Virus record (IMG/VR): IMGVR_UViG_3300030107_003216
Span: 38,002-92,582 of that record
DNA: 54,581 nt
Source: a virus
Direction: 5' to 3' (one strand)
The notes under the pieces are model-generated. The model had not been told where the DNA came from. It saw only the letters and a program-made list of their open reading frames with translations, and searched no databases. Position numbers and translations under genes: made by a program. Shown here in pieces: positions 1-54,581 of this stretch. Each line of letters opens with the position of its first letter. The stretch's first letter is position 1.

Positions 1-2
1 CC

Positions 3-1103
3 GATGGAACATCTAATTTATTATCACAAATGCAAGTATCATATATTTCTGATTTGAATGTGCATGAATTTGAGTTTTCTAAAATTGGAAATATGATAGG
101 CGCAGTATCAATAGGAGAAACTTTTGATATAACAGTACCGAAGGAAATAAAAGGAAATTATACAGATGCTACTATCGGTTGTGGAGTTAATGTTTGTTTT
201 GAATCAGATGATTTGTTAAATGATTTGTTTGAGGATGAAGGGTTAGAATTTACAAAACAAGATGTCACCGAATATCCTATCTTTTTATCACCCGAATATA
301 AAGGAGTTAGTCTATTAACTGCTTCTAATTACATATTAGATAAGAAAAATAGAAGAGTATTACATGATAAAAAGTTTATATTGCGAGATGCAGATTCTTC
401 ATTAAATAAACCAAAGGTTCTTATTTCTGAAAGAGATGATAAATACAGTGTAAGAAGCATTGGAACATCAGGAAAACTCTTCGACCAATATAATGAAGTT
501 ATTATTTATGGGAGAAATGTAAAGTCACATAGAAAAAATGTTAGACAGATAAAAGAAACGGGAAGCAGAAGAACCTTAGAAATTACTGATGAAAACATTT
601 ACACTCAAAAAGATGCAGACGCAAGAGCAACTAAGTTATTATCTTCACATAATGACATAGGTAGGTTAATTGACATAGAAGTAAGAGGGGATAATTTATT
701 CACTTTACGACCTGCTGATGAAATAGAAATATCTTTCCCTTCACAAAATATTGAAAGAGGCAGATATTTAATTATAGAAATAGAACATAGTTTAGATGGC
801 TTTAGCAAATTAAAATTAGGAAGTAACGATAAAAATATTGCAGATAGATTTACTGAATTATTATTAGAGGGAGTTAAATTATCAGGATTAACAAGACCAA
901 GAGTATTCAAAGAACCTTCTAAATCAACAGACCACTTTGAAAGCATGAAGGTCAAAGAAATAAGAATAAAAATAAGAAAACGCCTTGCTACGGGAGGGGC
1001 TACGCTTGGTTTCGGTTCAGTGTTAAATACTTCGACCACTCCAATGGGATTCACAGGCGGTCAGTCGGTGACATATACGGACTTAATTGAGGAAGAATTA
1101 TGA
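3..1103 (+). CDS. Partial tail/baseplate protein (C-terminal part)
   Basis: The frame is open to the left edge of the window, so the ATG at 30 is probably internal and the gene starts upstream. About 360 residues are visible. They look like a beta-rich tail or baseplate component: alternating beta stretches, an 'LRPADEIEI' segment and a 'RYLIIEIEHSLDGF' segment. This pattern is seen in hub/gpD-like tail proteins that end in an OB-like and late-control domain. It is followed at once by two further tail genes, with an ATGA overlap to the next. The tail assignment is inference from fold-like pattern and context; no catalytic motif is seen. Confidence 0.5.
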   Translation, partial: DGTSNLLSQMQVSYISDLNVHEFEFSKIGNMIGAVSIGETFDITVPKEIKGNYTDATIGCGVNVCFESDDLLNDLFEDEGLEFTKQDVTEYPIFLSPEYKGVSLLTASNYILDKKNRRVLHDKKFILRDADSSLNKPKVLISERDDKYSVRSIGTSGKLFDQYNEVIIYGRNVKSHRKNVRQIKETGSRRTLEITDENIYTQKDADARATKLLSSHNDIGRLIDIEVRGDNLFTLRPADEIEISFPSQNIERGRYLIIEIEHSLDGFSKLKLGSNDKNIADRFTELLLEGVKLSGLTRPRVFKEPSKSTDHFESMKVKEIRIKIRKRLATGGATLGFGSVLNTSTTPMGFTGGQSVTYTDLIEEEL

Positions 1104-1447
1104 TAACGGATAAGGGAAAATCACTAATAGCAAGTTACTTAGTTAGTACATTCAATGAGGCTAATGTTGGTTCCGGTGGAAACGCTACTTCTCCTGCACA
1201 ATTAGAATTAGATGTTCCTTTGTTAAGTAGTAATGTATCTGCATCGGGAATAAAGTCAGCAGAAAATACTGTTCAATGGAAAGTAACCATACAAGGTTCT
1301 GAATCAACAATAACAGGCCGTACATTGAGAGAAATTAGTTTAGAAGATTCTTCGGGTAATTTACTTCTAAGAATACCCTTTGATGCAATTGGGCCTTTCA
1401 GTACAAGCGAAGAAGTCGAATTTTTTATAGAAGTCGAGGTGGAGTAA
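1100..1447 (+). CDS. Small putative tail protein
   Basis: 115 aa, overlapping the upstream gene by ATGA. It begins 'MITDKGKSLIASYLVS' and is otherwise rich in Ser, Thr, Val and short beta strands ('TITGRTLREISLEDSSGNLLLRIPF'). Small proteins of this kind often sit before a tail fibre gene and act as fibre connector or baseplate wedge. Position between a baseplate-like gene and a fibre-like gene supports a structural role. No family is recognised with certainty. Confidence 0.55.
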   Translation: MITDKGKSLIASYLVSTFNEANVGSGGNATSPAQLELDVPLLSSNVSASGIKSAENTVQWKVTIQGSESTITGRTLREISLEDSSGNLLLRIPFDAIGPFSTSEEVEFFIEVEVE

Positions 1448-1448
1448 T

Positions 1449-2837
1449 ATGGCAGATAACGAATATATTAACAGTGGATATATAACAAAAATGGGAGATA
1501 ATAGCACACATAATGGTTCAGCAGGGCAACCTGTTGATGGTGTGGATTTTCCCCATTCGGGTTTAATTAAGGCATTAAACGCTATGGCTACAACAGGCTA
1601 TGCGGTACTAACTGCGGCAGTTGGCACAGGTTCTAAAAACTTCAATATGCAAATGAATGATGGTACAGGAGTCAGCGTAATTACTGTTAGAACAGGCAAG
1701 GTTGTTAGAGGCGGAGTATTACAGGCGGCTACGACTGAAGCAACAATTACTGAAGTTACAAGCGGTACTGAAACTGATGTTCAATTCCAAGAAGGTAGTT
1801 CCGATACTTCTGGACAAAATCGTTATTCTGTAATTGTAGTCAATAGTTCTAATGTAGTTAAAATTAGACATGCAGGAGGTGTTGATAGAGTTGCAGATTT
1901 AACAGCAGGTGATATTCCTATTGCTATTTTAGAAGTACAAAGAGGTGCGGCTAAAGCAACAAGAAGAATACAATATCTAACAAGTTCTGAAACAGATGGA
2001 ATTGGTTTAGATATTGATGGCTATTCTGCATTAGGCGGTACGGGATTACATCAAACCCAAGACCATTTTGTATTCTCTGATAATGGTACTGAGAAAAAGA
2101 TTTCATTTACTAATTTAGAAGATGCAATCTTTGGAAATGTTTCGGGAGATATAGCAATAGCGGCTGGTGGTGCGGCTACAATACAAGCAAATAGCGTTGC
2201 ATTAGGAACGGACACGGCTGGAAACTATATGACTGATGTTTCGGCTGGAACAGGAATAGATGTTACCCATACTCCGGCTGAAGGCTCAACCGCTACAATT
2301 GCAGTTGATGTTTCGGACTTTATGACTAATGGGGCTAACAATAGAATAGTTACTGCTACCGGCACAGATGGAATGAATGCAGAAGCAAATGCACAATTTG
2401 ATGGTTCCACATTATCAGTTACAGGTGCAATATCCGCTACTACTACGGTAACAGGAACAACTGCTTTAGTTTCTGGCGGAAACTTTTCTGCTGGATATGA
2501 AGTTTTAGATATTGGTGCAGGACTACCTTCTGCATCTCCCGGAATTCCAACATTAACTAAAAAGGTTATTTACTCATTTAATGTAGCACCAGCAGGAAAT
2601 ACATTTGTTATGCCAACCGCAGTAGCATTTCAAATTCATCATATTAAAAATATAGACCCTGCTAATCCGATTACTATTACAACTGCTCAACATTTTGACA
2701 TGGGAGATACCGGCCATCCCTATGTTACTTCCGCTAATGTAATTACATTAGCACCACAAACAGGTGTTATTTTACAAGGTGCAAATGATTCAGCCCCACC
2801 TATTATTGCTGGCTGGATGATTATTGGAATAGCGTGA
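1449..2837 (+). CDS. Tail fibre-like / receptor-binding structural protein
   Basis: 462 aa, poor in Cys and Trp and very rich in Ala, Gly, Thr and Val. Repetitive beta-type segments such as 'VSAGTGIDVTHTPAEGSTATIAVD' (residues about 265-288) and 'GAISATTTVTGTTAL' are typical of trimeric beta-helical phage fibres. The N-terminus carries 'GQPVDGVDFPHSGLIKALNAMA', a plausible virion-attachment segment. It is the last gene of the late strand here and ends in front of a strong terminator. The C-terminal 90 residues look globular and could be the receptor-binding tip (inference). Confidence 0.65.
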   Translation: MADNEYINSGYITKMGDNSTHNGSAGQPVDGVDFPHSGLIKALNAMATTGYAVLTAAVGTGSKNFNMQMNDGTGVSVITVRTGKVVRGGVLQAATTEATITEVTSGTETDVQFQEGSSDTSGQNRYSVIVVNSSNVVKIRHAGGVDRVADLTAGDIPIAILEVQRGAAKATRRIQYLTSSETDGIGLDIDGYSALGGTGLHQTQDHFVFSDNGTEKKISFTNLEDAIFGNVSGDIAIAAGGAATIQANSVALGTDTAGNYMTDVSAGTGIDVTHTPAEGSTATIAVDVSDFMTNGANNRIVTATGTDGMNAEANAQFDGSTLSVTGAISATTTVTGTTALVSGGNFSAGYEVLDIGAGLPSASPGIPTLTKKVIYSFNVAPAGNTFVMPTAVAFQIHHIKNIDPANPITITTAQHFDMGDTGHPYVTSANVITLAPQTGVILQGANDSAPPIIAGWMIIGIA

Positions 2838-2882
2838 TATAATAAAAAACGAGTTATCAGAATTCAAAAAGCCAAAAAAAAT

Positions 2883-2909
2883 GGAGGGAGGGCATTACGC
2901 CCCCCCTCC
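2883..2909. terminator. Bidirectional terminator hairpin between convergent operons
   Basis: GGAGGGAGGGC (2883-2893) pairs with GCCCCCCCTCC (2899-2909) around a 5-nt loop, with one A-C mismatch. A-rich sequence precedes it and T-rich sequence follows, so it can terminate both the late plus operon and the minus operon. The stop codon of the neighbouring minus gene lies in its loop. Confidence 0.75.
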
Positions 2910-3053
2910 TATTTTGGTCTTATCCGACCAAATGCCTTTGCATGACCGACATTCCCATAATTTGATTTGCTCATTAGAGCCAACATAAAAACCAAGAATT
3001 CTCTTGGCAATTGTGCGTTCATTACAAAATATACACTTTTGCTTTAGACTCAT
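2895..3053 (-). CDS. Small zinc-ribbon protein
   Basis: 52 aa, reading MSLKQKCIFCNERT..., with C-x2-C at residues 7-10 and C-x2-C at 35-38, the layout of a zinc ribbon. It is the last gene of the long minus operon and its TAA lies in the loop of the terminator hairpin. Its ATG overlaps the stop of the upstream gene (ATGA). Function unknown; a nucleic-acid or protein-binding accessory is the usual role of such viral ribbons. Confidence 0.6.
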   Translation of the reverse strand: MSLKQKCIFCNERTIAKRILGFYVGSNEQIKLWECRSCKGIWSDKTKIGGGA

Positions 3054-3205
3054 CAAAGACCGCCTTTACCATCATTCTTCATTAAACGCTTCATGTAATC
3101 TTCAACGGTTTCATCAGAGATATTAGAACCTCCAAATGCCGCAAAGAACAAAAGCATCAGAATGATGACAAAGGTAATCAGACCGAACCAATCCCAACCT
3201 GTCAT
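3053..3205 (-). CDS. Small single-pass membrane protein
   Basis: 50 aa. One hydrophobic segment at about residues 6-24 (WFGLITFVIILMLLFFAAF) is followed by a charged tail (SDETVEDYMKRLMKND). The start overlaps the upstream stop as TAATG and the stop overlaps the next gene as ATGA, which supports real translation. Holin-like or membrane-anchoring roles are possible; nothing in the sequence decides between them. Confidence 0.55.
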   Translation of the reverse strand: MTGWDWFGLITFVIILMLLFFAAFGGSNISDETVEDYMKRLMKNDGKGGL

Positions 3206-3798
3206 TACCACTTCACCTCTAAATCTTTATGTTCTGCTTTCTCTAAAGAAAAAGCCTTGACTATTCCATTTGTTTGACCGTATTTCCATAGGTCATAAAC
3301 TAATTGTGTGTCTTTCATACAATATTCCACCACTTCATCATATTGCCCCATTTTCCATAGTTTAGGGGCATCTGCACTATCCATTAACTTGGCATCATTC
3401 ATAGTACATTTAACAAGATTCTTCAGTTGAAATCTTTCGCCATGTTCCTTCAATAGAATCTTTGAAGTGTCAATGTACCTCTCATCTTTTAGATACTTAT
3501 GAATACAATAAATATCCATAGAATCTCTAAGAATAGGTAAATCAAACGCCACAATGTTATGTCCTAACAAAGAGCCTCCTTTCTGAAAATGATTGTCTAA
3601 ATCATATTTTAATTCAGAAAGGGGCTTTATCACATGGCCAGATTTAGCAAATGAATCAACCTGCTCATCAACATAAACTGTTCCTGTATTGCCATCCCAA
3701 GTAGCAACAGTTGATACTTGAAACATATGGGTATTACCAAATCCGCCTATTTCATAGGACATATTTTTGGTTTCAATATCCAATGCTAATACTGACAT
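3205..3798 (-). CDS. DEDDy-type 3'-5' exonuclease (RNase H-like fold)
   Basis: 197 aa. Motif I is 'LALDIETK' (residues 4-11, D-x-E). Motif II is 'GHNIVAFDLPIL', with the second-strand Asp. Motif III is 'YCMKDTQLVYDL', the Y-x3-D form that defines the DEDDy group. This is the DnaQ/PolB proofreading fold as a free-standing protein. It probably trims 3' ends during replication or repair of viral DNA. It sits at the distal end of the replication operon, next to the helicase candidate. Confidence 0.8.
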   Translation of the reverse strand: MSVLALDIETKNMSYEIGGFGNTHMFQVSTVATWDGNTGTVYVDEQVDSFAKSGHVIKPLSELKYDLDNHFQKGGSLLGHNIVAFDLPILRDSMDIYCIHKYLKDERYIDTSKILLKEHGERFQLKNLVKCTMNDAKLMDSADAPKLWKMGQYDEVVEYCMKDTQLVYDLWKYGQTNGIVKAFSLEKAEHKDLEVKW

Positions 3799-3802
3799 GC
3801 TA

Positions 3803-4045
3803 TCATTCCTTACTTGCAGAAGAAGAGGAATTAGACGACCATAGTTTGCTAATCTTCTCTTCTTCTTTATTTACGGGTTCTTCTGTATCGGTTCTTCTCT
3901 TTAGGAAACAAACGATTTTGGAACCTGCGACTAATAACATAGACGCACATTCCCATCCATCATCACCGTAAGTATCTAACGAATCTGTTATTACTTTCGG
4001 CCCTTTTGCTACCTCAAAGATAAGATATGTGTTTTCCCACTTCAT
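3803..4045 (-). CDS. DUF4177-like small protein
   Basis: 80 aa. 'YGDDGWECASMLLVAGSKIVCFLKRR' has the 'GxxGWExxS...FKR' pattern of the DUF4177 family, a short alpha-beta domain of unknown function, followed by an acidic Ser-rich tail. The start overlaps the helicase-like gene's stop by ATGA. Confidence 0.55.
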   Translation of the reverse strand: MKWENTYLIFEVAKGPKVITDSLDTYGDDGWECASMLLVAGSKIVCFLKRRTDTEEPVNKEEEKISKLWSSNSSSSASKE

Positions 4046-5583
4046 TCTTCATCCACTCCTATTCGCCTTATGTATGTACTGCGACCATGCTTTTCTTCTT
4101 CAAATTTATGACGGATTCTTTCATAATGTCTGTAAATCTGTGATTGAGATTTCTTTGCCTTTGCGCCCGCCTTCTTCAAAAACTGCGCCTTGTTGACTAA
4201 TCCATCCTCCGACTTCTCACTTTCATTTTTATAGATTTCCATGAAAACAGGTTCAAGCGTTTGTTCTGCCAAGGACTGTCGCTTAACTCTTAGGCTTCGT
4301 TCTAACCAATCAACGAGAGTCATATAACACTGTCGGACAATAGTTGCCGCTTGTCTAACATTGGTTCCGGTGACTAAGAATCTATCATCTTCATTGTTAA
4401 TTGAAGGTGCTGATGCTATGGAACATAATACTGACATCTTCATCATAATCTTCATTAGACGGGTAGTAAAGTTACCTGCCAACTTAGCCACATCTGCTCT
4501 TGTATTGTTAAGGTAATTCTTCATGTTGTTGTATTCTAACTTTAGAACCGCATTAAAATCACTTGTAAATCTCATGGTTTTAAGCGGGTCGCCTCCAACA
4601 TCATGGAATCTTTTCTTAGTCATTTCATATAGAGTAAATAGTGCATCAGCGTATCTATCAATTGGTTGATTGACTTCTTCAATAGTACCTGCTTTGTCAA
4701 TTTGTTCTTCTCTCATCTTATGTTGAATAAATTCGGGAACCTCCCAAACATACAGAAGCATTCTTTGTAATACTCCCTTTTCAGCGATAATTTCATTTAA
4801 GTTAGATGGAGGATAAGTCATAGCCAATACTGAACGCTCGCAGAAACATTCCATAATCTCTCCGCCAAATGATGCTAATGCCTTAGAAATAATCCAAGAT
4901 TCACCGGAAAGACTGTTCATCAAAGTATTTAGATAAACAATTGCTTGTTCTTTGTGAGAGGACTGATTAAAAATACCGGAGTATTCAAACTCATCCCAAT
5001 GGGCTAATCCGCTACCTTCTAAAATTCCGGGCCTTCTTTCCATCTCCCATATTCCGGTTTGTCTTTCGTTACCATCATCACCTCTTTCAGTTTGAAGGAC
5101 TTTTTCAAATCCTCCAATTAGAACTGAATCGGTATAATCAGTTACTCCAAAAGTATTGAAACTTCTAACCATAGGTATTGGCAATCCATCTTGCGTTGTC
5201 AATAATGGTGGGTGTTGATTAGTGGCATTTATTTTCTCAAATGTTCTTTTTGCCACAGGCCCAACAAAATTCCATAATGTTGATTTTCCGGTTCCGCTTG
5301 TTTGAACCCAACAAAAGTGGATTCTCGAATCTTCGTGGTTTCTCCCATTAGGAATAATTACGAAGTCTTTCACTATCTGTCCTAAGATATTGAAGAATGA
5401 AATGCCAGCCGGTATATCATTGTAGTGTGATACCTCAACTGCTGATTTCTGAAAATCTCGCACAATTGCCGGTAATGCTTCACTAAAGATACCTGCGTTT
5501 TGTACGAGCATATCATCATATGCTTCTTCATCCTCTATATCGTCATTAAGGCGTTGGTCGCCTTGTACTGTATTGTCATTCAT
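4042..5583 (-). CDS. AAA+/P-loop ATPase, candidate replicative helicase
   Basis: 513 aa. Walker A is 'QTSGTGKSTL' (about residues 93-102). A Walker B-like 'LAHWDEFEYSGIF' lies near residue 196. The C-terminal ~60 residues (DGLVNKAQFLKKAG...YRHYERIRHKFEEE) look like a winged helix. The layout fits a DUF3987-type or distant MCM-like replicative helicase, and 'WDEFEYS' recalls the MCM Walker B. It lies between an exonuclease and an ERCC4 nuclease, downstream of the primase, so a role at the fork is the best guess. It could instead be a recombination ATPase. Confidence 0.6.
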   Translation of the reverse strand: MNDNTVQGDQRLNDDIEDEEAYDDMLVQNAGIFSEALPAIVRDFQKSAVEVSHYNDIPAGISFFNILGQIVKDFVIIPNGRNHEDSRIHFCWVQTSGTGKSTLWNFVGPVAKRTFEKINATNQHPPLLTTQDGLPIPMVRSFNTFGVTDYTDSVLIGGFEKVLQTERGDDGNERQTGIWEMERRPGILEGSGLAHWDEFEYSGIFNQSSHKEQAIVYLNTLMNSLSGESWIISKALASFGGEIMECFCERSVLAMTYPPSNLNEIIAEKGVLQRMLLYVWEVPEFIQHKMREEQIDKAGTIEEVNQPIDRYADALFTLYEMTKKRFHDVGGDPLKTMRFTSDFNAVLKLEYNNMKNYLNNTRADVAKLAGNFTTRLMKIMMKMSVLCSIASAPSINNEDDRFLVTGTNVRQAATIVRQCYMTLVDWLERSLRVKRQSLAEQTLEPVFMEIYKNESEKSEDGLVNKAQFLKKAGAKAKKSQSQIYRHYERIRHKFEEEKHGRSTYIRRIGVDEE

Positions 5584-6269
5584 ATTTTCACCTTCTCTTC
5601 TGAATTTAGGGTGGAGATTATTCTTTTGGCTAAGGTTTCTCCAATTCCTTCTATGGCTTGTAATTCATATGCTGAACACTCGCCTATTTCCATGATAGAA
5701 CCATATTGGCTTATCATTTGTTTTGCCTTTTTTATTGATACTCCTTTAATACTGCTTAGTAAATCTATTCTTAAATCATCTGTTGTTATTCTTTTGAATA
5801 TTTGTGGTGCTATTGTTTCTCTTGTTATTGGTTTCATTTTACTAACTGCCGTTATAATTAGTGCCGCTTCTTCTTCTGATTTAACCCAAAAGGGCTTCGC
5901 ATCGGTATCTAATACAATGCGACCTATTGCCCCAAGAAACTTATTGTTTAACATAATGCTTCTTGTAGCAATAGGCATTTTACTTGGAGAGTGCTGAATA
6001 ACATTGTGTATTGCTTCTTGCATATCTCCATAGATAATGACTACATTAGTTTCGTAATGTCTATCCATATTATCTAATTGAGTCCACAATCTTTTATTCA
6101 TTACTGAACCTAAGAAATCTGTTGTTGATTTTGCCTCAAAGCAAACATTATCAAATACATAATCTCCTATCTCAATCCAGCGTTTTTCACAAGGTACTTT
6201 GATAGCCTTTGCTTGTTGCATAACTAATTTAGATAAACGAGAGTTTTCTCTTGAATCAATTACTAACAT
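5580..6269 (-). CDS. ERCC4-type nuclease with helix-hairpin-helix domain (XPF/Mus81/Hef family)
   Basis: 229 aa. The N-terminal nuclease domain has 'IDSREN' (5-10), 'GDYVFD' (35-40) and 'EAKSTTD' (45-51), matching the GDxxxD...ERKxxxD active site of the family with Glu-Ala-Lys instead of Glu-Arg-Lys. The C-terminal 65 residues form tandem HhH motifs ('SSIKGVSIKKAKQMI', 'QAIEGIGETLAKRII'). Archaeal XPF is about this size without its helicase. It should cleave branched or flapped DNA during recombination or fork repair. It overlaps both neighbours. Confidence 0.85.
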   Translation of the reverse strand: MLVIDSRENSRLSKLVMQQAKAIKVPCEKRWIEIGDYVFDNVCFEAKSTTDFLGSVMNKRLWTQLDNMDRHYETNVVIIYGDMQEAIHNVIQHSPSKMPIATRSIMLNNKFLGAIGRIVLDTDAKPFWVKSEEEAALIITAVSKMKPITRETIAPQIFKRITTDDLRIDLLSSIKGVSIKKAKQMISQYGSIMEIGECSAYELQAIEGIGETLAKRIISTLNSEEKVKI

Positions 6270-6595
6270 TATTCTTCCTCCTGTAATTTATACAATAGAG
6301 TTGAATTTATTACTCTGACTAACATTTTTTCCATTCCTTCGACCTTATAGAAATTACTCTCTCTTCTTTTCTGCTTTGCACCCCAACCATTATTTTTGGC
6401 TATATTGGAAATCATCATATCACATTGTTTTATTTTTCTATAATTTCTCGATGTCAAATTCCATGCTGGCATAGTTTTTGAATACTTATCAGCCACCCTT
6501 TCAACTAACTCATATAAAAAAATCTTCTCTGTAACACTATCTAATTCATTTAATGTTATTTCTTTTAGTATTCTAAAATTTACTTTCTTTCTCAT
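6269..6595 (-). CDS. Hypothetical protein
   Basis: 108 aa, basic. The start chosen (MRKKVNF) has GGAGG 8 nt upstream and overlaps the primase stop as ATGA. An in-frame ATG 18 nt further upstream is less likely. 'RNYRKIKQCDMMISNIAKNNGWGAKQKRRE' is a basic helical patch. No family recognised; the setting between primase and nuclease suggests a replication accessory. Confidence 0.6.
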   Translation of the reverse strand: MRKKVNFRILKEITLNELDSVTEKIFLYELVERVADKYSKTMPAWNLTSRNYRKIKQCDMMISNIAKNNGWGAKQKRRESNFYKVEGMEKMLVRVINSTLLYKLQEEE

Positions 6596-7623
6596 TCTGG
6601 AAACCTCCAACATTTACCAATACAAAACCCTTCATTGATTAGTTTATCACAATGAGGGGTATTGTAGTTATTGAACACTGTGAACCTTGCATGTTTCTTG
6701 GTAGTATCTTTATCCCAATCCAACCATACTGTATCTGATTCAGCAAATACTCTTTCTAATTCATCAACAACTAAATTCAAAGTAGCGACTTTATCATCAA
6801 GAGTAATCAAATCTGTATATCCTGTAATTAAGTCACGATACCAAGATACCAAGTATGCTCTTGAAATATGTGACGGATTCTCTGTCATAACCGCATTGTG
6901 CAAACACGGCAACATAGGCAATTTTCCTATCGTTTCCGGCACTGAAACCTCGCCCCCAACCGCTTGAATAGGGGGTGCTTCGGGGAATACAACCAAGTTA
7001 TTTCCACTCATTTGGAACGGTAAATGCCGAGGCTTTTGAGCCAAAGACAAAATGCTTTCAAGGTCAAATGAAAGGTCTTTTCTATTCAAGGGGATGCAAT
7101 AATACGGATTGCCGTTTGCATCAGCAGACGACATATTTACTGTATTTGGCACTCTTCGTAATCTTGTAGTTTGGCCAACTCTTTCATCAAGAGTATTTCT
7201 TCCTCTAAAGTTCGCTTCAAGTATTGCCTTGAATTCTCTAAAAAAGATTTGAATGTTTCTGATATTATTCGTGCGTTCCCCAAAGAGAAACAAATGAAAA
7301 CCTCTTCCAGAAAAGAAGAGAGTATGTTTCCAATCATTTTGAATAACTCTTTGCATTACCATTTGAACATCTCTCCAAGCCAATTCTAAATCATTGTCAT
7401 GTCCGTCAAAATCTAAAAACATTCTATCCAATATAACTGTTGAATCTATTTTTGCTTTTTCTGAAAAATGTTCAAAGTCATAAACGGTTGTATAAACATT
7501 TGTTCTATTATTTTGAGCATTAACAAACTCAACATATTCATTCCTCGACCACGCTATCTTTCTTTTCATTTGCGGGGCGTTCTTTATGTGACTCCCCGCC
7601 CATACTTCTCTCGGATATTTCAT
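6592..7623 (-). CDS. priSL: Archaeo-eukaryotic DNA primase with PriS-like catalytic and PriL-like Fe-S domains fused
   Basis: 343 aa from the ATG with GGAGGG 7 nt upstream; a start 15 nt earlier is possible. The catalytic half shows 'FLDFD' (D-x-D at 71-73), 'SGRGFHLFLFG' (105-115) and 'RLRRVPNTVN', as in the AEP/PriS family. The last 110 residues match the PriL iron-sulfur domain: Cys240 in 'LPCLHNAVM', then 'DTTKKHARFTVFNNY', then Cys325, Cys334 and Cys338 in 'PHCDK...GFCIGKCWRFP'. Four Cys in this spacing ligate 4Fe-4S in PriL. The protein should make RNA or DNA primers alone, without a separate large subunit. Single-chain PriS-PriL proteins are known in a few archaea and their elements. 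Confidence 0.82.
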   Translation of the reverse strand: MKYPREVWAGSHIKNAPQMKRKIAWSRNEYVEFVNAQNNRTNVYTTVYDFEHFSEKAKIDSTVILDRMFLDFDGHDNDLELAWRDVQMVMQRVIQNDWKHTLFFSGRGFHLFLFGERTNNIRNIQIFFREFKAILEANFRGRNTLDERVGQTTRLRRVPNTVNMSSADANGNPYYCIPLNRKDLSFDLESILSLAQKPRHLPFQMSGNNLVVFPEAPPIQAVGGEVSVPETIGKLPMLPCLHNAVMTENPSHISRAYLVSWYRDLITGYTDLITLDDKVATLNLVVDELERVFAESDTVWLDWDKDTTKKHARFTVFNNYNTPHCDKLINEGFCIGKCWRFPE

Positions 7624-7909
7624 TGTTATTCCCTCCAAAATTTATTGTTGCATTACTTAGCATATTTTTAATTACTTCTGCTATATCGCCTTTCAAATAA
7701 GTTATCACTACTTCTCTAATAGCATGTTCAAATCCCATACCTACTAAGTTTTCATTTATTCTAATATCTCTCACTAAATCAAATCTTTCAAGTAAAGTCA
7801 TTTCAGACCATACTTCTTCAGAAAGGATTTGTATTGTATTGTTTAAGTCCGATATTTCATTAAATGTCCAACTCTTTGACAAAACTCTTTTTCTGATTAA
7901 TTCCTTCAT
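7538..7909 (-). CDS. Hypothetical protein overlapping the primase start
   Basis: 123 aa. The first 85 residues look helical ('ERFDLVRDIRINENLVGMGFEHAIREVVITYLKGD'). The last 35 are low-complexity and polar (NNNEISERSMGGESHKERPANEKKDSVVEE) and are encoded in the same DNA as the primase N-terminus, an overlap of 86 nt in another frame. Function unknown. Confidence 0.55.
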   Translation of the reverse strand: MKELIRKRVLSKSWTFNEISDLNNTIQILSEEVWSEMTLLERFDLVRDIRINENLVGMGFEHAIREVVITYLKGDIAEVIKNMLSNATINFGGNNNEISERSMGGESHKERPANEKKDSVVEE

Positions 7910-8094
7910 TCATTCTCAACTCTTTCGTTCTTTTTCATCATAAGAGATATTCTATATGGAATAACTATGTTACAATTACATTTAGTGCAGCATCTCCCAT
8001 CATTAATTGGTTGAGCATTATGGCCCTCATCCCAATATATATCACCGTGAAGGTGTTGTCTGTCTATCTCTCCTTTGCATATACTACATTTCAT
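7906..8094 (-). CDS. Small zinc-finger protein of a common phage family
   Basis: 62 aa from 'MKCSICKGE'. C-x2-C at the start, 'GHNAQPINDGRCCTKCN' in the middle and 'VIPYRI' at the end match a small zinc-finger family widespread in marine phages (pattern GHNAxPxxxGRCCxxCN; recalled, not searched). The start follows GGTGTGA and overlaps the nuclease gene's stop region. Likely binds nucleic acid; role unknown. Confidence 0.65.
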   Translation of the reverse strand: MKCSICKGEIDRQHLHGDIYWDEGHNAQPINDGRCCTKCNCNIVIPYRISLMMKKNERVENE

Positions 8095-8099
8095 TTTAA

Positions 8100-9029
8100 T
8101 CACACCCATGTATCTGTATTTGCCGCATCACATATACCGAAGTAAGAACAATGCGAGCAAGTCTTGTAATAAAACTTGGTGGGGAATTCTTTCTGCTCAT
8201 AAGCATAAAGTAACTTAGCGATATTAAGTTTAACAGAAGTCATTGAGCGAGGCTTAACAGGTTCAACATAAACATAATTCGATACAGGATAATACCATCC
8301 CCAATGGCTAACTGCCATATCCTTATCAATGCCTAACTTAGCCAATACTTCTTCAGAACAATTCTCAATCATTAACTGATAGAAAGCCATTTCTTGACGC
8401 ATTGAAGTACGCTTGTAATCTTTCCAAGGGCCGGTCTTGTATTCAAATGGAATTAAGTTACCATCTTCAACAAATACTCGGTCAATAATACCTTGAAGGT
8501 GAACCACATAATCTCTATTCAATGAAAACTCTTCATTACCATTCCAAGCACCGCCTTTGTATGGGCCAGCAGGGATAGTTATTTCACAATCAAATAGTCC
8601 TTCATTAGCAATAGGTAAATACTCATGTGTCTTTTCTTCGGTCTTTGCTTCTGCAAATCTCTGTGCTTCAAATGCCGCTACTGAAAGCGATATGTCAAAG
8701 TAATCATCAACAGGCATAAGACCCGTACAGTATTCAATTAACTCTTGATTGTTAAGAGTTTCAGCCTTCTTAACATCAAAGTCATTAAAGAAATTCTCAC
8801 GATGATTATGCAGTACAGTACCTTTAATCATGGCTTCTGTTTGGTCTTGCGGTAGTTTCTCAATATAGTTAAACTCATATTTCTTAGGACACCAATTAAA
8901 CGAACCTAATGACGATTTACTAATCTTCAAAATAGGCTTTGAAGGGTCATCATAATTCTCTGGCATCCAATTGTATGTGTATTCTTGCATTGATTTTATT
9001 TTTGCTTCGTATTTTTCATCTGTATTCAT
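8100..9029 (-). CDS. Cas4/RecB-like PD-(D/E)XK nuclease with Fe-S cysteines
   Basis: 309 aa. 'SLGSFNWCPKKYEFNYIEKLP' (N-terminal Cys and Tyr), 'GTVLHNHRE', 'LQGIIDRVFVEDGNLIPFEYKTG' (the D...ExK core) and 'RQEMAFYQLMIE' (motif QxxxY) define the RecB nuclease fold. 'KTCSHCSYFGIC' near the end gives three more Cys, so with the N-terminal Cys there are four for a 4Fe-4S cluster as in Cas4 and AddB. Expected to resect DNA 5' ends for recombination or to process replication intermediates. No cas1/cas2 or repeat array is nearby, so a CRISPR role is not supported. Confidence 0.82.
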   Translation of the reverse strand: MNTDEKYEAKIKSMQEYTYNWMPENYDDPSKPILKISKSSLGSFNWCPKKYEFNYIEKLPQDQTEAMIKGTVLHNHRENFFNDFDVKKAETLNNQELIEYCTGLMPVDDYFDISLSVAAFEAQRFAEAKTEEKTHEYLPIANEGLFDCEITIPAGPYKGGAWNGNEEFSLNRDYVVHLQGIIDRVFVEDGNLIPFEYKTGPWKDYKRTSMRQEMAFYQLMIENCSEEVLAKLGIDKDMAVSHWGWYYPVSNYVYVEPVKPRSMTSVKLNIAKLLYAYEQKEFPTKFYYKTCSHCSYFGICDAANTDTWV

Positions 9030-9259
9030 TTTAATTCACCTCTCGGTTTGCTTATTCCACCGGCTAATACCCAATTGTTATGATTTTCTTTATCTCTATA
9101 ATCTTTAATTTCCCATTCAAGAAAATCAATTGTCATTAATAGATGGTCTATAAATGAAAATTCACCCAAATGATTTTCTGTATCTTTAACTATTGTATCT
9201 TCATAGTGTTTCATCATTCTCTCTTTTAATTTGTTTAATTCTTCTCTATTCAAAACCAT
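9026..9259 (-). CDS. Hypothetical protein
   Basis: 77 aa, mostly helical and charged ('ELNKLKERMMKHYEDTIVKDTENHLGEF', 'HLLMTIDFLEWEIKDYRDK'). It overlaps the PolB C-half stop by 10 nt and the nuclease start by ATGA, so it is translated in line with the replication genes. Nothing identifies a function. Confidence 0.55.
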   Translation of the reverse strand: MVLNREELNKLKERMMKHYEDTIVKDTENHLGEFSFIDHLLMTIDFLEWEIKDYRDKENHNNWVLAGGISKPRGELK

Positions 9260-10140
9260 TCCTCCAAACTTGCTTGTATTCTATTTGTTCTTATGCTCGA
9301 TATATCCCATCCCATAGCCTTGTAAATGGGCTTTGCTTTATCCACTACTTGTTCAGCATAATGTTTCCAATCGGGCTTCACATCATCAAAGTCCTTCAAG
9401 GTTGCACCGGAAATATACTCAACATTTCTTCTATCGTGTTTTAGTGGATGAATCCACGATTCATTTGTCTTTACTTTCAAAAACAAATAAGAGTCGTCAA
9501 ACTCTATATTGTTTTTCCAGCCGTAAATAACGCCAGCAATACCGGAACCCAAAGAAGGTGTTTTACCATCCAGCGTTACAAACTTCTTAACTGCACATGA
9601 GCATTTAGTACAGTATGGTAATTCTTGTAATTTCTGACATTCCTTTAGACTGTATTTTTTGTCGCAGTTGGGGCATTTTACCATTAGCCTATTTTTTCTA
9701 AGGCGACTTCTTTTAATTACTGAAGTAATCGGTACTTTACCATTCAAGGTATCGCTATAAACTCCATGTAAATAATTAGTGATTTCTGCGTGAGATTTGT
9801 TTTCAACCCACATTGTTAGAGTATTAGTTTGTACTTCTTTCGCTAACTTTGTTTCACTAACTCTTTTGGCAGTAAATCCTGTCATTGTGAATTTTGGCTT
9901 ATCTAACCAAACTCCATCCTCCCAAGATACTAAACCAGCGTTACGGTTCTTAGTTGTACCAACGCCCAATGCCGAATAATACTTCTCAAACTCTAATTGA
10001 ACGGGGTGTTCATCTAACCCCATAACATTAGGAAAATGTTCTCTAACACTTTCTTCTATTTGCTTGATTGCTTTTTCAGCCTTCTCGACTGAATCAATCT
10101 GAACATAAATAGAATCTGTATGTCCATAAACTACTTTCAT
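9250..10140 (-). CDS. polB: DNA polymerase B, C-terminal half (split gene): motif C, thumb, PIP box
   Basis: 296 aa. It starts almost directly with motif C, 'YGHTDSIYV' (5-13), the YGDTDS catalytic loop with the first Asp replaced by His; the second Asp (D9) is kept. 'KPKFTMTGFTAKR' (81-93) corresponds to the KxxY palm/thumb region. Six Cys at 156, 159, 168, 177, 180 and 182 form a zinc-binding insertion in the thumb. The last eight residues, 'QASLEEWF', are a good PCNA-interacting peptide (QxxLxxWF). The other half is at 11267-12934. Both must assemble for activity, as in Methanothermobacter PolB, which is split between the same motifs. Confidence 0.88.
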   Translation of the reverse strand: MKVVYGHTDSIYVQIDSVEKAEKAIKQIEESVREHFPNVMGLDEHPVQLEFEKYYSALGVGTTKNRNAGLVSWEDGVWLDKPKFTMTGFTAKRVSETKLAKEVQTNTLTMWVENKSHAEITNYLHGVYSDTLNGKVPITSVIKRSRLRKNRLMVKCPNCDKKYSLKECQKLQELPYCTKCSCAVKKFVTLDGKTPSLGSGIAGVIYGWKNNIEFDDSYLFLKVKTNESWIHPLKHDRRNVEYISGATLKDFDDVKPDWKHYAEQVVDKAKPIYKAMGWDISSIRTNRIQASLEEWF

Positions 10141-10292
10141 TTTGAATCACCTATTCTTTGATAAGATATAATTCCCTTAACGACTCCATTAACAAAAAGA
10201 GTTACTTTGTCTTTTTTAATAGCAATTGAAGTCACATCATCAATGTGAAGTGAAAACCAATCTAATAATTCCTGTTTTGTTTTCTTATTCAT
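10137..10292 (-). CDS. Small hypothetical protein between PolB halves
   Basis: 51 aa, MNKKTKQELLDWFSLHIDDV..., with 'KKDKVTLFVNGVVKGIISYQ' likely a beta hairpin. Its TGA overlaps the ATG of the PolB C-half. No family recognised. Confidence 0.5.
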   Translation of the reverse strand: MNKKTKQELLDWFSLHIDDVTSIAIKKDKVTLFVNGVVKGIISYQRIGDSK

Positions 10293-10297
10293 TCTAA

Positions 10298-10507
10298 TCA
10301 CTCCAATGGGTGTTCAATATCTTTATCTCCAAGAGTCCATCTAAGTGCCTTAACTACTCCTTCTAATGCCTTGTAGTTACGCATATGATATATTCTCTCT
10401 TTCTTAGAAGCCTTCTGCATCTTAGTATAGTGCATGTTTTGTTTTTTCTCCGCCTTTTCTAACATAGCGTGTATTTCAGTCCATGTTCTATTGTATGTGA
10501 ATGGCAT
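10298..10507 (-). CDS. Small basic helical protein between PolB halves
   Basis: 69 aa, starting MPFTYNRTW after GGTGGGA; a GTG one codon upstream is an alternative. Rich in Lys, Arg and His with an amphipathic helix 'MLEKAEKKQNMHYTKMQKASKKERIYHMRNY'. Could bind nucleic acid; no family recognised. Confidence 0.5.
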   Translation of the reverse strand: MPFTYNRTWTEIHAMLEKAEKKQNMHYTKMQKASKKERIYHMRNYKALEGVVKALRWTLGDKDIEHPLE

Positions 10508-10776
10508 CACATTCCCACCTTATTCGGTGCATATACTAAATTATTGATTATTAATTCAGGATGCAATTTTAGCAGGTCTTGTTGCATTTCATGTACTGCT
10601 CTTGCGATAAGAAACATTTCCGGTGTATCTTGGTCGTATAGACCTTCTAATTCTATTTCCAATCTTTCGATTTTGCCTTCTAAATCTCTAACTCTTTCGT
10701 CTAATTCTTCTATTCTATTAGCAAGACCTTCATTTTCTAATGTTAGTCTTTTAATTTCTTCATTTTCTTTATTCAT
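10507..10776 (-). CDS. Coiled-coil protein between PolB halves
   Basis: 89 aa. Residues 4-48 are a clear heptad coiled coil ('NEGLANRIEELDERVRDLEGKIERLEIELEGL'), followed by a short helix and 'LIINNLVYAPNKVGM'. Probably a dimer or oligomer, perhaps a scaffold. No family recognised. Confidence 0.55.
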   Translation of the reverse strand: MNKENEEIKRLTLENEGLANRIEELDERVRDLEGKIERLEIELEGLYDQDTPEMFLIARAVHEMQQDLLKLHPELIINNLVYAPNKVGM

Positions 10777-10904
10777 AACATCACCATTATTATTGTTAGG
10801 ATGGTTGCTATATTTACGATATTTACCATCATCAATATCTTATTGCTTCTTGCTATCATCTTCAACAACTCTTCAAGCAATTCATTCGTTCTGTCCATCA
10901 TCAT
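10773..10904 (-). CDS. Tiny membrane-anchored protein between PolB halves
   Basis: 43 aa: a charged N-terminus (MMMDRTNELLEELLKMIARSNK) then one hydrophobic helix (residues 23-43, ILMMVNIVNIATILTIIMVML). The start overlaps the upstream gene by 23 nt in another frame and the stop overlaps the next ATG. Real translation is inferred from these overlaps. Confidence 0.4.
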   Translation of the reverse strand: MMMDRTNELLEELLKMIARSNKILMMVNIVNIATILTIIMVML

Positions 10905-11055
10905 TTGTATTCACGCCCTGTTCAATATCAATGATAATGGCATTACGCTTTAGATTGTTCATCATTTGAAATAACTCCTTTACTTCTTGTAAAGTAATAT
11001 CCCAAGTTTCTTCTGTGTCATAAGCCACTTTAACTGTTACATATTTTGTTTTCAT
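10882..11055 (-). CDS. Small hypothetical protein between PolB halves
   Basis: 57 aa, MKTKYVTVKVAYDTEETWDITLQEVKELF... A beta strand, a helix and 'NAIIIDIEQG' suggest a small alpha-beta fold. It overlaps its neighbours at both ends by short ATG/stop overlaps. No family recognised. Confidence 0.5.
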   Translation of the reverse strand: MKTKYVTVKVAYDTEETWDITLQEVKELFQMMNNLKRNAIIIDIEQGVNTNDDGQNE

Positions 11056-11270
11056 TCATCTCCCTCCATTCGTACTTTGTATAATAAAGAACCTCTATGC
11101 TTTCCTACCACAACACATATTCTGTTTAGAAATTGCCCTAAACTAATGTTGCTCGGTGTAAAAGCAGTACCATGTTTTTCAATCATGGCCGCTTTTACAT
11201 TTTGAGCAGTAAATGGTTCTTCTAATTCATTAATTATTTTCTTAATCCATTTCTTATTATGGCTATTCAT
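11052..11270 (-). CDS. Small winged-helix-like protein
   Basis: 72 aa. 'FTAQNVKAAMIEKHGTAFTPSNISLGQFLNRICVVVGKHRGSLLYKV' reads like a helix-turn-helix with a wing. It lies directly after the PolB N-half (4-nt overlap). A DNA-binding role is inferred, not shown. Confidence 0.5.
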   Translation of the reverse strand: MNSHNKKWIKKIINELEEPFTAQNVKAAMIEKHGTAFTPSNISLGQFLNRICVVVGKHRGSLLYKVRMEGDE

Positions 11271-12934
11271 TCTTTCATCTCCTTTGCCTTAAATGCCGCT
11301 AATCTAATTGCTTCTCTTGCACTTGCAGTAATAGAAGCGGCTAACTTAACATTAGCCCAACCAAACCCTTGATATGCAAGAATTCCATAGAAAGATGCAG
11401 ATAATCGCTTTACTGCCATTTGGTTATTATACCACTTAGCATATTCACCATTGTTAGTTTCTCTCGCTTCTTTCATTTTTGCTTTGTAAATACCTCTTAG
11501 TGATTTCAATTCCAAAATTGCTCTTGGGATTAATCCTAATTTATCAGTTTTGTAATACACCATTTCCGTTTCTTTTACTTCACTAAAATCCCTCGGAGTT
11601 AGTATATTTACTCCAAATTCAGTCGGTACATCTGAAACAGTTTCAAATGAAATGTTTCTGGCTACAATCATACTTGGATATAGACCTGCAAAATCAAATG
11701 CCGCTACATTAAGCCATAGCCCATTAGTTTCTTCACTTAATGGGTCATAAATCATAGCCCCTTTGTATTGTTCTTTTGAAAGAACTTTAACTCCTGTCGG
11801 TGCTTTCCATTCAGCATTACGCATAAAATAAATTGAACCCATATGGCTTGCATAAAAGCAAGCATCAAATGGTGCTATCAATAATCTTTGAAGTGAAAGA
11901 ATTGCTTCACTACAATAATTAGTTTCATCAATTTCAACAATCAATTCAACATCTTTTAGAGCATATTCAAGATAAGTTTTTGTATCTTCTAACCAACCAT
12001 GTCTGTAAAACTCATTTGTATCGGGAAACTTTTCTGATACTAATTTCTTTTTACCTAATACACTTTCAGAAACATAATCAAGACTCAAAGACGGTAATGT
12101 TCCTCTTTGAGAATCATTCCATTGACGCTCAAAAGCCATGTCTAATGAAAGGGTTATGCGGCCTCCTATGGGTTGTTCGATAGGCGAGAAGCCCTTTTCA
12201 CCATAAGAGAATTTGAAGCCATCCTTGACCTTTTTAACGCCCTTAATTGACCCAATCGGTGACATTATTGTTGGGTCAATTCCGAGAATACATGCTCGTT
12301 CAAGCAATTTAGGTATATCTGCAAAGTGACCGAACCAAGCAATTAGCATATCGGGGTCTTTGTCTATCATTGTAGTAATGAAATGTTCAAGCATTTCTTT
12401 TTCATTATCGAACATATACCACTTGCGGCTATCTTTGGTTCCCCATGTTGGCGATTCATCATCTTCTTCGTGAGGCCCCCAAAACCATTGATAGTATTGT
12501 TTCTCATAATTATCATACATTACAACAGTAGTAATACAATCATGGTATTCTCCACCCTGTTGCCACTCCATATCCCAATACCATTTACGCATTTTGTATT
12601 CTGGCATATTATTTAGATTATCCACACAATAGCGGAAATGATATGGAACATCTGCTTCAAAGGTTTTAGGAAATAGTTTTTGTGCATTCTTAATATCATA
12701 AGAATTATCCACATATACTTTCTTTAATGATTGGCCCTCAAGATTAACCCAATCTCCCTTCTCATATTCAAAAGGTCGAATTAAAGTCTTAGAAGGTCTA
12801 TACGATGGTATTTCTTTAGCATCGTCAAGAACATAGAAATAAGGTCTGAATTCCTCAACTTTGCTTTTCTTTTCTCCGTTTTCTCTCCAACTTGAATAAA
12901 TATTTTTATTGTCATTTGTTTTGCATATTATCAT
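11267..12934 (-). CDS. polB: DNA polymerase B, N-terminal half (split gene): exonuclease and palm motifs A/B
   Basis: 555 aa. Exo I is 'WDMEW' (D121, E123), Exo II 'FGHFADIPKLL' (D206) and Exo III 'YALKD' (Y324, D328), so proofreading residues are intact. Motif A is 'DFAGLYPSM' (D414). Motif B is 'KRLSASFYG' (509-517), with Ala in place of the usual Asn. The protein stops 38 residues after motif B ('KAKEMKE'), where family B enzymes continue to motif C. That part is encoded at 9250-10140, with six small genes between. This is the same split position as in M. thermautotrophicus PolB. The 5' neighbour is PCNA. Confidence 0.9.
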   Translation of the reverse strand: MIICKTNDNKNIYSSWRENGEKKSKVEEFRPYFYVLDDAKEIPSYRPSKTLIRPFEYEKGDWVNLEGQSLKKVYVDNSYDIKNAQKLFPKTFEADVPYHFRYCVDNLNNMPEYKMRKWYWDMEWQQGGEYHDCITTVVMYDNYEKQYYQWFWGPHEEDDESPTWGTKDSRKWYMFDNEKEMLEHFITTMIDKDPDMLIAWFGHFADIPKLLERACILGIDPTIMSPIGSIKGVKKVKDGFKFSYGEKGFSPIEQPIGGRITLSLDMAFERQWNDSQRGTLPSLSLDYVSESVLGKKKLVSEKFPDTNEFYRHGWLEDTKTYLEYALKDVELIVEIDETNYCSEAILSLQRLLIAPFDACFYASHMGSIYFMRNAEWKAPTGVKVLSKEQYKGAMIYDPLSEETNGLWLNVAAFDFAGLYPSMIVARNISFETVSDVPTEFGVNILTPRDFSEVKETEMVYYKTDKLGLIPRAILELKSLRGIYKAKMKEARETNNGEYAKWYNNQMAVKRLSASFYGILAYQGFGWANVKLAASITASAREAIRLAAFKAKEMKE

Positions 12935-12936
12935 TA

Positions 12937-13707
12937 TTATTCCCCATTTACATATGGTGCTTTAATTAGCATTCTATCATCAGACACAATCAACAATGGA
13001 AACTCATCTTTCATATAGAAATTAAGTAATTGGTCTGATTTGAAAAAGGCATACAGTGGGCCACTGAAATCTATGGTTGCATCTTCTCCAATAGCAAACA
13101 TAGGCTCAAGTGACTCACTGTATTTATTTTGAACATTTAGCCTTGTGGAAAAAGAAGGTACTCCTTCTTTGTAATCTAATTTATAGATTCCACTTTTGAC
13201 TAATTCACAAGTTTTCAAAGTCTTTTTGAAAGTGCTTTGCATCAAAGTAAATGCACCTTCAAACTTAGAAGTTTTACCGAAGTTAAACATTGTTTGAGGC
13301 ACAGGTTCATATCTAACATGAGCCAGCATATTTTGAACCTTGCTAAGTGCATTTTCTTGAGGATGATTTACTACAAGTGGTACAGATGCTTTCTTTGCAC
13401 CGCATTGAATTGTAACATAATCACCCACATTTATTTGTAAATCCCCATCAAACTCAGTTAGATAAGGAACAACAATTGCAGAGTCTAATACAAAAGTACC
13501 TTCATTCTCTGATTCGACATCTAATCTAACATTAGCAATAAATGTCGCATCACCATTGAACATAGACAATGTTCCGTCTTTCAATACACAATAAGCATAT
13601 TGACTTAGACTTGAATTGACTAATCCATTAGTAACCAAGTGTTTTCCTTTGACACGCAAACTAACTAAAGCCTCTTTGAATTCTTTACTATCAATAGTAA
13701 ATCTCAA
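12937..13707 (-). CDS. pcn: PCNA-like sliding clamp
   Basis: 256 aa, the usual PCNA length. Two similar alpha-beta halves start 'MRFTIDSKEFKEAL' and, in the middle, 'FNFGKTSKFEGAFTLMQSTF'. The C-terminal 'FPLLIVSDDRMLIKAPYV' resembles the PCNA ending. It should form a trimeric ring that tethers the split PolB and ligase, and the PIP boxes in the PolB C-half and in the ATPase at 17910-18764 are natural ligands. It lies between the PolB N-half and the Sak4-like ATPase with 4-nt overlaps. Confidence 0.78.
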   Translation of the reverse strand: MRFTIDSKEFKEALVSLRVKGKHLVTNGLVNSSLSQYAYCVLKDGTLSMFNGDATFIANVRLDVESENEGTFVLDSAIVVPYLTEFDGDLQINVGDYVTIQCGAKKASVPLVVNHPQENALSKVQNMLAHVRYEPVPQTMFNFGKTSKFEGAFTLMQSTFKKTLKTCELVKSGIYKLDYKEGVPSFSTRLNVQNKYSESLEPMFAIGEDATIDFSGPLYAFFKSDQLLNFYMKDEFPLLIVSDDRMLIKAPYVNGE

Positions 13708-14528
13708 ATTAACCCCTCTCGCATTTCAGAAATACCATCCCACTTAACATCGCCTTTAGCAATAGTTAGTGTTTCCCAAGTCTTTCCAACCAAAGAAGTG
13801 TTTGATTTACTACTCTGCAATTCTGCTTTATAGACAACATCTCCCTTCTTTAGTGTGCGCTTTGTGTTAATTACTTGATGCAGATAATCTCCCCAATTGT
13901 GCCAATTTGGTTTAGAACCAATTACTTCTCCTGTTGCACCATAATCGGCCTTAGCATGAGTAATGTAAATTTGGTCGCAGTTTAGATTCTTACACATCAT
14001 TAGAAGTGAATAGAATGGCGCATTACGCTTTCCCCATTCAAACTTCATTTTCTGTGGCTTTCCAATCTTAGAAGAACCTGTTACATGAAGTGTGCAACAA
14101 TCAAGCCACTTATCAATTCCATCGAATACAAAGAGAACATCTTCGCCTTCTTCAATTTTAGACTTTACATACAAAACAAAATCTTCTGAATTTGCTTCAG
14201 ACTTTTGTATGTCTAATTCACCGTTTTGATTTCTGACTTCAGGATTCCATAGTGTAATTCTATCTGTCATATCGTGGTTTTGTCGCCATGTTGGTTCGCA
14301 ACCATCATCCCAATCTAAAACATAGATTTGTTTATCGGGGAAATCAAGAGCGATACCGCTTTTGACGGTCTTTGGTTCTCCCCAAATACCGCAAATTAGA
14401 CGGTTGTTTCTCGCTAATCTCTCTCCGGTTTGTTTCTTTAGTTTATCCTGAAATAACAAAACTCTTTGATTGTTTGTTACCTCATTCGCTACTGCTTTCG
14501 TACTGTTATTGCTGTTTGTCAATCCCAT
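13704..14528 (-). CDS. Sak4/RecA-like ATPase
   Basis: 274 aa. The P-loop 'GIWGEPKTVKSGIALDF' departs from GxxxxGK[ST] by Val at the second Gly. 'QIYVLDWDDG' and 'DVLFVFDGIDKW' (Walker B) follow. 'QIYITHAKADY' occupies the position of a RecA-type sensor. Overall this matches phage Sak4-type single-domain recombinases (AAA_24 group) that anneal or exchange strands with help from an SSB. The SSB gene lies two genes away. Whether the Gly-to-Val change reduces ATP hydrolysis cannot be judged here. Confidence 0.7.
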   Translation of the reverse strand: MGLTNSNNSTKAVANEVTNNQRVLLFQDKLKKQTGERLARNNRLICGIWGEPKTVKSGIALDFPDKQIYVLDWDDGCEPTWRQNHDMTDRITLWNPEVRNQNGELDIQKSEANSEDFVLYVKSKIEEGEDVLFVFDGIDKWLDCCTLHVTGSSKIGKPQKMKFEWGKRNAPFYSLLMMCKNLNCDQIYITHAKADYGATGEVIGSKPNWHNWGDYLHQVINTKRTLKKGDVVYKAELQSSKSNTSLVGKTWETLTIAKGDVKWDGISEMREGLI

Positions 14529-14782
14529 TGGTTCTCACCTACCAATTCTTTTTCGTCAAGTGAAATTGTTTTACCGTGTATTTCACACCATAATTCCACT
14601 ATTTCTTTTAGTTTATTTATATCGTTACATATGTATCTAACTTCTTTTGAGCCGATATGTAATTTAATCCAATATGAACCAAAATCCTTTTCATTCTCTT
14701 TGAATGTGATAAAGTCCACATTGAACAAATCAACAATGTAACTGTTTTCTTTTATTAAAAATCTATTTTGTTTAATATCCAT
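14519..14782 (-). CDS. Hypothetical protein
   Basis: 87 aa from the ATG after GGTGA; a GTG start 9 nt upstream is possible. A beta-rich first half ('NSYIVDLFNVDFITFKENE', 'YWIKLHIGSKEVRYICN') then one helix ('INKLKEIVELWCEIHG'): the strand/strand/helix order recalls a small PH-like or Sm-like fold. The neighbour at 14772 has a similar layout, so the two may be distant paralogues. Confidence 0.5.
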   Translation of the reverse strand: MDIKQNRFLIKENSYIVDLFNVDFITFKENEKDFGSYWIKLHIGSKEVRYICNDINKLKEIVELWCEIHGKTISLDEKELVGENQWD

Positions 14783-15050
14783 GTATTTCACCGTTAATAT
14801 CTATTCCTGTAACATCTTGAACAATTTTCATTTGTGTATTTCTTCTGTATGCTTTCATAAAAGCCAAATATTGTGAAGAAGTCATGCTTTGAATAATCAT
14901 TCCTGCATCCGAATATATTTTTACTTCATATATTATTGAAGTATGTGGGCCTTTCGGCCCCGCCTGTAATTCTTTCCAAGAGATGTGCGCTATTCTATTA
15001 AAATAAATGAACGCTCTATCTGTCTGTATTGCATTTTCGTATAATTCCAT
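14772..15050 (-). CDS. Hypothetical protein, same layout as its neighbour
   Basis: 92 aa from the ATG after GGTGATTATA (GTG start possible 9 nt upstream). 'AFIYFNRIAHISWKELQAG...IIYEVKIYSDAGMIIQSM' is beta-rich and 'SSQYLAFMKAYRRNTQ' is a helix. It resembles the next gene (14519-14782) in order of elements. Function unknown. Confidence 0.5.
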   Translation of the reverse strand: MELYENAIQTDRAFIYFNRIAHISWKELQAGPKGPHTSIIYEVKIYSDAGMIIQSMTSSQYLAFMKAYRRNTQMKIVQDVTGIDINGEIHGY

Positions 15051-15059
15051 TATAATCAC

Positions 15060-15174
15060 CTAAAGTGTGGGCTTTGCACCCACTTGAATGTCAATTTTCC
15101 CTACAAGTCACATTTACCTTGCCCGAAACCCAAATCTCCTTCAGCCCCGACGAAGATTAGGTTAGAGTATCACT
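15060..15174 (-). other. Intergenic gap with a hairpin
   Basis: 115 nt between the SSB gene and the next minus gene. AAGTGTGGG (15063-15071) pairs with CCCACTT (15079-15085) with a 2-nt bulge. It could end the SSB transcript or act in the leader of the downstream gene. The rest shows no gene. Confidence 0.35.
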
Positions 15175-16392
15175 TCAGAACCAATCGAAGTTTTCCTCCA
15201 CAGGTTGATTAGATTCAACCGGAGAACCGTGTCTAATTACACAATGAACACCGGAGGCATTAATTGTAACAGGTTCCACTTCACCATCAACTGTTCTTTG
15301 ACTTGTTCTGCCTACAACATATACTGTTGAACCAATACCGAAATCTAAGGATAGATGTTCGGGAATCCAACAAGTTACAACGCCAGAATCACTTTCATAA
15401 TTCATTTCAGCGTTAATGTCTGTAATGTTGATAATTCTATTACCGTTCTTAGTTGGAGTCATATTCATGTTACAAACTGTTCCATCAGTAATGATGTATC
15501 TTTCCTTAGAAGGAAGTGCTTGTCGCTGAATATGCGCTCTATCCAAATCAAGGATATTTACCAAGTTAGATTCAAAGTTTTCCTTCAAACAATTCTCAAA
15601 GGAAAAGTTACCCATATCACGGTAAATGTTGCTTTCGGGGTCAATGTCTGCATTTAGTGACAAACTACCCGAAGTCAAATCCTTAGCACCATAAATATCT
15701 GTACCATTAGAACCTTCAACACAAAGGAAATGACACCATTCAAAAGTGTTAGGTGCAAAATCAACACCGCCTTGATTCTTGTATGAGAAGTAATACATTC
15801 TCATATCTCCATTATCTAATGAACCATAGAATACTCCACTTCTTCGCATTTGTTCAGAAGGAAGAGGTTTTCCATAATTAGCATTGGTTCCGCCATTCAT
15901 GTATGTAGCGGTATTATCCAATGGAATATAGACACGGCCATCTTCTAATTCTTCTGCACCGTTAGGTAATTCAGAAAGAGTTGCTTCTCTATATTCACCA
16001 TTATGATAACGGGAAACTACCCACTTGTCAAGAGCATTCTTTGTTGCTACTGCAACAATACCATTTTCAAGTGCATTGTTTTCATCACGCAGGTATTCTT
16101 CTTTTGCTTTCATTCTGTTCCAAGCCATCATATCTCTTGGTGCGTCAAGGGAAACAAAGAATCCAAATGCTGCTTTGTAAAATGAATCATTATCATTTTT
16201 ACTTTCATTACCATTCTTTTTCATTCTGCGGCTATTTGCCACATAGTTTCTCCATACACCCATAGATGCAGGGTTGGTTGTTTCAAGCCCGTTTGCTGAA
16301 CATAGTTCCTCAAACTTGGCTATTGCCTCATCAACGCCCATATCAATATATGGTGCGCTCTTTTCGATTTCTGCTTTCATACTTTCATTCAT
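15175..16392 (-). CDS. ssb: Single-stranded DNA-binding protein (RPA/SSB-like)
   Basis: 405 aa. The C-terminal third has an OB-fold pattern ('YIITDGTVCNMNMTPTKNGNRIINITDINAE', 'VVTCWIPEHLSLDFGIGSTVYVVGRTSQR'). The last residues, 'PVEENFDWF', are an acidic tip ending in aromatics, like the protein-interaction tails of SSBs. The N-terminal part is helical and the middle may hold a second beta domain. Position between the clamp loader and the Sak4-like ATPase agrees. GAGG lies 8 nt before the ATG. The family is judged by pattern, not by a diagnostic motif. Confidence 0.6.
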   Translation of the reverse strand: MNESMKAEIEKSAPYIDMGVDEAIAKFEELCSANGLETTNPASMGVWRNYVANSRRMKKNGNESKNDNDSFYKAAFGFFVSLDAPRDMMAWNRMKAKEEYLRDENNALENGIVAVATKNALDKWVVSRYHNGEYREATLSELPNGAEELEDGRVYIPLDNTATYMNGGTNANYGKPLPSEQMRRSGVFYGSLDNGDMRMYYFSYKNQGGVDFAPNTFEWCHFLCVEGSNGTDIYGAKDLTSGSLSLNADIDPESNIYRDMGNFSFENCLKENFESNLVNILDLDRAHIQRQALPSKERYIITDGTVCNMNMTPTKNGNRIINITDINAEMNYESDSGVVTCWIPEHLSLDFGIGSTVYVVGRTSQRTVDGEVEPVTINASGVHCVIRHGSPVESNQPVEENFDWF

Positions 16393-16431
16393 ATTTTTCG
16401 CCTCGTTTTTTTTCGTTTTGTTTTTTTATTA

Positions 16432-17340
16432 TCACAACAATTGACCTACCATCCAAGATAGTAATACCTTTGGTGTCATTGTAGTGGAACGCCATTCTGT
16501 TTCTCCTATTGTTCTTAGAAATTTGAATTTGCTAATGCTATCAATTTCAGATGCGATAACTGCATCATGTAGCCCAAGACAGATTTCTCTAACGGTTCTG
16601 CCTTGATACAATAATTCATGTAATTCACCCAATATATTTTTATTTTTATTCTGTAATTTAATTAGTATTTTTTCATATTCTTTTAGTGAATTTTTTAGTT
16701 GTACTGCGAGTCCTTTATCGCTTGACTTAGCGGCTTGTAATTCCGTTACTGCTCGCCTCATGTCACCGTTCATAGCATATATAAAGGAGGACAATTCATT
16801 TTCATCAAATCGAGTTATTCTCTCATGTTCGAGTATTTGGCTCAATACGCTGAACATGGCTTCATTCGATAATGGTTTGAAATGGTAGTTTGCACATCTG
16901 CTTTGAAGCGCAAAGATGATTTTGTTTCTATCATTACAAGTAATAATAAATCTAATATTGCTGGAATATCTTTCCATAATTCTCTTCAATGCGTTTTGTG
17001 CATCGTTTGTCATTCCATCCATTTCATCTAACAAACACATTCTAAATGGTGCATCACCAATTGTGCCGCTTTGTGCTATGTTCTTGATAGTGGTTCTAAC
17101 TGTTTCTAATCTTCTATCATCAGAAGCATTTACTTCAAAGAAGTTATCTTCATAATCATCCCCTAACATAGTTTTAGCAAAAGCAATAGCGGCTGAAGTT
17201 TTACCATTACCAGAATTGCCATGAATTAAAAGGTTAGGCATGTTGTTTTCTTCTAACCAAGATTCAGCATCCATTACAAAATGTTCTTGTCCGATTATAT
17301 CACTTAGTTTGTTTGGTCTGTATTTTTCTGTCCATAGCAT
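16432..17340 (-). CDS. rfcS: Clamp loader small subunit (RFC-S)
   Basis: 302 aa, close to archaeal RFC-S (about 320). 'WTEKYRPNKLSDIIGQ' is RFC box II and 'HGNSGNGKTSAA' Walker A. 'MCLLDEMDGMT' is Walker B, and 'LQSRCANYHFKPL' holds the SRC arginine finger. A helical collar domain follows to the C-terminus. It loads the PCNA ring encoded nearby. No canonical RFC-L is seen; the P-loop protein with a PIP box two genes upstream may replace it. Confidence 0.93.
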   Translation of the reverse strand: MLWTEKYRPNKLSDIIGQEHFVMDAESWLEENNMPNLLIHGNSGNGKTSAAIAFAKTMLGDDYEDNFFEVNASDDRRLETVRTTIKNIAQSGTIGDAPFRMCLLDEMDGMTNDAQNALKRIMERYSSNIRFIITCNDRNKIIFALQSRCANYHFKPLSNEAMFSVLSQILEHERITRFDENELSSFIYAMNGDMRRAVTELQAAKSSDKGLAVQLKNSLKEYEKILIKLQNKNKNILGELHELLYQGRTVREICLGLHDAVIASEIDSISKFKFLRTIGETEWRSTTMTPKVLLSWMVGQLL

Positions 17341-17584
17341 TTTTATTCACCTTGTATATTCTTAATTTTCTGCCTCTTGGCAAATCTTCATTTTTAATTT
17401 CTATGAAATTAGTTGAGTTTTTTAGCAAAGCAACCACTTGTCTATATGTTGGTATCAATCTTCTTGATGTGTTTTTACGAGTTTTAGAATTATAAAAAGC
17501 ATCGAGTACCTCCTTCGATGTCATTTCTTTATCTCCTAAGACCTCTTTAATTTGCACAATGTATTGGTCGGTTCTTGTACCCAT
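17300..17584 (-). CDS. Small basic protein, possibly winged helix
   Basis: 94 aa, strongly basic. 'IKEVLGDKEMTSKEVLDAFYN...LIPTYRQVVALLKNSTNFIEIKNEDLPRGRKLRIYKV' reads as a winged helix with a basic wing. Its 3' end overlaps the RFC-S start by 41 nt. It likely binds DNA or assists loading; no named family is recognised. Confidence 0.5.
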   Translation of the reverse strand: MGTRTDQYIVQIKEVLGDKEMTSKEVLDAFYNSKTRKNTSRRLIPTYRQVVALLKNSTNFIEIKNEDLPRGRKLRIYKVNKNAMDRKIQTKQTK

Positions 17585-17586
17585 AC

Positions 17587-17913
17587 TCAACCCACCATTA
17601 CGCCATTATCGTTTTCTCTATCAATAGAATCAGACATTTGCTTCTGCTCAAACATTCTTTGCTTTTGACGAATACTAATGTCCTTATCCATCATATCGGA
17701 CTTAACCCAATACAATTCACTGCCTAATTCCATATCTATTCTAATAACATTCTTCATAAAGATAGCAACTTGCTTATCGCCCTTTGCTAAGATGAAGGCA
17801 TCTGCTAAAAACATTAATGATGGAACCATTAATTGTCCTGTTTCTTCTCTTTCTTCACCATCAACAAGATATGTGATGGTTGCTTTTCCAATGTGGTATT
17901 CCTTATTCTTCAT
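17587..17913 (-). CDS. Hypothetical protein
   Basis: 108 aa. Beta strands at the start ('HIGKATITYLVDGEEREETGQLMVP'), a central helix ('SLMFLADAFILAKGDK') and a polar C-terminal helix ('SIRQKQRMFEQKQMSDSIDREND'). Sits between the ATPase and the winged-helix gene with 4-nt overlaps. No family recognised. Confidence 0.5.
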   Translation of the reverse strand: MKNKEYHIGKATITYLVDGEEREETGQLMVPSLMFLADAFILAKGDKQVAIFMKNVIRIDMELGSELYWVKSDMMDKDISIRQKQRMFEQKQMSDSIDRENDNGVMVG

Positions 17914-18764
17914 AAATAATCACCTATTCTTTTTTGTTCTATTCTAATTGGGTCGGTTTTCTTTTTACGACCCTTCTTTTTCTTTTCGCCAATTTGAAGC
18001 AGTCGGCATTCTGCATTGTTTAATTTCTTTTTGAAATGTTCTGCTACGGTGTTATCCATACAAAGTTGCCGTAAGACGCTTGGATTCTTGACACCTAATC
18101 TTCTTGATAGACTTGGTATCTTTGAATATGTTCCTCTTTTCGGCATTGATATTCTATCATAAGAATTGCCTGCGTGAATATACGCTAACATTTCATAGAA
18201 GTATCTTTGACTCCATCTTCGCTTAACTACACCATCAACAAACAATAATTTGTTAGGGTGCATATTTTCATTTAACCATGACATTATTTGTGTGTCTGCT
18301 GGTTTATTGTATAACAGTAATTTGGCTACTAAATCTCTATCACTGTTCTTCATGTATTCTGCAACTAATGAATATGTATCTTTCTCATATGAGAAAGGTG
18401 GTTCACTATTAGGTGCAAGGTACTTGATTTCATTCTGCAAATGATTAAGAGAACCTGCTCTCTTAATTTTGCACATATCCTTAATTTGTTTAGGAACGCT
18501 CTTTTCATTGATTGAAGTCAATACTAACTGTCCTCTATAACTTCTGATAATGTTCATTATAATATCCGTTTGTGGTTTGTAATGAACATCTTCTATAATT
18601 ATACCTGCACTCTTAGGATGAGAACCCAAGTCAAACTCTATATCATTAGCATAAACAATCTTTACTTCATCAGTAAAATATGCTTTTGCTTTTGTGGACT
18701 TTCCGGTTCCTGTTTTTCCTGTTATTAGTATTGGTCTGTTGTCATTCATATTTGTTAATCCCAT
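17910..18764 (-). CDS. P-loop ATPase with C-terminal PIP box, candidate divergent clamp-loader large subunit
   Basis: 284 aa. Walker A 'GKTGTGKS' lies at 16-23 and a Walker B-like 'AGIIIEDVHY' near residue 55. 'SINEKSVPKQIKDMCKIKR' may be the sensor 1 region. A helical domain follows and then a basic stretch (KKKKGRKKKTDP). The last eight residues, 'QKRIGDYL', fit the PCNA-interacting motif QxxIxxYL. Archaeal RFC-L also ends in a PIP box after a basic tail. With RFC-S encoded two genes downstream, a reduced RFC-L role is a fair inference, though the ATPase core lacks obvious RFC boxes. Confidence 0.55.
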   Translation of the reverse strand: MGLTNMNDNRPILITGKTGTGKSTKAKAYFTDEVKIVYANDIEFDLGSHPKSAGIIIEDVHYKPQTDIIMNIIRSYRGQLVLTSINEKSVPKQIKDMCKIKRAGSLNHLQNEIKYLAPNSEPPFSYEKDTYSLVAEYMKNSDRDLVAKLLLYNKPADTQIMSWLNENMHPNKLLFVDGVVKRRWSQRYFYEMLAYIHAGNSYDRISMPKRGTYSKIPSLSRRLGVKNPSVLRQLCMDNTVAEHFKKKLNNAECRLLQIGEKKKKGRKKKTDPIRIEQKRIGDYL

Positions 18765-19126
18765 TAAATCAACCCTTTTAATTTACATAAAGCATCAAAC
18801 TTTCTTGCTTTAGGCAAGTCAGAATTCCATAGGTTATATCCTTCAATGAAGGTTTCTAATTTAGGACAATATTCATTTTCAACTAAATCAATTAATTTAG
18901 CAATTGAATCTTGCCTATATATTCTCAATTCTCTTTTGCTTATGTTTGCTACAATATTATGTTGTGCTAAACTTCTTAATACTGCATCTAAGAATTCGGG
19001 GTCGCCATTCAATCTTATTGAAAATACGACCTTATATCCTATCGCATAAGAAGGTTCACAAGTTAATTGAATTAATCCTCTTGCAAGACTAATTATTATT
19101 CCTTTTAATATTTCTTTATTATACAT
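18764..19126 (-). CDS. Hypothetical protein
   Basis: 120 aa from an ATG; a GTG start 9 nt upstream is possible. The middle, 'YKVVFSIRLNGDPEFLDAVLRSLAQHNIVANISKRELRIYRQDSIAKLIDLVE', has the strand-helix-strand-helix order seen in halves of LAGLIDADG proteins, but the LAGLIDADG helix itself is absent. Role unknown. Confidence 0.5.
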   Translation of the reverse strand: MYNKEILKGIIISLARGLIQLTCEPSYAIGYKVVFSIRLNGDPEFLDAVLRSLAQHNIVANISKRELRIYRQDSIAKLIDLVENEYCPKLETFIEGYNLWNSDLPKARKFDALCKLKGLI

Positions 19127-19475
19127 AACTATCACTATTTTTATTACCTAAGTATTTGTATTTGTATCTCAAAAAATCAAGACCGTCATTCACAGTCATA
19201 ACTATTAATTCTTCAAAGGGAATCACATCACCTGCAAAAACAAATGATAGGCTGGTTCCTTGAAAACTATTCCAAGCCCTTGCTTGTTCTTCATCAATAG
19301 GGTCAGCAAATAAAGCAAAACTCCTTTCGATTTCATTTTCAATTAATCGTACCATTAGTCCCTTAATGAGAAGATTAGTTTCTTCTTCTTTGGTAGTACC
19401 ATAAACTAACCATGTTAATGATGTAGCAGTTCCATGTTTATCTATCCATGATTGAATCTCCACATCATTAAACAT
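19119..19475 (-). CDS. Hypothetical acidic protein
   Basis: 118 aa from 'MFNDVEIQSW', chosen because GAGG lies 8 nt upstream; in-frame codons extend 39 nt further. Mixed alpha-beta ('TSLTWLVYGTTKEEETNLLIKGLMVRLIENEIERSFALFADP'). No family recognised. Confidence 0.5.
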   Translation of the reverse strand: MFNDVEIQSWIDKHGTATSLTWLVYGTTKEEETNLLIKGLMVRLIENEIERSFALFADPIDEEQARAWNSFQGTSLSFVFAGDVIPFEELIVMTVNDGLDFLRYKYKYLGNKNSDSYV

Positions 19476-19477
19476 AA

Positions 19478-19921
19478 TTAGTCCTCTTTCATATACTCCA
19501 TGTTTGATTTCCAATGTCCTATCGGCAGGTCATTAGTTTCCATCCAATAGATGTGTGCTTCGGTAATTCGTTTATGTCCGAGGTTTTTAGCACTTGCTTC
19601 TCCATTGGCTATCAAATTAGACACTGCGGTTTCTATCCATTCAGCGATAAAGTATTTCGCATTTGTTGATACTGATAAGTCAGTAACTTCTTTGATTATC
19701 TTAGGAATACTCAAAGTGGTCTTGCGTTTATACTTCGGCTTTGCAGGAATTTCCGGTACTATCAATTTACCGTTCTCAATATAAGGACATTCTTCGACTC
19801 TAACTAATTTCGGTCTGCCCTTAGCAATACCTACATCTTTCAAATGGGCTATACCATTTTCCACTTTAATACATCTGTATGTCCTACTTTTGATTATTGT
19901 AAATTCTTCTTCTTTAATCAT
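19478..19921 (-). CDS. Histone-fold protein with N-terminal extension
   Basis: 147 aa; the ATG at 19921 is chosen because it overlaps the upstream stop as ATGA. Residues about 66-130 read as one histone fold. 'TTLSIPKIIKEVTDLSVS' is alpha-1 and loop 1, 'NAKYFIAEWIETAVSNLIANGEASAKNLG' the long alpha-2, and 'HKRITEAHIYWME' loop 2 plus alpha-3. This is comparable to archaeal histones, which have 'P.a.v.RiikkaGa.rVS..A' and 'aGRKTvkaeDI'. Residues 1-65 form a separate beta-rich, basic domain ('KSRTYRCIKV', 'PAKPKYKRKT'). It probably packages or marks DNA, or mimics a host histone. Not confirmed by alignment. Confidence 0.58.
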   Translation of the reverse strand: MIKEEEFTIIKSRTYRCIKVENGIAHLKDVGIAKGRPKLVRVEECPYIENGKLIVPEIPAKPKYKRKTTLSIPKIIKEVTDLSVSTNAKYFIAEWIETAVSNLIANGEASAKNLGHKRITEAHIYWMETNDLPIGHWKSNMEYMKED

Positions 19922-20028
19922 TTTAATGCCTCCGATGCTAACCGTATTGCTTCTTCGTATGCCTTCTTTACAGGCCAACCATCTCTTCTAAAAGCGTCAA
20001 AATACATTCTATGTAATATCCAATTCAT
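19918..20028 (-). CDS. Very short protein translationally coupled to ligase and histone-fold gene
   Basis: 36 aa: MNWILHRMYFDAFRRDGWPVKKAYEEAIRLASEALK, amphipathic and basic. Its ATG overlaps the ligase TGA and its own TGA overlaps the histone-fold ATG, both as ATGA, which argues that it is a real coupled frame. Confidence 0.45.
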   Translation of the reverse strand: MNWILHRMYFDAFRRDGWPVKKAYEEAIRLASEALK

Positions 20029-21551
20029 TCTAATCTCTCCACATCTTCTAAAGTATTGATGTCTGCCGCAAACTTATCATCACGGATTCTTTTACATCTT
20101 GGAAATCTCAAACCTAAATTACCCTTTTCATCTCTTGAAACTAAATCAGCACTAACTTCTAAGACTACTCTTGGCAAGAAGTAATAGGTATCATTCTCAA
20201 AATTCTCCACATTTCTTCTAAGGTTATGTGTTAGACTAACCAAATCCGCATCACTAAAACCTGTTCCGACTTTACCCACTGATACAATTCCTTTATCAGA
20301 CTTAACACCAATCTCAAAAGTACCAAAAACATTGGCTCTTTTTCCTTCACCGTACTTAGCCGACATGATAACTACATCTAATTCTATTCGAGGCGGTTTG
20401 TACTTAGCCCAAAATGCGCTTCTTTTCCCTGCTTCATAGGGAACATCAGCATTTTTTACTATGATTCCTTCAAAGCCGTCATTGATTGCTTGATTGTAAA
20501 AGGCCATTACATTATCATCCTTCATTCGGTGAGCCTGATTTGGCACATTTTTTATCTTCTTCAATCTTTCAGAGAAAGAAATATCCATAATTGTTTCATC
20601 ATTTAATTTAAGACAATCAAAAATGACCCATTTTACTGCGACTTTATCTAATGCTTCTTGATGATTCTTTGAATGTACTCTCGTTGCCATCTTTTTATGC
20701 TCATCAGGACTACCATCTTCTTTAATTGGATATATTTCACCATCAAATATTCCATTATGTATGGGATAACCAGAAACTAATTCGGCAATATCAGTAAATT
20801 GATGGGTAACTACTTTCCCTTTACGATTAAAAATAATTACATTCTTATCTTCTAAATGAATTTGGTATCTATTACCATCATATTTGTAATCAACAATTTT
20901 GTTAGTTGGCCATTTTTCCATAGGCACTTCTTTTGCTAACATTGGTGAAACGAAGGAACCGTGAACCAAATTAGTTGAAGGTGTTTCTTCATTTTCATAT
21001 GAAGTAATAACAGTTTCAACTGAATTAAAATTCAAATGCTTCTTTACCTCTTTCAATTTTTTATTATAATGTTTAGCAATAACTTTAGTTACTGTTCCAG
21101 AATTAATTCCGTTTCTTGGTGTTCTCAACCAAAAGCGAATAAACCACTTTCTTGCTAATGCTGACATTGAAGTAATGCTTTCTGAAAGTAAAGTAAATTG
21201 GTCTGAATCAATTTTACTACAATCTAATTCTAAAAGACGAATGATTGTTTGAAGGCTGAAGTCGCCTTGTTTTTCTGCTTGGCTATCTAAGTAATAGACA
21301 ACATCACCTAAATCATCATATGTTGAATAGTCTGCATTTATCTCACTATCAAATACATTATACATCTTGGCTACCCACTTCTTAGCCTTAGATATTCCAA
21401 TGTTATTGATTTCGTATGCCTGTGCTAATATTCTCAATAGGCTTGACTTATCCTCAAACTTATCTAATTCTCTTGAAATTACTGTTACTTGTTGTGTTGG
21501 TGTAACTCTATCAGTCACTTCCAATAGTCTTGTCATGTTCTCCCATGTCAT
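20025..21551 (-). CDS. lig: ATP-dependent DNA ligase, archaeal type
   Basis: 508 aa. An N-terminal helical DNA-binding domain (1-195) is followed by the nucleotidyl-transfer core. Motif I is 'DYKYDGNRYQIH' with the adenylated Lys223, and motif III is 'GIFDGEIYPI'. Later segments are 'FEGIIVKNAD' (motif IV) and 'AFWAKYKPP' (motif V), and an OB domain ends with 'LRFPRCKRIRDDK'. Length and layout match archaeal LigI-like enzymes. It seals nicks between Okazaki fragments and in repair. Confidence 0.93.
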   Translation of the reverse strand: MTWENMTRLLEVTDRVTPTQQVTVISRELDKFEDKSSLLRILAQAYEINNIGISKAKKWVAKMYNVFDSEINADYSTYDDLGDVVYYLDSQAEKQGDFSLQTIIRLLELDCSKIDSDQFTLLSESITSMSALARKWFIRFWLRTPRNGINSGTVTKVIAKHYNKKLKEVKKHLNFNSVETVITSYENEETPSTNLVHGSFVSPMLAKEVPMEKWPTNKIVDYKYDGNRYQIHLEDKNVIIFNRKGKVVTHQFTDIAELVSGYPIHNGIFDGEIYPIKEDGSPDEHKKMATRVHSKNHQEALDKVAVKWVIFDCLKLNDETIMDISFSERLKKIKNVPNQAHRMKDDNVMAFYNQAINDGFEGIIVKNADVPYEAGKRSAFWAKYKPPRIELDVVIMSAKYGEGKRANVFGTFEIGVKSDKGIVSVGKVGTGFSDADLVSLTHNLRRNVENFENDTYYFLPRVVLEVSADLVSRDEKGNLGLRFPRCKRIRDDKFAADINTLEDVERLE

Positions 21552-21681
21552 CTATAATCACTTCCATATTTTTATTTATTTTTTGTATTAATTCTTTAAG
21601 CAATATGCTTAATTTACCATCATGTGTGTCTGAAAAATCCCACATTATATTAGCAAGATAAATCCATTCACTCTTCTTCAT
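21511..21681 (-). CDS. Small hypothetical protein overlapping the ligase start
   Basis: 56 aa, MKKSEWIYLANIMWDFSDTHDGKLSILLKELIQKINKNMEV... The 3' end overlaps the ligase start by 41 nt in another frame; its ATG overlaps the upstream gene. Helical, no family recognised. Confidence 0.45.
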   Translation of the reverse strand: MKKSEWIYLANIMWDFSDTHDGKLSILLKELIQKINKNMEVIIDDMGEHDKTIGSD

Positions 21682-22036
21682 TCTTAGCACCTGCTTCTAT
21701 TACACCTAATAGTCTAAGGAAATTAGTCATAATTTGACTCATTGCTTGGACTTCTGCATCTTTACCTTGCTCAATTAATCGGTGCAACATATGAATCATA
21801 GTTGCTTGAGTAATAGCAGGGGCTAATCTTGCTAAGTTATTATTAGAATATATTTCCCAATAGCAAACAAAAGACGCTCTTGCTAAATAATTACCATTTC
21901 TAATGTCTGTATAACCAGCATTAAAATGTTCTAATGCCATAGGATTTTTTCTTCTCTTTAGTTTAATTTTGGTTTGTTTATACCACTCATCAAACTTCTT
22001 GAGATTTACTGTTATCATATACAATTTATTGTTCAT
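21668..22036 (-). CDS. Hypothetical protein
   Basis: 122 aa from the ATG after GGTGAAATGG (12 nt longer start possible). Helical, with a basic N-terminus ('QTKIKLKRRKNP') and a long helical body ('LARLAPAITQATMIHMLHRLIEQGKDAEVQAMSQIMTNFLRLLGVIEAG'). No family recognised. Confidence 0.5.
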   Translation of the reverse strand: MNNKLYMITVNLKKFDEWYKQTKIKLKRRKNPMALEHFNAGYTDIRNGNYLARASFVCYWEIYSNNNLARLAPAITQATMIHMLHRLIEQGKDAEVQAMSQIMTNFLRLLGVIEAGAKNEEE

Positions 22037-22292
22037 CCATTTCACCATCCATGAATTCTCTCATTCCTTGATAGAAGTTACCAAAGCACAATTCAATGTG
22101 TTCTTTAGTAATACGACAACCTCTCCCTCCATTTGGAGGAACAGTCATTTTTTGTTCAACATACTTGGCAAATAAATCCATAATCTTTCCAGAACAAATA
22201 CCAAACTTTTGTATTGAACCCATAGCATATTGTCGTTTTTCGTTTGCGCTTCTCAAACTTCTTTTTGCAGATTTTTCACTGACTCTCTTCAT
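22026..22292 (-). CDS. Small basic DNA-binding-like protein
   Basis: 88 aa. A basic N-terminus ('RVSEKSAKRSLRSANEKRQ') is followed by 'GSIQKFGICSGKIMDLFAKYVEQKM' and 'CRITKEHIELCFGNFYQGM'. 'RITKEHI' recalls loop 2/alpha-3 of a histone fold but alpha-2 would be too short. Probably nucleic-acid binding; unresolved. Confidence 0.45.
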   Translation of the reverse strand: MKRVSEKSAKRSLRSANEKRQYAMGSIQKFGICSGKIMDLFAKYVEQKMTVPPNGGRGCRITKEHIELCFGNFYQGMREFMDGEMDEQ

Positions 22293-22491
22293 CTAACTCT
22301 CTCCTTAATATTTTCATTAATTGTCTTGCTTCGTCTAAATTAAGACGAATGCCTTTGTTTGTGGGTTTATCATTTTTGAACCATCTAACATCAATGACCT
22401 CAATGTTCCACCACTTTCCTTTTTTTATAAGGCAATCAGTCGTGGCATCCCGCACTATGCGCCCGACTGTCGGCATAGTATTATCATTCAC
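22276..22491 (-). CDS. PC4/Sub1-like ssDNA-binding protein
   Basis: 71 aa. 'KGKWWNIEVIDVRWFKNDKPTNKGIRLNLDEARQLMKIL' follows the PC4 core pattern (beta strands, 'D-[VI]-R-x-[FW/Y]', 'KPTxKGIxL', then a helix). PC4 dimers bind single-stranded DNA at promoters and replication bubbles in eukaryotes and some archaea and viruses. Together with TFB and the Myb-like protein it may redirect transcription; a replication role is equally possible. Confidence 0.6.
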   Translation of the reverse strand: MNDNTMPTVGRIVRDATTDCLIKKGKWWNIEVIDVRWFKNDKPTNKGIRLNLDEARQLMKILRRELDEESQ

Positions 22492-22885
22492 TAAACCACC
22501 CCTGTTTGAATTTATCCAATTCTTTTCTTGATGTGAAATAGCGGGGAGTATCTAATTCATCTAAACGATTCACTACCCAACAAGCACCTCCTAAAGATGA
22601 TACTTGCACTATTTCGTATTGTCCTCCATTTATTTCAATTACTTCAATTGTATTGACTTCGGGAACAAGCCCATACTTCTTAGTAATTTCATTAGCAACA
22701 TCATGTATGTTCTCAACAACATACTTGATAATGTGCGCTCTTTGAATAGGTATCTTTGGCGCAACATCAATCTTCAAATTACCCGTCATATTACAGACTA
22801 CACATTTATTTCCTTTACAAATAGGACATTTAATCTGTGCTTTATGCGGGGCAGGTAATGTAACGGTTATTGCTCTCTTCTTCAC
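22484..22885 (-). CDS. Zinc-finger protein next to the chaperonin
   Basis: 133 aa. 'CPICKGNKCVVCNMTG' (residues 20-35) is a compact CxxCxGxxCxxCxxxG finger like half of a DnaJ zinc domain. The remainder is alpha-beta ('IIKYVVENIHDVANEITKKYGLVPEVNTIEVIEINGGQYEIVQVSS'). Its ATG lies 2 nt after the chaperonin stop in the same operon, so a link to protein folding is tempting, but no J domain is present. Confidence 0.5.
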   Translation of the reverse strand: MKKRAITVTLPAPHKAQIKCPICKGNKCVVCNMTGNLKIDVAPKIPIQRAHIIKYVVENIHDVANEITKKYGLVPEVNTIEVIEINGGQYEIVQVSSLGGACWVVNRLDELDTPRYFTSRKELDKFKQGWFSE

Positions 22886-22887
22886 AT

Positions 22888-24396
22888 TTATTCCTCCAAC
22901 AATACTGCAACATCTGTTGAATAGAATAACTGTGCAATTGACATAGCCGCAAGGAAACTATTCTTAGTTACTTTAACAGGGTCAACAACATTCTGTAAGT
23001 TTTCTATTTTACCTGTTAAAGCATTGAATCCTATTCCATTAGAAGGAATAATTTCTGTCATTGTTGCGCCTACATCTAAATTACTGTTTGCAATTAAAGT
23101 TCTAATTGGTTCATGGAGGGCATCAACCAACCATGTTAAATCATACTTTAATTTAGTATTAGTTTCAATACCAGCAAGTGCTAAAGTTAATCCTCCGCCA
23201 ACAACAATACCTTCTGCTAATGCTGCTTTAGTTGCATTAAGCGCATCATCAAGTCTTTCTTTCTTTTCTCTCATCTCAATAGAAGAACCAGCACCAACTC
23301 TAATCGTAGCAATTCCACCCTTTAGGCGAGTAATTCTGCTCTTAATTCGACCAGCATCATATCCTGTCATATCCTTTAGCGTTTCTTTTAGACGATTAAT
23401 TCGTGATGTAGTATCGCCATCAGCACCAACAAAGGTAGTTTTCTCTTTTGTAATTATAACCTGTTCACAAGTACCAAACTCATCTATGGTAATGTTTGTT
23501 GGGTCGTCTTTAGAATCAGCATTGTAAATCTCTCCACCAATCAAAGTTTTAATGTCACCCAATTCATCTAATTGAGCATCACCAAAGTTAGGCGCAAGTA
23601 TTACTGCACAATCAACAGTCTTATTCAGAATATTCATTAATAGATTATTCAATGAAGAACCCTCCATTCCTTTACATAGAATAAGCAAAGGTCTTTTCTG
23701 CGAAGCCGCTAATTCTAACATTGGCAATAATTCACCAAAGTTTCTAAATGGAATATTAGAAAGGAATACTAATGGCTTATTGAATACTACTTTACCTTCA
23801 TCATTAGCCATTAAATGACTAATGTAACCTTCGGGTATTTCCATTCCCTCTCTAACCACTAATTCGGTTAAATGTGATTTAGATTCTTCAACAGTTACTA
23901 CTCCATCTCTCCCCACTTTCTCAAGTGCGTCAGCAATTAATTGGCCCATATCAGAATCATTATTTGCGGCTATTGTGGCAATATCAAGAATACCACTATC
24001 ATTTACAGGATAGGAGGCTACATCTAAATAGTGAACAATTTGCTCTTTAGCATCCTCCATCTGCTGATTAAATTCTTGAATAGACATTTTACCTAATGAA
24101 TCCATAATTCTATGACAAATTGCTTGAGCCAAAATACAAGCGGTAGTGGTTCCATCTCCACTACCTTCTTGTGCTTTACTTGCTAAGTTTTGTACTAACT
24201 GAATTCCCATTTGAACATAAGCATCTTCATGTGAAATATACTTAGTAATTGTAACTCCGTCATTAATTACAACAGGAGGATTACCTTGTAAAATTACAGT
24301 CTTTGCTTGCGGCCCTAATGTTGGTTTAACTGTATTAGCAACCAAATCAATTCCTTGCAATAACTTCTGCTTTACTTCTTCTCCATTGATAATCAT
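22888..24396 (-). CDS. groEL: Group I chaperonin (GroEL/Hsp60)
   Basis: 502 aa, slightly shorter than bacterial GroEL (about 545). Diagnostic segments include 'NTVKPTLGPQAKTVI', 'NDGVTITKYI', 'GSGDGTTTACILAQ' (ATP loop), 'GRDGVVTVEESK', 'KPLLIL'-type apical strands and 'ERLDDALNATKAALAEGIVVGGGLTL'. These mark the bacterial-type (group I) rather than the archaeal thermosome. It lacks the Gly-Gly-Met tail. It forms a folding chamber with the GroES encoded immediately upstream, likely for virion proteins. Capture from bacteria or a host that holds both chaperonin types is inferred. Confidence 0.92.
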   Translation of the reverse strand: MIINGEEVKQKLLQGIDLVANTVKPTLGPQAKTVILQGNPPVVINDGVTITKYISHEDAYVQMGIQLVQNLASKAQEGSGDGTTTACILAQAICHRIMDSLGKMSIQEFNQQMEDAKEQIVHYLDVASYPVNDSGILDIATIAANNDSDMGQLIADALEKVGRDGVVTVEESKSHLTELVVREGMEIPEGYISHLMANDEGKVVFNKPLVFLSNIPFRNFGELLPMLELAASQKRPLLILCKGMEGSSLNNLLMNILNKTVDCAVILAPNFGDAQLDELGDIKTLIGGEIYNADSKDDPTNITIDEFGTCEQVIITKEKTTFVGADGDTTSRINRLKETLKDMTGYDAGRIKSRITRLKGGIATIRVGAGSSIEMREKKERLDDALNATKAALAEGIVVGGGLTLALAGIETNTKLKYDLTWLVDALHEPIRTLIANSNLDVGATMTEIIPSNGIGFNALTGKIENLQNVVDPVKVTKNSFLAAMSIAQLFYSTDVAVLLEE

Positions 24397-24626
24397 TCTG
24401 AATCACCTTCAACTACAATTGCAAATACATTATCATAAGGCACAAACATATGTTGTCCTTGGCTTTTGTAAATATGGCTATCATCATATACTACTCGACA
24501 ACCAACCAAAGTCTTGTCCTTTACACAAGATACAACTAATCCTATGTTGTTATGTTTAATTTTAATTCCACTTTCAGTGGTGTTCTCTTCTGTTTTAATA
24601 ATTACATAATCTCCTACTGCTATCAT
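24393..24626 (-). CDS. groES: GroES-like co-chaperonin
   Basis: 77 aa, shorter than bacterial GroES (about 97). 'VGDYVIIKTEENTTESGIKIK' matches the N-terminal strand and mobile loop (TTESGIKI versus xxGGIVL). 'GLVVSCVKDK' and 'MFVPYDNVFAIVV' match the later strands and end. It caps the GroEL ring. ATGA overlap with groEL shows coupled translation. Confidence 0.75.
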   Translation of the reverse strand: MIAVGDYVIIKTEENTTESGIKIKHNNIGLVVSCVKDKTLVGCRVVYDDSHIYKSQGQHMFVPYDNVFAIVVEGDSE

Positions 24627-24961
24627 TTCTTTTCACCTCTATATTCTTCGGGTACGCCGCTTCCTAAGAAACCACCTTTTTCTCTCACCATTGCTAAGAA
24701 AGCAGAATTAAACTTATTCTTTCTCGCTATTTGGCAACATACTCTAATCTTATCTGTTGAATGAAGATTCCAAAACTCTCCATTCTCCCAACCAAACTTA
24801 TGTTCAATATATTGGCATAATTGTTTTCTTGACATCTTTTCAAAATCCTCATCAATTTCTATTCCAAGAATAGGGCCACCTTCATTCTTTAGAAATGAAT
24901 CGAGAATAACATAAACTCGACCCATACCGTTGATTGTTTTTCTAAGCAACCACTGAATCAT
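24623..24961 (-). CDS. Hypothetical protein
   Basis: 112 aa. A hydrophobic N-terminal strand ('GRVYVILDSFLKNEGGPILGIEID'), a middle helix ('SRKQLCQYIEHKFGW') and 'KIRVCCQIARKNKFNSAFLAMVREKGGF'. Overlaps groES by 4 nt. No family recognised. Confidence 0.5.
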   Translation of the reverse strand: MIQWLLRKTINGMGRVYVILDSFLKNEGGPILGIEIDEDFEKMSRKQLCQYIEHKFGWENGEFWNLHSTDKIRVCCQIARKNKFNSAFLAMVREKGGFLGSGVPEEYRGEKK

Positions 24962-25149
24962 TTCTTACCACCCTTTTTCTTTTTACCATTAAAAACCCAT
25001 TTGTTTGGGTTTGGAATGTTTTTATCATTAGGATGGTTAAGTGCATGTTGTTTCTTTCTTTCAAGAACAGTCATAGTTAAATTATAACTTGCTCTTTCGG
25101 GATATTTTCTTGCAGTTGATTGTCCTTTCTTTAATGTTCTAAATCTCAT
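24958..25149 (-). CDS. Small, very basic protein
   Basis: 63 aa, many Lys and Arg, with a polybasic end 'NGKKKKGGKK'. Could bind nucleic acid. ATGA-type overlaps at both ends. No family recognised. Confidence 0.5.
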   Translation of the reverse strand: MRFRTLKKGQSTARKYPERASYNLTMTVLERKKQHALNHPNDKNIPNPNKWVFNGKKKKGGKK

Positions 25150-25403
25150 TCTTCTTCGCCTCCTTTAATAATCTCATATCGAAAACCTCCCCATGCACCC
25201 TTATCTTTGACCTTAATCCAATTAGGTTTATACTCTTCAGCAAACCAACGCTTACCTGTGATTGTTCCGTATGGTGTCTTAACAGGTTGTGTAGTACTAT
25301 TGAGTCGAGCCTTCTTACCTTGCGTTTTCAACATCTCAACATCTTGTTCAGCGAACTCTTTAGTTTCCCATTCACTGTATGCTCTCATCCAACAGCCACT
25401 CAT
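25146..25403 (-). CDS. Small hypothetical protein beside the JAMM peptidase
   Basis: 85 aa, 'WETKEFAEQDVEMLKTQGKKARLNS...GTITGKRWFAEEY...WIKVKDKGAWGGFRYEIIKGG', alpha-beta. It ends in Gly-Gly-Glu-Glu-Glu, but those codons double as the ribosome binding site of the next gene, so the di-Gly should not be read as a ubiquitin-like tail without further evidence. Confidence 0.5.
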   Translation of the reverse strand: MSGCWMRAYSEWETKEFAEQDVEMLKTQGKKARLNSTTQPVKTPYGTITGKRWFAEEYKPNWIKVKDKGAWGGFRYEIIKGGEEE

Positions 25404-25924
25404 TCCTCTTCATCTCCCCATTCTTGTACTCTTTCTGGTTCAAAGTCACGATAAATTTGTAATTGTTTTGGGTTTGTATTCTCCCAAAATCCATAATGAC
25501 CTACTCCGCCTAAAACAAAAGCAGTTTCCATTAATGGTTCCCAAATACTAACTGTTCTAATATCTGTTCCACTAAAATACGCACTGCCAAATGGATGAGT
25601 ATGAATCCATGTCTTAATAGGTAATTTCATACCAACAGGGTCAATCTTGAAATCAACATAACCCGAAGTACCGGATGAAATAAATATCTTATCTTCTGAA
25701 TCAATAACAACTTGTACCTCTAATTTAGGTAGTATTTCTGTGGAAGCATGCCAAATACCTATCATTAATTCATCATTATGCCATGCGTCATTCTCATATC
25801 CATTTCTAATGAAATATTCTGCTTCTGCTCTTGCTATTTCTAAATCTGCAAGGTATTTATCATACCCATCATCACCATTTCTTTTTTCTTCTTCTCTCAT
25901 AGCCCAATCACTGCTCTTGCTCAT
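25400..25924 (-). CDS. JAMM/MPN metallopeptidase (JAB domain)
   Basis: 174 aa. The zinc site 'HTHPFGSAYFSGTD' fits H-x-H-x(7)-S-x(2)-D exactly. The upstream catalytic Glu is likely in 'ASTEILPKLEVQVVID', and 'FGSAYFSGTDIRTVSIWEPLMETAFVLGG' continues the fold. JAMM enzymes cut isopeptide or C-terminal bonds after ubiquitin-like proteins. A ThiF/E1-like gene lies about 0.9 kb upstream in the operon and a ubiquitin-like gene further upstream at 32.5 kb. The start follows GGTGACGATA; a GTG 9 nt upstream is possible. Confidence 0.82.
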   Translation of the reverse strand: MSKSSDWAMREEEKRNGDDGYDKYLADLEIARAEAEYFIRNGYENDAWHNDELMIGIWHASTEILPKLEVQVVIDSEDKIFISSGTSGYVDFKIDPVGMKLPIKTWIHTHPFGSAYFSGTDIRTVSIWEPLMETAFVLGGVGHYGFWENTNPKQLQIYRDFEPERVQEWGDEEE

Positions 25925-26579
25925 TATCGTCACCTCTTAAATTTTTGAGTACCGATTGAGTTAGTTTCTCAATCTTTGCTTGTAGTTTGCGTATTTTACT
26001 CACTTTACGCTTGACTCTCCACGATTCTTCAGTTAATGCGGCCAAGTGTAACTTCTTGACTCTAATCGTGTCTGTGGCCTTCATAACCTGCATAATATGT
26101 TCGGGTTCTGTGCTATCAACAAGGTATTCTAAACGACTTGCGATTTGCCCGTAACTTCGACCATATCGTGCTTTTGCTTCATCTATGCTTAATTCATAGA
26201 AATGGATTAACAAATCCAAATCCTTTTCAGAATCCCAAAAATCATCTGAATTAGATAAAGGCGTTACAAATACTGATTCGTTATTTGCCATGTATTCACC
26301 TATTTCTTTTGCAAATTGCTCATAGGATGAAAAAGTACCTGTTGGGAAATCTTCTTCAATGCCAAGATAATGAGCAGTTTCTTCTTGAACCTCCACACTA
26401 TTACCAATTTCAGCGATTTCTTCAATTATTCGCTTATCTATTTTCTTAACTCTGTTTTTACATGCTGGAATGCTTCTCTGTAATTCTCTTGAAATGTCCT
26501 CCCAAGATACTTCATCATTCACATATTCCAACAATTGTGTTTCTTCTTCTTTACTCCATCTGCATGTCTTGTAATTCAT
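25908..26579 (-). CDS. Protein with two Myb/SANT-like DNA-binding domains
   Basis: 223 aa. First repeat near the N-terminus: 'CRWSKEEETQLLEYVNDEVSWEDISRELQRSIPACKNRVKKI', with the Trp spacing and 'NRVKK' recognition helix of Myb/SANT. Second repeat about 110-150: 'FWDSEKDLDLLIHFYELSIDEAKARYGRSYGQIASRLEYL'. A basic coiled coil ends the protein ('RVKRKVSKIRKLQAKIEKL'). Likely a transcription regulator of viral promoters. Confidence 0.65.
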   Translation of the reverse strand: MNYKTCRWSKEEETQLLEYVNDEVSWEDISRELQRSIPACKNRVKKIDKRIIEEIAEIGNSVEVQEETAHYLGIEEDFPTGTFSSYEQFAKEIGEYMANNESVFVTPLSNSDDFWDSEKDLDLLIHFYELSIDEAKARYGRSYGQIASRLEYLVDSTEPEHIMQVMKATDTIRVKKLHLAALTEESWRVKRKVSKIRKLQAKIEKLTQSVLKNLRGDDNEQEQ

Positions 26580-26792
26580 TTACGCCACCATCTCTTCATT
26601 TGTTTCTTGTTTGAATTCCCAATTATGGAAATACTCATGTCTGGCCAGAAACCCGCCAGCCTCATTCATTGGGCCAATATATTCTGCTGAACATATCGAA
26701 CACCAAACGGCTACTATTTTCTCATTCCAAATACAACCGTTCTTATCCTCATATTCGAGAATTTCTCCCACATTGTCTAAACTAAATTTCAT
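26580..26792 (-). CDS. C2H2 zinc-finger protein
   Basis: 70 aa. 'WCSICSAEYIGPMNEAGGFLARHEYFHNW' is C-x2-C-x14-H-x4-H, a single classical finger, preceded by a short beta-rich head ('EKIVAVW'). It is placed between the E1-like and Myb-like genes. Probably DNA- or protein-binding. Confidence 0.6.
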   Translation of the reverse strand: MKFSLDNVGEILEYEDKNGCIWNEKIVAVWCSICSAEYIGPMNEAGGFLARHEYFHNWEFKQETNEEMVA

Positions 26793-27346
26793 GCGTTCAT
26801 CACCATGTATTCTTTTACATCTTCGCCATTAAACCATCTTTGCACCCATTGTGCGCCAATTCCTGCAATAGCGATTTGCATAAATTGTACTCCTTTATTT
26901 GTTCCATCCCAAGAATCTCCTTGACAAGAGAATGAACCGGATGGGCCAGCCAATAAGGTATCATACATCTTAGGGTCTGCTTTATGTGACACAAGCGCAG
27001 CATTTCTGCCTTGCGCTCTCAAATCGAGCCATTTAAGACTTGTGTTATACAAGGTCTTTCTGATGCCTAAATTATCCACACAACAGATAATCAAATCATA
27101 TCCTTTCATTTGTTGTTCACTAAGAATAGGAAATCGGTGCGTGTTTAATACGCTATCATATCTTGCAATAGCATCCACTTTCTTTTTAGATATTTCTGAC
27201 TTTGTGAAGTTCTGATATGGTATATTCTTTGCTTCAACAATGTCGGGGTCTGCTACTGTGATAGCATACATATCCACCTTATCTAAGAATTGAATCAAGA
27301 ATGACCCAATTCCGCCTGTTCCTATAACTAATACTGTTCTTTTCAT
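26789..27346 (-). CDS. ThiF/E1-like adenylating enzyme (minimal)
   Basis: 185 aa. An N-terminal Rossmann motif 'VIGTGGIGSFLIQFL' leads to 'ITVADPDIVEAKNIPYQNFTKSEISKKKVDAI', which holds the Asp, Asn, Gln and Lys of the ATP site. 'DLIICCVDNLGIRKTL' carries the second Asp. A possible catalytic Cys is in 'SFSCQGDS'. It lacks the CxxC zinc pairs of MoeB/ThiF and is much shorter (about 250 usual), so it is a stripped-down E1. Such enzymes adenylate the C-terminal Gly-Gly of ubiquitin-like or ThiS-like proteins. JAMM and a Ubl candidate are encoded in the same block. Confidence 0.8.
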   Translation of the reverse strand: MKRTVLVIGTGGIGSFLIQFLDKVDMYAITVADPDIVEAKNIPYQNFTKSEISKKKVDAIARYDSVLNTHRFPILSEQQMKGYDLIICCVDNLGIRKTLYNTSLKWLDLRAQGRNAALVSHKADPKMYDTLLAGPSGSFSCQGDSWDGTNKGVQFMQIAIAGIGAQWVQRWFNGEDVKEYMVMNA

Positions 27347-27348
27347 TT

Positions 27349-27576
27349 TTATTCCTCCTTCTTTCCATAATGCTTTTCTCTAATCGCATCGTATTTTCTT
27401 CTATACTTGATATGTGCATGTTTGTAAAGCACAACTTCAAGCCCACCGTTACTAACAGGGATTAATACTACACATTCACGGCAAGCCGGTAGTCCTGTCT
27501 TATCGCAATCAGTTACGCTTGTATTGCTACAAACAGTACATCTTGCTCTTTTACTTTCCATATTATCTAAATTCAT
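27349..27576 (-). CDS. Small zinc-finger protein beside the E1-like gene
   Basis: 75 aa. 'RARCTVCSNTSVTDCDKTGLPACRECV' has CxxC...C...CxxC, a four- or five-Cys zinc site, then a beta hairpin ('GLEVVLYKHAHIKYRRKYD') and a basic tail. Possibly supplies the zinc module missing from the E1 (speculation) or acts as a transcription accessory next to TFB. Confidence 0.5.
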   Translation of the reverse strand: MNLDNMESKRARCTVCSNTSVTDCDKTGLPACRECVVLIPVSNGGLEVVLYKHAHIKYRRKYDAIREKHYGKKEE

Positions 27577-27578
27577 TT

Positions 27579-28433
27579 TTATTCCCCTATAAAATTAATA
27601 TCCTTTCCTTTCATTTCCTTTACTGTATCAAAACCAAGAAGGGATATAATCTTCTTAGTTTCTTTGTGGATATTCCATCTTCTGAACCCTGTTTTTTCAG
27701 AAATCAAAACCGAAGTAATATCATTTCTAACAAAGACATTTGCAGTTATCCAACAAACTGCCGCAAAATAACTCTGCGCTCTATTATGTTCTGCTCTATT
27801 CAGAACAGGTTCTATTCTTTCTAAGACCTGTCTTGCTTGGAGATAAAACACATTGTCATCAGTAATTAGATTCAATACTCTTTGAAGGCTAAAAGAAGGA
27901 TTAGTTTGCTTTAGGATTCTATTACCATAATGCTGGTTAATCTTTCTTGTTAATCTCATTACTCTTGTTTTATTACAATCAAACTCGGAACATATCTCCT
28001 TGAAAGTATATGGTGTACCATTTTCTTTCAAAGCATAATGCACGATGGCGGCCCCTCGTTCTTCATAAGAATAGTTAGCCATTTTCTTTGCTGTATATAA
28101 TTCAAGATATATCTTCTCGACTCTTTCACCCAAATTCATTTGGGGTGCAATAGCGGCTAATGTCATATTACAGTGCATTAGCCCATTTTGCACATTCTTA
28201 GGAGTAACACTGTTCTTGCCAAACTTATTGAATTTAGAAGAACCTTTACCGCTAATTACTGAGCCTAATTTACCATTATCTGCTGAATGCACAACATCTC
28301 CTGTTTTATTCAAAATATGAACATTCTGTTCAAAGATTTCCTGTACTAAAACAAGTCCACAATCGTTGCAGATTCTTTCTCCCATTCTTTCATCAAAATA
28401 ATTCTCTGTTGCACCGCATTCATTACATTTCAT
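27579..28433 (-). CDS. tfb: Transcription initiation factor TFB (TFIIB homologue)
   Basis: 284 aa from 'MKCNECG'; GAG lies upstream of this ATG, and two earlier in-frame ATGs overlap the previous gene. The zinc ribbon is C3, C6, C22, C25 ('ICNDCGLVLVQE'). A B-reader/linker with 'SVISGKGSSKFNKFG' follows. The cyclin repeats include 'YSYEERGAAIVHYALKENGTPYTFKEICSEF' and 'AQSYFAAVCWITANVFVRNDITSVLISEKTGF'. It would recruit host RNA polymerase to viral promoters with TBP. Archaeal TFBs run about 300 aa, so it is full length. Confidence 0.88.
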   Translation of the reverse strand: MKCNECGATENYFDERMGERICNDCGLVLVQEIFEQNVHILNKTGDVVHSADNGKLGSVISGKGSSKFNKFGKNSVTPKNVQNGLMHCNMTLAAIAPQMNLGERVEKIYLELYTAKKMANYSYEERGAAIVHYALKENGTPYTFKEICSEFDCNKTRVMRLTRKINQHYGNRILKQTNPSFSLQRVLNLITDDNVFYLQARQVLERIEPVLNRAEHNRAQSYFAAVCWITANVFVRNDITSVLISEKTGFRRWNIHKETKKIISLLGFDTVKEMKGKDINFIGE

Positions 28434-29658
28434 TAAAATCAACTCTTTCATTGTCATTTGGTTTTTTAATTAGGTATCTTCTTATTGTTGATACTATTTT
28501 TATTGTAAAAGTGTCATTAAGCAAGGCTAATGCTCTTGCCGCAAATTGGTCGCCTAATGGCGAATCTGAAGTCATATTATCTATACAAATCGGCCCTCTC
28601 CACTGCCAAGAGTTTTTAGGCATCTTTGGTGGAATCTCCCATTCTGACGAGTCTTTTATGGCTAATTCTGCCTCATATTCTGCTAATTCTTCTCGATATT
28701 TAACCATCATCTCAGCGAATTCACCATCTCTATATTGAGGTTGTCGAACATAAGTCTTTACCATTTGAATTTGGGATTTGTATTTATCATTCGTTAGCAT
28801 CCAATCATATTCCTTTCCATGAACATAAATCTTTTCTAATTCGCCTTTCTCATAAACGGCTTTTAGTCGAGAACCATGTTGTAATAGCAAATCATTCACT
28901 AATTGAATTGCTCTCTTTTCAACAAGGTCTGAAGTTCGGTTTTGTTTCAAAAACTCAATCATTAGAGTCAATTCTGAATCTGAAGGTTTTCTGCCAACGG
29001 TTCTCTCAAAAAGATTAGCAGGAGAAATGTACTTCCATCTGCTTTTCTTATGTCCTTGAACATAAAAAGAACAATAGGATTCTAACTCCTTATTTTTAAT
29101 TACTCCCCATGTACCGTCACTAACTTCAACTGCACATTCTTTAGCACTAATTTGTTGAATATTTAGACGACATTCAATCTTCTCAAAGTTATCAAAGAAA
29201 TGATAAGGCGCACGATTCTCTAAACAATACTTGATATTTTCAGATAGGGAAAGACTACTCATCAAAGTTTTCATTAGCACAGGGGCTTCTTTCTCAAAAC
29301 AAGATTTGAATGTAACTCTTGCTAAGGCATTACAAATGGTATTTAGGCTCTCAGCCTTTCCATTAATATAGTATCTAATACCTTCTTTAGAAACAATGAT
29401 AGGTAATTTTTGAATATAGATTGTATGTTCATATTCATTACTTTCTCCATAGTGATTGTAATATCCTCGGTGCTTTCTAACTGCTAATTCCTTTTTCCAC
29501 CAATTAACAAGCCCTGCATGAACAGGGTCTTTTTTGTTTCTAATGAAGTAACAATGATTGTTACTGAATCGTTTAGTTTCGCTTTTGATTTTGGTTTGGG
29601 AATATTGACCTGCATCATTTGGTTTTTGTACTTGTAAAATTATTTCTGTCATTATCAT
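28423..29658 (-). CDS. Large protein of unknown function upstream of TFB
   Basis: 411 aa from the ATG at 29658 (GTG one codon earlier, ATG two codons later). The N-terminal part has 'CYFIRNKKDPVHAGLVNWWKKELAVRKHRGYYNHYG'. A central domain follows ('TIYIQKLPIIVSKEGIRYYINGKAESLNTICNALARVTFKSCFE'), then helices, and near the end 'WEIPPKMPKNSWQWRGPICIDNM'. No motif I can name. It overlaps TFB by 11 nt, so it may be co-expressed with it. Confidence 0.6.
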   Translation of the reverse strand: MIMTEIILQVQKPNDAGQYSQTKIKSETKRFSNNHCYFIRNKKDPVHAGLVNWWKKELAVRKHRGYYNHYGESNEYEHTIYIQKLPIIVSKEGIRYYINGKAESLNTICNALARVTFKSCFEKEAPVLMKTLMSSLSLSENIKYCLENRAPYHFFDNFEKIECRLNIQQISAKECAVEVSDGTWGVIKNKELESYCSFYVQGHKKSRWKYISPANLFERTVGRKPSDSELTLMIEFLKQNRTSDLVEKRAIQLVNDLLLQHGSRLKAVYEKGELEKIYVHGKEYDWMLTNDKYKSQIQMVKTYVRQPQYRDGEFAEMMVKYREELAEYEAELAIKDSSEWEIPPKMPKNSWQWRGPICIDNMTSDSPLGDQFAARALALLNDTFTIKIVSTIRRYLIKKPNDNERVDFNEM

Positions 29659-29819
29659 CACATCATATACATATTAGTATTGTCTTTATCGCACCTTTCG
29701 TGCATTTCTTTATTGATTTCTTCAGCAGTCAATAACTGCCCTCCACATACCCTACATCGGGTTGCAGTGTTCTTATTCTTTCGTTTATTCTTAATATATT
29801 TAGGGTCTTTGTCTTTCAT
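29658..29819 (-). CDS. Tiny zinc-binding protein
   Basis: 53 aa with a very basic start (MKDKDPKYIKNKRKNKN) and 'RCRVCGGQLLTAEEINKEMHERC', i.e. CxxC plus H/C later, a likely zinc knuckle. Its TGA overlaps the next gene and its ATG overlaps the upstream gene's stop. Confidence 0.5.
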   Translation of the reverse strand: MKDKDPKYIKNKRKNKNTATRCRVCGGQLLTAEEINKEMHERCDKDNTNMYMM

Positions 29820-30175
29820 TAATATTCACCACATATTTTAGTCATTTGTTCATGGATAACTTGGCACACTCCGCATTCTTCTAAATCAAAAGTCCAGCAA
29901 TCTTGCAAATTCGCATCATGGTATGCCAAAGCCTCTTTTATTCTATTAGACACAGTTATCAAATAATTATCAAATCCTTGTAATACAGCCTCTTGTATGT
30001 CCCACAAACATTCCTTAAACGAGTATGTTAATCTAAATATTTTATCTGCATCTTCATTATAAGATTCGCAAACATTTATTGCATTTTTTATTTTAATCAA
30101 AGACTCTTCTTTTAGTCCTTGACACATGATTATTATTACTCTCACACACTCTTCATAATTCTTGAAGAGTTTCAT
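29819..30175 (-). CDS. Hypothetical Cys-rich helical protein
   Basis: 118 aa with 8 Cys spread along helices ('YEECVRVIIIMCQGL', 'NAINVCESY', 'QDCWTFDLEECGVCQVIHEQMTKICGEY'). The C-terminal cluster could hold a metal or Fe-S site. Lies immediately downstream of ribonucleotide reductase; an accessory role is only a guess. Confidence 0.5.
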   Translation of the reverse strand: MKLFKNYEECVRVIIIMCQGLKEESLIKIKNAINVCESYNEDADKIFRLTYSFKECLWDIQEAVLQGFDNYLITVSNRIKEALAYHDANLQDCWTFDLEECGVCQVIHEQMTKICGEY

Positions 30176-30184
30176 TTATTTCAC

Positions 30185-32044
30185 CTAAATTTCACATAGT
30201 CCACCGGCACAGGCTACTTCGCCTTTCAAATCGGTGTTGTCTTGAGTTTCAACAACTCTTGTCAAATCAACATCAGTTAATGACTTAGATAGACCGTCAT
30301 AAGTTTCCTTATCACAGGTTTCAAATGGTGCTTGAACATATGTTCCACCATCATACGGTAATACAGATAGGCCATTGTAATAATGTCTATTCATCCATAA
30401 CCAATCTCCAACATCAGCCCATTCATCTTCTTTCACAGAAATAGTCGCTGAAACATTATGAGTATTCAATCCGTCTTTATGTCCTGCACGAACCCAACGA
30501 ATACTGAAATTCTTTACACGCTCTAATAAATCAAATACTGACTCATGGCGAGTAATAGCATTACTTGGTGCTTGTTGAGGAACAGAAATAACTGCCGTAT
30601 CATGTGGAGAGAAGTATTCATCTTCAATCAATTCCCCATGATTGTCATAAAGATATGAGTAAATAGGCTCATTCTTTCCAACTCTAATTCTTCTTAGATA
30701 GAATTCATCATGCCATGCGTGAATACCACTTGAAGTACCTAATACAAGAGAAGTGGTTCCTGCTGGTTTTACACAGGTTGTTCTCGCCGCAGGTTTAATT
30801 CCAATTAACTTAGCAACCTTTTCATTCTCCTTCTTTACTTCGAGAGCCGCCATTTCTAAGTCTAAATGCTCAACAACATTTGAAGCAATACCTGTCATAG
30901 ATACACCTAATAGTGCATCTTTTTCAGTATTCTTTCTCCATATCTCTCTAAGATAATGGAAATCAGTATAACCTGCTTGCAGTGTTCCTAAGAATGCTGC
31001 CGCACTAACTCTCATTTCTAAGTCTGCTTGGTCTTTTACATCAGAAGCATTTACCTCAGTTAAATTACAAAACTGATATGGTCTTAATGCTATTTCACAA
31101 CATGGGTTTGTTCCCCAATCTTTATCATTACTGAAATAAATTCCGGGTTCTCCACTACCACTTAATTCAATTCTTTTCCACAAATCCAAAAAGAATTCTT
31201 TAGTGATTCTATGTCTTAGCAATACTGCTGAATTATTTGCACGACCTCTTTGTGGGTTATTTTCCCACCAACTGCCGGATTTACATGAAATCATTTCATT
31301 ATCATCTGCTGAAAACAAACTAATCATAGCGGCTCGTCTGATACCGCCACTTAATACTGCATCAGCAATATGACACATAATATCATGTGCTTGAATAGGA
31401 GTTAATTTAGAACCATTAGTAATGTTTTGGAGTATTCCTTGAATCTTTACTAAACATTCTCTTAGTGGTTGAGGGCCGGGTGCTTTTCCACCAGAAGTAA
31501 TTAAAAGCGCACCTTTCTCTCTAATATCTGAAAAATCAAATACAGGAGTTGATGTTCTAATTCCCATATAACATTCCATTAGTATTTTAATAGAATCAGC
31601 CCAACCTTCAATTGAATCTGCAACTAAATATCTTCGTTGTCTGTTAAGATTAGGTTGTTGAATCTCATTAACTAATTCAACATGGTGTCTTTGAACAGAA
31701 TAACCTACTCCTGTTCCGCCGAGTAAAAGGAACATAGCCTCGCTAAACGCTATGTGTGAATCTATTGGCATGTATGCACAATTATAGACACGATTAGGAC
31801 TCAATTCAATTGGCTTGCCACCAAATTGCATAGAGCGCATTGAAGGTAATACTTTCTTAGGAACAACAAAATGTTCATACACATTTCTAATATCTTGTTC
31901 TAATTGAGGATATGTCTTAATGTGCATATTCATGTTTCTATCGCAAATCTCTCTCCAAGTTTCTCTTCGTAACTTTTCAGCATCGTATTTTGCATACTTC
32001 ATATGTACTGTAATATCTGATAATATCTGTATATTCTTCATCAT
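30185..32044 (-). CDS. nrdJ: Adenosylcobalamin-dependent (class II) ribonucleotide reductase
   Basis: 619 aa from the ATG after AAGGTG; an ATG 33 nt upstream lacks a ribosome binding site. 'PSMRSMQFGGKP', 'GGTGVGYSVQRH', 'NPCCEIALRPYQFCNLTEVN' (thiyl Cys and Glu of the active site), 'VKPAGTTSLVLGTSSGIH' and the final 'CAGGLCEI' redox pair match monomeric B12-dependent RNR as in Lactobacillus and many phages. Reduces ribonucleotides to deoxynucleotides without oxygen or an R2 subunit. No thioredoxin or glutaredoxin gene is seen nearby, so the host reductant is probably used. Confidence 0.9.
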   Translation of the reverse strand: MMKNIQILSDITVHMKYAKYDAEKLRRETWREICDRNMNMHIKTYPQLEQDIRNVYEHFVVPKKVLPSMRSMQFGGKPIELSPNRVYNCAYMPIDSHIAFSEAMFLLLGGTGVGYSVQRHHVELVNEIQQPNLNRQRRYLVADSIEGWADSIKILMECYMGIRTSTPVFDFSDIREKGALLITSGGKAPGPQPLRECLVKIQGILQNITNGSKLTPIQAHDIMCHIADAVLSGGIRRAAMISLFSADDNEMISCKSGSWWENNPQRGRANNSAVLLRHRITKEFFLDLWKRIELSGSGEPGIYFSNDKDWGTNPCCEIALRPYQFCNLTEVNASDVKDQADLEMRVSAAAFLGTLQAGYTDFHYLREIWRKNTEKDALLGVSMTGIASNVVEHLDLEMAALEVKKENEKVAKLIGIKPAARTTCVKPAGTTSLVLGTSSGIHAWHDEFYLRRIRVGKNEPIYSYLYDNHGELIEDEYFSPHDTAVISVPQQAPSNAITRHESVFDLLERVKNFSIRWVRAGHKDGLNTHNVSATISVKEDEWADVGDWLWMNRHYYNGLSVLPYDGGTYVQAPFETCDKETYDGLSKSLTDVDLTRVVETQDNTDLKGEVACAGGLCEI

Positions 32045-32046
32045 CT

Positions 32047-32433
32047 TTAACACCTTAGTTTTGTTCTTTTGGGCCATTTATCTAATGTGGTGAAGGAATG
32101 TAACCAATCCAATCCTGTTTTTGTCACCACCCATTCTTTCTCTTCAAGAAATAGCCAATCTTGAAAATCATCTAATGCTTTAGTACCATGTTTATCAAGT
32201 AATTCCTGTGTTGAGGAATACTCTTCATCACGGTATTTTATGCGAGTATCACCACACGCATAAATATATCCCTTTTTGCTTCTCGCAATTACATAATTAT
32301 TGGGATAAAAGTCGGGTTTTACAACGGCTACGCCATCTATTAATATAGGCGTAACGAGCGACCAACCCTTAATTTCGCTCAAATATATTTTAAGTCCATC
32401 TTCAGCAATAAAATTAACTAAATCAGTTATCAT
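32047..32433 (-). CDS. Hypothetical protein upstream of RNR
   Basis: 128 aa from the ATG 'MITDLVNF'; the frame is open 33 nt further to a TTG. Beta-rich ('YPNNYVIARSKKGYIYACGDTRIKYRD'), then helices ('TQELLDKHGTKALDDFQDWLFLEE') and a final 'VVTKTGLDWLHSFTTLD' that looks like a winged helix. Ends 2 nt before the RNR ATG. Confidence 0.5.
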   Translation of the reverse strand: MITDLVNFIAEDGLKIYLSEIKGWSLVTPILIDGVAVVKPDFYPNNYVIARSKKGYIYACGDTRIKYRDEEYSSTQELLDKHGTKALDDFQDWLFLEEKEWVVTKTGLDWLHSFTTLDKWPKRTKLRC

Positions 32434-32503
32434 CACTGAAAAAAGGGGAGAGCGACTTTGCCACAATGAGCGTAAGGCAAAATCACTCCCCCCAAAAGGG
32501 TGA

Positions 32504-32520
32504 AAATAGGCTTAACCTAT
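32504..32520 (-). terminator. Small terminator after the ubiquitin-like gene
   Basis: On the minus strand ATAGG-TTAAG-CCTAT is followed by TTTT, directly after the stop of the Ubl gene. It would make that gene a single-gene transcript. The 5-bp stem is short, so confidence is modest. Confidence 0.4.
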
Positions 32521-32727
32521 CTAACAAGAACCTCCAACAACAGCAGGGGTTAGGTCGACATTTTGTACCGTGTCCCAATTAATGTTGGCAATATCTTCTC
32601 TCGCAACCATTTCACCATCAATGAAGCACCAATGGGTCGGGTGTGAGTCAATCTGTTCGATGATTGAGTTGGACTCAAGCATCAATTCTGTGTGGCCTGT
32701 TTCGTTTAGAATTCTAATTTTAATCAT
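32521..32727 (-). CDS. Ubiquitin-like (beta-grasp) protein with near-terminal Gly-Gly
   Basis: 68 aa from 'MIKIRILNETG', chosen because GGAG lies 9 nt upstream (an ATG 9 nt earlier overlaps that site). Reads as a beta-grasp: strand 'MIKIRIL', strand 'HTELMLES', helix 'NSIIEQIDSH', strand 'HWCFIDGEMV', turn 'EDIANINWDTV', last strand 'QNVDLTPAVVGG' and then Ser-Cys. The spacing follows ubiquitin (IFAGKQL...LSDYNI...LHLVLRLRGG). Two residues after Gly-Gly would need trimming, which fits the JAMM enzyme, and the E1-like gene would activate the Gly-Gly. It has its own promoter and terminator. A sulfur-carrier role is an alternative. Confidence 0.62.
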   Translation of the reverse strand: MIKIRILNETGHTELMLESNSIIEQIDSHPTHWCFIDGEMVAREDIANINWDTVQNVDLTPAVVGGSC

Positions 32728-32760
32728 AGTTTCCATCTCCGTATTTTCCTATATTTTTCA

Positions 32761-32779
32761 CCCTATATTAAGGAGGACA
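32761..32779 (-). promoter_or_regulatory. Shared promoter-like element, copy A (before the Ubl gene)
   Basis: TGTCCTCCTTAATATAGGG on the minus strand, 34 nt before the Ubl start. The identical 19-mer occurs at 39068-39086 before another gene. TTAATATA resembles an archaeal TATA box. Both genes also share a leader ending GGAGATG-x-AAA-x-x-TATG. Confidence 0.6.
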
Positions 32780-32944
32780 TTCAACCTCATTGAAGTCATG
32801 CCAAAATCGGCTGGCGGTGTCCGTCGCCTTCTGTTTTGTGATGTGCGTTCCTCTATTAACATTTAATAGAATAAGCCAATCAGCAATTTGCTCAATTGTA
32901 TCACCATTACTCAACATAATGTGTAATTCACTCATTAATCCCAT
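32768..32944 (-). CDS. Small hypothetical protein
   Basis: 58 aa: MGLMSELHIMLSNGDTIEQIADWLILLN... then 'RGTHITKQKATDTASRFWHDFNEVECPP'. Helical, possibly an HTH ('TIEQIADWL'). Its last codons lie inside the promoter-like element of the Ubl gene. Confidence 0.5.
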   Translation of the reverse strand: MGLMSELHIMLSNGDTIEQIADWLILLNVNRGTHITKQKATDTASRFWHDFNEVECPP

Positions 32945-33194
32945 CATTCATCATCTCCAAATCATCTTTCTCAAATTGTCTTTGTTCTTGTAAATATCCT
33001 GTTAGAAGCATATCCATCTTCTCTTGCATATTCTCAAGAATACCTGCAATTATCTTTCTATTTAGACTAATCCATATTCTATGATATGTATTAATGACAA
33101 CCTTTGGGCCATCATTCTCCGTTTGTGTAATCACAATCGGTGGCATTTCACTTGTATTTATTACTCTAAATTCAACATTTGTTTTCATTTCCAT
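32928..33194 (-). CDS. Hypothetical protein
   Basis: 88 aa. A beta-rich head ('NVEFRVINTSEMPPIVITQTENDGPKVVINTYHRIWISLNR') and a C-terminal helix ('IIAGILENMQEKMDMLLTGYLQEQRQFEKDDLEMM'). GGAG lies about 10 nt before the first ATG. No family recognised. Confidence 0.5.
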   Translation of the reverse strand: MEMKTNVEFRVINTSEMPPIVITQTENDGPKVVINTYHRIWISLNRKIIAGILENMQEKMDMLLTGYLQEQRQFEKDDLEMMNDGINE

Positions 33195-33498
33195 TTTTAA
33201 TCATCTCCGATTTTATCTCGCTTAATACTAACAGGCGAGTTCTGTCTTTTGTTGTAATCAGTGGCTCAAATTGATTTTCCACTTCATTATCTTCTGTTGC
33301 ATTTACAAGCATTGTAGCAACAATTTGTGCTAACTTTTGTGGACTTGCATTCACTAACAGTTTTGTTATTCTTTCCTTTACATCATCGTTGTATTGAATA
33401 ACACTTAGACAATCTAAACAATCCATCTTTGCCATATTGTCTGCATGTTTATCATACACTAAATAGTATAGATTCCCATTACATATTTCACACTTCAT
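33172..33498 (-). CDS. Zinc-ribbon protein with helical tail
   Basis: 108 aa. 'MKCEICNGNLYYLVYDKHADNMAKMDCLDCLSVI' gives CxxC...CxxC, a zinc ribbon at the N-terminus. The rest is helical ('ERITKLLVNASPQKLAQIVATMLVNAT'). Function unknown. Confidence 0.55.
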   Translation of the reverse strand: MKCEICNGNLYYLVYDKHADNMAKMDCLDCLSVIQYNDDVKERITKLLVNASPQKLAQIVATMLVNATEDNEVENQFEPLITTKDRTRLLVLSEIKSEMIKNGNENKC

Positions 33499-33595
33499 TG
33501 GTATTCACCTTATCCTCTAATGCTTGGAAACAACCATAGCAATAATATCTATCTTTGCTAATTGGTTTTTCACAAGCCAAACATCTTTCTTGCAT
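33488..33595 (-). CDS. Very small zinc-ribbon protein
   Basis: 35 aa: MQERCLACEKPISKDRYYCYGCFQALEDKVNTNEV, with CxxC and CxxC 10 residues apart, an almost bare zinc ribbon. It overlaps the downstream ATG by 11 nt. Confidence 0.5.
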   Translation of the reverse strand: MQERCLACEKPISKDRYYCYGCFQALEDKVNTNEV

Positions 33596-33597
33596 TT

Positions 33598-34251
33598 TTA
33601 TTCCTCCTTCATTATATTCATTCTATATTTAGGATTGGTAGCGTTCCATGCCTTTGCCTTAACATTATATTTCTTAGCAAAGTGAAACTTAGGCCACCAA
33701 GCCGGTTGTTCTCGCATTTTCCATTGAGCATTTTTCCATTTGCCTTGAAGATAATAATGACGATAAGATTCAATTACGAATTCCCATTCATCATTAAATG
33801 TATTTTCTATTCTGTATAAATCATCCATAGTAATAGTTACAGGAGTCAATTCTTTGCAAGGAAAATTATGGTTTCTAAGTAATTTACCATAGTCAGCAAC
33901 ATCACTAATTCTGTCATGGGAACCATGACGCTTTTTATATCTAAAAGAAAACTCTTCGCAAAGGGCTTTACCATGTGCTAAAAGCCAATTGAAGTTATCT
34001 AAAGACTCTCTCGCCCAAATAGTCGAAGGATGATTCAGCATAGCAGGTTTCATCAAATGAGATTTGATTTCTTTGTGAAATGCTTTCAATTCTTTTAGTG
34101 ATGGTTCAGAATTAAACTCTGAAACATAATACATATACAAGATATTAGTATGTAACATTTGACAACTTTCCGTTGGCATTTTTACAACATGATTGTTTAT
34201 CATTTGTTGTGCCGCTTCTCTTGGACATTCCGATAATGCAAATATATTCAT
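33598..34251 (-). CDS. Conserved phage-type protein (pyrimidine-dimer glycosylase-like group)
   Basis: 217 aa. 'MNIFALSECPREAAQQMINNHVVKMPTESCQML', 'HPSTIWARESLDNFNWLLAHGKALCEEFSFRYKKRHGS' and a C-terminal 'QPAWWPKFHFAKKY' match a protein common in marine phages. From memory it is often labelled pyrimidine-dimer glycosylase-like. The His, Arg and Glu in the conserved blocks could be catalytic. DNA repair is the likely role, not proven. Confidence 0.6.
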   Translation of the reverse strand: MNIFALSECPREAAQQMINNHVVKMPTESCQMLHTNILYMYYVSEFNSEPSLKELKAFHKEIKSHLMKPAMLNHPSTIWARESLDNFNWLLAHGKALCEEFSFRYKKRHGSHDRISDVADYGKLLRNHNFPCKELTPVTITMDDLYRIENTFNDEWEFVIESYRHYYLQGKWKNAQWKMREQPAWWPKFHFAKKYNVKAKAWNATNPKYRMNIMKEE

Positions 34252-34424
34252 TCCTCTTCACCTCTAAACTCATTTATCCATTCTTCAATCCATTCATAGT
34301 CGTCTTTATGTTCGGCAACAAAGAAAGACATTTCTTGGGCGCAATCCCCAAGTATGCCATGTTCAGCACAAAACTCCAAGTATTCTATTCTGCTTAAATT
34401 ACTAATTAAATCATGTAATGTCAT
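34248..34424 (-). CDS. Small acidic protein
   Basis: 58 aa: MTLHDLISNLSRIEYLEFCAEHGILGDCAQEMSFFVAEHKDDYEWIEEWINEFRGEEE. Acidic and helical. The final Glu codons serve as ribosome binding site for the next gene. Overlaps both neighbours by ATGA. Confidence 0.5.
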   Translation of the reverse strand: MTLHDLISNLSRIEYLEFCAEHGILGDCAQEMSFFVAEHKDDYEWIEEWINEFRGEEE

Positions 34425-34597
34425 TCTTCACCAACTCCTTCAAAGGACACTAATAAAGTCATAGCGGTATCTCTCGCACCTTCAATATTCCCTTCATCAA
34501 TTTGTTTGACAATGAGAGCAGTGAAAGACACTAAGAGTTTTCTGTGTCTATTCCATTCTTTTTCAAGACGGGCGGCCAAATCATGTACTTTACTCAT
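34421..34597 (-). CDS. Small helical protein
   Basis: 58 aa: MSKVHDLAARLEKEWNRHRKLLVSFTALIVKQIDEGNIEGARDTAMTLLVSFEGVGEE. Two helices, no cysteines, no family recognised. ATGA overlaps at both ends support translation. Confidence 0.5.
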   Translation of the reverse strand: MSKVHDLAARLEKEWNRHRKLLVSFTALIVKQIDEGNIEGARDTAMTLLVSFEGVGEE

Positions 34598-34716
34598 TTT
34601 TCTGCCTCCGTTAAATCTAATCCTAATGTTTTATACAACCAATCAACGAATCCTTCATCATTCATATTTTGTTGTACGCATTCTATACATTCTATTGCTT
34701 TTTTATAATGGCTCAT
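34594..34716 (-). CDS. Small protein
   Basis: 40 aa: MSHYKKAIECIECVQQNMNDEGFVDWLYKTLGLDLTEAEK, with one CxxC-type pair (C10, C13). Its stop overlaps the next ATG and its start follows GGTGATTAA. Confidence 0.45.
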   Translation of the reverse strand: MSHYKKAIECIECVQQNMNDEGFVDWLYKTLGLDLTEAEK

Positions 34717-34956
34717 TTAATCACCTTCTTTATTCCACCTTATTATCGGGGCAGGTAGCCCATTATTGTTATATTTAGATAATGCCTCATCTTTACAACC
34801 GTCACAGAGTCGCAATAACACCTTAGATAATTCGTCTAAGTCTAATGACTTAACTTCTATCTGCATGTAATTAGTTGCGCTTAGAGCGCATATATCACAT
34901 TTAGGTGGTGGACTCTGTGACGGTCTTTGAAAAGAGCGTAACAGTTTTCTAATCAT
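34717..34956 (-). CDS. Small zinc-finger protein
   Basis: 79 aa. 'PKCDICALSATNYMQIEVKSLDLDELSKVLLRLCDGCKDEAL' has CxxC and CxxC 28 residues apart, a treble-clef or ribbon layout. Basic N-terminus. Function unknown. Confidence 0.5.
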   Translation of the reverse strand: MIRKLLRSFQRPSQSPPPKCDICALSATNYMQIEVKSLDLDELSKVLLRLCDGCKDEALSKYNNNGLPAPIIRWNKEGD

Positions 34957-36241
34957 CTTGTTGCCTCTTCAATCTATTAATTTCCCAACTTGCTTGACGC
35001 TTAGTTAGTTTATCGAAATCATCTTCATAACCTAAGTCTTTGAGATAAGCGATTTGCTTTTCTGTCGCTGAATCTTGGTCTAAGATTTTTCTTAGTTTCT
35101 GTAATTGTCCGTTTGACAATTCTCTTTCTTCAGTTAGTTTCATCTTAATGTCAGCCAAGAAGTTAGTTTCCCAAGCATTAGAAGCAAAGGACTCATTGAA
35201 GTTAGGAATACCGTAATATCCACACATATTCTCAAATGTGTCGTTATTTGCACTCAAGAATCGAGCATTTTCGACTGCTCTAATTCTTTCTCTTTCTGCC
35301 TGTTTTTTAGCCTCTTCTTCTCGCTTCTTCTTCATTTTTAATCTATGAATTTCTTGAGCCGCTTCTCTTGCTGGTCTATCTCTTTCCCACTGTTCTTTAC
35401 GAAGTCTTTCTCTTTCACGCTGTTCAGCCTGTCTGCGTTCTCTTTGGACTCTCATTCTTTCTTTATGCTCAATTACCGCTTGCTTTCGTTCTTCTATCTC
35501 AGTCTTATATTTCTCATATTCAGCAATCTTCTGATTAGACATAACGAATAGATAAGACAAGTCACGCATCAAAAGGTCATTTGGATAGCCTCTTGTTGTT
35601 TGTTGATTCTTAGGATTATCAGGATGATTCCATCTCCAAACCACTGAAGCCATTTTGAAAAAGCGAGTACCGAATTCACCACTACCAACCTTTCTAATCT
35701 TAGTTACATAACGGTATCTTTCAGTTTCATTACACCAATAGGTATTATTGGTAGTATGAACATTAAAGTGCAAATCAATTTCCTTGACTTTGTTAAACAT
35801 CATCTTAAACGATTCACCGTTTTCAGCCCACCATGCTTCTGCTTTCATAGAAGCCACACGAACATTAATCCATTCTTGGATTTGTGCATCAGTAATTGCA
35901 TCAATAGGGATTCCCTTATCTTCAGCAATTGACTTCATAATCAAATAAGTATTGATATGGTCTGAACCTACACACTCAATAACGCCATTTTCAGTATTAA
36001 CTATCTCAAAATGATATACAACCGGATGGCCACAAAGACATTTACCACGGCCCATTTGAGAATTAGTTACCCAAGCAGGGGCCGCATCAGCATTACCCCA
36101 CCAAACTTGTCCTGTGGCAATCCACTCTTCTTTGGCTTCTTCATAATTATCAGCATTAGATAATTCAGTTAGTCTGCGCTTTAGGACTTTATCCCATCTG
36201 CCGTTTCCTAATTTTCTTTTAGCCACTAATGTTTCTGCCAT
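34949..36241 (-). CDS. Coiled-coil protein with N-terminal Cys site and C-terminal phage motif
   Basis: 430 aa from 'MAETLVAKR' (27 nt longer start possible). The N-terminal region has 'GRGKCLCGHPVVYHFEIVN' and 'ECVGSDH', a plausible zinc site. The middle (about 255-330) is a long Arg/Glu-rich coiled coil. The end, 'SATEKQIAYLKDLGYEDDFDKLTKRQASWEINRL', is a short helical motif found at the C-termini of various phage proteins. Role unknown; lies directly after the helicase pair. Confidence 0.55.
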   Translation of the reverse strand: MAETLVAKRKLGNGRWDKVLKRRLTELSNADNYEEAKEEWIATGQVWWGNADAAPAWVTNSQMGRGKCLCGHPVVYHFEIVNTENGVIECVGSDHINTYLIMKSIAEDKGIPIDAITDAQIQEWINVRVASMKAEAWWAENGESFKMMFNKVKEIDLHFNVHTTNNTYWCNETERYRYVTKIRKVGSGEFGTRFFKMASVVWRWNHPDNPKNQQTTRGYPNDLLMRDLSYLFVMSNQKIAEYEKYKTEIEERKQAVIEHKERMRVQRERRQAEQRERERLRKEQWERDRPAREAAQEIHRLKMKKKREEEAKKQAERERIRAVENARFLSANNDTFENMCGYYGIPNFNESFASNAWETNFLADIKMKLTEERELSNGQLQKLRKILDQDSATEKQIAYLKDLGYEDDFDKLTKRQASWEINRLKRQQDD

Positions 36242-36242
36242 T

Positions 36243-36488
36243 TCACTCACCATCTCTGTATTTAGCATAAGCCATATCTTCTGCTTGTGCTATCAAAGCA
36301 TCTCTATCAACCCATTCAAATAGGTCTTTCGCTATTCTCATAACTTCTTCTTTAACAAAATCAACTGCATCTTGTGGACTATTAACCAAGTCCTCTAAGA
36401 AATCAGACAATTCTGCCTGTGTCATGTGGTCGCTCAGTAGGTCAAATGTGGTGTCGTATTCGCACCATTCTAATATTTCTTCTAACAT
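36243..36488 (-). CDS. Small acidic helical protein
   Basis: 81 aa, acidic: 'MLEEILEWCEYDTTFDLLSDHMTQAELSDFLEDLVNSPQDAVDFVKEEVMRIAKDLFEW'. Could be a DNA mimic or regulator; no family recognised. 9 nt after the helicase stop. Confidence 0.5.
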   Translation of the reverse strand: MLEEILEWCEYDTTFDLLSDHMTQAELSDFLEDLVNSPQDAVDFVKEEVMRIAKDLFEWVDRDALIAQAEDMAYAKYRDGE

Positions 36489-36497
36489 TTTATCACC

Positions 36498-37928
36498 TCA
36501 GTTAATCTGCGGTTTAGGGCCGCAATAGAATAAGTTTTTCTTTGCTCTTGTAATTGCTACATAGCAAATGTTGTTTTCTTCGCTACCGCCCTTTGGATGA
36601 GGCATTCTTTCAGTAGCAAGAATATAGACATTATCTGCTTCAAGACCCTTAGCCTTGTGAACAGTGGAAAGCATAATCTCTCCTTCGTCATTGTTATCGA
36701 ATACTCTTTTAATTTCAGAGATAATTCCACCAACGGTGGTAGCCTTGTCTGTGAAGATAGCGATACATTCTTTCTTATCTTCAAGAGCAAGTGCTTGATT
36801 AACCTTATCTTGGCTAATCAACTTAGCATGGTTGAATTCAAAGTCAGCCATAAATAACTGCCAGAATTCTTCTGTACCCATGTGGTTGTTGCTTGTAATC
36901 TTCTTAACTGCATTAACTAATCCAGCCGTCATATCACGGCCAAGAATATATGCTGATTTACCTTGACTAATCAAATCGTAAAATGCACTAACTAATGGTG
37001 CATTATATCGGCACAATACCATATCGTTTCGTAGTGGTGTAAATGCCGCACGAACAATTACATTTCCTTCGGGTGCATCCTCATGTGCATGATAATCTGC
37101 AACATATCGGTTTGCTTCAGAAACAACCGATTTAGGACAACGCCATGTAGTAGTTAGTGGGAAATGGCTTATTTCTCTTGAACCATTTCTAAGACGCTTC
37201 TCAAACATACCAATTGAGTTTGAATCAGCCCCACGGAATCCGTAAATTGCTTGGTTTTTATCACCGACAATAATACATCGGCCACCATTTACACATCTTG
37301 AAATCAATTCTCTTTGGACTTCATTGAAATCCTGTGCTTCATCAACGAACATAATATCGTAGTGTGGCAAAGGATAGTTATTTACAATTGGCATCCAAAC
37401 CATATCATCAAAATCAATCATATGAGTTTGAGTTTGGCACATCTGAAGAATGGTTGGCATTATTTGAATTGCCTGTTGTTCTTCTCTTTCTGATTGAAAC
37501 TGAATATTGTATTCATCAATCAAACCACGAATTGCAGTTACATTGTTTCCTTCAACCATAGCACCTTTTACAAGTGATACTAACTTCTTTAGTGGTGTAA
37601 CATAATAGTCAGCACCTAATACTTCTTTAATGATGTTATTTACCTTGTAATTATTTACTTTAGTTCTAATACCAGCATTTCTAATTGCTGCAAATCCAAA
37701 CGCATGGAAAGTCTTTGCTTCAACATTTTCTGGCAGTTTCTTTGCTAATTCAGTTGCAATAGATTTGTTAAATGCCAAGAAAGCACAATCCTTGTCTTGT
37801 ACTCTATTTGCACCTTCAACAATTGTAAAGGTCTTGCCTGTTCCTGCACCAGCATTAACAAACACATGACCCTCTGTGTTCTGTATAGCGTTCCAAATCG
37901 CTTCTTGTTCTTTTGTTCCTTTTATCAT
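36498..37928 (-). CDS. UvrD/PcrA-type SF1A DNA helicase
   Basis: 476 aa. Motif Q/I: 'TKEQEAIWNAIQ...VNAGAGTGKTFTI'. Ia: 'AFNKSIATELAKKL'. II: 'MFVDEAQDFNEVQREL'. III: 'IVGDKNQAIYGFRGAD'. V: 'LSTVHKAKGLEADNVYIL'. VI: 'NICYVAITRAKKNLFY'. Complete but compact (UvrD is about 720), with small 1B/2B insertions. Moves 3'-5' on DNA, likely in repair, recombination or restart. First protein gene of the minus block after the tRNA region. Confidence 0.92.
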   Translation of the reverse strand: MIKGTKEQEAIWNAIQNTEGHVFVNAGAGTGKTFTIVEGANRVQDKDCAFLAFNKSIATELAKKLPENVEAKTFHAFGFAAIRNAGIRTKVNNYKVNNIIKEVLGADYYVTPLKKLVSLVKGAMVEGNNVTAIRGLIDEYNIQFQSEREEQQAIQIMPTILQMCQTQTHMIDFDDMVWMPIVNNYPLPHYDIMFVDEAQDFNEVQRELISRCVNGGRCIIVGDKNQAIYGFRGADSNSIGMFEKRLRNGSREISHFPLTTTWRCPKSVVSEANRYVADYHAHEDAPEGNVIVRAAFTPLRNDMVLCRYNAPLVSAFYDLISQGKSAYILGRDMTAGLVNAVKKITSNNHMGTEEFWQLFMADFEFNHAKLISQDKVNQALALEDKKECIAIFTDKATTVGGIISEIKRVFDNNDEGEIMLSTVHKAKGLEADNVYILATERMPHPKGGSEENNICYVAITRAKKNLFYCGPKPQIN

Positions 37929-38018
37929 TTTTATTCCTCCTTATTGTTATTTATAGGGAATGTGAAAAGTCCGATTTTCTCAGACGGTGAAATTGTGTAA
38001 AAATTTACACTGTGAATG

Positions 38019-38180
38019 TGGCGGGCTATGCAGGATTTGAACCTGCGACCAACGGATGTCTTTTGGGGAAATAACTGTGTAAAGATAAAAAAACACATTA
38101 CCGAAAGGAGGTGATATGTTATTATTACTCGGCAAACCCCATTAAAAGCCCGTTGCGCTACCTGACTGCGCCAATAGCCC
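38019..38180 (-). tRNA. trnK-UUU: tRNA-Lys (anticodon UUU) with archaeal intron, CCA encoded
   Basis: Acceptor GGGCTAT (5' end at 38180) pairs with ATAGCCC, then G73 and an encoded CCA. The D arm is GCGC/GCGC and the anticodon stem ACGGG/TCCGT. The loop after splicing is CTTTTAA (anticodon TTT), the variable loop TGGTC, and the T arm GCAGG-TTCAAAT-CCTGC. An 85-nt intron lies between positions 37 and 38. Viral tRNAs often match codons overused by the virus; AAA is very frequent in these late genes. Confidence 0.9.
38058..38142 (-). other. tRNA-Lys intron with canonical bulge-helix-bulge motif
   Basis: The exon CTTT pairs with intron AAAG (4-bp central helix). The two 3-nt bulges are TAA and ACA, and the inner helix is TGGGG/CCCCA. 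This is the standard substrate of archaeal splicing endonuclease with cuts after the second bulge nucleotide (TA^A and AC^A). A frame crossing this intron is chance. Confidence 0.85.
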
Positions 38181-38185
38181 AAGGA

Positions 38186-38262
38186 TAGGTTTAGGGAGAA
38201 CTGTAAATTATGTCTAATTTACTTAACTTCGTTAGTTGCGCCTGTTCTGCAACCTAAACCTA
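38186..38262. ncRNA. Structured RNA candidate 1, cloverleaf-like
   Basis: TAGGTTTAGG (38186-38195) pairs perfectly with CCTAAACCTA (38253-38262). Inside are AGAAC/GTTCT (38197-38201 with 38244-38248), a GTAAATT/AATTTAC hairpin (38203-38222) and a small TAAC/GTTA hairpin. Nested complementarity in 77 nt suggests a folded RNA on either strand. Identity unknown; it does not form a tRNA. Confidence 0.5.
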
Positions 38263-38281
38263 AAATGAGAAGCATTGTTTG

Positions 38282-38411
38282 TTGTTGGTGGAATTGCTCA
38301 CGCATTCCCGCTTACTCAATCTATCCCCCCCGTACAGTATAGGTTCGCCGGTCACCCCTGCCTCGACTTCATAATCCATATGAAAAGAAATCCTAAACAA
38401 TTCACCAACAA
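38282..38411. ncRNA. Structured RNA candidate 2, closed by a long stem
   Basis: TTGTTGGTGGAATTG (38282-38296) pairs with CAATTCACCAACAA (38398-38411) with one unpaired base. The enclosed 100 nt hold a C7 tract and further short complements. A partial CCATATG (38376-38382) recalls the ACCATATGGT element. Function unknown. Confidence 0.45.
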
Positions 38412-38448
38412 GAATTTTGACTTTAGAATTAAGTCATAAAGAAAGAAA

Positions 38449-38516
38449 GCCTCCCATTTCCCCGAAGAGAGATGGGAGGCAAATTCACCGACGATTTTAT
38501 CTCACTGTCATCGGTG
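38449..38516 (-). terminator. Tandem hairpins after the 38540-39013 gene
   Basis: GCCTCCCAT/ATGGGAGGC (38449-38457 with 38472-38480) is a 9-bp perfect stem, and CACCGA/TCGGTG (38486-38491 with 38511-38516) a second. They lie just past the stop of the minus gene and would end its transcript or protect its 3' end. Confidence 0.6.
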
Positions 38517-38539
38517 TACGCATGAAAAAGTTGATACTA

Positions 38540-39013
38540 TCATTCTTCTTCATCAGATGGTGTTAGGCTTTCCAAAAGGCCATCCCAAGCACCTGTCGAA
38601 TACAACTTTTGCAGTTTTGCTCGCTCTCGCTTCATAACTACATTTGCATATTCTTCTGCATTTTCATACTGTCCTCCACCGGACTTAGTGTGCTTTAGAG
38701 TAATTACACTCATAATTGGGTGGTGGTTGTAGTAATTAGTTGCGGCTTCTGTAACCAATCCACAAATCTTGTCAATTGATACTCTAACTGCGGCTGGCAC
38801 ATTTGATTTTGTTCCTCTTCTGCCGAAAGGTGAACCTTCTCTGCCTTTTAGGATAGCCTTTAGTGCTTTTTCACAAGGTTCTCTCTCTTCAGCATTTGCG
38901 GTTCCAATCTGCAAATTTAATTCAACGATTTGTCGTACACCTGCCGGTAGTGCGTCAGTTGCGACATACTCGTTGACCTCTGCAACCAATCCATTCCATG
39001 TTTCTTCATCCAT
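38540..39013 (-). CDS. Small protein related to the 40670, 41377 and 43680 genes (family member 1)
   Basis: 157 aa from 'MDEETWNGL'; GGAG lies 9 nt before this ATG, earlier in-frame ATGs overlap that site. 'EEREPCEKALKAILKGREGSPFGRRGTKSNVPAAV' aligns loosely with 'DERDTYWGAIRNLGKKYSDFPSARRG' of the 40670 protein. 'SGGGQYENAEEYANVV' then parallels 'SGGAYATINDLAEEMG', and 'GAWDGLLESL' with an acidic tail parallels 'SRWDGSMDG'. Function unknown. Preceded by a promoter-like element shared with the Ubl gene. Confidence 0.6.
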   Translation of the reverse strand: MDEETWNGLVAEVNEYVATDALPAGVRQIVELNLQIGTANAEEREPCEKALKAILKGREGSPFGRRGTKSNVPAAVRVSIDKICGLVTEAATNYYNHHPIMSVITLKHTKSGGGQYENAEEYANVVMKRERAKLQKLYSTGAWDGLLESLTPSDEEE

Positions 39014-39067
39014 ATTTTTCATCTCCATTTTTACGGGCCTCTCTCGGCCAAAATAGCACCACTCCGG

Positions 39068-39086
39068 CCCTATATTAAGGAGGACA
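39068..39086 (-). promoter_or_regulatory. Shared promoter-like element, copy B
   Basis: TGTCCTCCTTAATATAGGG on the minus strand, identical over 19 nt to 32761-32779. It lies 55 nt before the start at 39013. TTAATATA is a plausible TATA box. Confidence 0.6.
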
Positions 39087-39700
39087 ATTACCAAAATTTT
39101 GCTTATTTTCTAATCGCTATGCGGGTGAGTATTTTTCCATTTTTTCACTAAATCAAACAAACAAGTTAATCCATTTTCGCCCATGTTAAGGTCAATGAAA
39201 GATAACTATTATTCTCACGATTGTTCGCATTTTGAGAAATATAGGTTGTGCAACACAACCCTATCAAAACACATCGAAACCTGCAAAAACAATACTTCTC
39301 TTCTCTTCTCATGGGGGGTGTCTTTTTTCATTTATTCTGTGGGGCATAAGTCCTCTATAATGATAGGGTTATGTAAGACCACTGAAAAAAGGCCTTCCCC
39401 CCATGAGAAATGAGAAATATGAGAAATATAAAAATAATAAATAATTTATGTTACACAACCCTTCCGTTTTGGCCTCGATTCTTCTCTTCTCATTCTTGAG
39501 AAACAATGAGAAGTATTGAACACTTCACCATTATATTGTATAATATTATTATTCATATAAGGTCAATTGAAGATAAGAGTAACAAATTGTTATTCTATTA
39601 TAGGACATATTTGTTGTATAATTTTGTTCTGTGTTTATAGTCGAATTAGGTATGAGTCGCTTTGTGATGAAAACCCTGTACCAAATCGGAGAGTGAAGTT
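39087..39700. other. 614-nt non-coding region at the strand switch; possible origin/control region
   Basis: No convincing gene. It separates the minus block from the plus block and is AT-rich. It holds a two-part inverted repeat (39306-39409), a GGTTGTG-CAA-CACAACC hairpin (39244-39260), an 18-nt direct repeat with two mismatches (39188-39205 and 39559-39576, AAGGTCAAT...GATAA), and several TTCTCTTCTC / GAGAAATATGAGAA tracts. This composition fits a replication origin or a divergent control region; neither is proven. Confidence 0.5.
39306..39409. repeat. Large two-part inverted repeat
   Basis: TTCTCATGGGGGG (39306-39318) pairs perfectly with CCCCCCATGAGAA (39397-39409), 13 bp. Directly inside, CTTTTTTCA (39322-39330) pairs with TGAAAAAAG (39383-39391), 9 bp. 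The loop of 52 nt contains AGGGTTATG. Such a long stem could be an extruded cruciform at an origin or a stable RNA. Confidence 0.7.
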
Positions 39701-40438
39701 ATGGGCATAACATACACACGCACTATGACCTTCACTTACGAGGGTGACATAAACCATACGCAAGAAGCAAAGTTAGCAAAAGACCTTCAAGACAAGGGCT
39801 TGACACTATTTGCCAGATTTGGGCCAATACAGGAGTACGGCTTCAAAGAAGTGACTGAAGAAAGAACAGTTTGGGAAATACGACAATCAGACCCTAACGG
39901 TGACACACTAATGAGATGCAAGTGGAGAAGCGATGCACAGAAAGCATATGACGCATTCCACACTTTAGTTGATATTGAATTGGTTACTATTGAAACAACC
40001 TCCACTTCTCAGCAGTGGGTTTCTGCTCAAGGTGCTTGGCTTCACTTTTCAGACGACCTATTGGATAAGTTAAGAGGCGATAAGGACATTTACAAGGGCA
40101 ACCTATTGTACCACATGGAAAACGATGAGGATAACCACATTGTAATGCGACCATCATTAGTTTTGGACACCTATGGAAAGCATGTCTTAACATTTGAAAT
40201 TACTTGGAGTCCTGAAAAGATTCAGCGTAAAGACGCTATTGAATCCGCTATGGTTGATACTGTATTCAATGACATGGTTACTCTGAAGAAGATTATCGAA
40301 GGCAGACTGAAATTGAAGAAATACGGGATTGATGTTTCAAACCCTGAAGTGGACTGCAATTTCAAGGCTCATACTCTAAATGAGTCTAAGTGTGCGCCAG
40401 ACATCATTCAGAATATCAAGGATGGCAAGAAGGGCTGA
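39701..40438 (+). CDS. Protein of unknown function, first gene of the plus block
   Basis: 245 aa, preceded by GGAGAGTGAAGTT. Mixed alpha-beta: 'RTMTFTYEGDINHTQEAKLAKDLQDKGL', 'VWEIRQSDPNGDTLMRCKWRS', 'LVLDTYGKHVLTFEITWSPEKIQRKDAIESAM'. It lacks the late N-terminal motif. Upstream, GCTTTG...AAAACCCTGTACC (39659-39680) resembles the downstream half of the ACCATATGGT promoters. Function unknown; early expression is possible. Confidence 0.6.
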   Translation: MGITYTRTMTFTYEGDINHTQEAKLAKDLQDKGLTLFARFGPIQEYGFKEVTEERTVWEIRQSDPNGDTLMRCKWRSDAQKAYDAFHTLVDIELVTIETTSTSQQWVSAQGAWLHFSDDLLDKLRGDKDIYKGNLLYHMENDEDNHIVMRPSLVLDTYGKHVLTFEITWSPEKIQRKDAIESAMVDTVFNDMVTLKKIIEGRLKLKKYGIDVSNPEVDCNFKAHTLNESKCAPDIIQNIKDGKKG

Positions 40439-40461
40439 TTCAATATGTCCTCAAAAAAACT

Positions 40462-40513
40462 CTCTAAATCTCAACTTCTTTAGAGGGTTTTCCCTGTACG
40501 GACAGGGTTTTTT
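40462..40513 (+). terminator. Double terminator
   Basis: CTCTAAA/TTTAGAG (40462-40468 with 40479-40485) followed by GGTTTT, then CCCTGT-ACGG-ACAGGG (40492-40507) followed by six T. Both lie just after the stop of the 39701 gene. Confidence 0.8.
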
Positions 40514-40532
40514 AACTGCAAAGCATTACAAT

Positions 40533-40542
40533 ACCATATGGT
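40533..40542 (+). promoter_or_regulatory. ACCATATGGT element 1
   Basis: ACCATATGGT with GCAAAGC upstream (40518-40524) and GGCTTTGC downstream (40544-40551), then AAAACCCTAA (40561-40570). Points to the plus strand, toward the hairpin RNA candidate at 40590. See the finding on this repeated element. Confidence 0.7.
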
Positions 40543-40560
40543 TGGCTTTGCCGTATAACG

Positions 40561-40645
40561 AAAACCCTAATGTGTACTCCCTCTTAGAAGGGGCTTGTAT
40601 GAATGCCAGACTTATTCGTATTCATACAAGCCCCGTAAGGGAAAG
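40561..40645 (+). ncRNA. Hairpin RNA candidate
   Basis: GGGGCTTGTATGAAT (40590-40604) pairs perfectly over 15 bp with ATTCATACAAGCCCC (40620-40634), and flanking TCCC..TTA/TAAGGGA extends it. It lies 48 nt after element 1 and ends before the convergent minus gene at 40670. It could be a small RNA or only a bidirectional terminator. Confidence 0.5.
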
Positions 40646-40669
40646 GCGCAACGGGAGGAATAATTAGCA

Positions 40670-41194
40670 TCATTCCTCTTCGTCGCCCTCCGTAGCGTCT
40701 GTGGTTGCCTCTTTAACAGGAGGTGGAGTCATCAATGGCACATTACCATCCATGGAACCATCCCAACGGGAACCGTTCTTATCTTTGTGTGCGTTAAGAA
40801 GCGCACGATAAGCCTTGTTACCCATCTCTTCTGCAAGGTCGTTAATAGTTGCATAAGCACCGCCAGAGCGACCATGCGGCAAGATAACCTTCAGAATTAC
40901 ATCAGCATCAGTAAGTGCAGCAAAGGCACTGATAACTGTGTTCTTCACAGAAGTCGCATTTAGCAGAACTTCGTCTGGAAGGTCTGATTCTCGGCCTCTG
41001 CGGGCTGATGGGAAATCTGAGTATTTCTTACCAAGGTTTCTAATTGCACCCCAATAAGTATCTCTCTCATCGTCGTTTTCTGCGTCGTTTCCAAGCATGA
41101 TTGATAATTCAATCGCTGGATTGACGGGGCGAGCCTCTTTCTCAAGCCACAGTGTAACTTGAGCCGTGTTCATATTCCAATTCTCTATCTTCAT
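40670..41194 (-). CDS. Small protein, family member 2 (YW-x-x-R motif)
   Basis: 174 aa. 'ERDTYWGAIRNLGKKYSDFPSARRG' (about 59-83) is the block shared with the 41377 and 43680 proteins. A helical central domain with 'LPHGRSGGAYATINDLAEEMG' follows, then a Pro-rich linker and acidic C-terminus 'TEGDEEE'. Its promoter appears to be element 2 on the minus strand. Start after GGTGATTTAAG. Function unknown. Confidence 0.65.
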   Translation of the reverse strand: MKIENWNMNTAQVTLWLEKEARPVNPAIELSIMLGNDAENDDERDTYWGAIRNLGKKYSDFPSARRGRESDLPDEVLLNATSVKNTVISAFAALTDADVILKVILPHGRSGGAYATINDLAEEMGNKAYRALLNAHKDKNGSRWDGSMDGNVPLMTPPPVKEATTDATEGDEEE

Positions 41195-41302
41195 CTTAAA
41201 TCACCTAATTATAAGTGGTCTAATGCTTCATATTCCTCCCGAAGCAACCTAACTTGGTCGTGGAGTATAGGGTTGTAATTAAACAAGCGCAAAGCGATTA
41301 CA

Positions 41303-41312
41303 ACCATATGGT
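41303..41312 (-). promoter_or_regulatory. ACCATATGGT element 2
   Basis: On the minus strand: ACCATATGGTTGTAAT, then CGCTTTGCGC, then TTACAACCCTATAC, nearly the same as element 4. It lies about 110 nt before the ATG at 41194 and in the divergent gap to the 41377 gene, so it could serve both. Confidence 0.7.
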
Positions 41313-41376
41313 CGTGCGATTTATCTTTGTTGAGTGACCCTAAACTTGACCGAAATGGTGTTATTGAGGAAAACCA

Positions 41377-42042
41377 ATGAAGTTGGATAACTACAATGAG
41401 AAGGTTGAACTCATCGAGCCGTGGTTGCTCAAGAAAAAGGAGGTTGTTGAAGCCGAACTTCAGCAATTTGACCCTAATTCTGATGACTACGACGAAAAGG
41501 CACACGAAGCCGTCAAAAAGCAGAAAAAACTGCTTGGTGGCGTTGAAATGAGCCTTGCGATGTGTGAATACCTTGATGATAGCCCCGAAGATACGAAAGA
41601 ACGCGCTACTTATTGGAATACAATGAGAATTAGCGGCTCTAAGTTTTCTGATTGGCCTATTGAGAGCAAGAACACCGGCAGTAACCTAACCACTGAGCAA
41701 AAGGTCGTCGCAAACCACCAAAAACCGCTTGTAGCGGGCATTTTCAAGGAAGTGCTTGCTATTGACGGCGCAGAAATGGTTCTAAGACGCCTTATCACGC
41801 CAAGTGCGAGAAAAGGTGGCTGGTTCCCTCTTGGTTCTCTTGAGGATGAGATGAATAAGTTACACGATAAGGTCGTGAAGGTTGCACTAACCGACAAACT
41901 CGACCGTATTTCACTCAAAGTGGAAGAAGATGTACTTAACAACATCAAAATGCCGCCTCTAAAGCCTAAAATCGAGCGAAAGCCGAAAAAGAAGGCCGAA
42001 GAAGCACCAAAAGCACCGGAATCGGCTGAAGAAGAGGAATAA
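41377..42042 (+). CDS. Small protein, family member 3 (YW-x-x-R motif)
   Basis: 221 aa, with GAGG 7-8 nt before the ATG. A helical N-terminal region ('LLKKKEVVEAELQQFDPNSDDYDEKAHEAVKKQKKLL') precedes 'TKERATYWNTMRISGSKFSDWPIESKNTGSNL'. A central domain ('LITPSARKGGWFPLGSLEDEMNKL') parallels family member 2, and the tail is Lys/Glu/Ala/Pro-rich ('PKIERKPKKKAEEAPKAPESAEEEE'). Function unknown; the tail resembles flexible linkers of abundant nucleoid or scaffold proteins. Confidence 0.65.
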   Translation: MKLDNYNEKVELIEPWLLKKKEVVEAELQQFDPNSDDYDEKAHEAVKKQKKLLGGVEMSLAMCEYLDDSPEDTKERATYWNTMRISGSKFSDWPIESKNTGSNLTTEQKVVANHQKPLVAGIFKEVLAIDGAEMVLRRLITPSARKGGWFPLGSLEDEMNKLHDKVVKVALTDKLDRISLKVEEDVLNNIKMPPLKPKIERKPKKKAEEAPKAPESAEEEE

Positions 42043-42100
42043 TCCTCTAAATCAGCAGTATTCACGCTTGTTACGCCCAAATATGGGATTTTTGCCTTCG

Positions 42101-42136
42101 CAGGGGGTTCGCCCCCTGTGGAGGCTCATTTTTTTT
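42101..42136 (+). terminator. Strong terminator after family member 3
   Basis: CAGGGGG-TTCG-CCCCCTG (42101-42118), 7 perfect G/C-rich pairs on a stable TTCG loop, followed 10 nt later by eight T (42129-42136). Confidence 0.85.
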
Positions 42137-42198
42137 GGATTTTGACCTATACCCCAAAATTTTAGCCCTCCCTACCCAATATTAAACAAAGATACAAT

Positions 42199-42208
42199 AC
42201 CATATGGT
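42199..42208 (+). promoter_or_regulatory. ACCATATGGT element 3
   Basis: ACAAAG (42186-42191), then ACCATATGGT, then AGTGGCTTTGT (42209-42219). Oriented toward the 42272 gene, whose ATG is 64 nt downstream. Confidence 0.7.
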
Positions 42209-42271
42209 AGTGGCTTTGTCATTACCGTATCATAGTGTATTCTCACAATAGGTTACTTGGAGAGATATATT

Positions 42272-42493
42272 ATGTCAAGGTTGCATGTAATAATGGTTAA
42301 GCAAATGTCTAAAGGAATGGAAAAATATCAATTTGAAAAGTTCCAAGATGCACTATTCCTAACTATGGAGTCTAACGGATGCGAGTCCTTTTTGGCTATT
42401 ATGGAGGCTGAAGCAAAAGGATTCATGGATTGTGTTATGAGAGAAATGACAAAAGAAGCGGTATGGCTTGTGCAAGAATTATTGGGGGAGTAA
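42272..42493 (+). CDS. Small helical protein
   Basis: 73 aa from the ATG with GGAGAG 7 nt upstream (the frame is open to a TTG 15 nt earlier). 'VIMVKQMSKGMEKYQFEKFQDALFLTMESNGCESFLAIMEAEAKGFMDCVMREMTKEAVWLVQELLGE' is helical and Met-rich. First of three short genes behind element 3. Function unknown. Confidence 0.55.
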   Translation: MSRLHVIMVKQMSKGMEKYQFEKFQDALFLTMESNGCESFLAIMEAEAKGFMDCVMREMTKEAVWLVQELLGE

Positions 42494-42495
42494 AA

Positions 42496-42612
42496 ATGAA
42501 TTGGAAAGAAACAGAAAATTACAAGAATTTTATCAAGAATGTAAAGAAGTACGGTATGAGTAAAACACAGTGGCGCAGATTGCGTCATGTTCAACAGGGG
42601 GTTAAACAATGA
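42496..42612 (+). CDS. Very small basic protein
   Basis: 38 aa: MNWKETENYKNFIKNVKKYGMSKTQWRRLRHVQQGVKQ. Begins M-N-W-K-E, close to the late-protein tag. 'MSKTQWRRLRHVQQG' could be a DNA-binding helix. Its stop overlaps the next ATG. Confidence 0.5.
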   Translation: MNWKETENYKNFIKNVKKYGMSKTQWRRLRHVQQGVKQ

Positions 42613-42809
42613 CTTGGAATCCACCACAAGGAAAATCAGATTTTATGATTGATAGCGAAACAATGACGGCTCACTTTTGGGCTGATAACAAAGAGGACTT
42701 GAAAACTATGCTAAACATGCAAATGGTGAGTTTAGCATTAGGGGGTTTCAAAATCAAGTGTTATGATGTTTCAGATGTTAAACCGGAAATATTTGGAGAT
42801 GATGAATGA
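42609..42809 (+). CDS. Small protein beginning M-T-W
   Basis: 66 aa: 'MTWNPPQGKSDFMIDSETMTAHFWADNKEDLKTMLNMQMVSLALGGFKIKCYDVSDVKPEIFGDDE'-type alpha-beta. It shares only M-T-W with the late tag. GGGG lies upstream and the ATG overlaps the previous stop. Confidence 0.5.
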   Translation: MTWNPPQGKSDFMIDSETMTAHFWADNKEDLKTMLNMQMVSLALGGFKIKCYDVSDVKPEIFGDDE

Positions 42810-42925
42810 TGAAGATATTAATGTGTGTTAAGTGTGATAATTCTGTGGGGTTCTGTGTATCATTTGGATGCGTGGAACCCCCACTAATGGGGCAAGTAAA
42901 TTACAAAGCAACCATATGGTTGTAA
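42806..42925 (+). CDS. Possible tiny Cys-rich protein
   Basis: 39 aa from the first of two ATGs; reads MMKILMCVKCDNSVGFC..., with CxxC and two later Cys. GGAG is 7 nt upstream. But the coding sequence contains a terminator-like hairpin (42845-42884) and ends inside element 4, so it may not be a gene. Confidence 0.35.
   Translation: MMKILMCVKCDNSVGFCVSFGCVEPPLMGQVNYKATIWL
42845..42884 (+). terminator. Hairpin terminating the 42272-42809 gene cluster
   Basis: GTGGGGTTC (42845-42853) pairs with GAACCCCCAC (42875-42884) with one extra C, around a 21-nt loop. There is no clear T-run. Confidence 0.45.
42911..42920 (+). promoter_or_regulatory. ACCATATGGT element 4
   Basis: ACAAAGC (42903-42909), ACCATATGGT, TGTAATAACTTTGG, and TTACAACCCTATAC from 42947. 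The next protein gene on this strand is 1.5 kb away, so the likely product is the structured RNA at 42945-43526. Confidence 0.7.
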
Positions 42926-42944
42926 TAACTTTGGATAATGAAAT

Positions 42945-43526
42945 GTTACAACCCTATACCTGCGGCCACAGTATTTAGTGCTGGAAGTAATTAATCCGGC
43001 AGACATTGACCGAATGCACCTTTGATAGCGGTGTAAGGTAAATTGTTTCGTGTGGTGCGACATCACCCATTTACAAGGCGTAATCTTGCGTGGAGTAAGT
43101 GGTAGCGATGAAAGTCCTTGAACCTCAAAAGGGGAGTCAATTAACTGTTGGCTTGGATAACAATTGTATGCGGGCTTTCTGAACAATAGAAAGTTATCAA
43201 AGTCAGTGCGAGCCAATCGCATCCGTATTAGTGAGTAGCCAATCTCCTATGTCACCCCTTTAGGGTTTGCCAATAATAAGGTTGAAGTTACATACATGGC
43301 GTAGTGATGTAATTAAATTGATTCCTTTCCCACCCATTATATTCCTATGGCGATTAGTGGCCATAAAACCATAGTGGAACAAACCGGAAACAATGCGTTG
43401 TAAGACCGATATGAATGTAGTAGCACTTTTGAGCCATGGTGACAAAGTGTGAAACACAGGGCCGTAATACGGAGTTTGGAGTACGGGGAGTTCCATTAGG
43501 GTTCGTTTCACTGTTACAAAGATAAA
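42945..43526 (+). ncRNA. Large structured non-coding RNA candidate
   Basis: About 580 nt without a credible protein frame but full of nested complements. AACCCTA (42950-42956) pairs with TAGGGTT (43261-43267) and encloses GCTGG/CCGGC (42980/42996), ACCG/CGGT (43009/43029), GTAAAT/ATTTAC (43038/43069) holding GGTG/CACC, CTTTCT/AGAAAG (43175/43188) and TGCGA/TCGCA (43207/43217). A second half holds TTACAT/ATGTAA (43288/43307), ATGGC/GCCAT (43347/43360), CACTTT/AAAGTG (43424/43444) and CCGT/ACGG (43462/43469). Base composition is richer in G+C than the neighbours. It may be one RNA or two. Confidence 0.6.
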
Positions 43527-43536
43527 ACCATATGGT
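43527..43536 (+). promoter_or_regulatory. ACCATATGGT element 5
   Basis: ACAAAG (43516-43521), ACCATATGGT, GTGGCTTTGCC (43537-43547), then AACTCCCTATTGGG. Oriented toward the hairpin RNA at 43571-43672. Confidence 0.7.
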
Positions 43537-43559
43537 GTGGCTTTGCCAATAAAATGAAC

Positions 43560-43676
43560 TCCCTATTGGGCCACCCACTGCAATAGATTCAGTAATCCCC
43601 TTCCTAAGAGGTTTCCAAATTACCTATTACCCGTATCAAACTCTATGAACAGGATTCTATTACAGTGGGTGGTGGA
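43560..43676 (+). ncRNA. Structured RNA candidate with 15-bp closing stem
   Basis: CCACCCACTG (43571-43580) pairs with CAGTGGGTGG (43663-43672), continuing after one C-A mismatch with AATAG/CTATT. The 70-nt loop contains GGT/ACC complements, and CCC-TATT-GGG precedes the stem. It stops just before the convergent minus gene, the same arrangement as the hairpin RNA at 40590. Confidence 0.55.
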
Positions 43677-43679
43677 ACA

Positions 43680-43913
43680 TCAGTCTTTAGGCTTCCAGCC
43701 CTTCTTCCAAACCGGCAAGTGAGGATAGGGCTTAGAGCCAAGTATTCTAATAGCAGTCCAATATATGTCTTTATTATATTCCATTTCATCTTCTTCAGTT
43801 TTGAAGTATAAAACGCATGAAAAACGCATAGCAGTAATAACAGCGCATTTATCGTCTTGCTCATCTATCCAATTCAATATCCAATGGACTCTTTCATCTC
43901 TTCTTTGTGTCAT
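43680..43913 (-). CDS. Small protein, family member 4 (YW-x-x-R motif)
   Basis: 77 aa from 'MTQRRDERV' after GGTGATTAAA. 'EYNKDIYWTAIRILGSKPYPHLPVWKKG' matches 'ERDTYWGAIRNLGKKYSDFP' and 'ERATYWNTMRISGSKFSDWP' of family members 2 and 3, but the central domain is absent, so this is a short version. Overlap context with the 43919 gene supports translation. Confidence 0.6.
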   Translation of the reverse strand: MTQRRDERVHWILNWIDEQDDKCAVITAMRFSCVLYFKTEEDEMEYNKDIYWTAIRILGSKPYPHLPVWKKGWKPKD

Positions 43914-43918
43914 TTTAA

Positions 43919-44248
43919 TCACCATACCTGTGGAATACCATCACCAATGTATTGATTTGTTCCAGCCCAATAAGTACCGTTTAGATACCACATATAGTTG
44001 CGTTGAACGATGTTAACATTTGGTAGCGCATTCAATCTGTTCTTGGTAGTGCGTGTCATAAATCCACTGTGACTAATCCAGAGTTGTTCGCTTCTTGGTG
44101 TAACCCATGCAATTACATTACCATGTAATAGCATTTCAGAAGATAGTCCTTCAAGTCCATCATCAAACACTTGAACTACTGTATTACCTCTCTTGAATGG
44201 TATTTTATTCATCAGTGCATAAGCCGCATCAATATCAATTTGTGCCAT
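43919..44248 (-). CDS. Hypothetical protein
   Basis: 109 aa. 'MAQIDIDAAYALMNKIPFKRGNTVVQVFDDGLEGLSSEMLLHGNVIAWVTPRSEQLWISHSGFMTRTTKNRLNALP' looks like a compact beta-rich domain. Element 6 on the minus strand lies 46 nt upstream of the ATG. Function unknown; co-transcribed with family member 4. Confidence 0.6.
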   Translation of the reverse strand: MAQIDIDAAYALMNKIPFKRGNTVVQVFDDGLEGLSSEMLLHGNVIAWVTPRSEQLWISHSGFMTRTTKNRLNALPNVNIVQRNYMWYLNGTYWAGTNQYIGDGIPQVW

Positions 44249-44293
44249 AATTATTCTTGGCTTTAACCTTCAGACAGGGTTTTGCAAAGCACA

Positions 44294-44302
44294 ACCATAT
44301 GG
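44294..44302 (-). promoter_or_regulatory. ACCATATGG element 6
   Basis: Minus strand: ACAAAGCCATATGGTTGTGCTTTGC, then AAAACCCTG, ending 46 nt before the ATG at 44248. One end of the palindrome is changed (GCC for ACC when read on the minus strand). Confidence 0.6.
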
Positions 44303-44443
44303 CTTTGTTCAAAATTTTTATTTCTATCTTCTCATTCAAATATTGGGTTCTAAAGGCTCTTGTTTAGCACTTTTGGCTTTAATTATCATAGAGATTAGCC
44401 GCAGCATTTATATGATGAGCCACTTTGGACATTATTGTTTGAT

Positions 44444-44671
44444 ATGGCCGATGGTGACGAGGCATTAGAGATACTGAATGATATTAATAAATACATTAAA
44501 GAAATGATAGACGATATTAAGCAAAAAAGAAAGTCACCGCAGCAAATAGACGATACCGACAATAGCAAATTAGACAAGATTACCAAACAATTAAGAGATG
44601 CTAAAACCAAAATAACAGAATATATTAATCTAATATACAGACAAACTTCACTATCTGATTTCAAGCAATAA
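44444..44671 (+). CDS. Small charged coiled-coil protein
   Basis: 75 aa from 'MADGDEALEILNDINKYIKEMIDDIKQKRKSPQQIDDTDN' to 'LRDAKTKITEYINLIYRQTSLSDFKQ'. Helical. It lacks the M-[ST]-W tag. No clear Shine-Dalgarno. The two helices resemble the bodies of the tagged proteins that follow, so it may be an untagged relative. Confidence 0.5.
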   Translation: MADGDEALEILNDINKYIKEMIDDIKQKRKSPQQIDDTDNSKLDKITKQLRDAKTKITEYINLIYRQTSLSDFKQ

Positions 44672-44813
44672 ATAAAACCACATAATTAAATGATATGATT
44701 TTTATTCTGGGAATATAAATGAGAAAAATTAAAACCGGGCGCAAGTGCCAAAAAAATTCCGCCACATTTTTTGAGAGATTTTACTTATGAACAAATAACA
44801 GGAATTGATTATT

Positions 44814-45095
44814 ATGACATGGAAAGACAGAATTAAGAAACAACAACTTAATGAAACTTTGTTGAATAGAAATCTCCTAAAAATACAAGAAGATATGGAA
44901 AATAAATTGATGAAAGATTCATCCACTATTTATGAGTTTCTTTTAGAGAAGGTTTTTTCTAATGATAGAGATAATAAAACATATAGAGAATTAGAAGATA
45001 TGACAGAAAATCTTAGATTTGATACGCTGAATTTATTAGAGAAAAAAATGAAAGAATACATTTCAGAATTAGTGGATATAATTGAGAGTGATTAA
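44814..45095 (+). CDS. Late protein with N-terminal MTWKD tag (1)
   Basis: 93 aa, MTWKDRIKKQQLNETLL... Helical and charged. Start fixed by the conserved tag; the frame is open a few codons upstream. First tagged gene of the late operon; the 140 nt before it hold only a doubtful 23-codon frame at 44719. Function unknown; likely virion or scaffold associated (inference). Confidence 0.6.
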   Translation: MTWKDRIKKQQLNETLLNRNLLKIQEDMENKLMKDSSTIYEFLLEKVFSNDRDNKTYRELEDMTENLRFDTLNLLEKKMKEYISELVDIIESD

Positions 45096-45096
45096 T

Positions 45097-45396
45097 ATGA
45101 CATGGAAAGATATACTAAAAGAAATTTATCCTAAAGGAGAAGAACCGAGAGGGTATAAAAGAAGTCAAGAATTAAAAAGAATGGCCTATAAAATTATGAA
45201 AGATAGGTATGGGGAAAAGGAGTTTAGATTAACAAGCCCAAGAAAGCATAGTCCAAAAATGAGAGGGGAATACGAGCATTTAATTGAATTATTGAGAGGC
45301 GGTATGTCGCCTGATATGGCGGCTAAACAACCCTATGTTCCTAAACCACGCACAACTAAAGAGGAAGATGATGCAGGAGAAGGATGGGAAAGGTGA
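45097..45396 (+). CDS. Late protein with N-terminal MTWKD tag (2)
   Basis: 99 aa, MTWKDILKEIYPKGEE..., then basic ('KRSQELKRMAYKIMKDRYGEKEFRLTSPRKHSPKM') and 'YEHLIELLRGGMSPDMAAKQPYVPKP'. Start 1 nt after the previous stop, 3 nt after the TAA region. Unknown function. Confidence 0.6.
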   Translation: MTWKDILKEIYPKGEEPRGYKRSQELKRMAYKIMKDRYGEKEFRLTSPRKHSPKMRGEYEHLIELLRGGMSPDMAAKQPYVPKPRTTKEEDDAGEGWER

Positions 45397-45401
45397 TTAA
45401 T

Positions 45402-45596
45402 ATGACATGGAAAGATATAATTAAACAAGACGAGCAAAGCAGAATAGAAAGATTTAGAAGCCATTTAGAAAAGAACCCTTTTTTGAAAACAAAACATGGG
45501 GCAGAAGCAGAAGCACTTATTCCTCAATTACAACAAGCAATAGGAACTCCCCAATTTGAACAATTGGCTTCTTCTATTACTTGGTATAAGATTTGA
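45402..45596 (+). CDS. Late protein with N-terminal MTWKD tag (3)
   Basis: 64 aa, MTWKDIIKQDEQSRIERFRSHLEKN... Helical. The upstream in-frame GTG/ATG codons are less likely because the tag marks the start. Unknown function. Confidence 0.6.
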   Translation: MTWKDIIKQDEQSRIERFRSHLEKNPFLKTKHGAEAEALIPQLQQAIGTPQFEQLASSITWYKI

Positions 45597-45606
45597 TGTG
45601 ATTGAT

Positions 45607-45903
45607 ATGACTTGGAAAGATGGTATTAGAAAGAATGAAAGCGAAATAGAAAACATGCTAACTGACTTAAAGGATAAACTTAGAGATGCTTTATCCTATA
45701 AACCAGAAGAGGTAAAGAACGAACAAGGGCAGTTTATACGAGAAGAGGTTGAGCCGGTGCTTGAAGCATTTAGAGAGGCTAAAGAAGCAATAAGGTATTT
45801 AACTGAAGAATTAGCAGAATATGGTGAAACATTAGGCGTATGGGATGGTTCCTATGGTTATGATTATTTGCCATCAGGTGATTTTACTAATGAAGATGAT
45901 TAA
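45607..45903 (+). CDS. Late protein with N-terminal MTWKD tag (4)
   Basis: 98 aa, MTWKDGIRKNESEIENMLTDLKDKLRDAL..., a helical, acidic body ('REEVEPVLEAFREAKEAIRYLTEELAEYGETLG') with an aromatic C-terminus ('DGSYGYDYLPSG'). Unknown function. Confidence 0.6.
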   Translation: MTWKDGIRKNESEIENMLTDLKDKLRDALSYKPEEVKNEQGQFIREEVEPVLEAFREAKEAIRYLTEELAEYGETLGVWDGSYGYDYLPSGDFTNEDD

Positions 45904-45904
45904 T

Positions 45905-46126
45905 ATGACATGGAAAGATGACATTAAAAAAGATGATTTCGGGGTTGGGCCAATTACTACTTTGAATAATCTTTTTGAGGCAATCCGAATAGCCCTAATA
46001 ACTAATAAAATGGTTATGAACTCTAAAACTTCTGAAATAAGCGAACAAGATAAAGGGCTTCTTACAAGCAGTAGCCGCTCTTTAGATAAAGCACAAAAAC
46101 AAATTGAGAGAATGATGAGGCGATAA
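45905..46126 (+). CDS. Late protein with N-terminal MTWKD tag (5)
   Basis: 73 aa, MTWKDDIKKDDFGVGPITTLNNLFEAIRIALITNKM... followed by 'SSSRSLDKAQKQIERMMRR'. Helical. Unknown function. Starts 1 nt after the previous stop. Confidence 0.6.
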   Translation: MTWKDDIKKDDFGVGPITTLNNLFEAIRIALITNKMVMNSKTSEISEQDKGLLTSSSRSLDKAQKQIERMMRR

Positions 46127-46127
46127 T

Positions 46128-46388
46128 ATGACATGGAAAAAACTACTAAAACAAAGAAGCGATTTCAAATGGACTGTTCGTGAAAAATTAGATGATTTAA
46201 TAGAGGAACTTGCTAAAACAGAAGAAGCAAAAGAAGAAGCAGCGAGTATTTCTGATATAGACAGACTGCTGATGCCGGAAATATCTATTATTAGTAACCT
46301 AATGAAGTATATTGAAGAATTAGATAGAGATAAGTTTAATCTTTATCCTTCAATAGACCAACCTAACCCTGAAGAATATGTTGAGTGA
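46128..46388 (+). CDS. Late protein with N-terminal MTWK tag (6)
   Basis: 86 aa, MTWKKLLKQRSDFKWTVREKLDDLIEELAKTEEAKEEAAS... Helical hairpin body like tagged protein 5. Unknown function. Confidence 0.6.
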   Translation: MTWKKLLKQRSDFKWTVREKLDDLIEELAKTEEAKEEAASISDIDRLLMPEISIISNLMKYIEELDRDKFNLYPSIDQPNPEEYVE

Positions 46389-46393
46389 TTACT

Positions 46394-46501
46394 ATGACTC
46401 GATGCACATTACTTGATACTTGGTTTGATGCTAAATCTAAAGAATTAGATAAGGCAGAAAAAGAGAAGAAGAAAGATTTGATTACAGGTGAAAAGAAATG
46501 A
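46394..46501 (+). CDS. Very short untagged protein
   Basis: 35 aa: MTRCTLLDTWFDAKSKELDKAEKEKKKDLITGEKK. Its TGA overlaps the next ATG, and its last codons (GGTGAAAAGAAA) provide the next ribosome binding site. Possibly a leader whose translation helps the next gene. Confidence 0.4.
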   Translation: MTRCTLLDTWFDAKSKELDKAEKEKKKDLITGEKK

Positions 46502-46872
46502 CATGGCAAAATGTAATTAAAAATGAACCGACTATTTTAATTGAAGGTCTAAAAAATATATTAGATGAAGCACTTGATGAAATATCTGATGAAGAAGGTG
46601 CAGTATATCAAGGAAATAAAAGAATAAAACATAATGGTGGTTCTATTAGAATTACGCTTCATGTTGAATCAACCCCTCCTAATCAAATGGCAAGAGTATC
46701 TTTTACAGGTAAAACAGGAATTGACTTTGATTACCAAATTTATAAATTAACAGAAGAAGGTAAAAAATGGGAAGGCGGTTTTGTTGGAGATAGTAATGAA
46801 TCTATAAGTGAAGAAATACAAAGAAAGATTTTATCCGTTGCAGATAAAATGCCAATATATCAATATTATTAG
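46498..46872 (+). CDS. Late protein with N-terminal MTWQN tag (7)
   Basis: 124 aa, MTWQNVIKNEPTILIEGLKNILDEAL..., then a beta-rich domain 'GGSIRITLHVESTPPNQMARVSFTGKTGIDFDYQIYKL'. Unknown function; unlike the other tagged proteins in body sequence. Confidence 0.6.
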   Translation: MTWQNVIKNEPTILIEGLKNILDEALDEISDEEGAVYQGNKRIKHNGGSIRITLHVESTPPNQMARVSFTGKTGIDFDYQIYKLTEEGKKWEGGFVGDSNESISEEIQRKILSVADKMPIYQYY

Positions 46873-46882
46873 GTGAAAAGAA

Positions 46883-47260
46883 ATGACTTGGCAAGATATA
46901 TTGAAGGTTGATAATATATATGATACCTCAGACCCTTTATATGATTCTGAGGCAGAAGAAAGAATTAGAGAATTAGGACAATATTTTGATGAAGATATTG
47001 ATAGGCAGGAATTAGAAAAGCATTTAGAAATTGAGTATAATGTCGGAAGATTTACTGAAATTAGTGATAGAGATTTCAAAAAAGAAATGAAGAAGTTAAT
47101 GGATGATGCCCCTAATTCTCATCACATGGATTATAGGATTTTTATAGATATTGAAATGAATGATTGGTTTCAATGGCTTGCAGGAGAAATAGATTTATAT
47201 TTCCCAATTAAAAACGCATATAAAGAAATGGTCGAAGATATAAGAGGAAATACATTTTGA
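46883..47260 (+). CDS. Late protein with N-terminal MTWQD tag (8)
   Basis: 125 aa, MTWQDILKVDNIYDTSDPLYDSEAEERIRELGQYFDEDID..., acidic, with 'IFIDIEMNDWFQWLAGEIDLYFP'. Unknown function. GGTGAAAAGAA precedes the ATG. Confidence 0.6.
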   Translation: MTWQDILKVDNIYDTSDPLYDSEAEERIRELGQYFDEDIDRQELEKHLEIEYNVGRFTEISDRDFKKEMKKLMDDAPNSHHMDYRIFIDIEMNDWFQWLAGEIDLYFPIKNAYKEMVEDIRGNTF

Positions 47261-47270
47261 GGTGAGAAAT

Positions 47271-47606
47271 ATGTCTTGGCGAGATATTATCAAAGCGTTT
47301 CCCGATGTAATCCATGATAAAAACGGCGAAGTATTTCACTTTGTTGGCAGACAAGGTAACTTAGGTAAATATTCTAACGGTGAAAAAGAAGTCCTATTCG
47401 ATGAAAAGAAGGCTAAACTCAATGCGCCATCTAAAGGATTAACTATGGATGATGATGTCAAATTTCAAATAGAGGATGATACTAAAGGCACATCTTTTCA
47501 AGAATTCAAAGAGGCTATGGCTGTCGCAGTAACTACTACTTCTTCGCCAGCACTGTTTAATACTACATATAACCAGCGAAAAAAGAAAAAGGAGGATGAG
47601 GAATGA
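47271..47606 (+). CDS. Late protein with N-terminal MSWRD tag (9)
   Basis: 111 aa, MSWRDIIKAFPDVIHDKNGEVFHFVGRQGNLGKYSNGEKEVLFDEKKAKLNAP..., beta-rich centre and basic/acidic tail 'QRKKKKEDEE'. GGTGAGAAAT precedes the chosen ATG. Unknown function. Confidence 0.6.
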   Translation: MSWRDIIKAFPDVIHDKNGEVFHFVGRQGNLGKYSNGEKEVLFDEKKAKLNAPSKGLTMDDDVKFQIEDDTKGTSFQEFKEAMAVAVTTTSSPALFNTTYNQRKKKKEDEE

Positions 47607-49054
47607 GTAAAAAGAAAAAGACAAGTACCACCAAGAAAAATCAGAAAGAATGGAAAGGTATGAAAATTACTCAAAACACTTCAAAGTCTGAATTTATTCA
47701 AGACTACCTTGCTTGGAAAAGAGCATGTACCGGAATCAAAAGTGGAAAAATGATGGTTCAAGGTATTCCAACATTGTATGATTTTTTGGTTGAGCATGTT
47801 ACTTCGACTTCAATGAGAACAGGTAGCAGAAACCGAGGCCATGTGAATTCGGGTGCAAATAAATACATCAAGTTACTTGACAATCTATTAGAGAGAAAAT
47901 TCTATACTGTTGGTGATGAAATGATTATCAAAAATTTAGGAGATGCTTTAATGGCTCTGAAAGGTACAGGAAAAGATACTGAAGAATCACCTGCATTAGA
48001 CCCCGGTTTTATTCTATTTACTGAAAGTAAAAGAGGTCGAAGAGGACAAAAGTTAGCACCTAAGATTGTTCAAGGACATTATCGAACAGAAGCCTATGCT
48101 AAGAAAAACAAAACTTCTGCCGCACCCGACCATTGGTTCACAGGTACTAATTTACCACACAAGGCTTTGTTTAACGAAAGTGCTGATGATGAATTTAAGT
48201 CAAGAGGATTAGCAGTAATTATGCAAGATGTAAAAGGAAAACTTGCAGACATTACAAATGAAGTTGATGATATTCCTATTCCCGAAGATGATAATATCCA
48301 AGAATATGAGGCTCTTGGTGACATTGAACAATTCTTTGACAAGGTTGTTAGAAATGTAGGATTTTGGAGTAAAGATGGTCGTCTATTAGTTGGGCCTCTC
48401 AAGAGAGAATTTGAAAACACTCAATTCAAATTAGGTATTCAAGACCAAGATGTAATTAGAGAGTTTCCAAGATTAAAGCAAAAAGATGCACCCGCAGGTA
48501 AAATTACATCAGTTACATTTGAGGCTTCACCACTAACATTAGTGACTTTAGTTGATAGAGCATTGATACGACAACAGCCATCTGGCCGTAATGGTCGAAG
48601 TGCGCCTAATGATGAATTTGCTTGGCAGAATGCAATTAGAACAGGATTCGATTATAGAATAGCCGGAGAAGAAGAATTAGTGTTCCCTGTAAATAGTGTT
48701 AGAATAGCAAAAGAATTAGCAAAGATACCGGAGATTAAACGATTTGCTCAAGGTCTTTTGAGAAAGACTAACTTATACAATGGGCCTAATTTCCAAACTT
48801 CTAATGCGGCTAAACTCTTAGCAGAAAAGAAATTTAATTATTCTCCTACTTCTCAACAAGCAATTCTTAATTTGTTTAGAAAAGAAAAAGCACAACCTAA
48901 ATCTATTCAGTTAAAATTAACTAAGAATGCTATGAAGGCTCTTTTGAATCAATCTGTAATTACTCGAACAAGAGATTTGCAGAGTATGAATGCGCCTAAC
49001 ACTGATGAGAAAATTGTTTTGAAAGGAATGTGGCAAAGCCTTCTATGGGGTTGA
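47603..49054 (+). CDS. Large late protein, probably structural
   Basis: 483 aa with a very basic head (MSKKKKTSTTKKNQKEWKGMK) and no MSW tag. 'GSRNRGHVNSGANKYIKLLDNLLERKFYTVGDEMIIKNLGDAL', 'VTFEASPLTLVTLVDRALIRQQPSGRNG' and 'NAKAL...NQSVITRTRDLQ'-type helices are seen. I do not recognise the family. Size and position between small tagged proteins and the terminase-like gene fit a virion component. Confidence 0.5.
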   Translation: MSKKKKTSTTKKNQKEWKGMKITQNTSKSEFIQDYLAWKRACTGIKSGKMMVQGIPTLYDFLVEHVTSTSMRTGSRNRGHVNSGANKYIKLLDNLLERKFYTVGDEMIIKNLGDALMALKGTGKDTEESPALDPGFILFTESKRGRRGQKLAPKIVQGHYRTEAYAKKNKTSAAPDHWFTGTNLPHKALFNESADDEFKSRGLAVIMQDVKGKLADITNEVDDIPIPEDDNIQEYEALGDIEQFFDKVVRNVGFWSKDGRLLVGPLKREFENTQFKLGIQDQDVIREFPRLKQKDAPAGKITSVTFEASPLTLVTLVDRALIRQQPSGRNGRSAPNDEFAWQNAIRTGFDYRIAGEEELVFPVNSVRIAKELAKIPEIKRFAQGLLRKTNLYNGPNFQTSNAAKLLAEKKFNYSPTSQQAILNLFRKEKAQPKSIQLKLTKNAMKALLNQSVITRTRDLQSMNAPNTDEKIVLKGMWQSLLWG

Positions 49055-49058
49055 TTTA

Positions 49059-49724
49059 ATGGCAGTCAATAGAAAGCGTTGCGGTTTGTGTCAAGCAGAC
49101 AATAGGCAAGAATTAGAGGATGCTCTTGAAAACGGTACTATGACTTGTGATGAAATAGATGCGGCTAATGGTTGGAGAAGCGGAACTGCGGCCCAACATC
49201 AAAGAAATCATATGGGGGATTATGTTATGTCGGCTAATCCTAAATGTGTTTTATGCACAGACCCAATGAGAAAACATTACGAACAGGCATTGAGTAATGG
49301 AGAGATAGACAGTGAAGCGGTGGCTTTGGCATTAGATACTACAAAAGCACAAATTCAACGACATATGAAACACCACTTAACTCCAATCGTGCAGCAATCC
49401 GCAGCCGCCATAATTGCTAAGAAGGAGGTAAATGAAATTGATTTACTTTCTAACAATGTTGAGAAATTAGATGCGAGATTAGAGCAAGTGTTTAATGAAT
49501 TAGGAAATGACTTAGACCCTAAGATGATTGATGCTCTAACTAAGTTAGCAAGAGAAATTAGAGAGTCACTAAAGTATCTAATGGAATTCAAAGGCAAACT
49601 TATTCATAAGCGACAAGATACTGTTATTGTTGCACAAATGCAAATTGTTCAAGAAGTGTTAGCACAGAATAATCCTGATATTTGGTTAGATATTAAGAAA
49701 AGAATGCAGGAGAAATTACAATGA
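49059..49724 (+). CDS. Terminase small subunit-like DNA-binding protein with duplicated zinc-finger/HTH unit
   Basis: 221 aa. Two similar units: 'KRCGLCQADNRQELEDALENGTMTCDEIDAANGW...AAQHQRNHMGDY' (8-55) and 'PKCVLCTDPMRKHYEQALSNGEIDSEAVALALDTTKAQIQRHMKHHL' (61-107). Each is C-x2-C, a helix, an HTH-like step and H-x(3-4)-H. The C-terminal half is helical ('LSNNVEKLDARLEQVFNELGNDLDP', 'IRESLKYLMEFKGKL'). This matches a phage protein group usually placed as small terminase or packaging-site binder. The large terminase is not in this window. Confidence 0.55.
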   Translation: MAVNRKRCGLCQADNRQELEDALENGTMTCDEIDAANGWRSGTAAQHQRNHMGDYVMSANPKCVLCTDPMRKHYEQALSNGEIDSEAVALALDTTKAQIQRHMKHHLTPIVQQSAAAIIAKKEVNEIDLLSNNVEKLDARLEQVFNELGNDLDPKMIDALTKLAREIRESLKYLMEFKGKLIHKRQDTVIVAQMQIVQEVLAQNNPDIWLDIKKRMQEKLQ

Positions 49725-49849
49725 GTTGGGAAGATATAATCAAAATGAGTTTTACAGAACAGTTGATTAGACAAGCATATTCAAAAAAGACCAAAGAGGA
49801 ATTAATAGATAAAATAGTTGAATTATTAACAGGAGGGGATGAAGAATGA
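49721..49849 (+). CDS. Very short tagged protein (10)
   Basis: 42 aa, MSWEDIIKMSFTEQLIRQAYSKKTKEELIDKIVELLTGGDEE. Tag plus one amphipathic helix only, so almost all of it is the tag. Its end (GGAGGGGATGAAGAATG) is the ribosome binding site of the next gene. Confidence 0.55.
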   Translation: MSWEDIIKMSFTEQLIRQAYSKKTKEELIDKIVELLTGGDEE

Positions 49850-50169
49850 GTTGGAAAGAGATATTAAAATCGTATGAATTAAGTGAAGCGATTAAAGACT
49901 TCATTTATAACACAGAAATAAAACCTAATATGTATGAGTTTTTACCAGAAGCAAATGATTCTGTTAGGGATTTTAAGAACAATGACCCTAAAGGATTTGA
50001 ATTATATCTTAATGATATTTTTGATTACATTACTTCTAAAGTATCAAAGGAAGAATTAACTGAATTTTATAGAGAAATGTATTATGATGATGAAAAAGAT
50101 GAAGAACCGTATAACCCTCGTAAAATTCAAAAGATAATATATGAGGCTATGAATGCAAGAAAGCCATAG
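49846..50169 (+). CDS. Late protein with N-terminal MSWKE tag (11)
   Basis: 107 aa, MSWKEILKSYELSEAIKDFIYNTEIKPNMYEFLPEAN..., acidic, helical ('PKGFELYLNDIFDYITSKVSKEELTEFYREMYYDDEKDEE'). Unknown function. Confidence 0.6.
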   Translation: MSWKEILKSYELSEAIKDFIYNTEIKPNMYEFLPEANDSVRDFKNNDPKGFELYLNDIFDYITSKVSKEELTEFYREMYYDDEKDEEPYNPRKIQKIIYEAMNARKP

Positions 50170-50180
50170 GAGAAATTACA

Positions 50181-50498
50181 ATGAGTTGGCAAGATATTCT
50201 TCACAAGAAAGGTAAAGCCCGAAGAAAGGCTGGCTCTAAAAAAGCAAAGAAAAAATTAGGCAAGCCCCGAAAAGGAAAAAGATTTGTTAAAAGAACAAAG
50301 TCTGGCAGAAAGGTTTCATACGGTCAATCGGGTAAAGCCAAAGATGGTGGCGATAGAATAAGGCCCGGAACTTCTAAGGGAGATGCTTATTGTGCAAGGT
50401 CAAATAAAATCAAAGGCGATTGGAGAAGTGACCCGAATAGCCCGAATAATCTAAGCCGTAAAAAATGGAAATGCCACGGAAATAAATCAAGAAGGTGA
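50181..50498 (+). CDS. Late, extremely basic protein with MSWQD tag (12)
   Basis: 105 aa, MSWQDILHKKGKARRKAGSKKAKKKLGKPRKGK..., about a third Lys/Arg. The C-terminal 'GDRIRPGTSKGDAYCARSNKIKGDWRSDPNSPNNLSRKKWKCHGNKS' matches a small domain seen in marine T4-like phages (recalled, not searched). A DNA-condensing internal head protein is a fair guess: histone- or protamine-like charge plus a targeting tag. Confidence 0.6.
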   Translation: MSWQDILHKKGKARRKAGSKKAKKKLGKPRKGKRFVKRTKSGRKVSYGQSGKAKDGGDRIRPGTSKGDAYCARSNKIKGDWRSDPNSPNNLSRKKWKCHGNKSRR

Positions 50499-50502
50499 TA
50501 AT

Positions 50503-51414
50503 ATGGATTGGAAAGATGTTCTAAAAAATGATGTTGAGAAAGGACTCTTTAGTAGGTCTAAGTTTCCTGATGAAGAGTCTGAGCAATTTTATAATATGCA
50601 ATTTAATAATGCCTATAATTGGAGTGGCGACCCATATAGAAAAAAGCAATTCCAAAAACAAGTAATGGCTTTACCTAAAGCACAAAGAACCGTTGATGGA
50701 ATTAAAAGTGTTTTGACCGCAATTGGTTCACCTTCTAAATTTACTTCAGCGAAACCCCAACAACAAAATATTGTAACTGAAACTGTGGATAGTATTGATA
50801 ATGTTTGGTCTGAGGGTTCTGACTCCGGAAAACATTTGACTAACCCATATAAGAAATCAAATAAAATGCTGAAAGGCTCGAAGCCCATGAATAGATGGGG
50901 GCCAATTATTGATGAAATTATGTCGGATGGATATAACAGAACTTCAAGAGGCATTATTGAAAGTTTATACAGTTATCAAAACGATAAAAAGAAATCAACA
51001 AGAAATATTCCTACTCAAAGAGCAATAAACATGTATCTTAAATCGAATCCTGAATATATTAGAATGGGTTCATCAAGTTATGGCACAGAATATAGACTAA
51101 AAGATGATGTTGCTAAATTAATGAAGGGAATGGAAACCGCAACCCGTTCAGCAGAATTATGGATTGCTAATGATTATGACTTAAATCAAATGGCACTTGG
51201 CTACATTAAAAGTTTAATTCAATCTGGACACGACAAAGCCCAAGTAATGTCTAAGTTAAGCGCATGGCTACCTAATATGATGGTTCATCACAGTGGTTTT
51301 ATGGATGAGTTAGAAGGATATGGTGAAATAGACGCTATTAGTGATGTTGAATGGGCTAATGTAGCGGAAACTTTTGCAGACCATGTTGATGATTTGGTGG
51401 AGGATTTGCAGTGA
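50503..51414 (+). CDS. Late protein with MDWKD tag (13)
   Basis: 303 aa, MDWKDVLKNDVEKGLFSRSKFPDEES... Gln/Asn-rich middle ('KPQQQNIVTETVDSIDNVW'). A winged-helix-like part 'SRGIIESLYSYQNDKKKSTRNIPTQRAINMYLKSNPEYIRMGSSSYGTEYRL' is followed by helices. Unknown function; probably packaged or scaffold. Confidence 0.6.
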   Translation: MDWKDVLKNDVEKGLFSRSKFPDEESEQFYNMQFNNAYNWSGDPYRKKQFQKQVMALPKAQRTVDGIKSVLTAIGSPSKFTSAKPQQQNIVTETVDSIDNVWSEGSDSGKHLTNPYKKSNKMLKGSKPMNRWGPIIDEIMSDGYNRTSRGIIESLYSYQNDKKKSTRNIPTQRAINMYLKSNPEYIRMGSSSYGTEYRLKDDVAKLMKGMETATRSAELWIANDYDLNQMALGYIKSLIQSGHDKAQVMSKLSAWLPNMMVHHSGFMDELEGYGEIDAISDVEWANVAETFADHVDDLVEDLQ

Positions 51415-53834
51415 GTCGCAATTGGTTTCAGATTTTGAAGAAACCTGTTGGTTATCCGTACATTGACGACCCAACAATGTTTGCCTTTGACATAATTTCT
51501 GCTAATAACACCCAAGATTTGATGGACAAAATAAAAAATAATGAGATTTCTGATGCTGATTTACAAGTTTTGGCAAGAAGAATCAATCAGATTAAGGGAA
51601 ATGATGAAAAAATAAAAGAAATTTTAGAAACATACAAAAATTATCCCGATAAAGACCTAAATGTTCAACAAATTAAGTCAAATTTAGAAACTCTTTCTGG
51701 CATGATGCCAAAACAAACAGGCCAAAAGCCACAAGGTAATGTTGAAGAGATTGAAAAACTCGTAAAAGAGATAAAAGAAGCATTTTTTAGTGATAAAAAG
51801 GCATTAGTCGAGAAATTAAAGAAGTTAATGCCAGCAAATAAAGACAATTGGAAAAGATACCCTGAAGCAAGAGATATTATTGCGTATCAAGAGCGTCTAA
51901 ATGCTAAAAATGAGCAAAATATGATAGCATTTGAAAATAATCCTGATGAAAATGATGAAAATGTCAAAAAATTAGCAGAATATTTTGGTTCTGAGTATAA
52001 AGATGGTGTAATTTTGCTAAAAATTAGAAAAATAGGAGAATTTTCTGAAAAAATCAATCCTATTTTGTGGAAAGACGAAAATCAAAAAAATTGGGAGTTA
52101 AAAAGAATACAATCTAAAGATGGAAAGAGCGTTGATGAAATTAATCCCGATAAAAAAGAAATTGTTGAGAAAAAGAAAGAAATAAAAAAGATTTATTTGG
52201 AATTAAAGAAAAAATATGGTATTCAATTAATATTTGGTGGTAAAAAAGAAGCACTACAAGATATTAGAGGAAAAAGTTTGGAAATAGTTTATTCTGGAAT
52301 AGAATATAAAGTGAAGCCAATAAATTCTGCATCAGATGTTCAAAAGTATATTCGTGGATATGAAGCAGTTACGGGAACTCCTTCTCAATTAATACCAACA
52401 TGGCTTTCCGGCGTATCTCCCGATAAGCAAGATTACAATAAAGTAGCATCTCAAGCAACAGTTGGTGGAACCAACATACAATTCCCAGACATAATGTTCT
52501 TAGAAAGAGGGAGTGGAAATAAAAAGAAATTAACTTTCAATCCTTATGGTTCTGCTATATTGTATCATTCTGTGTCAAGTGAAGGTTGGTTTAAGACCTA
52601 TTTTAACATGGCAAGAAAAACAGAGTTTATTTCAGAAGAAAGAGCAAAGTCTTTGATAGTGAATGATATTGTTGATACTCTTGCTGGAAAACATGGGCGC
52701 ATGAAAGAGAGTTTCAAGTATGGTATTCCTCTAAGAAGGTATGCTTTAGACTCAAAAGACAGAGCGATTGACTTCACAAATGAAGAGTCGGCTAAAAGAA
52801 AAGTCAAGAAAAAAATAGAGGGGAGTCCTACTTTAGCACAGGAAATAAATGATAAAAGAAATGAGTTGAGAAAAGATACTATTGACAAACTTGAGCAGGG
52901 ATGGACTCAAAAAGAAGCCGTGGCTTTCCTTGACTATTGGAAAGAAAAGAATTTAGATACCCAAGGAAAACTGAAAGTACATTGGTTTTCCACTCCAATA
53001 TCTGAAAAAGAATTGCTTTTAGCAGAATATGACAACAACGAAACTAACATGATAGCCGATTCTGAATATGCACAGATAGAAGTGGCTTGGGCGAATAAAT
53101 GGGATGAGGACAATAACCCCGAAGAGTTTGACCCGTTTGAGTATTATACTCCCACCACAATACTTGATGAATTAGATGGGTCTTTCAAAAGAAATCCAGC
53201 ATATAAGGATGGTAAATTAAAAGACACTACTAAGGAAAAAGAAAAGGAAATCAAAGAATTAGAAGCGACTCTTGAAGGCAAAAGCAGTGCTGAACAAAAA
53301 AGAATCAGAAATGCTATTGCTCAAAAGAAGGCCAACATTAAGAGATTCCAAGAAATGTCAGAAAGCAAAGGACAAATTAAAAGAGATTTACTACCACGAT
53401 TACGAGAAATCGTAAATTCAGTGGATAATTACCCTTCTATGGTTGCTCAATTAGCACAGACAAAAAAGAATGCTCTCAACTCAATTATACAAGAAGTTGA
53501 TACTAACTTTAACAAATTGGCTGTTCTTAGCGCAGATGCGGCAATAGGATTCCTTGCAATATTGGCAGAATATTATCCAAAGAAGCCGGACTTCATAGGT
53601 GAAGCATACGATAAGATAGACAAAAATCCTTCTCAAGCAAAGGAAATTGCAGAGAAAGAATTAGGTACTCAAGTGATGACTACCTTCTTAACTGATATGA
53701 AAGGTTTAATTATGAAGTCCTTTGAGAACCAACTACAACATTTGGTTAATTTCCCGACTATGTATGATAAGAGGCATTTATCCAACATTATTAAAGTCTT
53801 TACAAGCAGTGATGTTAATTTATTGGAGGTATAA
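51411..53834 (+). CDS. Large late protein, probably virion-associated
   Basis: 807 aa, begins MSRNWFQILKKPVGYPYID, a degenerate tag. Long charged helices and coiled coils ('IKELEATLEGKSSAEQKRIRNAIAQKKANIKRFQEM'). One folded block 'WLSGVSPDKQDYNKVASQATVGGTNIQFPDIMFLERGSGNKKKL...NPYGSAILYHSVSSEGWFKTYFNMARKTEF' lies near residues 325-405. Family not recognised; the size suggests a portal, scaffold or injected protein. Confidence 0.5.
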   Translation: MSRNWFQILKKPVGYPYIDDPTMFAFDIISANNTQDLMDKIKNNEISDADLQVLARRINQIKGNDEKIKEILETYKNYPDKDLNVQQIKSNLETLSGMMPKQTGQKPQGNVEEIEKLVKEIKEAFFSDKKALVEKLKKLMPANKDNWKRYPEARDIIAYQERLNAKNEQNMIAFENNPDENDENVKKLAEYFGSEYKDGVILLKIRKIGEFSEKINPILWKDENQKNWELKRIQSKDGKSVDEINPDKKEIVEKKKEIKKIYLELKKKYGIQLIFGGKKEALQDIRGKSLEIVYSGIEYKVKPINSASDVQKYIRGYEAVTGTPSQLIPTWLSGVSPDKQDYNKVASQATVGGTNIQFPDIMFLERGSGNKKKLTFNPYGSAILYHSVSSEGWFKTYFNMARKTEFISEERAKSLIVNDIVDTLAGKHGRMKESFKYGIPLRRYALDSKDRAIDFTNEESAKRKVKKKIEGSPTLAQEINDKRNELRKDTIDKLEQGWTQKEAVAFLDYWKEKNLDTQGKLKVHWFSTPISEKELLLAEYDNNETNMIADSEYAQIEVAWANKWDEDNNPEEFDPFEYYTPTTILDELDGSFKRNPAYKDGKLKDTTKEKEKEIKELEATLEGKSSAEQKRIRNAIAQKKANIKRFQEMSESKGQIKRDLLPRLREIVNSVDNYPSMVAQLAQTKKNALNSIIQEVDTNFNKLAVLSADAAIGFLAILAEYYPKKPDFIGEAYDKIDKNPSQAKEIAEKELGTQVMTTFLTDMKGLIMKSFENQLQHLVNFPTMYDKRHLSNIIKVFTSSDVNLLEV

Positions 53835-53836
53835 TT

Positions 53837-54581
53837 ATGGTAAGATTAGTACAAGAAGTTGATTATGATATTTCTGAAAATACTATTAAGGATATTGTTA
53901 AAATACCATCAGGAAGAAAAAAGAATCTTGCTTTCAAAAAAGAAGTGGATAAATTTACACAATTTATTCGAGGCGAGAACTTAGATAATCAAAGTGATTT
54001 AAGAAATAAATTCCAAAGAGAATTAAGGCAAGCAGTTGAAGAAGCGGGAAAATCAAAGTCTGGTTCTTCTGCGGAAAGAAGTCAATTAGCCACAGTATTT
54101 AGAAATATAAAAGTTGAAAATCTTAGAGGCAGTACAATTTCTCCTGCTCAATTAGCCACCACTGTAAAACTAAAAACAGGTACAGATGGCAGGTTTTTGT
54201 TTAATGTCAAAAATATACAAATGATTAATCTTGATGAACTTGAAAAAGCAATAAACTATATTGAATCATTGAAGGCATCGGAAGAGGGATTACCAGAAGG
54301 TTATGAAGTAATGGCGCATAATATTTCCTTAATGTATGATTATGTTAAAGAAGAAAAAGATGCTTTTGGTGAAGCCAAAGAAAGGCCAAAGGAAAGAGTA
54401 GGAAGATATAGAACTACCTATACTAAAGAAAAACAAGGTGTTGATATACCCCCTCTTGATTTTAATTTTATTTATGGTGCGATTGATGCTTCTAAGGGTG
54501 CTTATCGAAAAATTATTTATGAACATTGGTCGGAAACGGCAAAAAAATATACTAATTTCAAGGAGAAGTTTGATGCTTTTT
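53837..54581 (+). CDS. Late protein, truncated by the window end
   Basis: 248 codons visible with no stop; GGAGGT is 7 nt upstream. 'MVRLVQEVDYDISENTIKDIVKIPSGRKKNLAFKKEVDKFTQFIRGENL' then 'SSAERSQLATVFRNIKVENLRGSTISPAQLATTVKLKTGTDGRFLFNVKNI'. No late tag and no recognised family. Possibly structural by position. Confidence 0.5.
   Translation, partial: MVRLVQEVDYDISENTIKDIVKIPSGRKKNLAFKKEVDKFTQFIRGENLDNQSDLRNKFQRELRQAVEEAGKSKSGSSAERSQLATVFRNIKVENLRGSTISPAQLATTVKLKTGTDGRFLFNVKNIQMINLDELEKAINYIESLKASEEGLPEGYEVMAHNISLMYDYVKEEKDAFGEAKERPKERVGRYRTTYTKEKQGVDIPPLDFNFIYGAIDASKGAYRKIIYEHWSETAKKYTNFKEKFDAF

Follow-up and report, generated by a model that had tools for sequence, protein, structure and literature searches.

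A short N-terminal peptide shared by unrelated late proteins of magroviruses: a candidate capsid-address signal

A run of late proteins in one marine virus begins with nearly the same eight residues although the proteins are otherwise unrelated, and the question is what such a shared start does. The window analyzed here, a stretch of 54,581 nucleotides, is a section of a 92.6-kb magrovirus record (IMGVR_UViG_3300030107_003216). Magroviruses infect the Poseidoniales, archaea that are abundant in the oceans, and to our knowledge this major marine virus group has been seen in metagenomes alone. Published traits of the group include genomes of approximately 90-110 kb, opposed morphogenetic and replication modules, PolB, a ligase, an S78 protease and a halovirus-like major capsid protein (MCP) (PMC12999244, PMC10160649). 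When compared with these published traits, the record agrees with the Magrovirales in its length, its HCTV-1-like MCP (24%), its S78 protease and its ligase. Its PolB gene was named by appearance rather than by family search. The S78 prohead protease (Pfam PF04586, 36 bits against a gathering score of 21) is encoded at L009:14842-16071 and is adjoined by the gene of an SU10-type MCP, which starts at L009 16076.

The first-pass annotation had listed 13 tagged open reading frames. All 13 are present at their claimed starts, each with an ATG and an upstream stretch resembling a ribosome-binding site. The tagged block is organized as follows:

44814..45095, plus strand: tagged late protein, 93 aa, MTWKDRIK; no Pfam family
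45097..45396, plus strand: tagged late protein, 99 aa, MTWKDILK; no Pfam family
45402..45596, plus strand: tagged late protein, 64 aa, MTWKDIIK
45607..45903, plus strand: tagged late protein, 98 aa, acidic (net -14), MTWKDGIR
45905..46126, plus strand: tagged late protein, 73 aa, MTWKDDIK
46128..46388, plus strand: tagged late protein, 86 aa, MTWKKLLK
46498..46872, plus strand: tagged late protein, 124 aa, MTWQNVIK
46883..47260, plus strand: tagged late protein, 125 aa, acidic (net -17), MTWQDILK
47271..47606, plus strand: tagged late protein, 111 aa, MSWRDIIK
47603..49054, plus strand: p483, conserved head-block protein, N-terminus untagged; no Pfam family
49059..49724, plus strand: p221, conserved, untagged, follows p483 and precedes the second tagged block; weak HTH match
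49721..49849, plus strand: smallest tagged protein, 42 aa, MSWEDIIK and a short helix-like stretch
49846..50169, plus strand: tagged late protein, 107 aa, MSWKEILK
50181..50498, plus strand: tagged protamine-like basic protein (net +31), MSWQDILH
50503..51414, plus strand: tagged late protein, 303 aa, MDWKDVLK; no Pfam family
51411..53834, plus strand: p807, large protein, MSRNWFQILKK; fixed slot across related genomes

The consensus of the 13 is M-[STD]-W-[KQRE]-[DENK]-x-[IL]-[KRH]. The nine-position motif originally proposed is one hydrophobic position too long, and a scan with that shape matched none of the 13; the near-identical start itself is recovered in all of them by the eight-residue form M-x-W-x-x-[I/x]-[IL]-[KR]. 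The cargo described earlier as only the tag plus a helix corresponds to the 49721 product, and the one described as protamine-like to the 50181 product. Of two supposed degenerate copies, that at 51411 is a genuine, slightly shifted variant whose orthologues in other magroviruses are tagged (MNWFNVLK, MSWFEQLK, MSWQILLK, MSWSNILK). The other, at 42496, reads MNWKETENYKNFIKN..., is missing the [IL][IL]K half, and was rejected as a tag carrier and not counted. Beyond the window, the same record has four further tags (L009 2140 MSWRDIVK, 2415 MTWQTILK, 2588 MSWENIIK and 8209 MTWQNILK) and two looser ones (L009 6113 MKWFNILK and 11546 MWRDLIK). In relatives of the untagged p483, the C-terminus is W-rich and tag-like (MWQSLLW, SWIDILRN, QWREILKGL). 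In the predicted structure of p807, the tag forms a separate short N-terminal helix ahead of the body, with low local confidence; fold and sequence comparisons gave no convincing match for the function of this protein.

The tag recurs in related genomes, as the first-pass annotation had proposed to check. Among 13 near-complete magroviruses, the strict form begins 97 of 602 late genes upstream of the MCP, where 0.13 would be expected from composition alone, and 0 of 286 downstream. Its reported lack from early proteins also holds there (0 of 966 early-strand genes). Strict tags number 4-17 per genome, and more with the loose form, while no antisense tags were found around MCP genes in 2128 kb. 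Tagged genes surround TerL and portal and are interleaved with packaging genes; no N-terminal tag was found on the MCP, portal, TerL or ligase themselves, nor at either the N- or C-termini of the head proteins of the haloarchaeal relative HCTV-1. The link between the tag and the head genes is not absolute because distant clades have tagged genes downstream of the MCP, in blocks 4-10 kb away and in one recurrent slot approximately 1.6-2.9 kb away. In a pattern scan of viral contigs, 102 of 119 loci matched magrovirus proteins, and some of the others lie on confirmed magrovirus contigs. L155 was considered a non-magrovirus, an assignment that was dropped since its MCP (65%) indicates a magrovirus. 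A scan of cellular genomes gave 49 matches, all single and scattered.

The bodies behind the tag are highly diverse. With a relaxed tag, approximately 800 distinct magrovirus proteins were obtained, and the 710 that were grouped fell into 360 unrelated body families, consistent with the initial description of the tagged proteins as otherwise unrelated. They include PAP2-like and pentapeptide-like domains. The peptide is also found internally, between domains, and a GNAT domain adjoins such internal copies. In addition, the tag is separable from the bodies. Many homologous bodies within magroviruses have no detectable tag, and bodies occur without it in marine bacteriophages, where the basic ones adjoin TerL; the body of the 50181 product has homologues there with 45-63% identity, and the tag is absent from both of those examined at full length. 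Searches of Pfam, PHROGs and PADLOC named only a handful of 120 bodies. A shared cargo with a T4-style tag in cyanomyoviruses was considered and rejected, the S-TIM54 homologue being a longer fusion without such a tag.

The front half of the tag, M-x-W-x-[DE]-I, is repeated at the C-terminus of both the S78 protease-scaffold protein and a scaffold-like protein of approximately 80 aa. This recurrence at both C-termini is new here. The C-terminal form is M-[DSE]-W-x-[DE]-I-[HN]-K. Of 130 distinct protease C-termini, 124 have the Trp, as do 109 of 114 for the smaller protein, and among these Trp-bearing C-termini Met occupies position -2 in 113 and 108, respectively. In the protease, W400 is invariant across 56 sequences, down to 41% identity. 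The C-terminal copies have His or Asn at the Leu/Ile position of the tag. Phage scaffolding proteins are helical and bind the coat through a C-terminal peptide. A predicted model of the protease contains long helices at 304-383 and a separate C-terminal helix at 400-408, but its overall confidence is low (pLDDT 48) and it was rejected as too weak to serve as evidence; a sequence comparison of the protease with the PDB gave no meaningful match.

The tag ends with [IL][IL]K, its back half, which is similar to sites conserved in the MCP and the protease. Specifically, the MCP conserves [NG]x[LI][LM]K behind a variable Gly-rich stretch, and the protease possesses F.ILK near its N-terminus and EAKF[DNE][IV]xK at a domain boundary. 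The latter site (EAKF-DILK) may have a structural role because it is situated where the protease fold ends, and a haloviral homologue has KFGVVSK there. The context of the tag is also cleavage-like. Pro follows the tag Lys in 0 of 360 cases and numbers 11-24 at the following positions, and an acid occurs at +2 in 37% against a background of 14%. The missing Pro at +1 could reflect a helix that ends there.

Based on these sequence patterns, the tag is probably a docking peptide joined to a cleavage site, which would load varied cargo into the prohead. This load-and-release role appears most likely because the front half occurs at the tails of the protease and scaffold-like protein and the back half resembles likely protease sites. 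In the first part of the proposed mechanism, M-x-W-x-[DEN]-I would form a short helix that docks a protein in the head during assembly. One docking site, on the inner wall of the capsid or on an assembly core, is probably common to cargo, protease and scaffold, since nearly the same peptide ends the protease-scaffold and the 80-aa protein. In the second part, [IL][IL]K, with a residue other than proline after it and often an acid, would be the cleavage site of the S78 protease, which would cut after Lys-8 and release the cargo within the head as it matures. The bodies would be retained after the cut and later delivered with the DNA, making the signal a transferable module borne by hundreds of unrelated bodies. 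The first-pass proposal of an archaeal capsid address removed by a prohead protease is supported in part: it agrees with the late-strand location, the interleaving with packaging genes, the S78 gene beside the MCP, the C-terminal copies, the cleavage-like context and the separable tag, while we infer packaging and cleavage. The downstream tags of distant clades weaken it.

Alternatively, the shared start might be a copied leader, a translational or recombination element of the DNA or RNA with the peptide as a by-product. The upstream ribosome-binding stretches of tagged genes are alike, and in 112 tags codon 2 is skewed (AGT makes up 82% of Ser, against 22% in the background) and some further codons lean to A-ending forms. 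However, synonymous codons differ at positions 6-8: Leu-7 is drawn from all six codons, Ile-6 from all three, and Lys-8 uses AAA and AAG near background. The earlier argument from synonymous variation, that selection acts on the peptide, therefore stands, although codon 2 is an exception. A pairwise comparison of tag and body identity was discarded as circular for the Trp, for which the search pattern had selected. Moreover, the peptide is also internal and, in related form, C-terminal, and at those places a function of the start region is inapplicable. A copied leader is scarcely credible. It is also highly improbable that the partner of the tag is a host factor met after entry, such as a membrane, a chaperone or a degradation signal, instead of a part of the viral head. 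Short helices with one Trp are frequent among binding motifs, and the tag has this shape, but the scattered cellular matches, the untagged early proteins and the recurrence of this core in the viral protease and the scaffold-like protein all argue against it.

Two further explanations keep the tag within the virion. That it targets ejection proteins to the portal, neck or tail lumen, rather than to the head interior at large, would account for the tagged genes around TerL and portal and for those 2-10 kb downstream of the MCP in distant clades. In the clade of the window, however, no strict tag lies downstream of the MCP, and the C-terminal copies are on the protease and scaffold-like protein and on no recognised tail protein, so that this route has only a small chance of being correct. 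The tag might instead be an assembly handle. Tagged proteins would then be components of the scaffold or core that give the head its form and are afterwards degraded or let go, with no delivery to the host. The peptide on the protease-scaffold and scaffold-like proteins, the small size of many tagged proteins, and p807, with its fixed slot and a tag in nearly all orthologues sampled, fit this explanation. Conservation would be expected of assembly factors, whereas the bodies fall into 360 families, include PAP2-like and pentapeptide-like domains and a GNAT beside internal tags, and in their basic forms occur untagged beside TerL in bacteriophages. An assembly handle is therefore unlikely, though it retains some plausibility.

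A broader version of loading and release, in which the tag is a general delivery code, half scaffold docking peptide and half protease site, that makes virion cargo of any tagged late-block gene, is tentative, with somewhat less than an even chance. In this version each virus would bring at least a dozen interchangeable proteins, several of whose bodies are common to bacteriophages, into abundant ocean archaea. The C-terminal copies suggest that the binding partner of the tag is the docking site of the scaffold. The sequence rule would predict hundreds of virion-packaged, mostly unannotated marine virus proteins and makes natural protein delivery into archaea readily testable. A text search of the literature found no paper on the tag, and we know of no earlier capsid-address signal from an archaeal virus; if confirmed, this would be the first, used far more widely than its counterpart in T4.

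The closest known system is the capsid-targeting sequence (CTS) of the T4 internal proteins IPI, IPII and IPIII, to which the first-pass annotation had drawn a parallel. In the sequences examined, IPII and IPIII start with MKTYQEFIAEA. Targeting depends on residues 4 and 7 of the CTS and processing on residues 8 and 10 (PMC9026906), and the T4 prohead protease cuts after L/I-x-E (PMC9026906, PMC5694885). Both systems place an N-terminal peptide of 8-10 residues on unrelated late proteins, known or predicted to be internal, possess a prohead protease and vary their cargo between relatives. The parallel holds in the spacing, with an aromatic, any residue, an acid and two hydrophobic residues in YQEFI and WKDIL alike, but not in the cleavage motif. 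The tag ends in [IL][IL]K and not L/I-x-E, and it is therefore not considered a T4 CTS, only a signal that would work alike, with the cut probably following hydrophobic-hydrophobic-Lys. The tag sequence also differs, as do the numbers, three internal proteins in T4 against 4-17 strict tagged proteins per magrovirus genome, and the magrovirus core is repeated at the protease and scaffold-like C-termini in a virus of archaea. Other phages share single features. The DarB signal of phage P1 is N-terminal and directs proteins into the head for delivery, but the Dar proteins have no common N-terminal consensus and the signal spans more than 9 and up to 30 residues (PMC9024508). In SPN3US/phiKZ, two diverged paralogues start with identical residues, a stretch presumably cut by a prohead protease, but the propeptides are mostly long (>100 aa), concern few proteins and are cleaved after A/S-x-E (PMC5694885). 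Finally, in P22 scaffold-fusion loading, cargo also enters the shell via a scaffold part that binds coat; that system is engineered and relies on a large fragment from the C-terminus of the scaffold (PMC9962691), whereas the magrovirus version would occur in nature and take just eight residues.

By its size, opposed modules and gene content, the 92,582-base IMG/VR record, of which the window forms positions 38002-92582, matches the magroviruses, whose predicted hosts are marine archaea of the Poseidoniales (PMC12999244, PMC10160649). The minus strand carries early genes, including those for a Cpn60-family chaperonin, an RFC-like AAA protein and a TFIIB zinc ribbon, and the plus strand carries the late genes. 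Beyond the window end lie TerL, portal, DNA ligase, S78 prohead protease and an SU10-type major capsid protein (MCP), whose closest named relatives are those of the haloarchaeal Druskaviridae (24%). The record end resembles its start (window 54438-54581 and L009 1-111, same reading frame, MLLRVLIEKLFMN...), which points to a probably circular or circularly permuted genome whose late genes run on into L009, the locus past the window end. Three genes illustrate this setting:

Window 22888-24396, early strand: virus-encoded chaperonin, Cpn60/TCP-1 family (Pfam E 5e-40)
Window 27579-28457, early strand: TFIIB-type zinc ribbon protein and probable viral transcription factor
L009 12289-14799, head-gene strand: ATP-dependent DNA ligase of the late gene set, 837 aa long, with its ligase domain confined to 252-437

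The ligase gene is flanked by the gene of an about 80-aa scaffold-like protein and the protease gene, apart from the replication genes.

The N-terminal tag that the first-pass annotation described on 13 ORFs can be read on all of them as M-[STD]-W-[KQRE]-[DNEK]-x-[IL]-[KRH], although it comprises eight residues and not the nine positions then proposed; at least four further full tags lie beyond the window. The bodies are as varied as was claimed, with lengths of 42 to 303 aa and net charges of -17 to +31. Conservation was assessed on 112 late-strand tags from 13 genomes, which are related to each other and whose gene calls are mechanical; one tag (genome G001, 25043) probably fits the pattern by chance. 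While the search pattern set Trp-3, positions 2 and 6 were unconstrained, and these are Ser or Thr in 83 and Ile in 88 of the 112 tags, respectively. Position 8 is Lys in 98, though several other residues were permitted. The synonymous variation reported earlier is borne out for residues 6-8, which means that it is the peptide, not the DNA, that is conserved; codon 2 is skewed.

The tag is also present in relatives. Across 13 near-complete magroviruses, 97 of the 602 late genes that precede MCP have the strict form (expected 0.13), which is absent from all 286 genes downstream of MCP and from all 966 early-strand genes, in agreement with the earlier statement that early proteins lack the full tag. 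With a looser core, M-x(0-4)-W-x-x-hydrophobic-hydrophobic-[KR], about 90 further genes count as tagged, of which a handful lie downstream of MCP. In distant clades tagged genes also occur downstream of MCP, always on its strand. When 2.9 million viral contigs were scanned blindly with a DNA pattern, at least 119 loci were returned; 102 of the 119 listed match magrovirus proteins directly, and L155, L200, L233 and L256 are on contigs identified as magrovirus through another locus or MCP. The same pattern gave 49 single, scattered matches in a cellular-genome collection. All loci combined yield 808 distinct tagged proteins whose genes have a ribosome-binding-like stretch; when the bodies of the first 710 are clustered, they form 360 groups, of which 268 have a single member. 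Many magroviruses (e.g., L013, L032, L034, L037) have a tagged gene (MW[FWK]-ILK...) about 1.6-2.9 kb downstream of MCP whose body differs from virus to virus, possibly a cargo exchange slot.

The tag behaves as a separable module. Some magrovirus homologues of tagged bodies have no recognisable tag, and body homologues with up to 75% identity occur in Roseobacter, Pelagibacter, Vibrio and cyanobacterial phages. The tag is absent from the phage homologues examined at full length, each of which begins with its own sequence. Small basic bodies with 44-75% identity to marine bacteriophage proteins are found at three loci:

Window 50181-50498: small basic cargo body
L227 8862-9164: small basic cargo body
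L123 8047-8253: small basic cargo body

In Roseobacter phage CRP-7, such proteins are encoded immediately upstream of TerL. That these bodies are common to magroviruses and marine bacteriophages suggests gene exchange between archaeal and bacterial viruses. Other tagged proteins form tandem arrays of paralogues, in which the tag precedes a common second N-terminal block (e.g., NIQISSQRTGSK-YV-PDE) and divergent bodies, or carry HExxH-like motifs (LSHEYAHVLFH, HETIHQF):

L091 496-3990: tandem tagged paralogues
L104 2666-5800: tandem tagged paralogues
L179 2201-7966: tandem tagged paralogues
L155 1306-2223: tagged protein with HExxH-like motif
L179 13058-13918: tagged protein with HExxH-like motif

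The last two are possible metallopeptidase cargo; a Pfam search of both gave no match.

The front half of the tag recurs at the C-termini of two head-region proteins. The S78 protease is extended by a long C-terminal region, which in most relatives ends in M-[DS]-W-x-[DE]-I-[HN]-K, and the peptide is kept in proteases as distant as 41% identity. Trp is present in 124 of 130 distinct protease ends, with Met in 113 of those 124. The about 80-aa protein, encoded directly upstream of the ligase and heptad-like by eye in its N-terminal part, has the same C-terminal peptide in 109 of 114 cases. Of 2406 internal Trp residues on the early strand, none combines this context with a Met at -2; the only near matches have Leu at that position and all come from one family. 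The simplest reading of these sequences is a shared docking peptide, which cargo would wear N-terminally. A protease and a small protein with a common C-terminal peptide are reminiscent of protease/scaffold pairs such as C/Nu3 of phage lambda. Predicted structures add the following: in the model of p807, the large tagged protein at window 51411-53834 (plus strand), residues 5-9 form a separate helix preceding the body, at low local confidence, and fold comparison of p807 gave no informative match; the model of the S78 protease is poor.

The back half, [IL][IL]K, is found at a conserved position close to the N-terminus of MCP, beyond a variable Gly-rich stretch, and in the S78 protease both near the N-terminus and at a domain boundary. 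Among 48 protein families, [IL]LK is strict or near-strict at six sites, of which three belong to the protease and one to MCP. The residues after the tag Lys lie outside the search pattern. In 360 unrelated tagged families, Pro never directly follows this Lys but occurs 11 to 24 times at positions further on, and the second residue after it is acidic in 37% against a background of 14%. The protease's own candidate sites in the window's clade are mostly K-S-D and K-Q-[DE]. A helix ending after the tag Lys could also account for the exclusion of Pro. Taken together, the sequence contexts support, short of proof, a cut after Lys-8, and the HK97 protease also cleaves after Lys. Internal tags, which for example separate a GNAT domain from a variable C-terminal part, occur in proteins that look like polyproteins with a cut site:

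L103 13386-14222: GNAT or other N-terminal domain, internal tag, variable C-terminal part
Genome G007, position 84082 (within L145): same arrangement, two internal tags near each other

The capsid-targeting sequence (CTS) of T4 begins the internal proteins IPII and IPIII as MKTYQEFIAEA and IPI as MKTFKEF. Ten residues of the CTS suffice, with residues 4 and 7 serving targeting and residues 8 and 10 cutting (PMC9026906). The parallel with T4 drawn in the first-pass annotation stands in part. The spacing of Y-x-x-F-I in the CTS is identical to that of W-x-x-I-L in the magrovirus tag, but the cutting motifs differ, and the tag would thus work like a CTS while lying outside the T4 family by sequence.
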